A stretch of 58,199 nucleotides of DNA from Pseudomonadota bacterium (GTDB taxonomy: Bacteria; Pseudomonadota; Alphaproteobacteria; Geminicoccales; Geminicoccaceae): the NCBI GenBank assembly GCA_030549795.1, contig JAUQQO010000046.1, forward strand, positions 1 through 58,199. Reading direction: 5' to 3'. Positions within the stretch are counted from its first letter, which is position 1. Each line of letters opens with the position of its first letter. A model generated the notes under the pieces. It was given only the letters and a program-made list of their open reading frames with translations, made no database searches and was not told the DNA's origin. This document shows positions 1 to 58,199 of the stretch, one piece after another. The position numbers were made by a program, and so were the translations under genes.

Positions 1-678
1 GAAGATGTTCTCGGTGAGTTTGGCAGCTTCTGCGACCTCGCAGGACTCAACGGGTACGACCTTCTCGACGAAGCGGCTGTAGAGTTGGACTGCAAGGTCT
101 CGCGCCTGATCGCCGTCGCCGCCGACAAGCTTGGGGATGCGGGCAGTCGTATAGTCCGGGTTGCCGGGATCCTCGCGCTCGGGACTGTAGGCGAGGAAGA
201 AATCGACGCCCGAGCGTAGACCCGTTGTTTCGAGGATCGGCTTGACCACTTCGCGCGTCGTCCCGGGCCAAGTAGTCGATTCGAGAATAACGAGCTGGCC
301 CGCGCGCAAGCTTTTGGCGATCTGGCGCGCGGTCGCTTCGACATAAGATAGATCTGGCTCGCGGTGGCGCCCGAGCGGGGTGGGTACGCAGATGGCGATC
401 GCATCCGGCTCGCCAAGGCGCGTGAAATCGGCTGTGGCCATGAAGCGACCACTCGATACTGCTGCGCGCACCGCTTCGTTGCCGATGTGAGCGAGCGGGC
501 TTAGGCCGGCATTGAGCCCTTCAACTTTGGGCCCGTCGATGTCGAAGCCGAGGACGTCGAGCCCGGATCGCGCTGCTGCGAGCGCGAGCGGCAAACCGAC
601 GTAGCCGAGCCCGATCACACCAACGCGGACCCGACCGCCGGCGATCCGTTCCGCCAAAGCGTCAGCGATGGTCGGCAT
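1..678 (-). CDS. Nucleotide-sugar dehydrogenase, UDP-GlcNAc 6-dehydrogenase type (C-terminus outside window)
   Basis: The first 226 residues are present and the gene runs off the left edge. Translating the complement gives an N-terminal Rossmann motif GVIGLGYVGLPLA at about residues 20-32. STTWPGTT and YSPEREDPGNPDY follow, typical of the WbpA/TviB/WecC branch that oxidises C6 of UDP-N-acetylhexosamines in two NAD-dependent steps. The catalytic Cys lies in the missing part. The start is the ATG at 676-678. It diverges from urtA. Such enzymes make precursors for capsule, O-antigen or exopolysaccharide, which fits the export genes near 24-26 kb, although that link is inference. The exact sugar cannot be decided from this half. 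Confidence 0.88.
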   Translation of the reverse strand, partial: MPTIADALAERIAGGRVRVGVIGLGYVGLPLALAAARSGLDVLGFDIDGPKVEGLNAGLSPLAHIGNEAVRAAVSSGRFMATADFTRLGEPDAIAICVPTPLGRHREPDLSYVEATARQIAKSLRAGQLVILESTTWPGTTREVVKPILETTGLRSGVDFFLAYSPEREDPGNPDYTTARIPKLVGGDGDQARDLAVQLYSRFVEKVVPVESCEVAEAAKLTENIF

Positions 679-811
679 AGAACTTTCCTGAGCGAGTGAA
701 GGTTTCGGGTCAAGATCGGGTTCTGGTTAAAACCTCATCATGGCGACCGACAATGCACAAAATCTAGCCCTTTGGTCGCACCTCGCGCTCCGCAACAGCG
801 CGACGTCGCGG

Positions 812-828
812 CTGGCACGCCCGTTGCA
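812..828 (+). promoter_or_regulatory. Sigma-54 (RpoN) promoter of urtABCDE
   Basis: CTGGCACG, four bases, then TTGCA matches the -24/-12 consensus TGGCACR-N4-TTGCW at every core position. The GG (814-815) and GC (826-827) are 12 bases apart, exactly as required. Predicted transcription start is about 839, leaving a 40-base leader before the urtA ATG at 879. An imperfect NtrC-like pair of half-sites (TGCAC at 754-758 and GGTCGCA at 774-780) lies upstream but is weak. Nitrogen control through RpoN/NtrC is the expected logic for a urea importer. Confidence 0.85.
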
Positions 829-878
829 AGACTCGCCGCGGTCGCTGCGCTGCAACATCGCAAAGGAGGCATCGAGAC

Positions 879-2165
879 ATGAGCCACTTCCCGCTCTCTC
901 GCCGCTGGCTCCTGGGCGGGGTCGCGGCCCTCGCGCTTGCGAGCCACGCCGCCCTCGCCGCCGATACCATCAAGGTCGGTATCCTGCACTCGCTTTCGGG
1001 AACGATGGCAATCAGCGAGACGACCCTTAAAGACGTCATGCTGATGCTGATCGAGGAGCAGAACAAGAAAGGTGGGCTTCTTGGAAAGAAGCTCGAACCC
1101 GTGGTCGTCGACCCGGCATCCAACTGGCCGCTTTTCGCCGAAAAGGCGCGTGAGCTGCTCACCAAGCACAAGGTCGCTGTCGTGTTCGGCTGTTGGACTT
1201 CTGTGAGCCGCAAGTCTGTCTTACCGGTATTTGAGGAACTGAATGGTATCCTCTTTTACCCCGTCCAGTACGAGGGCGAAGAATCCAGCCGCAACGTCTT
1301 TTATACTGGGGCGGCACCAAACCAGCAGGCTATTCCGGCGGTCGAATATCTGATGCAACAGGAAAAGGTCGAACGCTGGGCCCTGATCGGTACCGACTAC
1401 GTCTACCCGCGCACGACCAACAAGATCCTTGAGGCTTATCTTAAGTCCAAGGGCGTCAAGTCTGAAGACATCATGATTAATTACACGCCTTTCGGGCACA
1501 GCGACTGGCAAACCATCGTTGCTGAGATCAAGAAATTCGGTTCGGCTGGCAAGAAAACGGCGGTCATCTCGACAATCAACGGTGATGCTAACGTTCCCTT
1601 CTACAAGGAGCTCGCAAATCAGGGCATCAAGGCGACCGACATTCCTGTCATCGCGTTCTCGGTCGGTGAGGAGGAGCTCGCAGGTCTCGACACCGGGCCG
1701 CTCGTCGGTCACCTTGCGGCGTGGAACTACTTTATGAGCGTCGACACACCCGAGAACAAGGAATTCATCCAAAAGTGGCACGCCTTCATCAAGGACCCCA
1801 AGCGCGTCACCAACGACCCCATGGAGGCCCACTACATCGGGTTTAACATGTGGGTAAAGGCGGTCGAGAAGGCGGGGACGACCGATCCCGATGCCGTGAT
1901 CGACGCCATGATCGGCGTCGCGGTACCCAACCTCTCGGGTGGCTATTCGGCAATGATGCCCAACCATCACATCACCAAGCCGGTCCTCATCGGTGAAATC
2001 CAGGCCGATGGTCAATTCAACATCGTCTGGCAGAGCCCAGGTCTCATCGTTGGAGATGAGTGGTCCGACTATCTGGAGGGCTCGAAAGATCTCATAGCTG
2101 ATTGGCGCGCTCCGATGCGCTGCGGCAACTTCAACGTCAAAACCGGAAAATGCGGCGGTAACTGA
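879..2165 (+). CDS. urtA: Urea ABC transporter substrate-binding protein UrtA
   Basis: A 428-residue periplasmic binding protein of the branched-chain amino acid/amide family that captures urea for the UrtBCDE importer. The N-terminus has a twin-arginine-type signal (SRRWLLGG, residues 7-14) and a cleavage region near ALAADT, so export through Tat is likely. The mature protein begins with TIKVGILHSLSGTMAISE, characteristic of UrtA. Length is normal for the family. The ATG is preceded by a strong Shine-Dalgarno AAAGGAGG at 862-869. It is first in the operon, behind the sigma-54 promoter, and is separated from urtB by a stable GC-rich hairpin that may favour its higher expression. Confidence 0.95.
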   Translation: MSHFPLSRRWLLGGVAALALASHAALAADTIKVGILHSLSGTMAISETTLKDVMLMLIEEQNKKGGLLGKKLEPVVVDPASNWPLFAEKARELLTKHKVAVVFGCWTSVSRKSVLPVFEELNGILFYPVQYEGEESSRNVFYTGAAPNQQAIPAVEYLMQQEKVERWALIGTDYVYPRTTNKILEAYLKSKGVKSEDIMINYTPFGHSDWQTIVAEIKKFGSAGKKTAVISTINGDANVPFYKELANQGIKATDIPVIAFSVGEEELAGLDTGPLVGHLAAWNYFMSVDTPENKEFIQKWHAFIKDPKRVTNDPMEAHYIGFNMWVKAVEKAGTTDPDAVIDAMIGVAVPNLSGGYSAMMPNHHITKPVLIGEIQADGQFNIVWQSPGLIVGDEWSDYLEGSKDLIADWRAPMRCGNFNVKTGKCGGN

Positions 2166-2186
2166 CCACTGAAAAGGGTTCCTCGC

Positions 2187-2223
2187 GCCGGCGGCGGCCT
2201 CGCTCCCCGGGTTCGCCGCCGGC
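2187..2223 (+). other. GC-rich inverted repeat between urtA and urtB
   Basis: Ten bases GCCGGCGGCG at 2187-2196 are the exact reverse complement of CGCCGCCGGC at 2214-2223, with a 17-base loop. No T-run follows, so it is not a normal intrinsic terminator. Hairpins at this place in binding-protein transporter operons often protect the upstream mRNA from 3' exonucleases. That role is inferred here. Confidence 0.6.
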
Positions 2224-2282
2224 CGAGGTCTCTCGCGAAGCCATCTTCGGTGCGGGGCAACCTCAAGCTCGGGCTCGCTCGC

Positions 2283-3890
2283 ATGCGCTTGCTTTTGTTC
2301 TTGCTCGCGCTTTTCGCGACGCTCCTTCCAAGGTCGGCCACCGCTGATGCGACCGCGGCACGCGAGGCGCTCGCGATCCTAGCGGGCGGCAATCTCGATG
2401 CGATGGAGCCGGCGATTGGCACGATTGCCCGCAGCGGCGTGCCCTGGGCCGAGCCGGTGCTGGGTGCCCTGCTCGAGGGTCGCCTGCTCGTCCGCCCCTC
2501 GGACCGCGCCGTCTTTTTGCGCACTCCCGATGGCGTTCTTCTCGAGGCCGAAAGCGGCGCGCCGACTTCGGTCGATGCCAAGTCGCTGCGGCCGATCCGG
2601 ATCAACAACCGTCTTCGCCGCACCCTCGAGGGAGCTTTGGGGGCTCTTACGCTCGGCCATGGTGACCCAGCCGTACGCCTTACCGCGGCGGAAAAACTCT
2701 TCGCGCGGCCTGATCCGAGTGCGCTCGATTCGCTCGAGGCGGCGCTCGTTCGCGAGACCGAGCCGCGGGTGCGCGAGGCCTTCGCCCGCGCCCGAGCAGC
2801 GATCCTCCTCGAACACGGCCCACCTCCGGCGCGCGCTGAAGCGGCGCTTGCTCTCGCCGCCAGCCCCTCTCCGGCGGTGCTCGGCAAGCTTCAGGCGGCA
2901 CGTCGGGCACTGCCGGCGGATGCCGCCCCCGAAATCGTAGCCGCGCTCGAGGAGGCCATCGCCAAGGTCGAGCGCCGGCTGCGGCTCCTCGAGCTCGCCC
3001 AGACCCTATTCCAGGGAATGAGCCTCGGTTCGGTTCTCCTCTTGGCCGCGATTGGCCTGGCCGTGACCTTCGGGGTCATGGGGGTGATCAACATGGCGCA
3101 CGGCGAAATGGTCATGCTCGGCGCCTATGCGACCTGGGCCGTGCAACAGGCTATGCGCGCTCTTCTTCCCGGAGCGCTCGACTGGTCGCTGATTTTCGCT
3201 GTGCCAGCCGCGTTCATCCTTGCCGCGGCAGCGGGCTGGGCGATCGAGCGCGGCGTGATCAGCCGGCTCTATGGCCGTCCGCTCGAGACGCTCCTTGCCA
3301 CGTTCGGCATCTCGCTCGTCCTGCAGCAGGCCGTGCGCCTGGGTATTGGAGCGACCAACCGCGAGGTCGTGACACCGTCTTGGATGAGCGGTCTTTGGGA
3401 ACCTGTTCCGGGCTTGGCGCTCACCACCAACCGCATCGTCATTGTCCTTTTCGCGATCGCCGTCTTCTTGCTCCTCGTAGCGCTCGTGCGGGGTACCCGC
3501 CTCGGCCTCGAGATCCGCGCCGTCACCCAGAACCGACGGATGGCCGAAACCATGGGCATTCGCACGCCGCGGGTGGACGCCCTGACCTTCGCGCTCGGCT
3601 CCGGTATCGCCGGCATCGGCGGTGTGGCGCTCGCGCAGATCGACAATGTGAGCCCGAACCTCGGCCAAGCCTACATCGTCGACAGCTTCATCGTCGTCGT
3701 CTTCGGCGGGGTCGGCAATCTTTGGGGAACTTTTTTGGGCGCGATGACGCTCGGTCTCGTCAACAAGCTGCTCGAGCCTGTTGCCGGTGCTGTACTCGGT
3801 AAGATTATCGTTCTGTTGGCTCTTATCCTCTTCATCCAGCGCCGACCTCAGGGGCTCTTTGCCCTGCGCGGCCGAGCTGCGGAGGCGTGA
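2283..3890 (+). CDS. urtB: Urea ABC transporter permease UrtB
   Basis: A LivH-type permease of about 535 residues. A signal sequence (MRLLLFLLALFATLLPRSATA) is followed by a roughly 230-residue soluble, probably periplasmic extension that is characteristic of UrtB. The membrane domain starts near LFQGMSLGSVLLLAAIGLAV and contains the conserved GVINMAHGEMVMLGAY and FGGVGNLWGT segments. I prefer the ATG at 2283 because it gives a compact signal peptide; a GTG at 2250 would add 11 residues, and neither has a good ribosome binding site. It pairs with UrtC in the membrane and is driven by UrtD and UrtE. Confidence 0.92.
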   Translation: MRLLLFLLALFATLLPRSATADATAAREALAILAGGNLDAMEPAIGTIARSGVPWAEPVLGALLEGRLLVRPSDRAVFLRTPDGVLLEAESGAPTSVDAKSLRPIRINNRLRRTLEGALGALTLGHGDPAVRLTAAEKLFARPDPSALDSLEAALVRETEPRVREAFARARAAILLEHGPPPARAEAALALAASPSPAVLGKLQAARRALPADAAPEIVAALEEAIAKVERRLRLLELAQTLFQGMSLGSVLLLAAIGLAVTFGVMGVINMAHGEMVMLGAYATWAVQQAMRALLPGALDWSLIFAVPAAFILAAAAGWAIERGVISRLYGRPLETLLATFGISLVLQQAVRLGIGATNREVVTPSWMSGLWEPVPGLALTTNRIVIVLFAIAVFLLLVALVRGTRLGLEIRAVTQNRRMAETMGIRTPRVDALTFALGSGIAGIGGVALAQIDNVSPNLGQAYIVDSFIVVVFGGVGNLWGTFLGAMTLGLVNKLLEPVAGAVLGKIIVLLALILFIQRRPQGLFALRGRAAEA

Positions 3891-3891
3891 G

Positions 3892-5037
3892 ATGACTGCA
3901 GCCCCCCGCTCGCCGCTTCGCCCAGCGCTTATGCTCTCGCTCGTCGGCTGCGCGATCCTGCTCGTGCCGATCCTCAATCGGCTGGTCCCGGAGGGTTCTG
4001 CCTTACACCTCGAGGACCGGTTCGTACCGCTCTTCGGGAAATATCTGGCCTACGCGGTCCTGGCCGTCTCGCTCGATCTCATCTGGGGTCGCGCCGGTAT
4101 CCTCTCGCTCGGCCACGGCGCCTTTTTCGCCCTCGGCGGCTACGCCATGGGTATGTATCTCATGCGCCAGATCGGCCCGCGCGGGGTCTACGCCCACCCG
4201 GTCCTTCCGGACTTCATGGTTTTCCTCAACTGGCAGGAACTTCCCTGGTACTGGTACGGTTTCGACCGCTTCTGGTTCGCGATGATCATGGTCGTGCTCG
4301 TTCCGGGCACCCTCGCATTTCTATTCGGCTGGTTCGCTTTCCGCTCGCGGGTGAGCGGGGTCTATTTTTCGATCATCACCCAGGCGCTCACTTTCGCTCT
4401 CATGCTCGCCTTCTTCAGAAACGAGATGGGTTTCGGCGGGAACAACGGACTTACCGACTTTAAAGACATTTTGGGCTTCCCCATCACGGCCCCCGACACT
4501 CGCCTCGCGCTCTATCTCGCAACCGGCCTCTTGCTTCTGCTCGCGCTCGTCGTCGCCATCCATTTGCGCCGCTCACCGCTTGGCCGGCTCTTGGTCGCGA
4601 TACGAGACGGGGAGGCTCGCGCGCGCTTCCTCGGTCACGACACGCTTAAGGCGAAGCTCTTCGTATGGACGCTTTCAGCCGTCTTGGCTGGTTTAGCGGG
4701 GGCGCTCTATGTGCCCCAGGTCGGCATCATCAATCCGTCTGAGTTCAGCCCCGCGGCTTCGATTGAGATCGCGATCTGGGTCGCAGTCGGTGGCCGCGAC
4801 ACCATTCTCGGCCCTGTTGTCGGTTCACTCCTCGTCAACGGCATGAAAACCTGGCTCACCGGGGCCGCTCCCGAGCTGTGGCTGTTCGTCTTGGGAGGCC
4901 TCTTCGTCCTCGTCACGCTCGTCTTACCCGATGGCCTGGTCGGCATCGGCCGGGCGCTCGCACGACGCTTCAAAACCGGCTCGTCCGCAGCTCCGATTGA
5001 GGCGGGCCCCGGACCGATGGAGGCCGCTCGTGGCTGA
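3892..5037 (+). CDS. urtC: Urea ABC transporter permease UrtC
   Basis: A LivM-type inner-membrane permease of 381 residues that partners UrtB. Family signatures include ILSLGHGAFFALGGYAMG, with the typical GHGAFF element, and the aromatic region around WQELPWYWYGFDRFWF that is characteristic of UrtC. The start is the ATG at 3892, one base after the urtB stop, with GGAGG at 3881-3885. An open frame extends upstream into urtB, but no better start exists there. The gene overlaps the urtD start by 8 bases, indicating coupled translation. Confidence 0.94.
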   Translation: MTAAPRSPLRPALMLSLVGCAILLVPILNRLVPEGSALHLEDRFVPLFGKYLAYAVLAVSLDLIWGRAGILSLGHGAFFALGGYAMGMYLMRQIGPRGVYAHPVLPDFMVFLNWQELPWYWYGFDRFWFAMIMVVLVPGTLAFLFGWFAFRSRVSGVYFSIITQALTFALMLAFFRNEMGFGGNNGLTDFKDILGFPITAPDTRLALYLATGLLLLLALVVAIHLRRSPLGRLLVAIRDGEARARFLGHDTLKAKLFVWTLSAVLAGLAGALYVPQVGIINPSEFSPAASIEIAIWVAVGGRDTILGPVVGSLLVNGMKTWLTGAAPELWLFVLGGLFVLVTLVLPDGLVGIGRALARRFKTGSSAAPIEAGPGPMEAARG

Positions 5038-5815
5038 AGCTGCGCGTACGGTTTCAGGCGGCACGATCCTCGAGCCGCACATCCTCCTCTATCTCGATGG
5101 GGTCACCGTCAGCTTCGACGGATTTAAGGCGTTGAACTCGCTTTCCCTCGTTCTGGAAGAGGGGGAGCTGCGCACGATCATCGGGCCCAATGGGGCCGGT
5201 AAGACGACGATGATGGACGTCATCACCGGCAAGACCCGACCGGATGCCGGAACCGTGCTCTTCAAGGGCGGGATCGACCTCTTAAGACTCGATGAGACCG
5301 CCATTGCGCGACTTGGGATCGGCCGCAAGTTCCAAAGACCGACCGTGTTCGACCGGCTTACGGTGGCGGAAAACTTGGAGCTTGCGATGCAGGGCGGCTG
5401 GAGCCTCACGCGGCTCATAGCCGGCCGCCTCGATGTCGAGGGCCGCGAACAGGTCGAACGGACGCTTGAGATCGTGGGCCTTAGTGCGCTTCGCCACGAA
5501 CTGGCTGGACGCCTATCGCACGGGCAGCGCCAGTGGCTCGAGATCGGGATGCTGCTTGTTCAAAATCCGCGCCTCATCCTTCTCGACGAACCGGTAGCCG
5601 GGATGAGTGATGCGGAAACCGCCAAGACGGCTGAGTTGATCCTGCGGCTCAAAGGTGCGCACACGATCGTCGTGGTCGAGCACGACATGCATTTCGTGCG
5701 CGAGCTCGGCGCCAAGGTCACCGTCTTGCACGAGGGCCGCGTACTCGCCGAAGGACCGGTCGAAGCGGTCCAGTCCGACCCAGCCGTGATCGAGGTCTAT
5801 TTGGGGCGCTCGTAA
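5030..5815 (+). CDS. urtD: Urea ABC transporter ATP-binding protein UrtD
   Basis: A LivG-type ATPase of 261 residues. Walker A is GPNGAGKT at residues 52-59, the signature-like segment is LSHGQRQWLEIGMLL, and Walker B is LILLDEPVAGM. The HGQRQWLEIGM variant of the signature is typical of UrtD. The start is a GTG at 5030 inside the end of urtC, with a GATGGAGG-like ribosome binding site just upstream. It probably forms a heterodimer with UrtE at the cytoplasmic face of UrtBC. Confidence 0.93.
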   Translation: MAEAARTVSGGTILEPHILLYLDGVTVSFDGFKALNSLSLVLEEGELRTIIGPNGAGKTTMMDVITGKTRPDAGTVLFKGGIDLLRLDETAIARLGIGRKFQRPTVFDRLTVAENLELAMQGGWSLTRLIAGRLDVEGREQVERTLEIVGLSALRHELAGRLSHGQRQWLEIGMLLVQNPRLILLDEPVAGMSDAETAKTAELILRLKGAHTIVVVEHDMHFVRELGAKVTVLHEGRVLAEGPVEAVQSDPAVIEVYLGRS

Positions 5816-5818
5816 ATT

Positions 5819-6520
5819 ATGCTCGAGGTCGAGGATCTCCATCTCCACTACGGTGCCTCGCACACGCTCAGGGGCATATCGCTCTCGCTCAAGCGCGGCA
5901 CGATTACCTGCCTTCTCGGCCGCAACGGCGTCGGCAAGACGACGCTCTTAAAGGCAATCCTTGGCCACGAGCGGGTCAGCGCTGGGACAATTCGCCTCGA
6001 CGGTGTTCCCCTCGATGGTCTGCCGGCGTGGAAGCGGGCACGCCTCGGTCTCGCCGCGGTACCGCAGGGGCGCGAGATCTTTCCGCGCCTGACAGTCGAG
6101 GAAAACCTCTTGACCGGTCACGCGGCGCTTCGGGGGCGTAGCGAGGAGCCATTGCCGCTTGAGGAGATCTACGCCCGCTTCCCGGTTCTGCGCCAGATGG
6201 CGCGGCGACGGGGCGGCGATCTCTCGGGTGGTCAACAACAGCAGCTCGCGATCGGGCGCGCACTTGTCACACGCCCCAAAGTTCTGCTCCTCGATGAGCC
6301 GACGGAGGGCATCCAACCCAATATCGTCACCGAGATCGGCAGGGTGATCAAAGACCTTGCGCGCAGCGAAACGATGGCGATCCTCTTGGTCGAACAATAT
6401 TTAGACTTCGCGCTTTCTCTCGCCGATCGGATCTTGATTATGGATCGCGGGCGAATCGTGCTTGAGGGCGATCGGGCGACGCTGGACCTCGACGCCGCCC
6501 GCCGGCATCTGACGGTGTGA
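5819..6520 (+). CDS. urtE: Urea ABC transporter ATP-binding protein UrtE
   Basis: A LivF-type ATPase of 233 residues and the last gene of the urea importer operon. It has Walker A GRNGVGKT (residues 34-41), the signature LSGGQQQQLAIGRAL and Walker B VLLLDEPTEGIQPN. The GIQPNIV extension after Walker B is typical of UrtE. The ATG follows the urtD stop by three bases. No urease structural or accessory gene follows in this window; the next gene is a CoA-ester lyase on the other strand. Confidence 0.94.
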   Translation: MLEVEDLHLHYGASHTLRGISLSLKRGTITCLLGRNGVGKTTLLKAILGHERVSAGTIRLDGVPLDGLPAWKRARLGLAAVPQGREIFPRLTVEENLLTGHAALRGRSEEPLPLEEIYARFPVLRQMARRRGGDLSGGQQQQLAIGRALVTRPKVLLLDEPTEGIQPNIVTEIGRVIKDLARSETMAILLVEQYLDFALSLADRILIMDRGRIVLEGDRATLDLDAARRHLTV

Positions 6521-6717
6521 GATCCTATGACCGTCCGCAAAAACGCAAGCGTGTTCAAAAAGCGGCGTCGCCCTGTGGCGAGCAAGCGCGCGTTTTCGCT
6601 TTCGCTTCCCGTCGCGAACCGGGGCCAGGAATCACCGGTAGGTCAAAACGGCGGATCGCTCGCCCGCAGCTCGGGCTAAGCTCCCGGCCCCTTAACTCCG
6701 CTTTCGGCTCGCGAGTC

Positions 6718-7701
6718 CTAAGCGCTCGCCTTGGCGATCCGCTCGGCCATGGCCACGATCGCTTTTGCCTGACGGATCGAGGCGATGTCGATCAACCGTC
6801 CATCCAGTTGCACGGCTCCGCGGCCGGCGCGCTCGGCTTCTTCCATAGCCGCGAGGATCCGCCGCGCCCGCTCGACTTCGTGGGCAGGTGGGGTGAACAC
6901 GGCGTTGGCGAGCGCGATTTGCGACGGGTGGATGGCCCACTTGCCTTCGCAACCCAGTGCCACCGCGCGCCGTGCCTGCGCTTGAAAGCCTTCTGCGTCC
7001 TTGAAGTCGCCGAACGGGCCGTCGATCGGACGGAGACCGTGGGCGCGCGCGGCCACGATCATTCGTGAAAGGGGGTAGTGCCAGGGATCGCACCAGTGTC
7101 GCGCGCGCTGTCCTTCCGGGGAGGCGTCCGTGAGCATGGCGTAGTCGGGGTTGGCTCCGCCGATCCCGGTGGTGCGCGCGCGTGTGCTCGCAGCGTAATC
7201 GGCGACGCCGAAATGGAGCGACTCGTTGCGCGGTGACGCGGCGGCGATCGCCTCGACATTCATCATGCCGAGCGCGGTTTCGATGATGAGCTCGAAGCCG
7301 ACCCGCTTCTTGCGGCCCTTGGCCTGCTCGATCTGGGTCACGAGCATGTCGACCGCGTAGACGTCGGCAGCGGTACCGACTTTAGGGATCATGATCAGAT
7401 CGAGCCGCTCGCCCGCTTGCTCGAGAACCTCGACCAGATCGCGATACATCCAAGGCGTATCGAGCCCGTTGATGCGCACCGAGAGGGTCTTGTCACCCCA
7501 GTCGATGTCGTTGATCGCGGCGATGACATTTTTACGCGCTTGCTCTTTCTGATCCGGTGCCACCGAGTCTTCGAGGTCGAGGAAAACGATATCAGCTTCA
7601 CTTCTCGCCGCTTTTTCGAAGAAATGCGGTGAGGAACCAGGGACTGCCAGTTCGGAACGATTGAGGCGAGCAGGACGAATGGGGACTTGCGTGAAGCTCA
7701 C
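6718..7701 (-). CDS. mcl: HpcH/HpaI-family CoA-ester lyase, L-malyl-CoA/beta-methylmalyl-CoA lyase type
   Basis: A 327-residue member of the citrate lyase beta/malyl-CoA lyase family, which cleaves or forms (S)-malyl-CoA and beta-methylmalyl-CoA with Mg2+. The metal-site segment DLEDSVAPDQK is at about residues 37-47. The substrate-site region FGVADYAASTRARTTGIGG and the C-terminal KWAIHPSQI agree with Mcl1 of the ethylmalonyl-CoA and 3-hydroxypropionate routes. The start is a GTG at 7699-7701 that overlaps the xerD stop in a GTGA, preceded by GTGGAGG. The symbol rests on pattern recognition; a related lyase with another substrate is possible. Confidence 0.82.
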   Translation of the reverse strand: MSFTQVPIRPARLNRSELAVPGSSPHFFEKAARSEADIVFLDLEDSVAPDQKEQARKNVIAAINDIDWGDKTLSVRINGLDTPWMYRDLVEVLEQAGERLDLIMIPKVGTAADVYAVDMLVTQIEQAKGRKKRVGFELIIETALGMMNVEAIAAASPRNESLHFGVADYAASTRARTTGIGGANPDYAMLTDASPEGQRARHWCDPWHYPLSRMIVAARAHGLRPIDGPFGDFKDAEGFQAQARRAVALGCEGKWAIHPSQIALANAVFTPPAHEVERARRILAAMEEAERAGRGAVQLDGRLIDIASIRQAKAIVAMAERIAKASA

Positions 7702-8669
7702 GTGCCTTCCTCCACTTTCGGCACCATGCGCCCGCGCGCGCGACGGCGCGCGAGGGGGTGATGGCGCTCGACCACCGCAGCCAGATGTCGGCTCTGGACG
7801 TGCGTGTAGACCTGTGTGCTGGCGATATCCGCGTGGCCCAAAAGCGTCTGGACGGCGCGCAGATCCGCCCCGCGCTCGAGGAGATGGGTCGCAAACGCGT
7901 GGCGAAGGACGTGGGGCGAGATCCGCGCCGGATCGATCCCGGCCGAGTTCGCGAGGCTCTTGAGCATCTGCAGGACGCGCTGGCGCGTCAGATGCCCGCT
8001 GCGGCTTTTTGAGGGGAACAGAAAGCCGGCGCTGCGCGGTCCGGCGACGAAAAGACCGCGCACCGCGAGCCATCGCTCGAGGCAGGCTCGTGCCGGCCCG
8101 CTCAAGGGAGCGATGCGTTCGCGGCCGCCCTTGCCGCGCACCATGAGATGACTGCGGTCGGCGGCGAGAGCCGAAAGCGGCAGCCCGACGAGCTCGGACA
8201 CTCTAAGCCCGGTACCATAGCCGAGCTCGAGTAGGGTCAAAAGCCGAAGCCCGCGCGGGCTGGGGTCCATGCGCGCCGCCTCGATGAGCGCGAGGATTTC
8301 GGTTTCTGAGAGTGCGCGCGGCAAGGGCGGGGCGCGCCGCGGTGTTTCGAGACGACTGGCTGGATCGTCCGCGCGTCGGTTCTCGAGATAAAGGAAGCGG
8401 AAAAAATGCCGCAGTGCAGCAACGCGCCGGGCCAGGGTCGCTTGCGAGCGTCCGGCTGCGCTCTCAGCGCGCAAAAAAGCCCGCAGATCCTCTTCGCGCG
8501 CACCTTCAAGCGCGATGCCCCGGCTTTTGAGGAATTCAGCGGCGCGCGAGAGATCGTTGCGGTACGCGGCGAGCGTGTGTTCCGACGCACCGCGCTCCAC
8601 TGCGAGCATCTCGAGGAAAGATTCGAGCATGCCGCTTGCGCTCGCACCCTCAGCGGGGGAGCCGCTCAT
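7698..8669 (-). CDS. xerD: Tyrosine site-specific recombinase XerD
   Basis: A 323-residue chromosome-dimer-resolution recombinase, slightly longer than the usual 298 or so. It has an N-terminal SAM-like DNA-binding domain (LEMLAVERGASEHTLAAYRNDL) and a catalytic domain with GTGLRVSELVGL (first Arg), HVLRHAFATHLLERGADL (His and second Arg) and the nucleophile in STQVYTHV. It acts with XerC at dif, with FtsK control expected. It diverges from aroK-aroB, as in many alphaproteobacteria. Its stop overlaps the lyase start, and its own start overlaps the end of a small membrane-protein gene, so the three are probably cotranscribed. XerC rather than XerD cannot be fully excluded. Confidence 0.9.
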   Translation of the reverse strand: MSGSPAEGASASGMLESFLEMLAVERGASEHTLAAYRNDLSRAAEFLKSRGIALEGAREEDLRAFLRAESAAGRSQATLARRVAALRHFFRFLYLENRRADDPASRLETPRRAPPLPRALSETEILALIEAARMDPSPRGLRLLTLLELGYGTGLRVSELVGLPLSALAADRSHLMVRGKGGRERIAPLSGPARACLERWLAVRGLFVAGPRSAGFLFPSKSRSGHLTRQRVLQMLKSLANSAGIDPARISPHVLRHAFATHLLERGADLRAVQTLLGHADIASTQVYTHVQSRHLAAVVERHHPLARRRARGRMVPKVEEGT

Positions 8670-8799
8670 CAGGAATGACGATCTCGACCGACCGCGTGGG
8701 TGGTCGGATGTCCAAAGTCAACAGGACGAGCAGACCAGCGAGGATCAGCACCAGGGGGACGAAGAGCAACAGACGGCGGAGCATCGCGATGCCTTGCAT
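8650..8799 (-). CDS. Small single-pass membrane protein upstream of xerD
   Basis: A 49-residue protein (or 44 from the second ATG at 8784) with one strong hydrophobic helix (LLLFVPLVLILAGLLVLLTL) and a short tail containing PPTRSVEIVIPDERLPR. I believe small proteins with a similar TKxVEKVIPDDR-like tail occur beside xerD in other alphaproteobacteria, which supports reality, but this is from memory. It ends 20 bases inside xerD, suggesting cotranscription. Function unknown. An upstream extension to 8928 is possible but looks like non-coding sequence. Confidence 0.6.
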   Translation of the reverse strand: MQGIAMLRRLLLFVPLVLILAGLLVLLTLDIRPPTRSVEIVIPDERLPR

Positions 8800-8909
8800 C
8801 GCCGCCGACCCGGCCGCATGTCTAGACCACACCGGTGCGCGACCGCGTTCGCGGAACGGGACGGAGGCACAACAACGAGCCGCGTCGCGGCGAACCGAGG
8901 TTATATCGG

Positions 8910-9527
8910 GTGGCAACGCGGGATTCAACGGGAGCGGGTGGCGCCGATCGGCCGTCGGGCGAACTGCGTCCGAGGATCGGGATCGATCGCCGGATCGTGC
9001 TGGTGGGGCTCATGGGCGCCGGCAAGACCTGTGTGGGGCGAAGGCTTGCCCAGCTCTTGGGCGCGCCGTTTGTCGATGCTGACGAAGAGATCGTAAATGC
9101 CGCCGGCATGAGCATCGCCGACATCTTCGAGACCTATGGCGAGCCGGTTTTCCGGGATCTCGAGCGGCGGGTAATCGCCCGTCTGCTCGATGGGCCGCCG
9201 GGCGTGTTGGCTTTGGGCGGCGGTGCGTTCGTCGATCCGGGCACGCGCGCCAAGGTCAAAGAGCGAGCCATCTCCATCTGGCTCGATGCCGACCTCGATA
9301 CGCTGGTCGAGCGAACCAGCCGCAAGCGCGCAACCCGCCCCCTGCTTAAGGACGGCGACATCAAGGAAAAACTCGAGCGCTTAATGGCCGAACGTCGCCC
9401 TTTCTACGCGCAAGCCGACCATCGCGTCGAAAGCGGCAACCAACCTCCTGAAGAGGTTGCTCGGAAGATCCTCGAGATCTTGAAGGATACCCTATGGCCC
9501 ACGAAAGACTGGTTCGGGTCCCGTTAA
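8910..9527 (+). CDS. aroK: Shikimate kinase AroK
   Basis: A 205-residue enzyme that phosphorylates shikimate at the 3-hydroxyl in chorismate synthesis. The P-loop is GLMGAGKT at residues 33-40, followed by DADEEI (shikimate and Mg2+ binding), GEPVFRDLE and the GGGAF motif; RPLL contributes the lid/adenine Arg. The GTG at 8910 is chosen because GAGG lies about ten bases upstream; the frame is open further upstream but without family similarity. It overlaps aroB by 34 bases, so the pair is one transcription unit. Confidence 0.93.
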   Translation: MATRDSTGAGGADRPSGELRPRIGIDRRIVLVGLMGAGKTCVGRRLAQLLGAPFVDADEEIVNAAGMSIADIFETYGEPVFRDLERRVIARLLDGPPGVLALGGGAFVDPGTRAKVKERAISIWLDADLDTLVERTSRKRATRPLLKDGDIKEKLERLMAERRPFYAQADHRVESGNQPPEEVARKILEILKDTLWPTKDWFGSR

Positions 9528-10609
9528 AAGAGTGCGCCTATGACATTATCGTCGGTAGAGATCTTCTTTCGCGGGCAGGCGAACTCCTGAAGCCCGTACT
9601 TGAGAGCGCGCGCGCGGTGATCGTCACCGACAGCAACCTCCAAGCGACCCAGCTTCCGGTACGGCTCGCGCGCGGACTCGAGGCAGCAGGGATTGCCGTC
9701 CGCACTATCGTGGTTCCCGCCGGGGAAGCGAGCAAGAGCATGGAGCAGCTCGCTTATCTGCTCGATGCGATCCTCGAGGGCGGCGCCGATCGGCGGCTCG
9801 CTGTTATTGCCCTGGGTGGTGGGATGATCGGTGATCTCGCGGGACTCGCGGCAGCCCTCCTGTTGCGCGGTGTGCCCTTCATTCAGGTTCCGACGACGCT
9901 TCTGGCTCAAGTAGACAGCTCTGTCGGAGGAAAAACCGGCGTAAATAGCCGATTCGGCAAGAACCTCATCGGCGCTTTTTACCAACCTCGCCGCGTTTTA
10001 ATCGATGTCGACGTCCTCGAGAGCTTACCTCGACGCGAGCTCCTCGCAGGCTATGCTGAACTCGTCAAGCATGCTTTCATCAAGGACGCCGAGTTCTTCG
10101 ACTGGCTAGAGGGGCACGCTGACGCGATTTTAGCCGGCGATCCCGAGGTACGCTGTGCGGCGGTCGCGCGATCGGTGGCGATCAAAGCCGCGGTCGTCGC
10201 TGCCGACGAGCGCGAGACGCGCGGTGAGCGCGCCTTGTTGAATTTCGGACATACCTTCGCGCATGCTTACGAAACGCTCACCGGCTACGGGCCGGAGCTC
10301 CTCCACGGCGAAGCGGTCGGGCTTGGGATGGCCCAGGCCTTCGCGCTCTCCGTTCGTCTCGGTTGCTGTTCGCAGATAGACGCAGCGCGCGCGACCGGGC
10401 ACCTCGCGCGCGTAGGACTGCCCACGCACCCGCACCAAGTGCGCGCCCGACCTTTCACTCCAGAAGAGGTGCTCGCGCTCATGCGTCGAGACAAAAAAGC
10501 CTTCGATGGGCGACTTACCTTCGTGCTCTCCTGCGGAATCGGACGCGCCCAGGTCGTAGCCGATGTTCCTGAAGCCGAAGTCGCAGCCGTGTTGGCAGGG
10601 CAGAGCTGA
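9494..10609 (+). CDS. aroB: 3-dehydroquinate synthase AroB
   Basis: A 371-residue NAD- and metal-dependent enzyme that converts DAHP to 3-dehydroquinate. The NAD/substrate segment GGGMIGDLAGLAA, the active-site block VPTTLLAQVDSSVGGKTGVN and the metal ligands in the region ELVKHAFIKD...LNFGHTFAHAYE...LHGEAVGLGM are all present. Length is normal. It starts at an ATG within the aroK 3' end and would supply the step before AroD/AroE, which are not in this window. Confidence 0.95.
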   Translation: MAHERLVRVPLKECAYDIIVGRDLLSRAGELLKPVLESARAVIVTDSNLQATQLPVRLARGLEAAGIAVRTIVVPAGEASKSMEQLAYLLDAILEGGADRRLAVIALGGGMIGDLAGLAAALLLRGVPFIQVPTTLLAQVDSSVGGKTGVNSRFGKNLIGAFYQPRRVLIDVDVLESLPRRELLAGYAELVKHAFIKDAEFFDWLEGHADAILAGDPEVRCAAVARSVAIKAAVVAADERETRGERALLNFGHTFAHAYETLTGYGPELLHGEAVGLGMAQAFALSVRLGCCSQIDAARATGHLARVGLPTHPHQVRARPFTPEEVLALMRRDKKAFDGRLTFVLSCGIGRAQVVADVPEAEVAAVLAGQS

Positions 10610-10674
10610 GGGGTCGAGTGGACCCGCCCGGCTGCGGCACTGCGGTCGATCCTTTGATGCGCGATGGAAGCGGA

Positions 10675-11253
10675 TTACAGAACCCAGGGCGCTAGCTGTT
10701 CGCGAACGGCTGTCTCGAGTGCCCGTTCGAATTGCTCGAGGAGGTCGGCAGCGAGTTCTCGTGCCGCCTTTTCTCGGGCGGCGACTGACGAGCCAGCGGG
10801 CATAGAACGCGTGCGCTCGACCGCTGCCCGTACATTTGCGGCTTCACGGCCAGTTGCGTCGATGAGCCGCAGCCGCACCGCGATCGCACCCTCAAAGGCG
10901 TAAGTTGGCTCGCGGCTCATAAGGCCGCCTATGCCGCCCACTCGACTTTCGACCAGCCGTTCGGTGAGCGCCACCTGCTCGAGGTCGAAGCGGAGCGTGG
11001 ATGGCCCGCCCGCGGCGATCAGCCGCTGCACGAGGCGTCCGCGCAACGCGTCGGCCAGCTCCCGCGATCGCCTTTCGTCGATGAAATTGGCGAGCGGCAG
11101 CGGTGGCGGACCCTCGCCCGCAACCACCGCTCCAACCGCCAAGTTGAGAGGACTGTGGTCGATTGTGGGTTCGCGACGCGCTGGGGGACTCGCACAAGCG
11201 GCGAGGAACAGGCAGGCTAACAACGCCCTGCGGGTAATTGCGACGTCGCTCAC
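10675..11253 (-). CDS. Putative lipoprotein coupled to hslO
   Basis: A 192-residue protein whose N-terminus (RRALLACLFLAAC) carries a clear lipobox ending at Cys 20 or so, followed by a Pro/Arg-rich linker and a soluble domain with alternating charged helices near the C-terminus (RSMPAGSSVAAREKAARELAADLLEQF). I do not recognise a named family with certainty. The GTG start at 11251-11253 overlaps the hslO stop in a GTGA, and this is favoured over upstream starts that would lie within hslO. Probably a periplasm-facing lipoprotein of the outer or inner membrane, function unknown. Confidence 0.8.
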   Translation of the reverse strand: MSDVAITRRALLACLFLAACASPPARREPTIDHSPLNLAVGAVVAGEGPPPLPLANFIDERRSRELADALRGRLVQRLIAAGGPSTLRFDLEQVALTERLVESRVGGIGGLMSREPTYAFEGAIAVRLRLIDATGREAANVRAAVERTRSMPAGSSVAAREKAARELAADLLEQFERALETAVREQLAPWVL

Positions 11254-12182
11254 CGTCGCCGCTCCGCGAGTAACGCGTCGACGGTATCGCGATCGAACGC
11301 GTAAATGCGGTTGCAGAACTGACAGGTGACTTCGATCCGCCCGTCGGCAAGCCGCATCTCGGCCAGGGTGCCGGCGGGAAAGCTCGCGAGCATGGCACGC
11401 ACCCGCCCTTCCGAACAGGAACAGCCGGCGATCAGGGGCAAAGGGGTGTACACGCGCACACCCGTCTCGTGGAACAGGCGAAAGAGCACGCTGTCCGCAT
11501 CCGGGTCCGGACCGCTGATCTCTTCGGGCGTCGCGGTTTCGAGCAACAGCATGGCTTCGATCCAGGCCTCCCGCTGAGCTTCCGATTCCATCCCGGGCTG
11601 CGGGGGCAAAGCCTGGATGATGATCGCGCCGCCGTGCCAACCCCCGCGTTCGCGATCACGCGTGACGGCCAGCTTGATGGCAGTGCGGATCTGCTCAGAG
11701 CGGCGAAAATAACTGAGCATGGCATCGGTGAGGGTGCGGCCTTCGAGCGAGACCAGACCTTGGTATACCTCGCCTCCTACCGAACGTTGATCGACGGTCA
11801 AAGCGACGAGCCCTTCACCGAGAAGTTTTCGATCGTTGTGCGCGCTTTCGATCGCTTCTCGATCGAAGCTGGCATAGCCCCGCATTCGCCCTTGATTGGT
11901 GCAGTCAGCCACCATGAAGCTGACCGGCCCGTCGCTGCGCACTTGTAAACTGAAGGTCCCATCGAACTTAAGGCCACCTGCGAGCCCACCAGCAAGTACT
12001 AAGAGTTCGCCCAAAAGATGGCTTACCGGCTCGGGATAGTTGTGGGTTTCAAGTACGTGGTCGAGGGTTCGGGCGAGGCGGACGAAGCGTCCCCTCAGAC
12101 CCGAACGCTCGAGCTGGAACGGACGCAAAAGGTCATTACCCGTCTGGAAGGCGAGGGGGGTGTCCATGCGCAGGCTCGACAT
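11250..12182 (-). CDS. hslO: Redox-regulated holdase chaperone Hsp33
   Basis: About 310 residues. The C-terminal zinc switch is intact: CxC at residues 254/256 (GCSCSEG) and CxxC at 287/290 (TCQFCNR). The N-terminal domain contains LLGELLVLAGGLAGGLKFDG and VSFMVADCTNQGRMRGYA, typical of HslO. Oxidative stress releases zinc, forms disulfides and activates binding of unfolding proteins in the cytosol. The ATG at 12180-12182 is preferred; a GTG codon sits immediately before it. It lies downstream of argF on the same strand, an arrangement seen in alphaproteobacteria. Confidence 0.94.
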   Translation of the reverse strand: MSSLRMDTPLAFQTGNDLLRPFQLERSGLRGRFVRLARTLDHVLETHNYPEPVSHLLGELLVLAGGLAGGLKFDGTFSLQVRSDGPVSFMVADCTNQGRMRGYASFDREAIESAHNDRKLLGEGLVALTVDQRSVGGEVYQGLVSLEGRTLTDAMLSYFRRSEQIRTAIKLAVTRDRERGGWHGGAIIIQALPPQPGMESEAQREAWIEAMLLLETATPEEISGPDPDADSVLFRLFHETGVRVYTPLPLIAGCSCSEGRVRAMLASFPAGTLAEMRLADGRIEVTCQFCNRIYAFDRDTVDALLAERRR

Positions 12183-12277
12183 CACGAGAACTCAGCAAGG
12201 GCACCATGGCCGATCAAGCGCCGCGCGTGAAGGTCTCGTGCGACGGTTCCAACGGCTGCAGCCTCCAAAGGACGGGT

Positions 12278-13174
12278 TCAACCATCTAGACACCAGGCGA
12301 GGATCGCCTTTTGCGCGTGCAAGCGGTTTTCCGCCTCGTCGAACACTACCGACTGAGGGCCGTCGATCACTTCGGCTGTCACCTCTTCGCCGCGGTGTGC
12401 GGGAAGGCAATGCAAAAAGATGGCATCTGGTTTGGCCAGGCTCATGAGCGCGCTGTCGATACGGTACGGTTCGAGCAGCCTGTGCCGCTGTTCGACTTCG
12501 ACGGCGCCCATCGAGACCCAGGTGTCGGTGAGCACGACGTCGGCTCCCCGCACCGCTTCTTTGGGGTCGTGCGTGAGGTGCACGCGACCTTGATGCTCCG
12601 CCACCCAGGCCATGAGTTCGGGACGCGGCGCCATCGCGGCGGGACACGCAAGTCGCAGCTCGAAGCCCAAGCGGACAGCAGCATGGATCAGGGAGGTAGC
12701 GACGTTGTTGGCATCACCCGACCAAGCGAGCACGAGATCACGGATCGGGCCCTTGCGTTCTTCGATGGTCATTACATCGGCGACGATCTGGCAGGGGTGC
12801 GAGCTGTCGGTGAGCCCGTTGATCACGGGCACGCTCGCATAGTGGGCCATCTCGAGCAGCTTGGCGTGCGCATCGGTGCGAATCATGATCGCATCGACGT
12901 AGCGCGAGAGCACCCGTGCCGTATCGGCAATCGTCTCACCGCGACCGAGCTGCATGTCGCGCGAGGACAGAACGACTGCGTGCCCGCCGAGTTGCAGGGC
13001 TGCGACCTCGAACGACACGCGAGTACGGGTGCTCGGCTTGTCGAAGATCATGGCAAGGATTTTTCCCGCCATGGGCTTGCTCGGATCGCCGGCTTTAAAG
13101 GCCTTGGCGCGCTCGAGGATCGCCCGCAGCTCAGCTCCGCTAAGCGTATCGAGGTCGAGAAAGTGTCGAGTCAT
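12278..13174 (-). CDS. argF: Ornithine carbamoyltransferase
   Basis: A 298-residue enzyme joining carbamoyl phosphate and ornithine to give citrulline. Signatures are STRTR at residues 48-52 (carbamoyl phosphate), HPCQ at 126-129, DTWVSMG (ornithine region) and [11 protein letters not shown] near the C-terminus with the catalytic Cys. The ATG at 13172-13174 overlaps the argD stop in ATGA, so it is translated together with argD. An upstream extension of 13 codons lacks similarity and would lie inside argD. Confidence 0.96.
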
Positions 13175-14355
13175 GCGGGCCTCGCTCCCAACCTGTCCCG
13201 AATGATGGCGCATCCGAGATCGATCTCCGCCTCGCTTACGGTAAGCGGAGGCAAAAGACGCAAGACATTGTCCGCCGCCGGCACGGTAAGGAGACCCGCG
13301 GCGCGCAGTTCGGCTGCAACATCAGTGTTGGGCCTGATGGTCTTGATCCCGAGCATGAGGCCCATGCCGCGCACTTCCGCGATCTCGGTGGGCAGAGCGG
13401 CTGCCACCTCGCGCATCCGACGCTCGAAATAGGCCCCGATCGCCCGCACGCGGTCGAGAAAGCCCTCGGCCAAGAGCACGTCAAGCACGGCATTGGCCAC
13501 GGCGCAGGCGAGGGGATTGCCTCCGAAGGTCGACCCGTGCGCGCCCGCGGTCATTCCCGAAGCGGCTTCGGCGGTCGCGAGGAAAGCGCCGATCGGAAAG
13601 CCTCCGCCCAATCCTTTGGCGATCGCCACCACGTCAGGACGGACGCCCATGGTCTCGTGCGCGAACAGGCGGCCGGTGCGACCCATCCCGCACTGCACTT
13701 CATCGAACACCAAAAGGACGCCGAAACGGTCGCACAGTTCGCGCAAGGCTTTCAAACAGGACGAAGGGATCGGGCGAATCCCGCCTTCTCCCTGGATCGG
13801 CTCGACGAGCACAGCTGCGGTATCGGGCCCAATCGCTCGCTCAATGGCGGCGTGATCGCCGAACGGCAGGATCTCGAAGCCCGGAAGGAGCGGGCCGCAA
13901 CCCTCGGTGAGCTTCTTCGAGCCGGCAGCCGAGATAGCGGCCATCGTGCGCCCGTGGAACGCGCCCTCGAAGGTGACGATCTTGACCCGCTCGGGTTGGC
14001 CCTTCGCCCACCAGTAGCGGCGGACGAGCTTGATGCATCCCTCGATCGCCTCGGCCCCAGAATTGCAGAAGAACACGGTCTCGGCGAAGCTGTTGGCGAC
14101 GAGACGATCGGCGAGCCGCTCCTGCTCGGGAATGCGGTAGAGATTGGAGACGTGCCAAAGGCGCGCCGCCTGATCTTGGAGCGCGCGGACGAGATGGGGA
14201 TGGGCGTGGCCGAGCCCGGTGACCGCGATCCCGCTTCCGAAATCGAGGTATCGCCGACCCTGGGTGTCGTACAGCCAGCTGCCTTGGCCGCGCGCGAAAC
14301 AGATGTCGATGCGATTGTAGACTGGAAGTAAGCTCGGTATGGCGGCATTCCGCAT
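13171..14355 (-). CDS. argD: Acetylornithine (succinyldiaminopimelate) aminotransferase
   Basis: A 394-residue PLP-dependent class III aminotransferase that makes N-acetylornithine in arginine synthesis and may also act in lysine synthesis. Visible features are [39 protein letters not shown] and the PLP lysine in [13 protein letters not shown]. The ATG at 14355 is preferred over the GTG at 14361 because the GAGG then lies at proper spacing. It is coupled directly to argF. Confidence 0.94.
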
Positions 14356-14510
14356 GGTCACGTTCCTCGAGGCGCGGAGAGCATAACGGGGCTCTTGCGC
14401 GAGAACGCGAACCTGGCCGGCAGCGCGCAGGCGCGCAAGGCCCGTTTTTCGAGCCGGCGCCTCCTACGCGACCCAATCCGAGAGCGGCCGGCGAGGGGCG
14501 CACAACCCCT

Positions 14511-17500
14511 TCAATAGTCGTAGCGCCATTCGAGACCGAAGCCCGTGGTGCCGGTTTCGCGCACTTCGGTGGTACCGCGCAGATTGTAGCCGAGATCGAC
14601 CTCCACGCGCGCGCGGCTGGTCTCGGGCGTAAGGCCGCGCTGCACCTCGACGTAGATCCGTTCGCTCACATACTTCCCGGCTCGCAGCGCAGCGCCGCCA
14701 TCCTCTGTGCCACCAACATCGAGCGTATCGAGCCCGACCGCCGCGCGCACCGGGCTCAGCGCGTCCAGCCCGCCCCCCTGCAAAGTCGCGAGCGAGTTGG
14801 CAAGTGCGGCTGCCTGCAAAGGCGCAAGACGCGACAGATCGCGATTGTAGAAGAGACGAGCGAGAACCTCCTCCTGCGGCAGCGGGGGATCGCTCTCGAG
14901 CCCAACGGCGATCTTCGGCAGCCGGCCAGTGATGCCGACGCGGGCGGTGATATCAGCGCGGCGCACTTCACCGCGAACGCTTAAAGTGGGCCACGGCGGG
15001 CGCGCTCCATCGAATTCGATGCCACCTTCGGCGAGGCGAAATCGGATCCCGAGAAGATCGAGGTGGCCTCGCTTGACCTCGAGCCGGCCAACGATGTCGG
15101 GCTCGAAGAGATCGCCGCGGACCCGCACGCTTCCACCCCACTCGGAATCGAGTCCGCGGCCGCGCAAAAAAAACCGCTGCGGCGCGTCGATCGTAACGTT
15201 GAACGCGATGGGTCGTGCCGGCGGTTGTCTTGATTCGCTATCACTGCGGGCGCCGCGACCGACCTCGTGAACCGGGATCGTGGGCGGCACAGAAGGGGCA
15301 GCAGCGGGCAGGCGTAACTCTGCGCGTTCCACGACGAGGTTGCCTGCGATCCGACCAGTTGCGGCAATACCGCGCGCATCGAGCGCGCCCGAGACGACCG
15401 CGGTTCCCCATTCGTTGGCGAAAGCACGAAAGCTCTTGGCTTCGAGGCGAAGTTGCCAGGCAAGGTCGCTCAAGGAGAAGGCGCCCGACCCGAAGAGCCG
15501 CCCCTCGCCGCGATCGCGCGCTTCGAGAGTCTCGAGCACGAGACGGTCGCGCCGCGCGGTCGCTGAGCCTTTAAGGCCGCGCAGACGAAGACCGCTCTCT
15601 GCGTCACGGAACTGGCCTTGAGCAAGCTGAATAGTGCCGGTCGCAGTGGGAGCGCCGATGCGGCCATCCACTTGCAGATCGATGTCGAGACGTCCGCCAA
15701 GGCTCTGGCCGTCGAGCCGCAAGAGCGTATCCAGGAGACCCAAATCGAGCGAGCCCCGCGCGCTGCCGAAGAGCTCGCGTTCGCTGTCTACATGAAAATT
15801 CATCGCTTCGAGATCGATACGCACGGGCAGACGCAGCTCCACGACTATAGGCTGCGGCCCTAATCCCGTCCCGCTCGCTATAAACGAGAATTCGCGTCCT
15901 CCCCGAAGCGCACCGTGCCCTTCGACCTTACCCTGAGACACCCCGTCTTCGGATGGCCGCAGAACGTCGAGGAAGAAGTCAACGCGCGCCTCGGGGCCGC
16001 GCATCGGCCCCATGAGTGTGAGGTTCGCGCGACCGCGACCAGGGATCTCGGGAAGATTCAAAAGCCGAAGCGTGGCAGCGGAGACCCCCTCGATGACGGC
16101 TTCCGCACGGATTTGGCCGGCTCCGAGGCTGGCTCGAGTTCGCGCTGAAGCTTCACCGATCTTTAGGTCCAAGGTCCCAAGATCGAGAACGCCTTTGTCC
16201 AGTACGATCCGCGCCGGTTGCCTGAGTTCGATCGTCTGTCCGCCGATTTGGCCAGTGAGCTTGGCGAGCTCGAGCCGACGCGGATCGCTCAATGCTGCGA
16301 GCCGTCCGCTCGCTTGCAACGCCATCGCCTGCCCGCCCCGCGCGCCTTGCACTTCGAGCGCGAAACCCACATCGGCGATCGAGCCATCGAGGCTCACGCG
16401 CCCGCGATCGATTCCGATCTCTGCCGAGCGGAACCCCTCCACGGTCGCTTCGCCGGCGAGAGTACCGCGACGGAACAGATCGCGTCCGAAGATTTCGAGC
16501 CGAGCCGAGGCCAGCTGTCCAAAAGGGGCGCCGAGCTGCGCAGCTGAGAGGTGCAAGCGTCCGCTTTGCGCTCCGGCTTCCGGAGTCGCTTCGATGTCGA
16601 GTTCGAGCGTACCGGATAGGCCCACAAGGCCCAAGGCGCTGAGCTGTGCGAGATCTTCGCTGCGCGCGCGGATGCGGCCGCTGACGAGCGGTCGGCTGAG
16701 ATCGACACTGGCGTTGCCGCTTACGATTGTCCCAAGACCTAAGAGTTCGAAGCGCTCGAGGTTCAGCTGCTCGCCGCGAGCATCACCCTGCAACGCGATG
16801 CGGACCGGCGCGCCGTCGCGCTGCCCTGCGCCTTCCAGGCGGAGGGCGGTCCGCTTGGGCCCCGGCAAAAGCGTGCCGTCCAGCTGCAGCCGGTCGAACC
16901 GCAAGGCCGCCACGGCGGGCCGCTCGAAACGGGCAGAGAGCGTCAATTCAGGCGCGTAAAGAGTGCCGGCTAAGCGCGTCTCGACAACTGCAGAACCCGA
17001 AAGGATCGTTCCGACGAGCTGAGCAAGTGTCTCCAGTTGAGGAACAGCCACGCGGACCGTTCCGGCAAGCCTTTGGTCGGCGAGCCTGAGGCTCACCGCA
17101 CCTCGGACCTCGCTGTGCTCGGCGCGCAAAAGCAAGTCGTCCACGTGCAGCTGGTCGCCGGCGAATGTGAAACGACCATCGAGGCGCGCGCCTCGTCCGA
17201 TAAGCTCTCTAAGACCCACAGGCCCCTCGGCGAGGTCGAAGGCGAGGGCTGCGATTTCCCCTTCGATCTTGGCAAGTCCAGCAAGGCGTGCCACGCCTTG
17301 GACTTCGAGTGCTCCCCGAAGCCCGGGCGGCCCGAGAAGGAGAGCGAGGGTTTCAAGTTCGGGTACGCGAACGCCATAGCCGAGTTCGCCCACAAGCTCC
17401 CGCGGATCGATCTGCCCGGCGAGCCAAGCTTCGAGCCCAGCACCGCGAAATCGCAGAGCTGCGAGGCTCAAGGGGCCCTCTGGCGGCAGGATCGCCTCGC

Positions 17501-18833
17501 CGTCGAGCAAGATCCGGCCCTCGGGTTCGAGCGGCGCTCCATCGACGGTGGTTCCCTCGATCTGTCCCTCGAGCGCGATGAGGAGCCCGCGCGGTTCTAG
17601 CTCTGCTGGTGTCGGATTGGTGGTGAACTCAAGGGTCAAGGATTGCGCCGCCACCCTCCCCACGCGCAGCGATTCTCCCGCAAGACGTGCGGTCGCGGTC
17701 GGAGCGGAGAGCGTTCCCTCAGCGGTCGCATCGAGATGCAACCTACCGAGAAGCGGTTCACCAATCAGAGTTTGAAAGGGCGCGAGATCCGGAACGCTCC
17801 CCGCGATCCGGGCCTCGATGCGGTCGGCTTCGAGATCGAGGGTGCCTGATCCCTCGAGTGAGAGCGCCGCGAGCGCGAGGCGAAGCTGGGCCAAGCGCAG
17901 GCGACTTGGGCCCTCGGGAAGGAGTGCGAGCGTGGCTTCGGGTCGCTCGCCCAGTAGTTGACGGTAGGGTTCGGGTATTCCTTCCGGTTCGATGGCTCCA
18001 ACGAGGGTGGCTTCGACCCCGGGTAATCCCGCAACATCGAGCGCCAACCGACCCTCAAGAGCTCCCACCCGTTCGACCACAGCTGAAAGGGACCCGTGCC
18101 ATTGAGCAAGAGGTCCTTTTCCTTCCAGCTCAAGGCGCGCCCCTTGAGCGCGCTCGAGGCCCGTGAGGATCGCGAAGAGCCGGCCGCGTTCCTCTGCTTT
18201 AAGGTTCAAATCGAGGCTTTGGGCGTCGAGATCGAGAAAAAGCCCCATCGTCATGTGCGCGGTCGGTTGGTCGATGCGTTCGAGGGCGAAGCGGGCATCG
18301 AGCTGGCGACCGTCTGAGGAGACCGCGGCACCACCGGTGAGCGCGAAGACGGCCGGTTCTCCAAGAAGCGGCGCGCCCAGCTCAAGGTGTGGCAGAGCGA
18401 GGCGGTCAACACGCACCGCCGGCAGACTCTCGGGGAGCGCGGGCAACTCGGGTACGGCTTTAGGCGACGGCTCGCTCGGCGGCTGGCGTTCGGGCAGGCG
18501 CGCAATCGCGACGCGCTTGGCGCTGAGCTCGCGAATCGCAACACTTCCAGCGAGGAGCGCGGTCGGGGAAAGATCTGCGCGCGCCTCCTCCACCTCGAGC
18601 CAGGTGCCGCGCTCGTCCGATAAACGCAGCTTTTCGAGCCGCACGCTGAACGGCAGAAGGCCGCCGAGACCGCTCACCTCGGCCTTCACTGTGTCGCTCG
18701 AGAGCGAACGCTCGAGCGCGCTTTCGATCTGCTGCCGCGCGAACCCGGTCTGCACAAAGCCGAAGGCGGCAGCGAAGAGCACAGCCAAGGCTAGCAAGGA
18801 AGCCACGAAGATCCGAAGGAGGTGTTTGAGCAT
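14511..18833 (-). CDS. tamB: Translocation and assembly module inner-membrane protein TamB
   Basis: A 1440-residue protein with one N-terminal membrane anchor (LLRIFVASLLALAVLFAAAFGF) and a very long beta-rich periplasmic body. The C-terminal DUF490/TamB domain ends in FGLEWRYDY, an aromatic terminal strand typical of TamB. Repeated short L-x-L-x-G-x strands fit the hydrophobic groove thought to carry phospholipids or to help outer-membrane protein assembly. It lies 107 bases downstream of tamA and acts with it. Length is on the large side but usual for alphaproteobacteria. Confidence 0.94.
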   Translation of the reverse strand: MLKHLLRIFVASLLALAVLFAAAFGFVQTGFARQQIESALERSLSSDTVKAEVSGLGGLLPFSVRLEKLRLSDERGTWLEVEEARADLSPTALLAGSVAIRELSAKRVAIARLPERQPPSEPSPKAVPELPALPESLPAVRVDRLALPHLELGAPLLGEPAVFALTGGAAVSSDGRQLDARFALERIDQPTAHMTMGLFLDLDAQSLDLNLKAEERGRLFAILTGLERAQGARLELEGKGPLAQWHGSLSAVVERVGALEGRLALDVAGLPGVEATLVGAIEPEGIPEPYRQLLGERPEATLALLPEGPSRLRLAQLRLALAALSLEGSGTLDLEADRIEARIAGSVPDLAPFQTLIGEPLLGRLHLDATAEGTLSAPTATARLAGESLRVGRVAAQSLTLEFTTNPTPAELEPRGLLIALEGQIEGTTVDGAPLEPEGRILLDGEAILPPEGPLSLAALRFRGAGLEAWLAGQIDPRELVGELGYGVRVPELETLALLLGPPGLRGALEVQGVARLAGLAKIEGEIAALAFDLAEGPVGLRELIGRGARLDGRFTFAGDQLHVDDLLLRAEHSEVRGAVSLRLADQRLAGTVRVAVPQLETLAQLVGTILSGSAVVETRLAGTLYAPELTLSARFERPAVAALRFDRLQLDGTLLPGPKRTALRLEGAGQRDGAPVRIALQGDARGEQLNLERFELLGLGTIVSGNASVDLSRPLVSGRIRARSEDLAQLSALGLVGLSGTLELDIEATPEAGAQSGRLHLSAAQLGAPFGQLASARLEIFGRDLFRRGTLAGEATVEGFRSAEIGIDRGRVSLDGSIADVGFALEVQGARGGQAMALQASGRLAALSDPRRLELAKLTGQIGGQTIELRQPARIVLDKGVLDLGTLDLKIGEASARTRASLGAGQIRAEAVIEGVSAATLRLLNLPEIPGRGRANLTLMGPMRGPEARVDFFLDVLRPSEDGVSQGKVEGHGALRGGREFSFIASGTGLGPQPIVVELRLPVRIDLEAMNFHVDSERELFGSARGSLDLGLLDTLLRLDGQSLGGRLDIDLQVDGRIGAPTATGTIQLAQGQFRDAESGLRLRGLKGSATARRDRLVLETLEARDRGEGRLFGSGAFSLSDLAWQLRLEAKSFRAFANEWGTAVVSGALDARGIAATGRIAGNLVVERAELRLPAAAPSVPPTIPVHEVGRGARSDSESRQPPARPIAFNVTIDAPQRFFLRGRGLDSEWGGSVRVRGDLFEPDIVGRLEVKRGHLDLLGIRFRLAEGGIEFDGARPPWPTLSVRGEVRRADITARVGITGRLPKIAVGLESDPPLPQEEVLARLFYNRDLSRLAPLQAAALANSLATLQGGGLDALSPVRAAVGLDTLDVGGTEDGGAALRAGKYVSERIYVEVQRGLTPETSRARVEVDLGYNLRGTTEVRETGTTGFGLEWRYDY

Positions 18834-18940
18834 CGATGGCGTTCCGCTCGACGGTCTGCACCGAGTGTACCGCGTCGAAAGGTCGAACGGGAGAAGAACC
18901 TGGCCGAGCGGTCCGATCGGAGGTTTGCTCGTGCAATCGA

Positions 18941-20836
18941 TCAGAAAGCTTGGCCGAGCGAGATGTAGAGCTGAAAGAGCTCGTCGACCGCAGGTTTGCG
19001 GTCGATCGGCACGGCGACGTCGAGCCTGAGCGGTCCTACCGGGGTCGCATAGCGCAATCCGAGCCCAGTTCCCCAGCGCAGGCCGCCCTGTCCCGGCAAT
19101 GGGGCGTCGAAGGCGCTTCCCCCGTCGACGAAGACGACAAGGCCGAGCGTCTCGGATAGCCCAAGGCGGAATTCCCCCGAGAGCTCAATGAACGAGCGTC
19201 CGCCTTCCGGATCACCTCGCCGGTCCAAAGGACCAGCTTTTTGATAGGGGACACCCCGAACGGAGCCACCACCGCCGGCGTACCAGCGCTCGTCGGCCGG
19301 TATCGCGGTTCGTTCTGCACCCACAATCGTGCCGGTTGCGGCGCGCCCTGCCAGAACCAGCCGCGGTCGGTTCCAAATCGGGTAGTAACCGCTTGCGACC
19401 ACCCGACTCTTGAGGAACCGCGCGCCAGAGCCGAGGGTGTCGAAGTTGGGAGCGAGTTCGAAGGTGAGCCGTGCGCCACGGCTGGGGTCGAAGAGACTGT
19501 CGGAGCCGTCCCAGGCCAGGCGGGCGGGAACAGAGAAGAGGGCGAAGCGCCGGCGGCCCTTGCGGTCCTCGATGTCGGCGAAGCGCCAGCTAAGACCCAG
19601 CGTTCCCTCAAGCCCCTGGGCGAGCGTTCGCTCGATGCCGGAAGCGAGTTTGAGCGAGCGACTATCGAAGGCTTCGAGGCTCTCGTTTTGGGCGAGTGCG
19701 CTTGCGAGCAAGGCTTGACCGCGAGCACCGACTTCGGGCTTGCGGAAATTCGCCTGTGCGTTCTGGCGAATGGGGGAGAGCAGAAGCTCGCTGCGCAAAC
19801 GCTCCCCGGCGCTGAAGAGGTTGCGATGTTCCCAGTAGGCGCGCAGATTGGCTCCTTCATCCGAAGCGTAACCGACTCCTCCACCGATCGAGCGATGTTT
19901 GCGCTGAACGAGCTCGAAGACCGGTGAGACGCGGTCATCCGGCTCGGGTGCCGCGGGCAGGCGCAGCCGGACGACCGAAAACAAGCCACTGCGCACTAAA
20001 GCGTCGCGGCCGCGCTCGAGCTCGCGCAGATCGAAGCGCGAACCCTCGCGAGCCGGTACAAGCCGGCGCAGATAGCGCTCGGAGATCCCTGAAGCCCCTT
20101 CGAAACGGATCGCGCCATAGCGGACCAAGGGGCCCGGCTCGATGCGCAAGGTGACGTCCATGATCTCGCGGTCGTGATCGACGATCACGGCGCGCGGACC
20201 CGCCCGCGCAAACGCGTGACCTCGCTCCTGCGCGAGACGGATCAAGCGCGTTTCGGCTTCGAGTACGGTCGCGGCGATCGCCGGCGCATCGCCCTGAAGG
20301 CCGAGCTGTGCTGGGCGCGGCGGCGCGAAGCCATAAGGTGCACCGATGATCTCGATCCGTCGCTCGCGTAGGCGGTAGCGCGGGCCCGGCTCGACTTCGA
20401 ACACGACCCGCAGCGTCGATCCCGGGAGCGTGAGGATGTCCTCGAGATCAGCACCTATCCCAGCCGGCGCGCGCTCGATGGTCTCCAAGCGCACTCGGAT
20501 GCTGCCCTTGTAATAGCCGAGCCCCCGCAGCGCCGCGTCCAAAGCCGGTAGATCACGCTCGGCCCGTTGCCTGAGTGCGAGCTCGTCGGGAGGCGGTTGG
20601 TCGAGCCTTTGGATGGTCGAGGACGCCGCTTCGAGCGCCTCGCGCAATTCGTTATCGAGCGGCCCTTGCAGGACGACTTCGTACCGGATGCCCGGCAGTG
20701 CGGTCTCGTCGTCCCCTAGGGGGCCGAGCCCGTTGTTCTGCGGTCGCGTGCAGCTCGCGAGCAACAACGCAAGCCAGAGCGCGCCGGCGATCCGCCGAGC
20801 GCGGAGGCGTTTTTTAGTCGGGAGCGGTTCACCCAC
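18941..20836 (-). CDS. tamA: Outer-membrane assembly protein TamA (BamA/Omp85 family)
   Basis: About 631 residues. A lipobox-like signal region (LWLALLLASC) leads into POTRA-type domains (LRGLGYYKGSIRV, YRLRERRIEIIGAP, VRYGAIRFEGASGISERYLRRL). A 16-strand barrel follows, with the conserved GGGGSVRGVPYQ (lid-loop RGF/Y region) and a terminal aromatic strand ending in F. I choose the GTG at 20834-20836, which overlaps the mscS stop by 8 bases; an ATG at 20893 would overlap more. The apparent lipobox Cys is unusual for this family and may only be part of a normal signal peptide. Confidence 0.92.
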   Translation of the reverse strand: MGEPLPTKKRLRARRIAGALWLALLLASCTRPQNNGLGPLGDDETALPGIRYEVVLQGPLDNELREALEAASSTIQRLDQPPPDELALRQRAERDLPALDAALRGLGYYKGSIRVRLETIERAPAGIGADLEDILTLPGSTLRVVFEVEPGPRYRLRERRIEIIGAPYGFAPPRPAQLGLQGDAPAIAATVLEAETRLIRLAQERGHAFARAGPRAVIVDHDREIMDVTLRIEPGPLVRYGAIRFEGASGISERYLRRLVPAREGSRFDLRELERGRDALVRSGLFSVVRLRLPAAPEPDDRVSPVFELVQRKHRSIGGGVGYASDEGANLRAYWEHRNLFSAGERLRSELLLSPIRQNAQANFRKPEVGARGQALLASALAQNESLEAFDSRSLKLASGIERTLAQGLEGTLGLSWRFADIEDRKGRRRFALFSVPARLAWDGSDSLFDPSRGARLTFELAPNFDTLGSGARFLKSRVVASGYYPIWNRPRLVLAGRAATGTIVGAERTAIPADERWYAGGGGSVRGVPYQKAGPLDRRGDPEGGRSFIELSGEFRLGLSETLGLVVFVDGGSAFDAPLPGQGGLRWGTGLGLRYATPVGPLRLDVAVPIDRKPAVDELFQLYISLGQAF

Positions 20837-23027
20837 GGGGCTCTGCGCCGGCGCCAGCTGCGAGCGTGTGCGCTTGCGCGGGCGGGACGGCACCTGCGGG
20901 CGTTGGGGACGCGGCGACGAGGTGGATTTTGCGTTGCGGAAAGGGGATTTCGATACCGAGCTCGTCGAAGCGCCGTTTGATCCGCCGGTTGAGCTCGCGG
21001 CCGACCCTCCACTGTTCTCCGGGGCGCGTCTTGAGGCGCGCGCGAATGATCACCCCGTTCTCGCCGAACTGATCGACACCAGAGACTTCGAGCGGCGCCA
21101 GAATGAGTCGTCGCCACGGCCATTCACGGCGCATTTGCGCTTCGAGCTCGAAGAGTGTTGACACGACGCGGTCGATGTCTTCGTGATACGCGACCTGGAG
21201 ATCGAGCACCCAGTACGAAAAGTCACGTGTCATATTGGTCACGCGGTCAATCGTTCCAAAGGGTATGGTGTGCACGTCCCCGTTATAGGATCTCAATGTG
21301 ACGGTGCGGATAGTCATAGCTTCGACGACACCGGTTTTACCTCCGAGCTCGACAACGTCGCCGACACGGATAGTGTCGCCGAAGAGGATGAAAAGGCCGT
21401 TGATAACGTCTTGCACGAGTTTTTGGGACCCAAAGCCGATGGCGAGACCGATGACGCCGGCGCCGGCGAGAAGAGGTGCGGTTTGCACGCCGAGTTCGGC
21501 GAGGATGGTGGCGAGCGCAAACAGCGCGACCACCACCAAGATCGCGCTCCGGCCGATCGTTGCCAAGGTGCGTACCCTGTTGCTGTAGATGAGGTCGCCC
21601 TTGGCGTCGCGAGCGGCTACGTAACCATCGATCCACCGTGCGGCCAGCCGCCATATCCCCCACGATACCCCCAAGACGAGACCGATCCGCACGATTTTTT
21701 CTAGAGCCGTCCAACCGTCGCGGGTCGACAGCCAGCTCACAAGACCGATGCCCCAGGCTTCTAGAATCGCGAGTGCGGCAACGAGCTTGATCGCGATCTT
21801 AGCGAGGCGCCGGGTCCCTGGCGTTTCGGAAGGGAGTGTCTCTTGTGGCTCCTCGCGTTCGGCCGCTTCGCTCGGGTGGGTGCGGGGACGCTCGACCCAG
21901 GTCAAGAGAAGGTGTGCCGAAAGAAGAATGGCCAACGTAATCACCGTTGCGCGCGCAGGGCCCCAGCCGAAGCCCAGGACGAGCAATGTCGCGTTCAACC
22001 ATACAAGGCCGATAAGCCACAGATGCACCGTGCCGGCCAGGCGATCGAGAAGAAACAGCCGTTGCAGGAAATCGGTTTCGATCCAGCCTGCAAGGGCGCG
22101 CATCGCATGCTGGAGCACAGGGCGTCGAACCCAGATCGTCACGCTCAAGGTCGTGGCGACCAACAAAGTGAGAGCGCTCACACCAACGTCGTAAAGATCG
22201 GGCGGTAAACCCAGGCGACCGGCAACGAGCACGGAGGCGTAACCCAAGACCGCCAGTCGAACGCTATTGAGCAACGACCGCAGCGTCGAACCCGCCGGGC
22301 CCTTGCTTGCGAGACCCTCGGCTTCCCCGAGGGCGGTGGTCAAATGATCGGCCACGACCGTAAGGACGCGTTCGATGAAAATCGCTGCGATCAAGACGCG
22401 GCCGATCCGCGCCGTTGCGGGCAAGAAACCGCCAAGGTCGAGGATCATACCGGCCGTCGCAGCAAAGGCCACCGTGGGAAGAAGATCGCGCAGCACGGCC
22501 CGTACGCGGGATGGGCGCTCAGTTGCTCCTTTGAGCGTGCGGCCGAGCCACCGAACGACGAGCCAGGCAACCAGCGCGCCCGCCGCGATGGCTTGTAGGA
22601 GACCAAAGAACACGCTTCGCCACAGGGCTCGTCGATATTCGTTCTCGAGCTGGAACGACAACCATTCGCCGAGCGCCGGAAGCTCGCTGAGGAGTTCACC
22701 AATGGTAACGAGCGCGCGCGCGAACACGTCCACTCGCTCGAGGAAAAGGCGACCGGCGAGGTCAAGTGGATCGGCTTCGCTGGGCGCCGGCGAGGTTCCG
22801 GTCTCGAGGGCCTGCCGCAACAAGCGCAGACGGGTGATGAATTCGCTGCGCTCGGTTGGATCCTCGAGCAGGCGGAGAAGGCGGTCGACGTCATCTGGCT
22901 TAAGACCGGCAGCGATCGACTGGGCGGGTGTTGCCGTTGGGCCAGCTTCGGCGGCCGCGGCGCTGGGCGTCGTCCAGAACCAGGCCAGGACGGCGGCTGC
23001 TACGAGTGCACGCCAGAACTCGATCAT
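20829..23027 (-). CDS. Large mechanosensitive channel of the MscS superfamily
   Basis: A 732-residue protein. A cleavable signal (LVAAAVLAWFWTTPSAAAA) and a periplasmic helical region are followed by many membrane helices and the canonical C-terminal MscS core. The pore helix is LLAGAGVIGLAIGFGSQKLVQD, then FILFGDTIRVGDVVELGG and the beta domain (VRTVTLRSYNGDVHTIPFG). It resembles YnaI/YbdG/MscM-type channels rather than small MscS. It would open on hypo-osmotic shock. It is first in a unit with tamA (8-base overlap) and tamB, an interesting envelope grouping. Confidence 0.9.
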   Translation of the reverse strand: MIEFWRALVAAAVLAWFWTTPSAAAAEAGPTATPAQSIAAGLKPDDVDRLLRLLEDPTERSEFITRLRLLRQALETGTSPAPSEADPLDLAGRLFLERVDVFARALVTIGELLSELPALGEWLSFQLENEYRRALWRSVFFGLLQAIAAGALVAWLVVRWLGRTLKGATERPSRVRAVLRDLLPTVAFAATAGMILDLGGFLPATARIGRVLIAAIFIERVLTVVADHLTTALGEAEGLASKGPAGSTLRSLLNSVRLAVLGYASVLVAGRLGLPPDLYDVGVSALTLLVATTLSVTIWVRRPVLQHAMRALAGWIETDFLQRLFLLDRLAGTVHLWLIGLVWLNATLLVLGFGWGPARATVITLAILLSAHLLLTWVERPRTHPSEAAEREEPQETLPSETPGTRRLAKIAIKLVAALAILEAWGIGLVSWLSTRDGWTALEKIVRIGLVLGVSWGIWRLAARWIDGYVAARDAKGDLIYSNRVRTLATIGRSAILVVVALFALATILAELGVQTAPLLAGAGVIGLAIGFGSQKLVQDVINGLFILFGDTIRVGDVVELGGKTGVVEAMTIRTVTLRSYNGDVHTIPFGTIDRVTNMTRDFSYWVLDLQVAYHEDIDRVVSTLFELEAQMRREWPWRRLILAPLEVSGVDQFGENGVIIRARLKTRPGEQWRVGRELNRRIKRRFDELGIEIPFPQRKIHLVAASPTPAGAVPPAQAHTLAAGAGAEPRG

Positions 23028-23084
23028 GGTTACAGCTGGTAGAGGTCCGAGAGAGCGCCCGCAACGCCCTACCGAGCGCGGGCT

Positions 23085-23888
23085 TCAACCTCCCGTGTTT
23101 GCCCCCGTGGCGAGGAAGCGGTGTTCGGTCCCCTCGAGCACGAGACAGGTAAGCCGCCCGGTCCAGCAGGCGCCTGTGTCGATACCGATGCGGTTGTGGC
23201 GAACGACCGGTTCGTTTTGGGGAGTATGGCCGTGCACGACGATCTTGCCGAACTCGCCTGGGTAACTCAAGAACGGCTCGCGGATCCACAAGAGGTCGAC
23301 CGGATTTTGAGCCTCGAGCGGGATGCCGGGGCGAACACCGGCGTGGCAGAAGAAATAGTCGCCCATACCGAAGGCGAGTTCGAGCCGCTCCAGGAACGTT
23401 TGGTGATGCTGTGGGATTTGGGCGAGGAGCTGGCGTCGGGCGTGGTCCAAGCGATCCTCGGGGGAGAGGAACGGATCGAGTTCGACCCCGTAACTTGCAA
23501 GCGTTGCCTCACCTCCGTTGTCGAGCCAGACCTCGCCGACTGGAAAGCCCTCCAAAAAGTCGCGAAACCACAGATCGTGATTGCCCATCAAGAAGACCCG
23601 GTTGAAGTCGGGTAGTGGATTGCGGATGAGATGATCGATAACGGCACGACTGGACGGACCGCGGTCGATATAGTCTCCGAGGTAGACAGCCACTAGTCTG
23701 ACTATTTTGGCAGAGCGGGCGACGTCTTCGAGGATAATTTGTTCGAGTTCCTGCAACAAACTGATGCTTCCGTGCACGTCGCCGATCACGTACAGACGGG
23801 TTCCGCTCGGGACCGCGGGCGTGCGTCCCCCAAGCGAGGGCTGGCTCCCCAACTCACCTTCTCGTCGGCGCAAAAACCAGCGCAACAC
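23085..23888 (-). CDS. Metallophosphoesterase, protein phosphatase/ApaH-like
   Basis: About 267 residues with the complete calcineurin-like set: GDVHG at 36-40, GDYIDRG, GNHD, a later His in the CHAGVRPG region and VHGHTPQ near the C-terminus. Such proteins dephosphorylate serine/threonine/tyrosine residues or cleave diadenosine tetraphosphate. The GTG at 23888 is favoured because GGAG precedes it by eight bases; the frame can also start at a TTG at 23924. It diverges from the outer-membrane barrel gene, and similar phosphatases occur in exopolysaccharide loci, so a role in polysaccharide regulation is possible but not shown. Confidence 0.85.
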   Translation of the reverse strand: MLRWFLRRREGELGSQPSLGGRTPAVPSGTRLYVIGDVHGSISLLQELEQIILEDVARSAKIVRLVAVYLGDYIDRGPSSRAVIDHLIRNPLPDFNRVFLMGNHDLWFRDFLEGFPVGEVWLDNGGEATLASYGVELDPFLSPEDRLDHARRQLLAQIPQHHQTFLERLELAFGMGDYFFCHAGVRPGIPLEAQNPVDLLWIREPFLSYPGEFGKIVVHGHTPQNEPVVRHNRIGIDTGACWTGRLTCLVLEGTEHRFLATGANTGG

Positions 23889-24146
23889 GAGACACGCTCC
23901 GTCTGCAGGCGCAGCTTGACGCAATCCCGAGGGGGCGACGATGAAGTCGCTTCGGGCTGCGCGCGATGCTCAGTCTGTCGCCTGTGGCGGCGGTGCGACA
24001 AGCGGTGCGTGAGCTGCACAGAGATGGTGCGCGCTTTCGTTGCGACGGCGTCGATGGGTTTGCGCGCTATTGCTGCTCGTCTATCACTTGCCACAGCAGG
24101 TTGCGAGCTTAGGGCCGCGATCGTCGGAAATGGCTGGAGGGACGTG

Positions 24147-25388
24147 ATGGCGCGGTTGTCGAGGATCGGACTGGCGACATGGGCGTGCGCGATGGTCGGA
24201 TCGTCGATCGCGGTCGCGCAACAGGCCGGGCCGACGCCTTCTCCCAACGTCACGGTCCTGCAACGCGCCCGGCCTCAGTTCGATCCTCTGGGGATCCGGG
24301 CAGGCGGGTTTTTGATCTTCCCGTCTCTTACCGTGACTGGTCAATATGACAGCAATGTATTCGCGCGCGAGAAGAACGAGGAAGACGATCTCGGTTTGAT
24401 CATTCGTCCTCAAATAAATGTTGCGAGTCAGTGGTCGCGGCATGCGCTCAACGTCAGCGCTTTCGGCGAATTCGGTCTTTACGACGAATTTGATGAAAAC
24501 AACTATAGCGATTTCGGTGGGTCGGTGAGCGGCCGTCTCGACATCACCCGCAACGACGTGGTCAACGGCAGTCTGAGCATTGCGCGTCTGCACCAGACGC
24601 GAGACGATCCCGAAGACGTGGGGGTGGGCGATGTGGTCAAATATGTGACGGGGTCGGCCCGCTTATCGTATCGGAAGGATTTCAACTTACTCTTTGGTGT
24701 GATCGGAGCGCAGGTAATCCGCTACGATTATATCGAAGAGGACACGCGCGAGGACGTGCGCGATCGCTACCAATATGGTTTGGATTTGCGATTGGGTTAC
24801 AAGGTATCGCCTCGATTCGACGTCTTCGTGGAGGGAGACTACACGATCGTCGATTACGACAGAAACCGCAATCTCGGTGGTTTCGAGCAGAACTCGAGGG
24901 GTTGGTCGATTACGGTCGGAACCGGGATCGACTTCACCGGGCTCTTGTTCGGCGAGGCGCGTGTCGGTTACATTCGGCGGGATTACGACGACGGGGATTT
25001 GGACGACATCCAAGGTCCGGGAGCTTACGTTAACCTCACCTGGAACATCACAACGCTTACAAGTCTTGTCTTCGATGCCTCGACAGCGATCGTCGAGACC
25101 ACGCAGTTCGGCGCCTCCGGCAACTTCCAGAGCACGGCGGGTGTTGAGGTCCAGCACGAGCTGTTGCGCAATCTGATTCTGATCGGGCGGTTGGGCTATC
25201 AGCGGGATGATTTCCAGGGCATCGACCGCACCGACAACACGGTGCGCGCGCGCGCTACCGCACGCTATCTGCTCAACCGTAATTTGAGCCTCGATGTCGG
25301 CTACGAGTTCGCGACCCGCGACTCGGACGTTCGCGGCGCCGACTACGATCGCCACCTGGTACGCGTCGGCCTCACTGGGCGGCTATAA
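24147..25388 (+). CDS. Outer-membrane beta-barrel protein, exopolysaccharide-locus type
   Basis: A 413-residue protein with signal peptide (LATWACAMVGSSIAVAQQ) and then about 18 alternating amphipathic strands, starting with FLIFPSLTVTGQYDSNVFA, a motif common to barrels in polysaccharide secretion loci (YdbH/PelB-like or BBP2_2 group). It ends in a typical barrel strand (HLVRVGLTGRL). The ATG at 24147 has CTGGAGGG upstream. With the export lipoprotein 117 bases downstream it probably forms part of the outer-membrane path for an exopolysaccharide. The polymer is unknown. Confidence 0.85.
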   Translation: MARLSRIGLATWACAMVGSSIAVAQQAGPTPSPNVTVLQRARPQFDPLGIRAGGFLIFPSLTVTGQYDSNVFAREKNEEDDLGLIIRPQINVASQWSRHALNVSAFGEFGLYDEFDENNYSDFGGSVSGRLDITRNDVVNGSLSIARLHQTRDDPEDVGVGDVVKYVTGSARLSYRKDFNLLFGVIGAQVIRYDYIEEDTREDVRDRYQYGLDLRLGYKVSPRFDVFVEGDYTIVDYDRNRNLGGFEQNSRGWSITVGTGIDFTGLLFGEARVGYIRRDYDDGDLDDIQGPGAYVNLTWNITTLTSLVFDASTAIVETTQFGASGNFQSTAGVEVQHELLRNLILIGRLGYQRDDFQGIDRTDNTVRARATARYLLNRNLSLDVGYEFATRDSDVRGADYDRHLVRVGLTGRL

Positions 25389-25504
25389 GGCTGCAACAGT
25401 CTCGGTCGAACGGCTTGCCCGCGCGCCGGGTCCTTCGTAGGTTTGCGGCGCGTTGTGCGGACCAGTGAGTGCGATCCGATTGAGCGAAAAGCGAGGATCG
25501 GCGG

Positions 25505-26107
25505 ATGGTTGGGCGTGCGGGAGAGATGCTCGTTCGGCTGACGCTGTGGGGGCTCGTGCTGCTGCTCGTCGCATGCGGGAGCTCGCCGCCGCCGCAGATC
25601 GTCGGAGCGCCGGCGGCAGGCCCGCGAGGCGGCCCGGTCGAGGTGAGCACGCCCCCCTACACCTTGGCCTCTGGGGACAAGGTCAAAGTAACGGTTTTCC
25701 GTCACGAGGATCTGTCTGGCGAGTTCACCCTCGATGGAGCGGGCAACTTCTCGATGCCGCTGATCGGTGAGGTGAAGGCGAACGGCCTTACCACCCGCGA
25801 GCTCGAGCAACGCATCACGGCAATGCTCAAAGACGGGTACCTCGTCGATCCGCAGGTCAGTGTCGAGGTGACGAACTATCGTCCGTTCTACATCCTCGGC
25901 GAGGTCAATAGACCCGGGCAATATGAGTATGTGAACGGAATGACCGCGCTCCAAGCGGTTACCATCGCCGGTGGCTATACCTATCGTGCTAAGCAAGACG
26001 CGTTGATCCTCAAGCGCGGAGGGGCCAACGCACAGGCAGTCCTGGTCCCCCCGACGCAACCGATCTTGCCCGGTGACATCATTGAAGTCCAAGAGCGCTT
26101 TTTCTGA
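25505..26107 (+). CDS. Wza-type polysaccharide export lipoprotein
   Basis: A 200-residue lipoprotein (lipobox LLLVAC at about residue 23) with a Poly_export domain (YTLASGDKVKVTVF...LSGEFTLDGAGNFSMPLIGEV) and a SLBB-like domain (FYILGEVNRPGQYEYVNGMTALQAVTIAGGYT). It would form the periplasmic and outer-membrane part of a capsule or exopolysaccharide translocon. Only one SLBB domain is visible, so it is the short form of the family. An ATG at 25526 is an alternative start with better spacing. No chain-length regulator or polymerase is next to it in the window. Confidence 0.92.
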   Translation: MVGRAGEMLVRLTLWGLVLLLVACGSSPPPQIVGAPAAGPRGGPVEVSTPPYTLASGDKVKVTVFRHEDLSGEFTLDGAGNFSMPLIGEVKANGLTTRELEQRITAMLKDGYLVDPQVSVEVTNYRPFYILGEVNRPGQYEYVNGMTALQAVTIAGGYTYRAKQDALILKRGGANAQAVLVPPTQPILPGDIIEVQERFF

Positions 26108-26138
26108 GCACCATTAGAGCAAGCGGATAGGATCGCCG

Positions 26139-27455
26139 GTGTCCGCGGCCGCGGCGAGCTGGTGGGACAGCGCGCGGATCTATTGCGAGCCGCGGATCCT
26201 GGGCATCCTCGTTCTCGGCTTCGCCTCCGGCCTGCCCCTCGCGTTGACTGGGAGCACGCTCACGCTCCGCCTCGCGGAGGCGGGCGTAGAGATCGCGGCG
26301 ATCGGCTTTTTCGCCTGGGTAGGCCTGGCCTATGGTTGGAAGTTCCTGTGGTCTCCGCTCGTCGATCAAATGCGGCTGCCCCTTCTCACGCGCCGTCTCG
26401 GGCGGCGGCGGGGCTGGCTCCTCCTTGTCCAGTTAGCTCTCGCGATCGCGATTGCCGCGCTTGGAGCAATCAGCCCGGAAGCAGGCCTTTTTTGGGTTGC
26501 TGCGCTAGCGGTTCTCGTTGCTTTTCTTTCCGCTACCCAGGACATCGTCATCGATGCTTTCCGGGTGGAGCTCGTGAGCGTCGAGCGTCAGGGGGCGGCC
26601 GCAGCGATGGCGGTCATCGGCTACCGGCTCGCGATGTTCGCCTCGGGAGCGGGAGCCCTCGCGATTGCCGAATGGTATGGCTGGACGGTCGCATACGCGA
26701 CCATGGCAGCTCTCTTAGCGACCGCCATCTCCGTCACGCTCCTACTCCCGGAGCCCCAGCCGGTCGTTGATCCGGGCGACGGTGCCAAGCCATCGCGATG
26801 GAAAAAGCGGCTCAAACAGGCGGTCGTGGCACCTTTTTCTGAATTCTTCGGGCGTCAAGCGCCGCTGGTGACGGCTCTCATCCTCTCCTTCATCGTCTTC
26901 TACAAGCTCGGCGATGCGCTTTTGGGTGCGGTCACGAGCCCGCTCTACGTGGGTTTGGGTTTTGCGAAGACCGAGATCGCTGCGATCGTGAAGAGCTGGG
27001 GCCTTTTGGCCGTGCTTGCAGGAGGTGTGCTCGGCGGTGTCTTGGTACGCCGCTTGGGCCTTTTGCCCGCGCTCTGGCTTTGCGGGCTTGCCCAGATGCT
27101 GTCGAATTTGGCGTTCCTCGCATTGTATTGGAGCGGTCGCGATCAATTCGTCCTTGCGCTTACCATCACCGCGGAAAACGTGACCGGCGGTATGGGGACG
27201 ACAGCCTTCGTGGCCTATTTGAGTTCGCTCTGCAATGTTCAATTCACCGCCACACAATACGCGCTTTTATCGTCGCTCATGGCGCAGGCCCGAACCTTTC
27301 TTGCTGGCTTCGCGGGGATCTTGCAAACTGCGCTCGGATGGCCCGGGTTCATCCTCTTGACCACCGCCGCGGCGGTACCCGGATTGGTCTTAATCAGGCT
27401 TCTCGAGCGAACATTGCGCAGCGAAGTGCCGCGTGCTGCCGCTCAACATCCCTAG
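26139..27455 (+). CDS. ampG: AmpG-like muropeptide MFS permease
   Basis: A 438-residue major facilitator with about 12-14 membrane helices. Features are LGFASGLPLALTGSTLTLRL near the start, GWKFLWSPLVDQ, LSATQDIVIDAFRVE and the later FVAYLSSLCNVQFTATQYALLSSL, all characteristic of AmpG. It imports GlcNAc-anhydroMurNAc peptides for wall recycling. The start is a GTG at 26139 without a striking ribosome binding site. It is not obviously part of the export unit upstream, although it lies only 31 bases after it. Confidence 0.88.
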   Translation: MSAAAASWWDSARIYCEPRILGILVLGFASGLPLALTGSTLTLRLAEAGVEIAAIGFFAWVGLAYGWKFLWSPLVDQMRLPLLTRRLGRRRGWLLLVQLALAIAIAALGAISPEAGLFWVAALAVLVAFLSATQDIVIDAFRVELVSVERQGAAAAMAVIGYRLAMFASGAGALAIAEWYGWTVAYATMAALLATAISVTLLLPEPQPVVDPGDGAKPSRWKKRLKQAVVAPFSEFFGRQAPLVTALILSFIVFYKLGDALLGAVTSPLYVGLGFAKTEIAAIVKSWGLLAVLAGGVLGGVLVRRLGLLPALWLCGLAQMLSNLAFLALYWSGRDQFVLALTITAENVTGGMGTTAFVAYLSSLCNVQFTATQYALLSSLMAQARTFLAGFAGILQTALGWPGFILLTTAAAVPGLVLIRLLERTLRSEVPRAAAQHP

Positions 27456-27486
27456 GGTTCTCTCACACGCGTCACCTTAGAGGATT

Positions 27487-28536
27487 GTGCGATTGAAAGC
27501 CACAGATCTTTCGCGTTTGTTTCTTGCTTTGTTGATAGGTGCGTGCGGTGCGCTCCTGTTTCTCTATGCGGATTTGCCGCTTGCGTGGATGCTGGGCCCC
27601 ATGCTGGCGACGATGCTGGCAGCTCTGTTCGGGGCGCCGGTTGCGGTCCCCGCGGTCTTGAGAGAACCTACCGTCGCGGTCTTGGGCGTCTTGCTCGGCA
27701 GCGGCTTCGATCAAGAGAGCATGGCCCGGCTCGTGCGTTGGGCACCGATCGTCGCCTCATTGCCGGTCTATGTCGCGGCAGCGGTTGCGCTTGCGTTCAT
27801 CTACCTGCGCCGCGTCGCCCGGCTCGACCCGCGCACTGCGTGGTTCGCCGCGACCCCCGGTGGGCTCGGTGAGATGGTGGTCCTCGGCGACCGCGCTGGA
27901 GGCGACATGCGCACGATCGCGCTCGTGCACAGTACGCGCATTCTCCTCGTCGTCCTTGCGATCCCCTTCGCGCTGCAGGCGATTGGGTTCGAGATCCCTG
28001 CGCTTCCTGGGGCCAATCGGACCGTCGCGGGAACGCTCGACTTTCTTGCTATGGTAGGCTGTGCGGTCGTGGGATTTGCGACGGGCGTCCTGATCCGACT
28101 GCCTGCGCCTGCGCTGTTGGGGCCCATGCTCGCCAGTGCGCTCGCGCATCTTTTAGGAGTGGTGCAGGGCGCGCCTCCGACCCCGCTCGTTGCTGCTGCC
28201 CAGCTCGTCATCGGCGCGCAAGTCGGCGCGCGCTTTTGCGGTTATCCGATCGAGCGCGTCATCGCGACGGTCGCTGTCGGTCTCGGGCTTACCACACTGA
28301 TGCTCGGGCTTGCTGCTCTTGTCGGCTGGGCACTTGCGAGCGCAACCGGGGTGCCGATGCTGCTTCTTCTCCTCGCTCTCGCACCGGGCGGGCTCGCCGA
28401 AATGAGCCTATTGGCTTACGCGCTCACCGATGATCCGGCTCTCGTCGCGGCCGTCCACATCCTGCGCATCACCCTCGTCGTTTTCCTCGCCCCGCTAGCC
28501 TTCCGATTGGTTCGAAAGCGCCTCGAACGAAAGTAA
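27487..28536 (+). CDS. AbrB-family integral membrane protein
   Basis: A 349-residue protein with two copies of the AbrB repeat. Each copy has a LGPML element (LPLAWMLGPMLATMLAALFG and LPAPALLGPMLASALAHLLG) and a later TPGGLGEM/APGGLAEMSLLAYAL element. Members are annotated as AbrB-family or wrongly as ammonia monooxygenase; they are not the DNA-binding AbrB. The substrate is unknown. The GTG at 27487 is the chosen start. It converges with ftsH, 25 bases from its stop. Confidence 0.85.
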   Translation: MRLKATDLSRLFLALLIGACGALLFLYADLPLAWMLGPMLATMLAALFGAPVAVPAVLREPTVAVLGVLLGSGFDQESMARLVRWAPIVASLPVYVAAAVALAFIYLRRVARLDPRTAWFAATPGGLGEMVVLGDRAGGDMRTIALVHSTRILLVVLAIPFALQAIGFEIPALPGANRTVAGTLDFLAMVGCAVVGFATGVLIRLPAPALLGPMLASALAHLLGVVQGAPPTPLVAAAQLVIGAQVGARFCGYPIERVIATVAVGLGLTTLMLGLAALVGWALASATGVPMLLLLLALAPGGLAEMSLLAYALTDDPALVAAVHILRITLVVFLAPLAFRLVRKRLERK

Positions 28537-28561
28537 GCTCCCGATCCCCAACGCCGGACCG

Positions 28562-30520
28562 TTACATCCCTGGCTGAGGCGAGGGCGCGATACCAGGAGC
28601 TCCACTCTCACTGTCCGGCCGCGTGCCGGAGCCTGAGCTCGGGACGGAGCCGCGCCGCACGTTGCTGGCGCCACTGCTCGCATTCGCGGTCTGGGCGTTA
28701 CGCGCGGGAAGCGGCAGCGGCTCACCCCGCATGACGGCAGCGACTTCCTCGCCGGTCAGGGTCTCGTATTCGAGCAGAGCGCGAGCCAACGCATGGAGAA
28801 GGTCGATTTTCTCGACCAGGATCTCGCGCGCTCGGGCATAGCCGATCTCGATGAACCGCCGTATCTCGGCATCGATTTGTTGGGCGGTAGCTTCCGAGAC
28901 GTTTTTAATTTGAGTCAATTGTGCGCCGAGGAAGACTTCTTGCTGATTCTCGGCGTAGCCGACCGGACCCAACTTGTCGCTCATCCCCCACTGAGTAACC
29001 ATGTAGCGGGCGATCTTCGTCGCCTGCTGGATGTCGGAGGCGGCACCAGCGGTGACCTTGTCGTAGCCGAAGATGAGCTCCTCGGCGACGCGCCCGCCCA
29101 TCGCCACGGCGATGTCAGCCATAAGCTTCTCGCGGCTGACCGAGATCCGATCTCCTTCCGGCAAGCGCACGACCATGCCGAGCGCGCGTCCGCGTGGAAT
29201 GATCGTTGCCTTGTGGATCGGATCGGAAGCGGGGGTGAAATAGCTCACGACCGCATGGCCGGCCTCATGATAGGCAGTAAGGCGCTTTTCCTCTTCGGTC
29301 ATGACCATCGAGCGGCGCTCGACGCCCATCATCACTTTGTCCTTGGCCGCCTCGAAATCGGCCATGGTAACTTCGCGCTTGCCTTGGCGGGCAGCGAGCA
29401 GCGCCGCTTCGTTGACGAGATTGGCGAGATCAGCTCCCGAAAAGCCGGGGGTGCCACGCGCGATGACCCGCGTGTCCACATCTTTGGCGGCGCGGATCTT
29501 CTTGATGTGGACGTTCAAGATCTGCTCGCGACCGAGCACGTCCGGGTTCGGTACGACGATCTGCCGGTCGAACCGGCCCGGACGCAGCAGAGCCGGATCG
29601 AGAACGTCGGGACGGTTGGTCGCCGCGATCAAGATGACGCCTTCGTTGGATTCGAAGCCGTCCATCTCGACCAGGAGCTGATTGAGCGTCTGCTCGCGCT
29701 CGTCGTTGCCGCCGCCGAGCCCCGCACCGCGATGCCGTCCAACCGCGTCGATCTCGTCGATGAACACGATACAGGGCGCGTGTTTTTTGGCCTGTTCGAA
29801 CATGTCGCGCACGCGCGAGGCGCCGACACCTACGAACATCTCGACGAAGTCGGAGCCGGAGATTGTGAAGAAGGGAACATTCGCCTCCCCGGCAATTGCC
29901 CGCGCGAGCAAGGTCTTGCCGGTTCCCGGCGGTCCAACGAGGAGACATCCCTTCGGAATTCGCCCGCCGACTGCTTGGAACTTCTGCGGATTTTTGAGGA
30001 ATTCGACGATCTCGCGCAGTTCCTCTTTCGCCTCGTCGATCCCGGCAACGTCGGCAAAGGTCACCCGTCCATGCTTCTCGGTGAGCAATCGGGCGCGGCT
30101 CTTGCCGAACCCCATCGCCTTGCCGCCGCCCGACTGCATCTGGCGCATGAAGAAGATCCACACGCCGATCAAGAGCAGCATCGGGAACCAAGAAACAAGC
30201 ACCCCGATGAGCGACGGCATATTGTCGTCGACCGGTACGGCAGCAATACGCACGCCGGCACTGGTGAGCCGATCGACGAGATTGGGATCGTTGGGAGCAT
30301 AAGTCGTGAACAGCCGTCCGTCGGTGAAATGGCCGGTGATTGCGTTGCCTTGAATGACGACATCCAAAACCTTGCCGGCCTGGACCTCGTTGAGGAATTC
30401 AGAGAACGCTAAACTGGTCTGCGGCCCTCGGGAGGCTGGGCTCTGGAACAGATTGAAGAGAGCGATCAGCAAGAGCCCGATGATGACCCAAAGAGCCAAG
30501 TTTTTTGAGAAGTTGTTCAA
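28562..30520 (-). CDS. ftsH: ATP-dependent zinc metalloprotease FtsH
   Basis: A 652-residue membrane AAA+ protease that degrades misfolded membrane proteins and regulators such as RpoH and LpxC. It has two N-terminal membrane helices around a periplasmic domain, Walker A GPPGTGKT at 196-203, Walker [11 protein letters not shown], the pore loop FVEMFVG and zinc site HEAGH at 418-422. I place the start at a TTG (30518-30520), because family members begin here ([17 protein letters not shown]), AAGGA lies eight bases upstream, and TTG overlaps the tilS stop as TTGA. The C-terminus ends in a Ser/Pro/Gly-rich tail of about 50 residues. Confidence 0.96.
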
Positions 30521-31686
30521 GAGCCTCGTCCTTCGCTCGCAGTACCGACCGCCTGCACCGCAAGCACACCGGGCGGCGGGACCCCGCCTCGGCGCACTTC
30601 CTGCATCATACATAGGCCGCCGGGCTGCTCAAGCAACAGCGGCCAGAATGGCGCACTCGTCAAGGACCGAAAGCCGCCGCCGCAGATTCGACGCCGCGCT
30701 GGTTCCGGCGTGATCACGAGCTGCGATCCGCGGTGCGCGATCAAGCATCGGCAAAGGGTCGTTCGCCGGAAGTGCGGCTGCCGGACTTGCGCGAGGAGGC
30801 GATCGATCGCCGATCGCTCAGGCGGATAGTCGGTGCCGCCGACGGTGGCCAGCGCCCGGCGCAGGAGTGCAGCCGCGAGCTCCGGTGCCACCTCGAGCAG
30901 CGCTTCGGTTGCGATCCACACGGACCCTCGCTCGGGATCGGCGCGAATGGCGCGCACAGCAAGGCGAAGGGAGGCTTCCTCCTGCGCCGAGCGCAGCCGA
31001 GCGGCTGCGCGCGCCGTGGCAAGAAAAGGCTCGGCCGGCAGGGATGCCGCGCGCAATCGAGCGCGCTCAAAGCGCGGGTCTCGGTTGCTCGGATCTTCCT
31101 CCCATGCCACCCCGTACGCGCGCACCGTGGCGATCAGGCGCGCCTTCGGCACATCCAAAAGCGGCCGAAGGATCCGCACGCGCGCGGTCTCGCGCACCGC
31201 ACCCATGCCGGCCAGTCCCTCGATCCCTGAGTTGCGCGCGCTGCGCATGGCGACCGTCTCGGCCTGGTCGTCGGCGTGGTGGGCGAGGAGCAAGTGCAGA
31301 ATTCCCGCTTCAGCACAGGCCTGCTCGAGCATCACAAGGCGCATGCGACGCGCCCGTTCCTGAAGCCGCGCCTCGGGTTTACGGCCGCTCCAGATGAGAA
31401 GGCGCGCCGGCACGCCGAGTTGGGCGAGGCGGCCTAAGACCCGTGCCGATTCGCATACCGACTCGCTTCGAAGCCCATGGTCGACGACCAGGGCTCGAAT
31501 GGTGCCGCCCCGCGCTGACACCCATTCGCGTGCGAGCAATGCGAGGGCCATGCTGTCGGGGCCACCCGATACCGCCACCGCCAGCCGGGGCGGACGCTCG
31601 AACGGGCCGAGCGCCGCTAGGCGAGCGGCGAATTCCTCCGCCGTAAGCGGCGGTAGGTCAGCTGCAACCGGCAGCTGCGCGCTCAC
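30517..31686 (-). CDS. tilS: tRNA(Ile)-lysidine synthase TilS
   Basis: A 389-residue ATP pyrophosphatase that puts lysine on C34 of the CAU-anticodon isoleucine tRNA. The PP-loop is SGGPDS at 40-45, and downstream motifs are [17 protein letters not shown] and LLAHHADD. The C-terminal half is typical of TilS but weakly conserved. The start is a GTG at 31684-31686, inside the 3' end of cpoB (29-base overlap). Its stop overlaps the ftsH TTG start, so the two essential genes are translationally coupled. Confidence 0.92.
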
Positions 31687-32659
31687 GTTGAAGGGCTTGT
31701 CGGATCGCCGAGGAAGCGTCGGGGTGCCGCCGCTCGAGCTCGGCGAAGGTCTGGCAGGCCTTGGCCTTGTCTCCCAACCGCGCGAGCGCCTCGCCGAGTT
31801 TGAGCAGATTGTCGGCGGCACGCGGCGCGTCGGGACCATAAACGCGATAGTTACGGGCGAACGTTGCGGCCGCGTTTTCCCAGTCCTCGCGCACAAGATA
31901 GGTTTCGCCGAGCCAATAGGCCGCTAGCGGCGCGTTGGGATCGTTGGGAAAGTCGCTGAGAAAGCGTCGCAAAGCTTCCTCGGCACTCGACCATTCGCCT
32001 TTGCGCAACAGTTCGCGAGCAGCAGCGAAGCGCTGGTTCGGATCCGTTCCTCCGGGGACGGCGCGTGCGACCGTCTGCGCCTCGTGCCCAGGTGTCGCGA
32101 TTGGCGCACCCGAGCGGCTCGGCGGCGCCGCGGTCGAAGGCGCTCCGCCCCAAGAGGGAGCCGGATCGCCACCGAGGATCGCCTCGCGAGGGATCGTCCC
32201 CAGGACATAGCCGCGGCGTGCCGCCGGATCCTCTTCCACGCCGGCGAGCGGCGCGCGGCCCGGCGAAGCGGGCGGTTGCGGAGAGGTCGGACGCGGCGCG
32301 GCCGCTGGCGGAGACACAGCCGGTCCTCCCCCTCGCGCGACAACGGGTGGCGCCGGGCGCGGAGGTTCTTGCCCCGCTAAGTTCCTAACCTCACGGGAAG
32401 CCTCGAGCGCACGCGAAAGTTCGTCGAGCCGTGTCGTCAGCCGCTCATGGTCCGCCTCGAGCGCCTCGATGCGCCCGCGCAGGCGCCGCAGTTCTTCTTC
32501 GAGTTCGAGCACGCGCGCCGCGAGCGCAGCGGTACGCTGCGCTTCGCTCGTCTGGGCGCGCGCCACGGTTGTGGGGATGAGTGCGAGCGCGGCTACGAGC
32601 AACGCGGCGAAGCTTAAGGCGGATCGAAGGCGCACGGAAGGGCCGCTCACGAGGCTCAA
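31658..32659 (-). CDS. cpoB: Tol-Pal system protein CpoB/YbgF
   Basis: A 333-residue periplasmic protein. A signal peptide ends near VARAQT, followed by a coiled coil ([30 protein letters not shown]...), a Pro/Ala-rich linker of about 100 residues, and a C-terminal TPR domain ([25 protein letters not shown]...). It links outer-membrane constriction with wall synthesis. The start is given as TTG at 32657-32659, which overlaps the pal stop as TTGA; a GTG at 32650 in the same frame is an alternative. The linker is longer than in the enterobacterial protein. Confidence 0.9.
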
Positions 32660-33189
32660 CCGGAGACGTTCACGACAGTGACGGCACGGCGATTGAGGGC
32701 CCAGGCAGTCTCGTCGTGGCCGGGATCCGCCGGCCGCTCCTTACCGTAGGAGATCGTCCGGATGCGATCGGGTGAGATCCCGAGCGCCACGAGATAGTTC
32801 TTGACCGCCTGGGCTCGGCGCTCGCCCAGAGCCAGATTGTATTCGCGGGTGCCGCGCTCGTCGCAATGACCCTCGATGGTCACGCTCACAGCGGGGTATT
32901 GCTTGAGCCACGCCGCTTGCCGCTCGAGAGTCTGGCGCGCCGCGTCATCGAGGGCTGCACTGTCGAAAGCAAAGAACACCCGATCGCCCACGTTGATCTC
33001 GAGGTCCTGCTGGCTGCCGGGGACGATCGTGCCCCGCGGACCGCCGAGTTCGGCACTCGATACCGTGCCACCGGGCATTCCCGCGCCACCCGCGGCGCCG
33101 GTGGCACTTCCAGAGGCCGAATCGGAATTGGAGCTGCATGCGGCAAGCGGCAAGAGCGACAGCAAGCTCAGCACGGTTCTGCGGATCAT
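32656..33189 (-). CDS. pal: Peptidoglycan-associated lipoprotein Pal
   Basis: A 177-residue outer-membrane lipoprotein. The lipobox is LPLAAC (Cys 18), then a Ser/Gly-rich linker and an OmpA-like domain with FAFDSAAL, the DAP-binding segment [23 protein letters not shown] and a C-terminal NRRAVTV. It binds peptidoglycan and the TolB beta-propeller, keeping the outer membrane attached. It follows tolB by 82 bases and overlaps the cpoB start by four. Confidence 0.96.
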
Positions 33190-33271
33190 CGGCAGGCATC
33201 CTCTTGGGTGGTGTACTCTCGCCCTCGCGCCGTCTTAGGACGGACGCGCAAGCGTTTTTGGCGGCAACGGT

Positions 33272-34600
33272 TCACGGCAGAAGGGCGGACCAATTGGGGT
33301 CGGAGGCATCGAGGGGGGTCGGAATCTCGCGCTGGTTGTAGCCGGTGATGTCGATGCTGAACAGACGCGTTCGTCCGCTCGCGCGATCCTGACGGCAGAA
33401 GAGTATGACCCGCCCGTTGGGCGACCAGGTCGGGCTCTCGTCCTGATAGGCGCGGGTAAGCAGCCGCTCGTCGCTGCCGTCCGGCTTCATCACGCCGATG
33501 TGAAAGAACCCCTTCTCGAGTTTTGAAAATGCGATGAGATCGCCGCGCGGCGACCATTCGGGTTCGCCGTATCGTCCCGACCCGAAGCTGATCCGCCGCA
33601 CGCCCGAGCCGTCGGCGTTCATCACATAGAGCTGCGGCGAGCCGCCACGATCGGAGTTGAAGACGATCTTGGTGCCGTCCGGCGAATAGGACGGTGACGT
33701 GTCGATCGCCGCCCCCTCGGTGAGACGCCGCAACTGGCGCGTGGCGAGGTCGAAGCGGTAGAGATCGGTATTCCCCCCTTGGGCGATGCTCACGAGCAGT
33801 GAGCGCCCATCCGGAGAGAAGCGGGGCGCGAAGCTCATACCAGGAAATTCTCCGAGCACAATTTCGCGGCCGCTTGCGAGCTCGCGCATTACCACACGCG
33901 GCGCCGGCGGTCGGAAGACGAGATAGGCGATACGGCTGACATCGGGCGACAGGCGCGGGGTAAGGACGAGCTGACTACCGTCGGTCAAGAAGATGTGATT
34001 GGCGCCGTCTTGGTCCATCACCGCAACGCGCTTGATGCGCCGGGTGGGCGGCCCGCTTTCGGAAATATAGGCGATCTTGGTATCAAAATAGCCGCTTTCT
34101 CCAGTCAGGCGCTCATAGACGGCATCGGCAATCTTGTGCGCTACGCGGCGCCAGGAAGCCGAGGGTGCATCCAACCGAAGACCGCGAAGCTGAGTGCCGC
34201 CAAAGACGTCCCAAAGACGAAATTCCACCGTTAGCGGCTCGTGCGCGCGTACCAGTCCCGTGACAAGCGCTTGGGCGTTGATCTGCCGCCAATCTGCAAA
34301 GCGCGGTATTCCCCGTAGCTCGTCAGGACTTTGGATGTAAGCGCGGCGGTCGATGGTGCGGAAGAGACCCGAAGAATCGAGATCCGCGCTTACCACCTGC
34401 GCGATGGCTTCGCCTTGCTCGCGCGCCTGCGGCGTGTCCCCGGCAAAGGGACTGATGGCAATTGGCATCGGCTCGACGAAGCCGCGCGTGATGTCGAGGT
34501 AGAGTTGGCCGAACGCACAGCGCAGCGCGAGCGCGTTGCCGGCAGCGGCAACGGCGGTTGCCAGGACATGGCGGCGGTTGAAGAAGCTCGTCCCGTTCAT
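33272..34600 (-). CDS. tolB: Tol-Pal system periplasmic beta-propeller TolB
   Basis: A 442-residue protein. An N-terminal domain ([21 protein letters not shown]) is followed by WD40-like PD40 repeats, such as [49 protein letters not shown] and [12 protein letters not shown]. The signal begins [14 protein letters not shown], a twin-arginine-like motif. The ATG at 34598-34600 overlaps the tolA stop in ATGA; longer frames upstream belong to tolA. It binds Pal and TolA. Confidence 0.95.
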
Positions 34601-35646
34601 CCGCGCAGCGCGTCCCCGGGATAGAAGGTCATCACCATCTCGCGCCATAACTCGTATTTCTCCGGCGGCAGCGTGAGGTGGCAGCTGAGTACGGCCCGCT
34701 GGGCACTCTCGGCCACGACCCGAAACGCCGGATCGACCGCCATGCGCGCCTGATCTTCGATGCCCACCCGCGCGACCGAGCCGTCGCGGTTGAGCACAAT
34801 CCGCAAGCGAACCTGCATGGTCTCGATGCCGCGCACCCCCACCGGGACGTTCCAACACCGTTCGATCTGTCGCCGGATCGCGTCGATCTCGCTCTGGCTG
34901 AGGCCCTCTTCAGCTGCCCGAGGGGTCGTCCCGCGGGCTTCGGGAAGGCGTACTTCGCTTCGTCCCTGACCGGGAGTTGTCTGCTCCGCCCGCACGCGAC
35001 GCTCGAGCCGTTCGACGCTCTTAAGAAGCGCAGCGAAGGAGTCTTCGGCCTCAGCCGAGGGGCGCGGCGGAGCCGGTTTCGCCGGCTCCACTTTCGCAGC
35101 CGGCTTGGGCGGTTCCGGCTTGGCTGGCTCGGGTTTGACCGCCTCGGGTTTGGCCGGCTCAACCCTCGGCGCTGGCCGCGGCGGTTCGAGTTTTGCGGGC
35201 GGCTTCCGCTCCGCCTCGGCGAGCTTTGTGTCCACCGGCTTGGCCTCGTTCGGACGCGGTTTCTCCGCTGGCCGCGGCGGCTCTTTAGGCGGTTCCGGGC
35301 GCGGGGCCGGCTCGGGAGGAGGTGGCGGTGCGGCCCGCGCCGGCTCCGGTTCCGCTTGCGGGCGCATCGGGGGGCGCGGTGCTGGTTCCGGCGGCGGTGG
35401 GGGGGCGCCTGCCTCCGGCTCGGAACGGGGAGCCGGGTTCGGGCTCGCGGCCTCGCGCGGCGGAAGGGGAGCTGCTGCTGCCGGGGCTGCCGCGGTCCGC
35501 TGGTTCGCGCCTGTCTCGGGTGCCGGGACGAGCTCGACCGCCACCGTCATCGGCTCGGGAATCCGGCGCGCTCGCAGCGAACCCAACGCGATCGCGCCCA
35601 AAAGGCCGACGTGAAAGGCCAAGGAGAGGATCAGCGCGCGTCGCAC
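34597..35646 (-). CDS. tolA: Cell envelope integrity protein TolA (TonB/TolA C-terminal domain)
   Basis: A 349-residue inner-membrane-anchored protein. It has one N-terminal helix ([18 protein letters not shown]) and a long Pro/Ala/Lys/Glu-rich middle (residues about 50-205) with many EPAKPEP- and [11 protein letters not shown]-type repeats. A C-terminal domain with [27 protein letters not shown] and [11 protein letters not shown] binds TolB/Pal. It transmits proton-motive energy from TolQR to the outer membrane. The start is a GTG at 35644-35646. Family assignment also rests on its position between tolR and tolB. Confidence 0.92.
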
Positions 35647-35683
35647 CGTACCGCCCTCCGCCCCGGTCGGCCGCGGCGAGGGG

Positions 35684-36145
35684 TCATCGCCCGGGCCCCC
35701 GCTCGAGCTCGGCGGTGCGCCGCGGGGCTTCGGTGACGAGCGCGATCTTGGCGATGCCGGCCTGGTTGATGGCGCCGACGACCGCCATCACGCGGCCATA
35801 ATCGACGTGCCGATCGCCGCGCACGAACACTCTAAGCTCCGGGTTGCGCTCGCGGATCGCCGAAAGGCGCGGACCCAGATCCTCGAGCGCGATCGGGCTG
35901 TCTTGGAGCCAGATCGACGAATCAGCTTTGATCGTGACCGCAAGCGGCTCGTCTTGCCCCGAAAGCGGTGCTGCGCGGGTTTCCGGAAGATCGACCGTGA
36001 CCCCCGACGTGAGCAAGGGCGCTGTGACCATGAACACGATCAACAACACGAGCATCACGTCGACGAAGGGCGTGACGTTGATTTCGGCCATAGGGCGACG
36101 GCGGCGGCGTCGGCCCCGTTCCCGGCCGAGCGTTACGGGCGCCAC
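35684..36145 (-). CDS. tolR: Tol-Pal proton-channel subunit TolR
   Basis: A 153-residue ExbD/TolR-family protein. A basic N-terminus (RERGRRRRRRPMAEINVTPF) precedes a single membrane helix VDVMLVLLIVFMVTAPLLTSG that holds the proton-carrying Asp in DVMLVLLIVFM. The periplasmic domain ends in EAPRRTAE. The GTG start lies two bases after the tolQ stop, with a Shine-Dalgarno in the end of tolQ. It works with TolQ to energise TolA. Confidence 0.94.
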   Translation of the reverse strand: MAPVTLGRERGRRRRRRPMAEINVTPFVDVMLVLLIVFMVTAPLLTSGVTVDLPETRAAPLSGQDEPLAVTIKADSSIWLQDSPIALEDLGPRLSAIRERNPELRVFVRGDRHVDYGRVMAVVGAINQAGIAKIALVTEAPRRTAELERGPGR

Positions 36146-36147
36146 CG

Positions 36148-36870
36148 TTACGTCCCAGCGCGCGCGTCGAGTTCGCGCGCGACGACGACCCCGAACTCCT
36201 CCGCGAAGCTCTCAAGACGCTCGGCGTACGCGTCGAGTTCCTGGCTGAGCTTATTGTAGGCGACAACGGCGGGCACCGCCGCGAGAAGACCCAAGGCGGT
36301 GGCAAGCAGTGCCTCGGCGATGCCGGGGGCGACGACCGCAAGCGAGGTGTTCTTGGTGGCAGCGATGGCCTGGAAGCTGTTCATGATCCCCCAAACCGTT
36401 CCGAACAGGCCGATGAACGGCGCGGTCGAGCCGATCGTCGCAAGAGAGGGCAGATGGCGTTCCAGCTGCTGCACCTCGCGATCTAGGGTAAGCCGCATGA
36501 CCCGGCCGATACGGTCTAAAAGGCTTTCCTGGCGGGCGCGGTCGACCGGATGCGGACTTTCCCGCCACTCTTCCATGGCGGTAGCGAACATAAGAGCCAT
36601 GGGATGGTCCGGACGTCGCGCCAATCGCCCGTAGAGATCGTCCAAGGGTGCCCCGGACCAAAAAGCGCGCTCAAACTGGCTCGCTTTCCGCTTAAGGCGG
36701 AAGATCCGGGTGCTCTTGTCGAGAATGACGGCCCAACACCACACTGAGGCCAAGAAGAGCACGAGCATGACCGTCTTGACCACAGCGTCGGCCTGCGCGA
36801 CCAGGGACCAAAGGCTCGGCCCCGAACTTGCGGCGCCGACTGTGACGGCTGTAACCGCTTCTGCTCCCAT
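36148..36870 (-). CDS. tolQ: Tol-Pal proton-channel subunit TolQ
   Basis: A 240-residue ExbB/TolQ-family membrane protein with three helices: VVKTVMLVLFLASVWCWAVIL, SLATIGSTAPFIGLFGTVWGIM and LLATALGLLAAVPAVVAYN. The conserved GSTAPFIGLFGTVWGIMNSF segment is typical of the family. The ATG at 36868-36870 is preferred to an upstream in-frame start that adds 36 residues without similarity. It starts the tol-pal run, with a 190-base spacer after ybgC. Confidence 0.95.
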   Translation of the reverse strand: MGAEAVTAVTVGAASSGPSLWSLVAQADAVVKTVMLVLFLASVWCWAVILDKSTRIFRLKRKASQFERAFWSGAPLDDLYGRLARRPDHPMALMFATAMEEWRESPHPVDRARQESLLDRIGRVMRLTLDREVQQLERHLPSLATIGSTAPFIGLFGTVWGIMNSFQAIAATKNTSLAVVAPGIAEALLATALGLLAAVPAVVAYNKLSQELDAYAERLESFAEEFGVVVARELDARAGT

Positions 36871-37059
36871 AGCAAGTATGCTCTCGATGCCGCAGCGCGA
36901 CCCGTGGGCAAGAGCGGATCGCCGACGGCTATTCTGTTGCGGTTCGTTTGGCGCACCCGCTGCGCTCGCTCCCGGCACCGCCCGGTCGCCCCAGGCCAGA
37001 AACCGAAAGAGCTTCCGCAGGACCTTCGTTTATCACTTTAGTCGATCGGCCTTCTCCTC

Positions 37060-37488
37060 TCAAGCGCAGCCGTCATCTGCGGACAGCGTTCCTACGAGGC
37101 GGGCGCGCAGCGCCGCCGGCCAGCGCCGCGGGCGGCCGCTGCGATCAACGAACGCAACCCGTGTCTCCACGATCGCGACGAGTAGCTCCCCCCGCCGCAC
37201 GGTCTGGTGGAAGACGGCGGTCGCTGCGCCCAACGCACGGATCTCGGTTTGCACCTCAAGGAGATCGTCAAGCCGAGCCGGGGCCAAGAAGTCGGCGGTG
37301 GCGCGCCGCACGAGGACATGACCATCGTGGTTCTCTAAAAGTGTGCGATGGTCATAACCGAGAGACCGCAAGAATTCTGTCCGCGCTCTTTCAGCAAAAC
37401 GAAAGTAGGATGCGTGGTACACGACACCACCAGCATCGGTATCTTCGAAATAGACGCGAACCGACAAACGGTGTGGGACGTCGATCAA
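37060..37488 (-). CDS. ybgC: Acyl-CoA thioesterase YbgC of the Tol-Pal cluster
   Basis: A hot-dog-fold thioesterase of 142 residues with the catalytic signature [19 protein letters not shown] and following [16 protein letters not shown]. It hydrolyses short or long acyl-CoA and associates with phospholipid synthesis near the Tol complex in other bacteria. I place the start at a TTG (37486-37488) overlapping the ruvB stop as TTGA, with GAGGA ten bases upstream. A longer frame reaching 37557 would lie in ruvB. Confidence 0.9.
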
Positions 37489-38516
37489 TCGGTGGAATCC
37501 TCGAACAATGTCGGCTGCTCGACGGTCGCCGGAGGGATGAGATCGAGATGCCGCCAAGCCGCGAGGGTGAGCATCCGCCCGCGCGGGGTTCGCCGCAATA
37601 GACCCTGCTGCAAGAGAAACGGCTCGACCACCTCTTCCAGCGTGTCGCGCTGCTCGGACAGTGCTGCGGCGAGCGTGTCGAGACCTACGGGCCCACCTCC
37701 GAACGCTTCGGCGATTAACCGTAGATAGCGTCGGTCGAGGGCATCCAGTCCGCGTTCGTCCACCTCGAGCCGCCGCAGAGCCCGGTCCGCCATCGCACGG
37801 TCGATCTTATGGACGCCCTCGACCGTGGCGAAGTCGCGCACCCGGCGGAGCAACCGGGTCGCCACGCGCGGGGTGCCGCGCGCTCGCCGCGCGATCTCGC
37901 GCGCACCATCAGCCGTAAGGTCGAGGTGCAAGAGCGCCGCACCGCGGCGTACGATCGCCTCCAGCTCCTCCAAACTGTAAAACTCGAGACGGCAGTGGAT
38001 GCCGAAACGGTCGCGCAGAGGGGTGGTGAGAAGACCAGTTCGCGTCGTCGCGCCGATAAGGGTGAACGGGACCAGCGCGATGCGTACCGAGCGCGCGGCC
38101 GGCCCTTCGCCGATCATGAGATCGAGCGCGCGATCCTCCATCGCCGGATAGAGGATCTCTTCGACCTGAGGCTGTAAGCGGTGGATCTCGTCGATAAAGA
38201 GAACATCGCGCGGCTGGAGGTTCGTAAGAAGCGCCGCGAGATCACCGGGTCGCGCGATGATCGGTCCACTCGTCATCCGAAAGCCGACGCCGAGTTCGGC
38301 AGCGACGATCTGTGCGAGGGTGGTCTTACCCAGCCCGGGGGGACCGGCGAGCAACAGGTGGTCGAGGGCTTCTTGCCGTGCGCGGGCGGCTTCGACGAAC
38401 ACGGCGAGATTGGCTTTAAGCCGCGTTTGGCCGATGAACTCGGCGAGCCTTTTGGGCCTAAGGCTCTGATCGAGGTCGTCGGCGCGCGCCTCGGGACTGA
38501 CGATGCGGTCACTCAC
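37485..38516 (-). CDS. ruvB: Holliday junction helicase motor RuvB
   Basis: A 343-residue AAA+ hexameric motor that drives branch migration with RuvA. Walker A is GPPGLGKT at 58-65; Walker [10 protein letters not shown], the sensor region [18 protein letters not shown] and the C-terminal winged helix ([24 protein letters not shown]) are all present. The GTG start at 38514-38516 overlaps the ruvA stop as GTGA. Confidence 0.97.
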
Positions 38517-39121
38517 GGCGGTGCCAACTCCTTCAAGCTCTCGCGCAACAGAGCCTCAAGCGGGGCCCTCTCGGAAAGCCGCGCGCGCGCTCGCGCAAGG
38601 GCGGAGGCTGCTTCAGCGCGCGGAAATCCGAGCCGCACGAGAGCGGCCAAGGCCTCTGCGGCAACTCCTTGAGCGGTGACCTCAGCTGGCTGCTCGCGCA
38701 TCGGGGACGGGCCGGGCAGCTCTCTCACACGCTCGGCGAGCTCGGCGATCAGTCGCCCGGCAAGTCGCTGACCGACACCGGGTGCACGGGCTAAGGCTGC
38801 GCGATCCCGCGCGACGATCGCCGCTGCGAGCTCGTCCGGCGAAAAACAACCCAAAAGCTGCAACGCGAGCTTAGCTCCCACCCCCTGCACCCGCTGCAGC
38901 AGCCGGAACCAGATCCGCTCGCGCGCCTCGAGAAAACCGAAAAGGGCGATCGTGTCTTCGCGCACCACCGTCTCGATCCACAATTCGACCGTTTCGCCGG
39001 TGCGCGGTAGCTGTTGCAGGGTCCGGGTGGCGATGTACACGAGGTAACCAACGCCGCCCACGTCGAGCACCACATGATCCTCGCCGAGCGCGGCGATCCG
39101 ACCGCGCAAAAAAGCGATCAC
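38513..39121 (-). CDS. ruvA: Holliday junction DNA-binding subunit RuvA
   Basis: A 202-residue protein beginning [20 protein letters not shown], typical of the RuvA OB domain. It has two helix-hairpin-helix motifs ([17 protein letters not shown] and [16 protein letters not shown]) and a C-terminal domain ([20 protein letters not shown]) that contacts RuvB. The start is a GTG at 39119-39121 overlapping the ruvC stop as GTGA; an ATG further upstream would be inside ruvC. Confidence 0.95.
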
Positions 39122-39621
39122 GGGGCGAGCCCGCAGGCGGCGAGGCGCAAGGCGGTCGACTGGTGATGCGCATCGCAAATCGCCACCGCGAGAGCATCGG
39201 TGGCATCGAGCGGCGCCTCGCGCGCATGCGCGAGCAGGTGACGGACCATCATGGCGACCTGTTCCTTGCCCGCCGCTCCGGTGCCGGTGACGGCGCGCTT
39301 GACCGTGCGCGCCGCATATTCTGTCACCTCGAGCCCGGCGCGCGCGGCTGAAAGCAGCACGACGCCGCGGGCCTGTCCGAGCTTGAGCGATGAGGCGGGG
39401 TTGGTGTTGACGACCGTTTCCTCAACCGCCGCGCGGACAGGCGCGTGCGCGCCGATAATCGCCGAGAGCGCCTCGAACAGCACAACCAGCCGAACCGGCA
39501 GCGGATCGTCGCGGCGGGTGCGCACGACACCGCAATCGACAAGGCGCAATCCCTCGGGCCGGGCCTCGATGATCCCCCAACCCGTCACGCCAAGGCCCGG
39601 ATCGAGGCCAAGGATCCGCAC
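39118..39621 (-). CDS. ruvC: Holliday junction resolvase RuvC
   Basis: A 167-residue endonuclease that cuts Holliday junctions symmetrically. Catalytic carboxylates are in ILGLDPGLGVTG (Asp 7), AVEETVVNTNP (Glu) and LDATDALAVAICDAHH (two Asp). The start is a GTG at 39619-39621. It lies 12 bases after yebC and leads the ruvCAB unit, in the conserved yebC-ruvC-ruvA-ruvB order. Confidence 0.96.
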   Translation of the reverse strand: MRILGLDPGLGVTGWGIIEARPEGLRLVDCGVVRTRRDDPLPVRLVVLFEALSAIIGAHAPVRAAVEETVVNTNPASSLKLGQARGVVLLSAARAGLEVTEYAARTVKRAVTGTGAAGKEQVAMMVRHLLAHAREAPLDATDALAVAICDAHHQSTALRLAACGLAP

Positions 39622-39633
39622 CGGCTCGATCCC

Positions 39634-40374
39634 TTAAGCAGAAAGCCGTTGCAGCGCTCGTTCCGAGACTTCGAAATTCGCCGTTACCCGCTGCACGTCG
39701 TCATTCTCGTCGAGCGCTTCGAGAAGCTTGAAGAGACTTTCCGCGCGCTCGTCGTCGACCGGCACGGTGACCAGAGGACGCCAGCCGAGATAGGCCTGAT
39801 CCGGCGGACCGAAGCGACGTTCAAGGAAATCGCGTACGTTTGCGAGCTCATCTGGAGCGCAGGTGATCTCGTGCCCCTGCTCGCTGCTCGAGCAATCCGT
39901 AGCCCCGGCTTCGATCGCCGCCTCGAGCATTTCCTCAGCGCTCGCCACCTCTGGTCGGTAGTGTACGATGCCCACACGGTCGAACTGGAAGCTCACGCTG
40001 TTGGTCTCGCCCAGGCTGCCGCCGAAGCGGCTGAAGGTGGCGCGGATCTCGCTAGCCGTCCGGTTGCGGTTGTCGGTCAAGGCCTCGACGATGATCGCCA
40101 CACCACCGGGGCCGTAGCCTTCATAGCGCACTTCCTCATAGTCCTCTCCGCCGGCGCTGCCGCGGATGGCCCGCTCGATGTTTTCTTTGGGCACATTTTC
40201 CGACTTACAGGCTTGGATGGCGGCGCGCAGCCGAGGGTTGTGCGCCGGGTCGGGCAGGCCTTGGCGGGCCGCTACCTGCACTTCGCGCAGAAGGCGGGTG
40301 AACTTGCGCGCGCGAGCCGCGTCCTGGCGGCTCTTGCGGTGCATGATGTTCTTGAACTGGGAATGACCGGCCAT
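39634..40374 (-). CDS. yebC: YebC/PmpR-family translation or transcription factor
   Basis: A 246-residue protein with the invariant N-terminus [20 protein letters not shown], then a middle [23 protein letters not shown] and C-terminal P-rich end. The family includes regulators such as PmpR and, in recent work, ribosome-associated factors for proline stretches. The ATG at 40372-40374 is fixed by this N-terminus. It is the first gene of the leftward run through the ruv genes. Confidence 0.96.
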
Positions 40375-40842
40375 GCTCGCTTTCGACGCTGGTTCGACGC
40401 CGCCGTCGATGTAGTCAAGATCGCCCGCCTTCGCCACCCATTCGATCGCCCGCGCAAGGCTGGGGCGGCGGCGACCGCGCAGCTGTCGCGGCACGAGCTT
40501 CGGCCCGACTTGCTGCGGTGCGCAACTAAGAGGCGAAGAGGCGGTTCCGGAACCTCCGGCGCATCCGCTCCCGACTCGCGGCATGCTTGTGGGAACCTCA
40601 ATCGCGTAAAATTGATGAAAAATTCATTGGATATATCGCAATGATATCCTCGTATCGTACACGATTGATCACTGGATGTTTGTTTTCCCTCTTGTCATCG
40701 CGATGTTCTCAACGTATGGTTGTGGCCGTCAGTCAGACGGTGCCTCCCTCCCTCCCTGGCCCCCGCCGGCCCAGCCACGCGGGGGCGCTTTTTTGGGGAG
40801 CCTGAAACGACGGGCCGCGAACGAGAACAGGAAGGAACCATC
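40375..40842. other. Intergenic region between yebC and the hslVU unit, AT-rich with orphan terminator
   Basis: This 468-base stretch separates divergent genes. About 40600-40700 is conspicuously AT-rich compared with the rest and probably carries promoters. On the plus strand CTTGTC (40691-40696) and CGTATGG (40713-40719), 16 bases apart, weakly resemble an alphaproteobacterial heat-shock promoter, which would suit hslVU. The strong terminator at 40759-40794 follows. A 72-codon frame at 40587-40805 overlaps the terminator and looks non-coding. Confidence 0.6.
40759..40794 (+). terminator. Perfect intrinsic terminator in the leader of the hslVU unit
   Basis: GCCCCCGC at 40759-40766 pairs exactly with GCGGGGGC at 40779-40786, with a 12-base loop; GC and six T residues follow (40789-40794). 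Rightward transcription would end here. No rightward gene lies upstream, since yebC points left. It therefore ends either a small RNA of roughly 80-150 bases or acts as an attenuator ahead of the 82-residue protein and hslVU. Confidence 0.8.
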
Positions 40843-41091
40843 ATGACCGTCAGCCCGACCAGCTCGCTCGACCTCGATTGGCAGGATCCCACATTCGAGA
40901 GCTGCGAAGCCGATCCGAGCACCCTTTGCGCGCAATTGCGCGCCGAGCTGCGCGAACTCGAGCCGGTGGTCTCGGCGGCAACGCTCGTCACCGTGGCCTT
41001 CCGGATGCGCGATGAAGCTGGGCTCGTCGCCGCTCTTCGGGTCCTCGCAGGCGCGGTCGATACCCTCGAGCGACAGCGACGCCCCGGCTAA
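40843..41091 (+). CDS. Small acidic protein of unknown function ahead of hslVU
   Basis: An 82-residue protein starting at the ATG at 40843 with a good ribosome binding site (AGGAAGGAA). The first 30 residues are acidic and polar (SSLDLDWQDPTFESCEADPS) with Cys at 21 and 28. The rest predicts two helices (LCAQLRAELRELEPVVSAATLVTVAFRM and LVAALRVLAGAVDTLERQRR). No signal peptide or known domain is recognised. It sits 138 bases upstream of hslV in the same direction and behind the terminator leader, so it may be a co-regulated small stress or adaptor protein; this is speculation. Confidence 0.7.
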   Translation: MTVSPTSSLDLDWQDPTFESCEADPSTLCAQLRAELRELEPVVSAATLVTVAFRMRDEAGLVAALRVLAGAVDTLERQRRPG

Positions 41092-41229
41092 GCGCCGCTT
41101 TTCGGCCTTGAACGCGCCGGTCCAAGCGCCACATCCTCCGCGCGTATCATAGCGGCAGGACTGGCGGCTCGGTTCGGCCATAAGGCGAACCACGAGCGCT
41201 GTCCGCTGCGCGCGAGCGGGGGCGGGCGC

Positions 41230-41778
41230 TTGGAGCAAGGCGGTTGGCACGGTACGACGATCCTCTCGGTCCGCCGGGGCCGGCAGGTGGTGATGGCGGG
41301 CGACGGCCAGGTCAGCCTCGGCCAGACCATCGTCAAAGCCAACGCGCGCAAGGTCCGACGTTTGGGGCAGGGGCGCATCCTCGCCGGCTTCGCGGGGTCG
41401 ACTGCCGACGCGCTTACCCTGCTCGAGCGCTTGGAAGCCAAGCTCGAGCGCCATCCGGGTCAGCTCGTGCGTGCCTGCGTCGAGCTCGCTAAGGATTGGC
41501 GCACCGATCGCTATCTCAGGCGGTTGGAAGCGATGATGGCGGTCGCCGACGCCGAGACCTCACTTGTCATCACCGGAGCGGGTGACGTTCTCGAACCCGA
41601 GGGCGGCCTCATCGGCATCGGCTCGGGCGGGCCTTATGCGCTTGCGGCTGCGCGCGCGCTTCTTGAAGCGACTGAGCTCGGAGCAGAAGAGATCGCGCGG
41701 CGCGCGATGCGCATCGCAGCCGGAATCTGTGTCTACACCAACACCGAAGTCACCATCGAGGTACTCGACCTACCGTGA
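41230..41778 (+). CDS. hslV: ATP-dependent protease peptidase subunit HslV
   Basis: A 182-residue proteasome-like peptidase. After a short propeptide the catalytic Thr is T9 in [12 protein letters not shown], followed by [15 protein letters not shown] and [21 protein letters not shown]. The start is a TTG at 41230, which gives the alphaproteobacterial propeptide form. The stop overlaps the hslU GTG start as GTGA. It forms a double hexamer gated by HslU. Confidence 0.94.
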
Positions 41779-43082
41779 CCGCACTTACGCCACGCGAGAT
41801 CGTCTCCGAGCTCGATCGCTTCATCGTGGGCCAAGAGGCGGCCAAGAAAGCGGTGGCCATCGCGCTGCGCAACCGCTGGCGTCGTCAACAGCTCGACGAG
41901 AGCTTGCGTGAAGAGGTGCTGCCGAAAAACATTTTGATGATCGGCCCCACGGGCTGCGGCAAAACCGAGATCGCGCGCCGTCTCGCGCGCCTCGCCCAAG
42001 CTCCGTTTTTAAAGGTCGAGGCCACCAAGTTCACCGAGGTCGGCTACGTTGGCCGCGACGTCGAGAGCATTATGCGCGATCTCGTCGAGGTCGCGATCAA
42101 GATGACCCGCGAGCGCATGCGCCGCGAGGTGGCGGCCCAGGCCGAGCGCAACGCTGAAGAGCGGGTTTTGGACGCTCTCGTCGGGCCGGCCGCCGGATCC
42201 GAGACGCGAGAAAAGTTCCGCCGTATGCTGCGCGCCGGTGTTCTCGCCGATCGCGAGATCGAGATCGAGGTTCAAGAAACCGCAACTGGTATGCCCACCT
42301 TCGAGCTGCCGGGGATGCCAGGCGCCCACATGGGCGTCATCAATCTCGGCGAGATGCTCGGGCGGATGTTCGGTGGCCGCACCCGCCGCCGCAAGATGAC
42401 GGTTGCCGAATCCTACCGCGTCTTGATGGCGGAAGAATCGGACAAGCTCCTCGACCAAGACAAGGTCATCCGCGACGGCATCCAGGCGGCCGAACAGTCG
42501 GGTATCGTGTTCATTGACGAAATCGACAAGATCACCGCGCGTGAGGGTCGGATCGGCGCCGACGTCAGTCGTGAAGGGGTTCAACGAGACCTTTTACCGC
42601 TCGTTGAAGGAACAACGGTAACGACCAAGTATGGTCCAGTGCGCAGCGATCACGTGCTGTTCATCGCCTCGGGGGCTTTCCATCTGAGCAAGCCTTCGGA
42701 TCTCCTGCCGGAGCTGCAAGGACGGCTACCCATCCGGGTGGAGCTGCAGCCCTTGGGCCGAGAGGATTTGCGTCGCATTCTCGTTGAACCCGAGGCGAGC
42801 CTGGTGCGCCAATACACCGCGCTCATGGCAACGGAAGGAGTGCGCTTGGAGTTCACACCTGAAGCCCTTGATGAGATCGCTGCGCTCGCGCACGAGATCA
42901 ATCAGCGAGTCGAGAACATCGGCGCCCGACGGCTGCAGACGGTCATGGAGCGCCTGCTCGAGGACATCAGCTTCACAGCTTCCGATCGCAGCGGCGAACG
43001 CATCGTGATTGATCGCGAATACGTGCGCCGGCAGATCGGCGAACTGGTCAGTGCGACCGACCTCTCTCGGTTCATCTTGTAA
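41775..43082 (+). CDS. hslU: ATP-dependent protease ATPase subunit HslU
   Basis: A 435-residue AAA+ unfoldase with Walker A GPTGCGKT at 57-64, the intermediate domain (about residues 110-240), Walker [12 protein letters not shown] and a C-terminus ending in SRFIL, the tail that docks on HslV. The GTG at 41775-41777 overlaps the hslV stop. The paired unit is often heat-shock controlled; the leader upstream may serve this. Confidence 0.96.
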
Positions 43083-43166
43083 GACCGCACGCGAACGCGC
43101 ACCAGAACAGCTGCGCGGACCATTGAGCACGACACGTCCTGCTATGTTCCCAATCGGAGCGCGTCC

Positions 43167-44570
43167 ATGATGTTCGTGAGCACGCGCGGGCGTGCCGGCC
43201 GGCGCAGTTTCGAAGACGTTCTTCTCGCCGGATTGGCCGAAGACGGGGGGCTCTTCCTGCCCGAGCGGTGGCCGGAACTCGGACGCGATCGGCTGGCGGC
43301 ACTCGATGGTGCCGATTACCCTGCGACCGCGGCAGCTGTGCTCGCGCCGTTCACAGAAGGGTGTTTCTCTGAGGCCGAGCTCGAAGCGATGGCGCGAGAG
43401 GCTTATGCCGGGTTCGCGCATCCGGCGGTTGCACCATTACGCCAACTCGATCCGCGCCTTTGGCTTCTTGAGCTCTTTTTCGGGCCCACGCTCGCCTTTA
43501 AGGACTTTGCGCTCCAGCTGCTCGGCCGCATGTTCGAACGCGTGCTCGCCCGCCGCAGCTCGGAAATCACGATCATAGGCGCGACCTCGGGCGACACCGG
43601 CTCGGCGGCCATCGCGGCGGTGGCGGGTCGCGCGCGGATGCGCATCGTCATCCTCCATCCGCACGAGCGCATATCGCCGGTCCAGCGCCGGCAGATGACC
43701 ACCGTCGATGCGCCAAATGTGGCCAATATCGCCATTCGAGGGACATTCGACGACTGTCAGAACATCGTCAAGACACTCTTCAACGATCCACAATTGCGCA
43801 AGGAACTCAATCTTGCCGCTGTTAACTCGATCAACTGGGCGCGTATCGCAGCGCAAGCTGCCTATTATGTGTATGCGGGATTGCGCTTGGGTTGTCTTGC
43901 ACGACCGGTCGGCTTCTGTGTGCCAACCGGCAACTTCGGCGATGTCTATGCGGGCCACGTGGCGCGGCGGTTGGGCCTCCCGATCGACAGGCTGATCATT
44001 GCCACCAACCGCAACGATATCCTCGCACGGTTCTTCGCAAGCGGCGAGTATCGCATCGGGGACGTCGTACCCACCATAAGCCCGTCTATGGACATCCAGC
44101 TCGCCTCCAATTTCGAGCGCCTCTTGTTCGAACTCCTCGACGGAGATGGGCCAGCGGTAGCCGAGCTCATGGGACGCCTTAGCCGCGAGGGAGCCTTTCG
44201 CGTACCATCGGCGGTGCACGCGCGCGCTTGTGCGCTCTTCGCAGCCGGGTCGGCACGCGAAGAAGAGACAAAGGCGACGATCGCGCGCTGGTACGAGCGC
44301 ACGGCGGGTGCGGTCCTCGTCGATCCCCACACAGCGGTGGGCCTCGCGGTGGCCGAGCGCTTCGACCGAGGATCGGCACGCCCCATGGTCGTACTCGCCA
44401 CTGCCCACCCTGCCAAATTTCCCGATGCGGTCGCAGCAGCAACCGGTCGCCGACCCGAATTGCCGGTACATTTGCGCGATCTCTTTGCGCGTGAAGAGCG
44501 CTTTACCGTGCTTGCGGCTGATGCGACCGCTGTTGCTACCTTTTTGCGCACCTGGCACCCGAACCCATGA
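43167..44570 (+). CDS. thrC: Threonine synthase ThrC
   Basis: A 467-residue PLP enzyme converting O-phosphohomoserine to threonine. The N-terminus (FVSTRGRAGRRSFEDVLLAGLAEDGGLFLP) and the PLP lysine K112 in PTLAFKDFALQLLG are typical, with ATSGDTGSAAIAA binding the phosphate and VPTGNFGDVYAG near the middle. It is the long (class II, fungal-type) form. Two ATG codons stand in tandem at 43167 and 43170. Its stop overlaps the next gene's ATG as ATGA. Confidence 0.95.
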   Translation: MMFVSTRGRAGRRSFEDVLLAGLAEDGGLFLPERWPELGRDRLAALDGADYPATAAAVLAPFTEGCFSEAELEAMAREAYAGFAHPAVAPLRQLDPRLWLLELFFGPTLAFKDFALQLLGRMFERVLARRSSEITIIGATSGDTGSAAIAAVAGRARMRIVILHPHERISPVQRRQMTTVDAPNVANIAIRGTFDDCQNIVKTLFNDPQLRKELNLAAVNSINWARIAAQAAYYVYAGLRLGCLARPVGFCVPTGNFGDVYAGHVARRLGLPIDRLIIATNRNDILARFFASGEYRIGDVVPTISPSMDIQLASNFERLLFELLDGDGPAVAELMGRLSREGAFRVPSAVHARACALFAAGSAREEETKATIARWYERTAGAVLVDPHTAVGLAVAERFDRGSARPMVVLATAHPAKFPDAVAAATGRRPELPVHLRDLFAREERFTVLAADATAVATFLRTWHPNP

Positions 44571-45832
44571 CTGTCGACACACAGCTCACCGTTCTCCCGA
44601 ATGGTTTTCGGGTGATCAGCGAACGGCTTCCGGGGGTGCGCAGCGCTGCGGTCGGCGTGTGGGTGGATGTGGGTACGCGCCATGAGCCGGCGCCGCTCAA
44701 CGGTGTCGCGCATCTGCTCGAGCACATGGTGTTTAAAGGAACCACGACCCGCAGCGCCAAAGAGATCGCTTGTGCCATCGAAGCGGTCGGCGGCTCCTTG
44801 AACGCCTGGACCTCGCGCGAACATACGGCGTTCCACGCGCGCGTGTTAGCCGAGGACGTGCCGCTGGCGGTGGAATTGATCAGTGACATCCTCACCAATC
44901 CCCTTTTCGACGAACGCGAGCTCGTCAAGGAGTGCGAAGTCGTCGTGCAAGAGATCGGCCAGGTCGAAGATACGCCCGATGATCTCGTCTTCGATCTCTT
45001 TCAAGAGCAGGCGTATCCCGATCAACCGCTGGGTCGCTCCATTCTTGGCACCGTAGACACGATCCGAGCGATGCGGCGCGAAGCGCTCGTCGAGTTCATG
45101 GCTACCCACTATGCGCCCGAGCGCATGGTGCTCGCCGCTGCCGGGGCGATCGATCACGCGCAACTGGTCGAGTTGGCCCAGCGCTGGTTCCAGGATCGCG
45201 AGCCACGGCTTGCGCCTGCCTTCGAACCTGCCCGCTATGTCGGGGGGCGCAAAAGCGACGGCCGCGACCTCGAACAAGTGCATCTCTGTTTGGGTCTTGA
45301 AGGCGTCTCTTATCGAGATCCTGATTACTGGGCCGTACAGGTTCTCGCGACTGCCTTGGGCGGTGGCATGTCTTCCCGCCTCTTCCAAGAAGTGCGTGAG
45401 AATCGAGGCCTTTGTTACGAGATCGAGGTCTTCTCTTCATCCTTTTCTGATACGGGTCTGTTCGCGATCTACACCGGCACCGCGCCCGAGAGTCTTTCGG
45501 AGCTCGTCGATGTGACGGCGCGCGAGACCCGCGCCCTCGTTCTCGATCCGCAGCCGGAAGAGATCGAACGCGCCAAGGCTCAACTCAAGGCGGGGCTCGT
45601 CATGTCGCTCGAAAGTTGTGCGGGCGTCGCCGATTCGATTGCGCGGCAGCTCTTGATCTTCGGTCGGCGCGTGCCGGTCGAAGAAATGCTCGCCAAGATC
45701 GAGGCCGTGGATCGCGAGGCATTGCGCCGCGCTGGTGAGCGGCTCTTCGCATCTGGAACCGCGACCACCCTCGCGATCGTCGGTCCCGTGGACAACGTAC
45801 CGGAACTCGAGCTCGGCCGCATCGCCAATTAG
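44567..45832 (+). CDS. M16-family zinc metallopeptidase (processing-peptidase-like)
   Basis: A 421-residue protease. The inverted zinc motif is HLLEH at residues 49-53, with the third ligand in the KECEVVVQEIGQVEDTPDD region. The second domain contains RENRGLCYEIEVFSSSFSDTGLFAIYTG with the conserved RGLCY. It resembles the mitochondrial processing peptidase beta subunit and the alphaproteobacterial RPP-like peptidases. The thrC-M16 pair is common in alphaproteobacteria and the 4-base overlap makes cotranslation likely, though no functional link is known. Confidence 0.92.
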   Translation: MTVDTQLTVLPNGFRVISERLPGVRSAAVGVWVDVGTRHEPAPLNGVAHLLEHMVFKGTTTRSAKEIACAIEAVGGSLNAWTSREHTAFHARVLAEDVPLAVELISDILTNPLFDERELVKECEVVVQEIGQVEDTPDDLVFDLFQEQAYPDQPLGRSILGTVDTIRAMRREALVEFMATHYAPERMVLAAAGAIDHAQLVELAQRWFQDREPRLAPAFEPARYVGGRKSDGRDLEQVHLCLGLEGVSYRDPDYWAVQVLATALGGGMSSRLFQEVRENRGLCYEIEVFSSSFSDTGLFAIYTGTAPESLSELVDVTARETRALVLDPQPEEIERAKAQLKAGLVMSLESCAGVADSIARQLLIFGRRVPVEEMLAKIEAVDREALRRAGERLFASGTATTLAIVGPVDNVPELELGRIAN

Positions 45833-45891
45833 AGCGCGGGCAGCGGCCGATGCGGCTTGTCCGCGCCGGCAGCGCCGCCTAGGGACCATCC

Positions 45892-47547
45892 ATGGCGGCG
45901 AAGCAGGCTCGCACGGGCGCGCGTGGGGTTGGGATGCTCGAGCCCCTGCGCGTGCCGCGCTATCGCGCTCTCTGGTTGGCGATGCTGGTCTCCAACCTCG
46001 GCTGGCTCGTGCAGACGGTAGGCGCCGCTTGGCTCATGACCGCCCTTGTCGGAACCGCCGACATGGTGGCGCTCGTGCAAGCGGCGATGCAGGCTCCGAT
46101 CCTGTGCTTTTCGATCCTCGCCGGGGTGCTTGCCGATCTCTTCGACCGGCGGCGTGTGCTGCTCGCCGCGCAGCTTGTCATGTTCGCCATTTCGCTTCTG
46201 CTGGCAGCTGCAACCGCAACCGGAGCTGTTGCTCCTTGGTCGTTGCTCGCGTTGACCTTTTTGTTGGGCTCCGGCGTCGCCCTGCAGGGCCCGGCATTCC
46301 AAACGCTGGTCCGCGAGATCGTACCGATCAGGGCTCTCGGTGCGGCGGTCGTCTTAAACGGCGTTTCCTTCAACTTCGCGCGCGCAGTAGGCCCCGCGTT
46401 CGGGGGAGCGCTGGTCGCCTGGGCCGGAGCGCAAGCCGCTTTTCTCTTCAACGCGCTCTCCTACCTGCCGCTTGTGCTCGCGCTGTTGTTCTGGCGGCGG
46501 CCAAGGGTGGCCGATGATCTTCCCCGCGAGCGGATCCGCGGTGCGGTCTTGGGAGGGATCCGCTACGCGGCCGAGACCCCGGCGATCCGCGCTGTTCTCC
46601 TCCGCTCGGCCTCCTTTGCCTTTGCCGCTGCCGCGGCGCTGCCCTTGTTGCCACTCCTCGCTCGCGACCGTCTGGCGGGCGGACCGGTCGAATACGGGGT
46701 GCTGTTGGCTCTGTTCGGGGCGGGAGCGATGGCGGGTGCCTTCGTTGTTCATCCCCTTCGTGAGCGACGCGGCCCCGAAACACTAACACGCGCGCTCGCT
46801 CTGATTTTCGCATCGGGTCTTGCTCTTCTTGCCTTCGGATCGAATTGGTTGCCGATCGCGATCGGTCTGATCTTATCGGGGACGAGCTGGATCGGCTCCT
46901 TCGCCTCCTTCAACATCGCTGTTCAGACGAGTTCGGCCTTTTGGGTCCAGTCTCGCACCTTCGCACTGTACCAGACGGTGATGTTCGGCGCGATGGCCGT
47001 GGGGTCCTGGGTGTGGGGTGTGCTGGCGGCACGGCTGGATCTCGCTGCGGCGTTGGCTCTGGCTGCGCTTCTTCTCGCCTTGCAGCCGCTTCTGGGCCGC
47101 CGATGGCCCTTGCCCGCGGTGAGCGGGCGCGCGCTCGGCCCGGCGCGGCCGCTGCCCGAGCCCTCACCGACCCTCGCGTTCGAGCCCGATGAGGGGCCCG
47201 TGCTCGTGCAGATCGAGTACCGCGTCGATGCGGCACGAGCACGGGCCTTCGTCGCCGCCATGGACGAGCTGGGACACATCCGCAAGCGCAACGGCGCCTT
47301 GCGCTGGCGTCTTTTTCAGGACGCTGACGATCCCGAACATTGGATCGAAACCTATGTGGTGGCCGACTGGGTCGAACATTTGCGTATGGCGCGCCGGACG
47401 ACCGAGGCCGATCGGGAAGTGGAGCGTCGCGTGGCGGCTTTCGATGAGAAGGGTGCGCCGCTCGTGCGGCGGCTAATCGCCCGCCGGCGCGACGCCCGCT
47501 TCGCCCTCGATCCAAGTGAACGGACCGCTGGCGAGGGACGAAGCTGA
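45892..47547 (+). CDS. MFS exporter of the MFS_3/EntS-like family with C-terminal soluble domain
   Basis: A 551-residue protein. The first 410 residues are a 12-helix major facilitator domain (YRALWLAMLVSNLGWLVQTVGAAWLMT, LFDRRRVLLAAQL, FFRRP-like VLRASFAFAAAA). The last 120 form a soluble domain beginning VLVQIEYRVDAARARAFVAAMDEL and containing LRWRLFQDADDPEHWIETYVV, an antibiotic-monooxygenase-like ferredoxin fold. This fusion is standard for the family. Substrate unknown; an efflux role is likely. The ATG at 45892 is 59 bases after the peptidase stop. Confidence 0.88.
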   Translation: MAAKQARTGARGVGMLEPLRVPRYRALWLAMLVSNLGWLVQTVGAAWLMTALVGTADMVALVQAAMQAPILCFSILAGVLADLFDRRRVLLAAQLVMFAISLLLAAATATGAVAPWSLLALTFLLGSGVALQGPAFQTLVREIVPIRALGAAVVLNGVSFNFARAVGPAFGGALVAWAGAQAAFLFNALSYLPLVLALLFWRRPRVADDLPRERIRGAVLGGIRYAAETPAIRAVLLRSASFAFAAAAALPLLPLLARDRLAGGPVEYGVLLALFGAGAMAGAFVVHPLRERRGPETLTRALALIFASGLALLAFGSNWLPIAIGLILSGTSWIGSFASFNIAVQTSSAFWVQSRTFALYQTVMFGAMAVGSWVWGVLAARLDLAAALALAALLLALQPLLGRRWPLPAVSGRALGPARPLPEPSPTLAFEPDEGPVLVQIEYRVDAARARAFVAAMDELGHIRKRNGALRWRLFQDADDPEHWIETYVVADWVEHLRMARRTTEADREVERRVAAFDEKGAPLVRRLIARRRDARFALDPSERTAGEGRS

Positions 47548-47859
47548 TAGCGGCAGATCTCTGCTTCCAGCTGCCTCAGCGCGAACAAAAGCCGAGAGGG
47601 ATCGCAGCCAATACTCTCGACGGTTTCCTATCGCGCGCGCAGCAAGGTGGAGGTTCTATCGACCAATCGAATACTGACGGCATGGAGAAATTTATTCTCC
47701 CACGTGTTTCGAGCGTCCGAGAGCAGGTCGGTCCTGGCTCTCTTTAAAGCCAAGGGTTGATCCAGCCCGAGGTGCGTAGCATTGCACCTTGCGCTTGCAT
47801 CGTTGTTCGGCTCCGGCCTCTCAGCGCTGTTCAAGCCCCGCGCGGGTCAACACGATCCC
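47548..47859. other. Intergenic region between MFS gene and purA, no gene seen
   Basis: A 312-base stretch between two converging genes. I see two small hairpins: GGAGAA/TTCTCC separated by five bases near 47681-47697, and GGTGC/GCACC near 47771-47788. Neither is followed by a T-run, so neither is a convincing terminator. A 21-codon frame beginning MEKFILPRV (ATG near 47680) has no ribosome binding site. The base composition is lower in GC than the flanking genes. Confidence 0.5.
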
Positions 47860-49164
47860 TTAATCCGCGAAGGGGTCACGCAAGAGAATGGTGTCCTCGC
47901 GCGCGGGGCTGGTCGAAAGGAGCGCTACCGGACATTCGACGAGCTCTTCCAGCCGCTTAATGTATTTTACTGCCGCTGCCGGCAGGTCGGCGAAGCTCCG
48001 CGCTCCCCGCGTGCTCTCCTGCCAACCCTCGAGCTCTTCGTAGACCGGTTCGGCCGCCGCCTGCGCCCCCATTCCCGCTGGTAAATGGTGCAGGAGCTGA
48101 CCACGCAACGCGTAGGCCGTGCAGACCTTGAGTTTGGGCAACCCGTCGAGCACGTCGAGTTTGGTAAGCGCGAGGCCGTTGATCCCCGACAGCTTCACCG
48201 CTTGGCGCACGAGCACAGCGTCGAACCAACCGCAGCGCCGCGGGCGGCCGGTGACGGTACCGAACTCCCTGCCGCGCTCGCCAATGAGTTTGCCCGTCTC
48301 GTCGGTGAGCTCGGTGGGAAACGGTCCGGCACCGACACGCGTCGTGTAGGCCTTGCAGATACCGAGGACATAGCCCACCGCGTCGGGGCCGACCCCGGAG
48401 CCGAGCGCAGCTTGCGCGGCAAGGGTATTGGAGCTCGTCACGAAGGGGTAAGTGCCGTGGTCGACATCCAGCATGGCACCCTGGGCGCCTTCGAACAAGA
48501 TTCGGCGGCCGGCGCGCTTGAGTTCGGCGAGCCGCAGCCAGACCGGCTCGGCATAGGGCAAAAGCTTGGGCGCGAGCGCTTTGAGCTCGGCTAAGAGCTG
48601 CGCGCCGTCCACCTCCGCGATCCCGAAGCCGCGGCGAAGCGCATTGTGATGGAGGAGGAGTTCGTGCACCTTGGCCTCGAGTGTGGGCCCGTCGGCGAGG
48701 TCGCATACGCGGATGGCCCGACGCGCCACTTTGTCCTCGTAAGCCGGCCCGATGCCGCGGCCCGTGGTCCCGAGTTTGCCGAGCCCGTGTGGGCTCTTCT
48801 CGCGCGCCGCCTCCCGCGCCCGGTCGAGCTCGCCATGTAAGGGTAAGATCAGCGCACAGCTCTCGGAAATCCTCAAGGTCTCGGCAGAAATCATGACGCC
48901 GAGCGCACGGATTTGCTCAATTTCAGCGAGAAACGCCCAGGGGTCGATGACCACACCGTTGCCGATCAAAGACAGTTTACCTCGCACAACTCCCGAAGGG
49001 AGCAGCGACAGCTTGTAAGTTACGCCATCCACGACGAGCGTGTGACCGGCATTGTGTCCCCCTTGAAAGCGGACGACGACATCGGCTCTCTCGGAGAGCC
49101 AGTCGACGATCTTGCCTTTGCCCTCGTCTCCCCATTGGGCGCCGACGACCGCCACGTTGGCCAT
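47860..49164 (-). CDS. purA: Adenylosuccinate synthase PurA
   Basis: A 434-residue GTP-dependent ligase joining IMP and aspartate in AMP synthesis. The GTP-binding GDEGKGK at 12-18, [45 protein letters not shown] and [10 protein letters not shown] blocks are all typical. The ATG at 49164 is set by the N-terminus [17 protein letters not shown]. Length is normal. Confidence 0.97.
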
Positions 49165-49278
49165 GGCTCTTCTCCCGCCGCTTCGCGACGCAGCCGCGGG
49201 CTTCTAACCAGGGCGTGTCGTCAAGACCAGAGGCTCGCGCTGGTGCGTCGCTCCGAGAGCCGACCCGGCTGTCCGGGA

Positions 49279-50142
49279 TCAGCGCCAGCCACGGGCGCGG
49301 GCGGCCGCCTCGGCCTCGCGGTCGAGCAGGCGCAGCGAGCCGACCGCCTCACGCAGGGCCTCGGCCGGGTCGTGCTCGATCTCCCCGCCGGCCGGAGCGA
49401 AGCCGCTCGGCGCCTCGGCGGGCACGAGCGCGACGAGGGCCGTGACCGGCCACGTGCCCTCCGCGCTCCGGCACAGGATCGCAAGACCCGGCTGCGGCCC
49501 GCCCGAGACCTCGAGCTCGCGGCAGTAGCGGCCCGGACCGCGCTCGAGTGTGCCCAAAAGGAGCACAGTCGCTCCGCCGGCGAGCGCCACGCTCTCGCCG
49601 CTCGTGCCCTGCTCGGCGAGAGCGCGGACGGGCTCGCTCTCGACCAGAGCGGCGAGCGACAGGGTGGGAGCCGGGGGCTCGCTGCTCGGCACCAAACGCC
49701 CGACGGTAAAGCCCAAGAGGAGAGCCAGTGAGGCGGCGAGCGCGAAGGAAAGCCCACGGCGGCGCAACGCGATGGGCCGAGTCGTGGCCACGGGTGCAGG
49801 CGGCGCCGAGCCGGGCCCCTCGCCACCTTCAATCGCCCGCAGCGCCGGACGGCGCGCCGGAGCCGGCGAAGCGGGCTCGGCGGCGGCACGGGCACGGATC
49901 GCTGCGACGAGCCGATCGGGCACCGGCTCCTCAAGAACGGGATCAAAGGCGGCCCGTAGGAGCGCCCGATCGGCCTTAAACCGCGCTACCTTGGTGGAGA
50001 GCTGTGGGTCCGCAGCGATCCGAGGGGCGAGCGCGGCCGCCGTCTCGGGTGGCAAGGCTTCGTCGGCAAAGGCCATGAGCATGGTGTCGTCGGGCTCCCG
50101 GTCTTCGGGCTTTACGGGTTTCGTCTCAGGATTGTGCGACAT
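49279..50142 (-). CDS. Membrane-anchored anti-sigma factor
   Basis: A 287-residue protein. Residues 1-125 are cytoplasmic (MLMAFADEALPPETAAALAPRI...), with helical segments that look like an anti-sigma domain but lacking the zinc-binding HxxxCxxC of ZAS proteins. A single helix spans about 130-150 (LSFALAASLALLLGFTVGRL). The remaining 137 residues are periplasmic and carry only two cysteines, C207 and C224, a possible disulfide. It overlaps the sigma gene by 17 bases, so the pair is translationally coupled. The target is inferred from this pairing. Confidence 0.85.
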   Translation of the reverse strand: MSHNPETKPVKPEDREPDDTMLMAFADEALPPETAAALAPRIAADPQLSTKVARFKADRALLRAAFDPVLEEPVPDRLVAAIRARAAAEPASPAPARRPALRAIEGGEGPGSAPPAPVATTRPIALRRRGLSFALAASLALLLGFTVGRLVPSSEPPAPTLSLAALVESEPVRALAEQGTSGESVALAGGATVLLLGTLERGPGRYCRELEVSGGPQPGLAILCRSAEGTWPVTALVALVPAEAPSGFAPAGGEIEHDPAEALREAVGSLRLLDREAEAAARARGWR

Positions 50143-50662
50143 GGGCGGGACGTTCCTCGCGTTGGTCTTCCTCTGTGGCGAGCACGAGCTCGTGTAGCTG
50201 CGCGCGGGCGCGGGCGAGGCGGCTCATCACGGTGCCGATGGGAATGTCGAGAAGCTCGGCAGTCTCTTTGTAGGAAAGACCGTCGACGCAGACGGCTACG
50301 AGCACAAGTCGTTGCTCAGGAGGTAGCGTATCGAGAGCCGAACGCAGCCGGTTCATCACGATGAGATTGAGGCCGTCACGACGCCCGTCGGCGCCGACGA
50401 CCTCATAGGCTTCTTCCACCGGTACCTCTTGGCCGCGCGTCGCGCTTTGCCGGCAGCGGTCGAGCCAGCGGTTTTGAAGGATCCGGAACAGCCAGCTGTC
50501 GAGCCGGGTTCCGGGGGTGTAGCGGGCAGCGTTGGCGAGTGCCCGCTCGCAGGTGTCCTGGACCAGATCGTCGGCCTCTTCGACCGAACGGGTGAGCGCA
50601 CGCGCAAAGCGACGCAGGCGCGGCAGCATCGCCACGAGCTCGTTCGTGAAGTTCGGCTCCAA
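50126..50662 (-). CDS. ECF-family RNA polymerase sigma factor
   Basis: A 178-residue sigma-70 family ECF factor. Region 2 contains ARALTRSVEEADDLVQDTCERAL and WLFRILQNRWLDRCR; region 4 contains LPPEQRLVLVAVCVDGLSYKETAELLDIPIGTVMSRLARAR with the helix-turn-helix. The start is a TTG at 50660-50662 with GCGGAGG just upstream. A GGAAT-N16-CGTT pair on the minus strand (50717-50721 and 50697-50700) upstream may be its own promoter. It faces away from the S8 protease gene, and both probably belong to the regulon. Confidence 0.93.
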   Translation of the reverse strand: MEPNFTNELVAMLPRLRRFARALTRSVEEADDLVQDTCERALANAARYTPGTRLDSWLFRILQNRWLDRCRQSATRGQEVPVEEAYEVVGADGRRDGLNLIVMNRLRSALDTLPPEQRLVLVAVCVDGLSYKETAELLDIPIGTVMSRLARARAQLHELVLATEEDQREERPAHVAQS

Positions 50663-50824
50663 GACTGCCTCCGCTCGTTTCGCCCCACGCCGTCAAAACG
50701 GTCGGGCACTCTTGCTATTCCCGACGGATACCGACCTCGCTACGGGAGAGGAGAGTAGGCATAAAATGCGCCCGCCGAGCGTTGTCGACCGCGGACCGTG
50801 CCCGCAGCAAGGGGGAGCTCGCCC

Positions 50825-52354
50825 GTGTCGCGATTAACGATCGAGCTTCGTGCCGTCTTGGTCGCGCTCTTAGCGACCATCGTGCTGCTCGCCCCGCTTG
50901 CCTCGCCCTCGCCTTGGAGCCCAGCCGTCGTCTGGGCGGATGACGACGATGACGATGACGACGGTTCATCGGGCGGCGGAACGTCGGGCGGCGGTAGTTC
51001 AGGAGGCGGGAGCGGCGGCGGGGGCGGCTCGGGCGGTGGCTCGACGGGGGGTGGCAGTGGCGGCGGGGGCGGTACCGCTGGTGGTGGCGCCGGTGGAGGA
51101 AGCACCGGGGGTGGTGGCGCAAGTCCCGACGACGATGGAGACGACCGGGACGACGACCAGGATGATGACGACAAGGGGGAGGACGACGGTGGTCGAAGCG
51201 GCGGGCGGGACGACCGCGATGACCGTGACCGAGGCGATCGCGACAGAGACGGGCGGTCGGGCCTTGCGCGGTTGCGCGACCTCTTGTTCGGGCGCACGGA
51301 ACCACCGGCCGATCGCGACGATCGCTTCCGGCCGGGGGAGATCCTCGCGGTCGATCTTTCGAGCGAAGCGCGCGGTCGGCTCGTGGCGCTGGGTTTCGAG
51401 GTTCTGGACCAACGCCGGCTCGGCGCACTCGGCATCACGGTCACCCGACTCGCCCCGCCGAGCGGTCGGCCGCTCATCGAAGCTTTAGAGCTCGCGCGAG
51501 CGACCGATCCCGCGACGGTCTTCGACCTCAACCATCTCTATCGCGGGCTCTTGTGCGAGGGGTGCTGGACGAGTGCGGCAGCGACACTCGGGCTCAAGCC
51601 TCAAGGTTGTCGGGTGCGGACGCGGTTGGGTCTGCTCGATACGGCAGTTGACACGACTCACCCGACGTTGGCCCGGGCTCGCATACACAGCCGCAGCTTT
51701 GTGCCCAGCGGAATCGCGGCGGCTGCTCCTGATCACGGCACAGCTGTGGCCTCACTTTTGGTGGGCACGCCTATTGGACTTTTGCCCGAGGCGGAGCTCC
51801 TTGTGGCAGAGGTTTTCGGCCGCGGCGTAGGCGGGGCGGAAGCCGATGCGCTCGCGATCGCTTCTGGGCTCGACTGGCTTTTGCAAAATGGCGTGCGCAT
51901 CGTTAACGCCTCGTTCGCCGGACCGAGTAACCGATTGGTGGAGCTCGCCGTCTTTTTGGCTCGAAGGCGAGGCGCAGCGCTCGTAGCGGCGGCCGGCAAC
52001 GGTGGGCCCGCGGCTCCGCCGGCGTTTCCCGCCGCCCTTGAGGGAGTGATCGCCGTGACGGCCGTAGACCAACGCTTGGAGCCTTGGCGCAAGGCGAATC
52101 GAGGTTCCTACATCGCTTTCGCCGCGCCGGGAGTGGACGTGCCCGTAGCCGCATCGGGCGGCGGACTGCGAGCCGCGAGCGGGACTTCCTTCGCCGCGCC
52201 CTTCGTCACTGCAGCCTTGGCCGCGGCGACGGGCCGCGGCGACCCGCGCGCGGCCCTCCCGCTTCTTACCGCCAAGGCCCGCGACCTCGGTGCGCCGGGC
52301 CGCGACCCGGTCTTCGGCCACGGGCTGGTTCAGGCGGTGGGCTGCCGCTCCTGA
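50825..52354 (+). CDS. Secreted S8 (subtilisin-like) protease with Asp/Gly-rich N-terminal segment
   Basis: A 509-residue protein with the complete catalytic triad: D272 (LLDTAVDTTHP), H304 (DHGTAVASLLVG) and S455 (SGTSFAAPFVTAALAAA); the oxyanion Asn is in AAAGNGG. An N-terminal hydrophobic segment (VLVALLATIVLLAPLASP) acts as a signal or anchor. Residues about 38-145 are low-complexity: an Asp run, a Gly/Ser-rich tract and an Asp/Arg/Glu-rich tract. The GTG at 50825 has GGGGGAG upstream; another GTG lies at 50798. It diverges from the sigma/anti-sigma pair, suggesting protease and regulation are linked. The target is unknown. Its stop overlaps the tail of the converging TMD gene by 25 bases. 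Confidence 0.9.
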   Translation: MSRLTIELRAVLVALLATIVLLAPLASPSPWSPAVVWADDDDDDDDGSSGGGTSGGGSSGGGSGGGGGSGGGSTGGGSGGGGGTAGGGAGGGSTGGGGASPDDDGDDRDDDQDDDDKGEDDGGRSGGRDDRDDRDRGDRDRDGRSGLARLRDLLFGRTEPPADRDDRFRPGEILAVDLSSEARGRLVALGFEVLDQRRLGALGITVTRLAPPSGRPLIEALELARATDPATVFDLNHLYRGLLCEGCWTSAAATLGLKPQGCRVRTRLGLLDTAVDTTHPTLARARIHSRSFVPSGIAAAAPDHGTAVASLLVGTPIGLLPEAELLVAEVFGRGVGGAEADALAIASGLDWLLQNGVRIVNASFAGPSNRLVELAVFLARRRGAALVAAAGNGGPAAPPAFPAALEGVIAVTAVDQRLEPWRKANRGSYIAFAAPGVDVPVAASGGGLRAASGTSFAAPFVTAALAAATGRGDPRAALPLLTAKARDLGAPGRDPVFGHGLVQAVGCRS

Positions 52355-53325
52355 GCAGGTTGAGCCGACTGTCCGGCCGGCAGCGATGCCCGCGCCGGCT
52401 CGGCGAGCAGCTGCTCGAGCCGGTCTCGGGCGACCCGGAACGCGGCGTGGCGGTCGAGCACGCGAGCGAGCTCGCGCAGCGCTGGAACCAGCGCTGCGAG
52501 GAGGGCGAGTGTAGCGGCCACGGTGCCGGGCGAGGCTGGGGGTCCAGGCGGTACACCCGCAGCGAACAGGACCAGGGCGGCGACCACAAGCCCGCGCAGA
52601 AGATCAGGTAGAGCGAGCAGACAGGCTGCGATACGGCCTCGGCGGGCGGCGAGCCGCGCGGCCCGCGCCTCTTCGCGGGCCAGAGTCTCTGCCGCCGCTT
52701 CGGGGAGAGGCTCGCCGGCGAGGCGGCCCGCTAAGAGCCGGCCCGTGCGCGCGGCGGTCTGCCCGCGGGCCCGGCGGAGTGCCGCGACCGCGGCGAGCAA
52801 ACCCGGGCGCAGGGCCGCGGCGGCAGCCGCCACGAGGAAAAGAAGTGCGGCCAAGAGGACCCTGATCCGCCCATCGACCAGGAAGGCCGCGGCGAGGCAG
52901 GCCACGACCAGGAGGCCTTCCGAGATCAGCCGCGGCAAGCCCCGTCCGGGCCAGGCACGTAGGGCCTGGAGCTCGCTCGAAAGGCGGGCGAGCAGGCGAC
53001 CGAGCCGGTCGGCGCCGCCCTCTCCGGGCCGCGTGAGGAGATGCTCGAGGAGACGGCCGCGGACGGCGGCGGCGTAGAGCATACCGAGCTGCTCGGCTCG
53101 GCCGCGCTCGGCGATCTTGACCAGAGCCGTGGCGGCGGCGGCGAGCACGAGGAGACTCGCGAGGAGCAGGACCTCGGCGGTGGCGGCACCGGAAAGCCCG
53201 CGGTCGACCGCGCGGCGCAAAAGGAGCACGCCTGATACGGTAGCGGCCGCGCGGGCGAGCCCGAGGGCGAGGAGGCCGCCGAACAGCCGGTGCCGCTTCT
53301 CGGCGAGAAGGGGCGGCAGGCTCAT
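52330..53325 (-). CDS. ABC-exporter transmembrane domain without ATPase domain
   Basis: A 331-residue protein resembling the first half of type IV ABC exporters such as CydC/CydD or MsbA-like TMDs. It has about six helices (LLALGLARAAATVSGVLLL, EVLLLASLLVLAAAATALV, ISEGLLVVACLAAAFLV, VLLAALLFLVAAAAAAL, LLALPDLLRGLVVAALVLF, TVAATLALLAALVPALREL) and coupling-helix-like loops. No Walker A, signature or Walker B follows; the frame ends cleanly after RDRLEQLLAEP and a Pro/Gln-rich tail. The ATG at 53325 overlaps the stop of the P-loop NTPase gene as ATGA. Either it uses an ATPase encoded elsewhere or it is a non-transporting membrane subunit. Confidence 0.8.
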   Translation of the reverse strand: MSLPPLLAEKRHRLFGGLLALGLARAAATVSGVLLLRRAVDRGLSGAATAEVLLLASLLVLAAAATALVKIAERGRAEQLGMLYAAAVRGRLLEHLLTRPGEGGADRLGRLLARLSSELQALRAWPGRGLPRLISEGLLVVACLAAAFLVDGRIRVLLAALLFLVAAAAAALRPGLLAAVAALRRARGQTAARTGRLLAGRLAGEPLPEAAAETLAREEARAARLAARRGRIAACLLALPDLLRGLVVAALVLFAAGVPPGPPASPGTVAATLALLAALVPALRELARVLDRHAAFRVARDRLEQLLAEPARASLPAGQSAQPAQERQPTA

Positions 53326-54287
53326 GCCGCTCTCTCAAGACGAGCCGGGCTGGAAAGCAAGTGCTCGAGGATTCCGGGGCGGGCGAGCTCTTGTGGGCCG
53401 AGGACGGGCAGAGCGGTCGCACCAGCGGCCTCTCGGCGGGCGAGGGGCGAGCGGGTCAACAGGCCGGTCACCGCGGCGATCGGCAGGCCGAGTGCTTCGA
53501 GCTCGCGTACGCCCATAGCTGCCCCCATCGCGTCGCTGGCTGCGAACAGGATGGCGTCGACGCGCTCGGCAAAGGTCTTGGAAGCGACGAGCATGGCGGT
53601 CTCCCGCTGGAAGAGTCCGTCCGCCACCTCGAGCACGGCGACCTCGGCGTCAGCTGCGATGAGGGCGTCGAGAAGGGTCGTGAAAGCCTCCTCGAGGGCG
53701 GGCCCGTCGAGCAGGAAGGTGCTGGCGTGGCCCACGTCGGTGAAGTCGAGGGCGGTGGTGGCACCGGCATCGAGCATGAGGGCGAGGTCGCCCGGGGCGC
53801 CCGTGCCAGTGACCTTGGCGGTACCCACGGCGAGGCCGGTGAGGACGAGACCGCGCACGAGATGGGCGGCAGCGGTGGTCTTCCCGGCGTTCATGCTCGC
53901 GCCGAGCACGGCGATCGTCGGGATGCGGCGCAGCGCCCGAGGCGGATGGATTCGGAAATCGGCGAGGTTGAGGGGCCGGCCGCTCGCGTCCGCTACGAGC
54001 CCGAGCGCCTCGAGGCGGGTCGGCTCGCCCATCCGCTCGGATCGGCTCTCGACGCGCCCGCACAGGCCGCCCGCGGCCACCAGGTGGCAGGGGCCGGGTC
54101 CCTCGGGGAGATAGGCCTCGAACTGGTCAGGGGCGTAGCGATTGCCGGCAGCAAGCAAGACTTCATCGCCCGGGAACAGGGTCGAAGACCGGCCGCTCGC
54201 AAGCTGTAAGCTCTTGTGCTGGCCGAGTTCGACCACTCTGCACAAGAGCAGATCGCCCGCAACCGGCCGGACTTTTCCCGTGAGCAA
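53322..54287 (-). CDS. P-loop NTPase, DUF1611-like; main frame after an in-frame TGA
   Basis: From a TTG at 54285-54287 this encodes 321 residues. An N-terminal beta-rich domain (GDLLLCRVVELGQHKSLQL...FPGDEVLLAAGNRYAPDQFEAYLP) precedes a P-loop GASMNAGKTT (129-138) and KVTGTGAPGDL and LDFTDVG segments, reminiscent of DUF1611-type NTPases. The TTG has no ribosome binding site. Directly upstream in the same frame is a 30-codon frame with a strong ribosome binding site, ending in TGA (see 54291-54383), so the natural start is probably there. It is coupled by ATGA to the TMD gene. Its function is unknown. Confidence 0.75.
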   Translation of the reverse strand: MLTGKVRPVAGDLLLCRVVELGQHKSLQLASGRSSTLFPGDEVLLAAGNRYAPDQFEAYLPEGPGPCHLVAAGGLCGRVESRSERMGEPTRLEALGLVADASGRPLNLADFRIHPPRALRRIPTIAVLGASMNAGKTTAAAHLVRGLVLTGLAVGTAKVTGTGAPGDLALMLDAGATTALDFTDVGHASTFLLDGPALEEAFTTLLDALIAADAEVAVLEVADGLFQRETAMLVASKTFAERVDAILFAASDAMGAAMGVRELEALGLPIAAVTGLLTRSPLARREAAGATALPVLGPQELARPGILEHLLSSPARLERAA

Positions 54288-54290
54288 CAG

Positions 54291-54383
54291 TCAGGCCCGG
54301 TCGAGGGCGACGCGGCGAGTGGTAAAGGCGCGCTTGGCCCGCGCGAGACGCGCGGGCTCGAGCGGTCGACGATCGATGCGCAT
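54291..54383 (-). other. Probable true N-terminus of the P-loop NTPase, cut off by in-frame TGA
   Basis: ATG at 54381-54383 with GGGAGG and five-base spacing opens a 30-codon frame (MRIDRRPLEPARLARAKRAF..., ending ALDRA) that meets TGA at 54291-54293. CTG TTG CTC then continues in the same frame into the NTPase. The sequence quality, strong ribosome binding site and lack of any at 54287 suggest one gene of about 352 codons. TGA may be a nonsense mutation, a sequencing error, a read-through site or selenocysteine. A real 30-residue peptide is also possible. Confidence 0.6.
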
Positions 54384-54446
54384 CCGATCCTCCCTCGGGT
54401 CGAGGCCGCTGTGAGCGGCCGAGAGAGGAACGGCTCGCTAGGAGCG

Positions 54447-55649
54447 CTATTCCCGGGCGGGCCGGGGTGCCGGCCCGGGGGCCGGCAGGCCACGACGCGC
54501 CTCGGCCAGCAGCGCCGGCAGCGGTAGGAGCGCCACGACCGCAAGCGCCACAAGCGAGCTCCATGGATCGGAGATCGGTCCCAACCGCTGCTCGAGCAGG
54601 ACCTGGGCGTAGACCAAAAGAACGTGCCAGACGAAGACGAGGAGCGCGTGGCGACCCATGAGCACGAGCAGCGGATGGCTCCAGAGTGCTTGCAGGAAGC
54701 CAGCGGTGCGGCGGGCGAGCGGGCTCGCCGCGCGTGGGCCGGCGACCAGGAGCCAGGCCACGACGTAAAGCGTGGCGGCGAAAGCGATCGGGAAGACGGG
54801 GCCGAGCTCGCCGCGTCGCTCGAAGGCCTGGATGCGGGCGAACATCTCGGGGCTCGGCAGGCCGGCGCTGATCGCGATCCGCCAGAGGGCGAGCACGGCG
54901 AGCACGAAGAGGGCCCCCTTCACGAGCTCGGTGCGCTCGGGCCGCAGGAGCCGCTCGGGCTCGAGCCGGCCGCTCGCGGTGGCGGCACCGAGCAAGAGTC
55001 CGGTGACGAACAGGAGCTGCCAGGCGAGCGGGTTGAAGTGGCTGCGCAGGACGAGGTCGGTTTCGCCATAGCGGAGGAGCGGCTCGATCGTGGCGACGAT
55101 CGGCAGATGGCCGCCCATCTGAACGAAAAGCCAGAGCGCGAGGCTGCCGGCGGCGACGAGCCAGAGCCGGCCGCTCAGGGCCAGGTGGAGGAGGAAGGGG
55201 GAGAACGCGAGGTAGAGGACGTATTGCGGCAAGATGTCGAGATAGGTGGGTTGGTAGAGGAGAGCGGCGCTCGCGAGCGCGTAGGCCCAACCGTCGTCGT
55301 AGAGCGAGCCGAGGAAGGGGCCCCAGGCCGGCCGCGTGTCGTCGAGCAGGCGGATGGCGAGCACGATCACAGTGAGCAAGGCCAGGTGCCAGGCGTAGAC
55401 GACGGCGGTCCGCCGCCACAGCCGCTCGCGGACCGGCCGCGGACCGCGTTCGAGTTGTTGACGGCCGTAGATCAGACCGACCATGAGACCGGCCATGAAG
55501 ATGAAGCCTTGCGCCGAGGTGACGAAGCCGAGCTCGCCGAAATGCAGCCAGCCGAGCACGAAGCCTTCTTGGAACCAGATATGGTTCCAGGCCATGAACA
55601 CGATGAGAAAACCACGTAGACCGTCGAGCACCACGACGCGCTGCGACAT
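54447..55649 (-). CDS. opgC: OpgC-like membrane acyltransferase/protein
   Basis: A 400-residue multispanning protein of the OpgC family with about 10-12 helices. The N-terminus is VVVLDGLRGFLIVFMAWNHIWF, followed by FVTSAQGFIFMAGLMVGLIYGR; both are typical. LPQYVLYLAFSPFLL, HFNPLAWQLLFVTGLLLG and LMGRHALLVFVWHVLLVY are also conserved elements. OpgC proteins add succinyl groups to periplasmic glucans, and related ones modify other surface glycans. No opgGH is seen here, so the substrate is open. The ATG at 55649 is clear. It may head the leftward cluster with the NTPase and TMD genes, 63 bases from the next start. Confidence 0.82.
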   Translation of the reverse strand: MSQRVVVLDGLRGFLIVFMAWNHIWFQEGFVLGWLHFGELGFVTSAQGFIFMAGLMVGLIYGRQQLERGPRPVRERLWRRTAVVYAWHLALLTVIVLAIRLLDDTRPAWGPFLGSLYDDGWAYALASAALLYQPTYLDILPQYVLYLAFSPFLLHLALSGRLWLVAAGSLALWLFVQMGGHLPIVATIEPLLRYGETDLVLRSHFNPLAWQLLFVTGLLLGAATASGRLEPERLLRPERTELVKGALFVLAVLALWRIAISAGLPSPEMFARIQAFERRGELGPVFPIAFAATLYVVAWLLVAGPRAASPLARRTAGFLQALWSHPLLVLMGRHALLVFVWHVLLVYAQVLLEQRLGPISDPWSSLVALAVVALLPLPALLAEARRGLPAPGPAPRPARE

Positions 55650-55727
55650 GCCCGCTCACCCCCGGACTCGACAGCTGGACGATCGACATTAAAAAAAGTG
55701 GTAGGTTCTTATGGCCGAGTCACGACC

Positions 55728-56528
55728 GTGAGCTCAACTTTTTTTCATGATCTTCGGGTGGCTATTTGCGTTCTCGTTGGGACGGTGGCGACAGGCCTCA
55801 TCGCGGCTCCGCTAGCGGCGGCGCCTTCCGCCGTGCCTTGTCCGCGGCCGCCCGCGCTGCTCGACCCGCCGCCGCTTGCCGCAGCGATCGTGCGCGCTCT
55901 GCGCGAAGCGCATCGGCTTCGTATCGTGGCGCTCGGTTCCTCGAGCACCGAGGGGACCGGAGCGAGCCGCCCCGAGTTCGCCTGGCCGGCCCGTCTCGAG
56001 GCTATCCTCGACGCGCGCTTTCCTAACGATGAGATCGAGATCATTAATCGCGGCAAAGGCGGCGAGACGGCGGCCGAGAACCTCGCGCGCTTGGAGCGCG
56101 ACGTGATCGCGCTCGCGCCCGATCTCGTGATCTGGCAAGTCGGAACCAACGATGCTCTCAAAGGGCTCGAACCCGAGGAAGTCGCAGCGCGCGTTCGCGA
56201 AGGTATCCGCAGACTGCGGGCACTCGGTATCGAGGTGATACTTATGGATTCGCAGTGGCTGCCGGACCCTGCGCGCGATGAGCGCGTCGAGCGGATGAGT
56301 GCTGTGTTGGCCGGGGTGGCCTTCGAAGAAGGCGTGGCGATCTTTCCCCGCCACGAGCTTATGGAGGCCTGGGCCGAGACCGGGACGCTTCCGCCCAACG
56401 CCCTCATCGGTCCCGATGGACTCCATATGACCGATGAATCCTATCGCTGCATCGCCGAGCGGCTGGCCGATCTCTTCCCTCCGGCCTCAGCTGCTGATGA
56501 GGCCGCGCTTCGAAAAGGGGCGGAATAA
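55728..56528 (+). CDS. Secreted SGNH/GDSL-family hydrolase
   Basis: About 266 residues. A hydrophobic signal (VAICVLVGTVATGLIAAPLAAAP) is followed by SGNH block I with Ser in VALGSSSTEGTG, a GGET turn, block III GTNDAL and block V DGLHMTD with the catalytic Asp-His pair. It is an esterase/lipase or deacetylase in the periplasm or outside. The GTG at 55728 is chosen for signal-peptide shape; GTGs at 55698 and 55758 are alternatives. It diverges from opgC and both may act on acyl groups of surface glycans; this is inference. A bases-wide A-run lies just upstream at 55691-55697. Confidence 0.85.
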   Translation: MSSTFFHDLRVAICVLVGTVATGLIAAPLAAAPSAVPCPRPPALLDPPPLAAAIVRALREAHRLRIVALGSSSTEGTGASRPEFAWPARLEAILDARFPNDEIEIINRGKGGETAAENLARLERDVIALAPDLVIWQVGTNDALKGLEPEEVAARVREGIRRLRALGIEVILMDSQWLPDPARDERVERMSAVLAGVAFEEGVAIFPRHELMEAWAETGTLPPNALIGPDGLHMTDESYRCIAERLADLFPPASAADEAALRKGAE

Positions 56529-56539
56529 GCGACAGACGC

Positions 56540-57473
56540 TCAGTTGCCGACGTAGTCGAATGCGTGCTTGAGCGGCTGGCCGGCAGCGACACTACTGCTC
56601 ACTGCTTCGACGAAGGCACGCATGTCGGCACTGTCGGCCGCGAGCCGAGCAAGACTGGCCCAGTCCACCTCGGCTCGCGCGCGGGCGGGGACGAGGATTT
56701 CGCTTTCGCTCGGGGCGCTAACATCGAGCCGGATAACGCCGATCCCGTGAAGGTCGCCGAGCACGCGCAACTCGTCGAGCGTGTCATCGGCCTTGATCTC
56801 GGGCGCCACCAGATAGCCAAAGTTAGCCCAGGAGGAGTTCGCGACCGCCTGAAAGAAAGCATCTCGCGCGTTCGACCGATCGAGCTGGATCTTGACCTCG
56901 AAGGACCAGAGCCGCGCCCGAGTCACGGTCATTTTTCGCCACAGCTCCTGAACCTGTGACGGCCAATCGGCACCGGTCAAGAGCTCCATCGCTACGAGGT
57001 CGGGGAACAGCCAAACATTGGCACCGGCAGTTTTCCGAAACGCCGCCCGCTGATCGATCCGCTTCGGCCACAGCCCGAGTTCGTCTTGCAGGTAGCGTCC
57101 GAGAACCGAGTAGAGTTCGTTCTCGCTCACTTCCTGAGACTTAAACGTTGCGGCCAGAGACGGAGTGCCACTCTCTGCCGATGTCCGAGTAGTTGTCTCT
57201 ACGCTCCAATAATAGAGTCTCGGACGATCTTCTGTCGTCACAATGGATTGAAAATTTATGTAATGCTTTGTGATTGACGTCGATTTCTCCCATGAGCTGT
57301 TCTATCAAGCCCTTATGATCAAGTTTTTGTTTCGATTCTCGGCGCTTCTGTTCTGCCCATTCGGGCCAACGTCGCACGAGCGCCTACGCGATCGCGCGCG
57401 CCGTGAACCGGCGACCCGGCTCGTCGCGCAAAATCGCAGCAATCTTTTCTGCCAATGTCCGCGGTTCGCTCAC
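56540..57473 (-). pseudogene. Broken HrgA-type gene: HARE-type HTH plus PD-(D/E)XK-like domain
   Basis: The C-terminal 233 codons (to about 57241) are intact. RPRLYYWSVE is followed by WLFPDLVAMELL, LWSFEVKIQLDRSN and FFQAVANSSWANFGYLVAPE, then LHGIGVIRLDV. These are conserved in the HrgA/COG2958 family, and D...EVK fits a PD-(D/E)XK nuclease core. The N-terminal HARE-like part continues in another frame: RRWPEWAEQKRRESKQ...LIEQLMGEIDVNHKALHKFS. A one-base shift near 57241-57245 joins them. Further upstream, from a GTG at 57471-57473 with GGGAGGG upstream, SEPRTLAEKIAAILRDEPG...FTARAIA meets TAG at 57384-57386 in frame. Two lesions make a sequencing error unlikely to explain all. Family-wise, it is a predicted defence gene that recognises modified DNA. 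Confidence 0.75.
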
Positions 57474-58028
57474 GCTTCCCTCCCAATTGGACTTTTGCCT
57501 TCTTATACACTGCTCAGTGTGGGATCGGAAGGGAGCCGCAAAGCGCGCCTTGCGTAGCTCTTTTAAGGATCTAGCTTTGGTTTATCGAAGCGCAGGCGGA
57601 GTACACGGTGTACGGGAAGCCTCAGCTCGTTGCGATCGATAACAGCACGACCAGCGCCCGCCGTCCTCTTCGATCGCGAGCTAAAACCGCTCGCTTCGGT
57701 GCACCAGCAATGCCACGCGCGCGACCGCGCCGACGGCTCGCGCAAGCGCGCCCCCTGCAACAACAGGGCCTTGCCGAGTGCACTCCGTGCTGGAGCTGTC
57801 GATGCCGCGCGGACACGCTCGCACGCGCCGTCTGGCGCTGCTGGGTGAGCCCATGCTCAGATGGAACAAAACGCGGCCCTCGCCCTTTGGACGCCCGCGC
57901 GGATCGAGGGAGCCGAGAAACGAACCACATTCTCGCGCTGCACAGTGCGCGGCGAGCGCTTTTTCCATTTACACCCGCTCTTTCGCACTGACCCTTCGCG
58001 TGGTCACGGGCAGGGAGGACTAACGGCA
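57474..58028. other. Non-coding stretch upstream of the HrgA-type pseudogene, no gene recognised
   Basis: A 555-base stretch. The first 60 bases hold promoter-like sequence for the leftward pseudogene. The rest has several short open frames on both strands (for example 57681-57968 minus and 57608-57991 plus) rich in Arg/Ala with no similarity I recognise. Composition changes along it. It could be a decayed gene or leader sequence of the next plus-strand gene; I see no tRNA or repeat. Confidence 0.4.
57507..57520. promoter_or_regulatory. Palindrome ACACTG-CT-CAGTGT at the pseudogene promoter
   Basis: The six-base arms are perfect with a two-base centre. On the minus strand TATAAG (complement of 57502-57507) immediately follows and is a plausible -10 element 30 bases before the GTG at 57473. 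The palindrome could therefore be an operator for a repressor. No regulator gene is identified nearby. Short palindromes can be accidental. Confidence 0.35.
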
Positions 58029-58199
58029 GTGCAGCTGCGGCTCGCGAGCTTCAACCTCGAGAATTTCGGGGGGCGTCCGGGCGAGATGACCCTCAAGCAG
58101 CGCCTGGCGGTCTTGCGACCGCAACTGTTGCGGTTGAACGCCGATGTCCTTTGCCTGCAAGAGCTCCATGGCGCCCGGCCACCCGAGGGTGGGCCGCGG
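58029..58199 (+). CDS. Endonuclease/exonuclease/phosphatase-family protein, N-terminal part
   Basis: The first 57 codons are visible and the gene runs off the right edge. A GTG at 58029-58031 has GGGAGGA about 13 bases upstream. The start LRLASFNLENFGG and the later LNADVLCLQEL are the typical first two motifs of the EEP fold; the Asn and Glu are metal/catalytic residues. The substrate (nucleic acid, phospholipid or other) cannot be judged from this piece. Confidence 0.75.
   Translation, partial: MQLRLASFNLENFGGRPGEMTLKQRLAVLRPQLLRLNADVLCLQELHGARPPEGGPR

Follow-up and report, generated by a model that had tools for sequence, protein, structure and literature searches.

The window, the whole 58,199-nucleotide stretch of DNA analysed here, contains a divergent yebC gene, a predicted promoter, a predicted small RNA closed by an intrinsic terminator, a gene for a protein of 82 residues and the protease genes hslV and hslU, arranged as follows:

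39634–40374, minus strand: yebC, the divergent upstream gene (domain search)
40692–40720, plus strand: predicted sigma-70-type promoter, TTGTCA-N17-TATGGT (pattern; same place in relatives)
40727–40794, plus strand: predicted small RNA of ~68 nt (start taken from the promoter, end from the T-run)
40727–40739, plus strand: weak 5′ hairpin, CGTC-AGTCA-GACG (fold prediction)
40736–40756, plus strand: conserved GACGGTGCCTCCCTCCC and the following CCTCCC, a predicted mostly unpaired anti-Shine–Dalgarno stretch (alignment, fold)
40759–40794, plus strand: intrinsic terminator, an 8-bp G–C stem and six T (sequence, fold)
40843–41091, plus strand: gene for an 82-residue small protein, conserved in the family, with two predicted helices (open reading frame, profile, model)
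41230–41778, plus strand: hslV (Proteasome domain)
41775–43082, plus strand: hslU (AAA domains)

The terminator is made up of a perfect 8-bp stem, formed by GCCCCCGC (40759–40766) and GCGGGGGC (40779–40786) around a 12-nt loop, followed by GC and six T residues (40789–40794). A strict scan, requiring a perfect 8-bp stem with at least seven G–C pairs, a loop of 3–16 nt and at least six T within 3 nt, returned no other site in the 58-kb window, and none at all in 100 dinucleotide shuffles, in agreement with the earlier note on this DNA, which had described an 8-base GC stem with six T residues. The 40759–40794 site is absent from the list of a generic terminator scan, probably because only loops of 3–8 nt were allowed there. 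As that note also stated, no rightward gene was found upstream, yebC being on the minus strand. Its description of the terminator as an ‘orphan’ had to be given up, as the element closes a predicted RNA of ~68 nt (about 40727–40794) behind a sigma-70-like promoter. The start codon that it placed 49 bases further on is present (40843), but belongs to the 82-residue reading frame and not to hslV, which starts at ~41230. The five further genomes of the genus all have both stem arms, so that the refuting observation named in that note, a stem missing from close relatives, was not made; at one locus of the same genus (L013) the arms are kept, but the predicted minimum-energy fold prefers another pairing. 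Across loci, the C5/G5 letters of the stem are mostly kept, and its loop and the preceding spacer vary.

The putative promoter matches the consensus at 9 of 12 positions, and the elements that had been read as heat-shock-like fit this sigma-70-type pattern. Taken alone, the match is no better than chance (1 such site in 38000–44000, 0.6 expected from shuffles), and what lends the prediction weight is the position of the promoter in relatives. There, 20 of 21 loci have a best-scoring pair with TTG at −35, a 17-nt spacer and a constant 16–17 nt to ACGGTGCC, in a scan that favoured a spacer of 17 by half a point; at the remaining locus (L202) another pair scored higher, and TTG-N17 is readable there too. 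The scores are modest: at least 8 of 12 in 15 of 21 loci and in 13 of 206 control windows, and at least 7 of 12 in all 21 loci, yet also in 51 of the 206 control windows.

The boundaries of conservation follow those of the predicted RNA. In a DNA search of 60 relatives with 40680–40850, matches outside the genus have their left edges at query base 45–52 (40724–40731), coinciding with the start site predicted from the promoter, and their right edges mostly at query base 114–125, near the end of the T-run (base 115), although two strong matches stop at base 90–91. A small RNA gene, one of the options raised earlier, is thus well supported, with non-genus matches extending from about the predicted start to about the T-run. 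The loci have in common an almost invariant GTCAAGTCAGACGGTGCCTCCCTCCC with a terminator behind it. When each of 11 genera is represented by one locus, the core CAAGTCAGACGGTGCCTCCCTCCCT is 89–96% identical and its surroundings 26–53%; the mean pairwise identities are 0.89 (8 nt) and 0.96 (17 nt) for the core, against 0.26–0.40 further upstream, 0.53 in the four bases before the core and 0.40 in the eight after it, identity inside the word ACGGTGCCTCCCT being partly built in, as similarity was used to find the loci and that word to anchor them. CAAGTCAG before the anchor word and CCC behind it lie outside the word, which is present in all 22 loci found by BLAST (L008–L029). Decayed copies are under-represented because the loci were found by similarity.

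The 5′ hairpin is part of the minimum-energy fold in 19 of 21 folded RNAs (not L201 and L025), and in 19 of the 21 the C-stretch has a mean unpaired fraction of 72% or more, the exceptions being L013 (0.27) and L025 (0.58). The window’s RNA with its flanks folds only a little better than shuffled sequences (z −1.67; 13 of 200 shuffles as good), and a 261-nt stretch has a z of −1.42 against shuffles. RNAalifold showed changes on both sides in 2 of 12 pairs, both in the terminator; covariation is uninformative on the 5′ hairpin, because the hairpin hardly varies. An Rfam search of the whole window gave no match at gathering scores, and a minus-strand match to malK-III (23.6 bits, gathering score 50) was taken as chance. 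No description of the RNA was found in the open literature searched. Judged by its sequence, the terminator-closed RNA appears to be a small regulatory RNA not previously recorded, with a start site in common with the small-protein gene.

A covariance model, R1, built from 22 sequences, detects the RNA at E < 1e-12 in 22 of 31 genomes of the window’s family, these 22 being its own training sequences. Allowing up to 3 mismatches, the 25-nt core was found in none of 381 sampled genomes of the class outside the family, in a scan that found 2 of 4 family members and missed the window’s own genome, which has one base fewer in the loop. R1 matches 37 of the 381 at E ≤ 0.01 (best, 37.1 bits); 12 non-family stretches, inspected by eye, resembled either terminators rich in G+C or RNAs of the alpha-R8 type, CCTCCCTCCC being shared by one of the 12 (L155). 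In the window’s own genome, the search for a second copy gave just a 16-bit model match (E 0.8) and short DNA matches at chance level. No match to the RNA was found in the plasmids searched, nor in the stretch of L091 examined.

The small-protein reading frame begins 25–52 nt past the T-run in 21 loci, representing 21 of the 22 RNA-bearing genomes, with start codons chosen by hand (distance at L027, 38). hslV lies downstream of the RNA in 12 of the 22 and was not found in the other 10 within the 1.0–4.2 kb downstream examined, so that the small protein, not the protease, is the steady neighbour. At L198 (G006), where hslV was not found, the small-protein gene is followed by a reading frame whose product resembles a YggT-type membrane protein.

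The small protein has a conserved end, SAA-LV-TAFRLRDE--LV-ALRRL--AV, and its profile matches 26 of the 31 genomes of the family and none of 29 others. In a sample of 289 genomes of the class the profile matched three members of the family, plus one other genome at a weak E of 5e-4, and among 80 hslV loci its sole match was L048, which carries the RNA. Pfam and NCBIfam gave nothing for the window’s protein, and other members have weak matches to various families, each in 1–3 of 21 members (best E, 4e-4); the RNA is linked to a small protein that fits neither a Pfam nor an NCBIfam family. A two-sequence AlphaFold2 model (mean pLDDT 78.7, pTM 0.55) predicts helices at residues 25–54 and 58–79, with a low-confidence start. 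RNA and small protein occur together in 21 of the 31 family genomes. One genome (G009) has a strong copy of the RNA (80.2 bits) without the small protein, five (G012, G014, G018, G022 and G027) have the small protein without the RNA, each with hslV and hslU following it, and four (G013, G015, G025 and G030) have neither, G015 and G030 being 70–74% complete. In G014, an GCCTCCCT stretch with a possible hairpin precedes the small-protein gene and is perhaps a decayed copy of the RNA.

An exact-pattern scan of viral contigs located the RNA core, letter for letter, in IMGVR_UViG_3300044825_003153 (70,942 bp), which encodes a major head protein, a head maturation protease, and tape-measure and central tail-fibre proteins, and is therefore a tailed phage:

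L232:331–400, equal to G412:C1:67879–67951: phage copy of the RNA (R1, 53.5 bits)

In this copy the core is followed by a strong hairpin with no clear T-run, and the small-protein profile had no match in the roughly half of the record examined. A second, weak R1 match (20.7 bits) lies 2.4 kb beyond. At the viral pattern matches L235–L244, no hairpin with a T-run was seen by eye behind the pattern. Separately, G031 has a looser look-alike, GACGCCTCCCTCCC with a terminator, adjoining a terminase small-subunit gene (L155); there, at ~1517 on the minus strand (G031:C40:32267–32325), GACTGACGCCTCCCTCCC and a terminator stand beside that gene. This look-alike is a possible prophage sRNA, and its pattern had no match in viral contigs.

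On balance, these features favour a trans-acting sRNA of the alpha-R8 kind, with a terminator that in addition restrains transcription of the small-protein operon, a reading that we consider probable, if by no means secure. An RNA of ~68 nt, about 40727–40794, would be made from its own sigma-70-type promoter and ended by the terminator. Its weak 5′ hairpin, exposed CCUCCCUCC and terminator with a U tail correspond to the layout of Hfq-dependent alpha-R8 sRNAs, and the C-rich stretch would pair with purine-rich ribosome-binding sites of other mRNAs, lowering their translation or stability. By read-through, the same promoter would feed the small-protein gene, and hslVU where linked, with the terminator setting the ratio of sRNA to operon mRNA; the promoter is probably shared, because the 25–52 nt after the T-run leave hardly any room for a separate one. 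The presence of the RNA in G009 and in the phage, where the small protein was not found, fits a function of the RNA itself. Against a trans role stands the small-protein gene, which adjoins the RNA in 21 of 22 genomes, as it would adjoin a cis element. Sites complementary to the RNA with up to 3 mismatches number 66 in its own genome, the RNA’s own locus among them, and the control, a reversed pattern, has 23; base or codon composition may account for the excess. The three best other complements (2 mismatches) were viewed and none was convincing as a target, the closest lying inside a long open frame.

The main rival, which we regard as rather unlikely, is that the RNA acts only in cis, its core and terminator being an attenuator or a protein-bound leader of the small-protein gene (and hslVU where linked), and the terminated RNA having no job. 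By sequence, the terminator does lie between the promoter and the gene that would be regulated, and the same gene follows 25–52 nt past the T-run in all but one of the RNA-bearing genomes; moreover, the five family genomes that have the small protein without the RNA keep the small-protein–hslVU unit, as would be expected of a leader that adds control but can be dispensed with. An attenuator, which the earlier note suggested for hslVU, is possible by position, though for the adjoining small-protein gene (21 of 22) rather than for hslVU (hslV in 12 of 22). One candidate for the alternative anti-terminator pairing that the note envisaged, between the C-stretch and the bases behind the T-run, was tested, and it reached at least 95% of shuffles in just 4 of 20 loci (L009, L200, L025 and L027, that of L027 being measured from a wrong T-run inside its loop). 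The result for this one pairing, the retention of the RNA in G009 without a small-protein match and in the phage, and the lack of an Rfam leader family at gathering score tend to speak against a purely cis-acting leader.

It is also doubtful that the RNA truly belongs, as a diverged member, to the alpha-R8 (mmgR/suhB, RF00519) family. According to the accessible part of the source (PMC12559287), the core 10-mer of alpha-R8 is defined as UUUCCUCCCU and lies, in the Caulobacter crescentus sRNAs SisA–D, behind a weak hairpin and before the terminator; this 10-mer mediates the pairing of SisA–D with the sponge CrfA and that of SisA with an mRNA; the usual neighbour in most species is a putative N-formylglutamate amidohydrolase gene. 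The order of parts is the same here, with a Rho-independent 3′ terminator seen in the sequence and a core predicted to be single-stranded after a weak hairpin. The exact 10-mer is absent from all 22 aligned sequences, which have GUGCCUCCCU instead (8 of 10 letters). The best RF00519 score in 10 of the 22 RNA loci, at a loose threshold, is 23.3 bits (L020), below the gathering score of 41, and the window itself has no match at E 10. Reciprocally, R1 picks up an alpha-R8-type locus of G007 (23.7 bits). Membership is further opposed by other loci in the same genome that outscore the RNA on RF00519, with 34.7 bits at most and thus also below 41; one of them, G000:C26:88007–88080 (29.6 bits), has the exact alpha-R8 10-mer. 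RF00519 at E 1 matches 12 of 14 control genomes (one over the cut-off), so that its weak matches in genomes of the window’s family are leads only. On this analysis, the RNA probably works like alpha-R8 and is not filed as a member. Four loci of the window’s own genome, L168–L171 (G000 C46:110545, C26:88007, C11:45638 and C46:477368), are further C-rich sRNA candidates, all below the RF00519 cut-off; C46:110545 has CAGACG and GCCTCCCT in common with the RNA at 40727–40794.

A leader peptide within the core, GUG-CCU-CCC-UCC (fMet-Pro-Pro-Ser), on whose prolines a stalled ribosome would govern the terminator, is very unlikely: all 23 loci, among them the phage copy, have GUG CCU CCC, and the accessible part of PMC12218461 describes attenuation by a C-rich leader reading frame in Sinorhizobium meliloti, but no Shine–Dalgarno sequence is visible ahead, the frame varies from 3 codons to open beyond 94, and the third codon positions are invariant (two of them covered by the anchor word of the loci). 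The RNA thermosensor or heat-shock attenuator for hslVU that had been proposed is not supported and is highly improbable. In its favour, hslVU follows the RNA in the window and in 12 of the 22 RNA-bearing genomes; against it, hslV was missing from the downstream sequence examined in the other 10, the promoter is of sigma-70 type, and conservation of the core and stem stops at the T-run, well short of any ribosome-binding site, over which no conserved structure was seen.

The reading of a terminator-closed, trans-acting sRNA can be extended more tentatively. It is possible, though the balance is against it, that a family-wide sRNA, acting in the alpha-R8 way with a core of its own, grew out of or into the leader of the small-protein–protease operon, and that a phage of this group took the RNA over, redirecting, mimicking or soaking up host CCUCCCU regulation during infection. 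The locus provides a sharply defined and testable candidate sRNA family, with a nearly unchanging core of ~25 nt and a phage-borne copy, in a little-studied alphaproteobacterial family; if the proposed functions are correct, one element would be both an anti-Shine–Dalgarno sRNA and an operon leader, and the use of alpha-R8-type regulation by phages would become testable.

The proposed arrangement has parallels in known systems. rnTrpL is a 5′-leader-derived sRNA ended by the leader terminator. With rnTrpL and with RZ, the RNA of a SAM-II riboswitch as described in the accessible part of its source, the predicted RNA would share the use of one promoter for a terminated sRNA and a read-through operon mRNA; it differs from both in that no leader peptide or known ligand-binding fold, and no Rfam match at gathering score, was found here. 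In S. meliloti, a C-rich attenuation element precedes a DUF1127 small gene and a short leader RNA is made, and in both cases the leader ahead of a gene for a small protein contains C-rich RNA; in S. meliloti, the element lies in a translated upstream reading frame and termination is presumed to be Rho-dependent (according to the accessible part of PMC12218461), whereas here the terminator is intrinsic and no upstream reading frame is supported. The closest layout is that of MmgR of S. meliloti, SisA–SisD of C. crescentus and the RF00519 suhB RNAs, which share with the predicted RNA a weak hairpin, an exposed CCUCCCU and a Rho-independent terminator. Further likenesses to alpha-R8 are the short length, the alphaproteobacterial host and, in some genera, several copies per genome at separate loci. 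In contrast to alpha-R8, the core here is GUGCCUCCCUCCC and not UUUCCUCCCU, the 5′ hairpin has its own conserved loop, (A)AGUCA, and the RNA lies within the leader of a small-protein gene, with yebC and that gene as its nearest neighbours.
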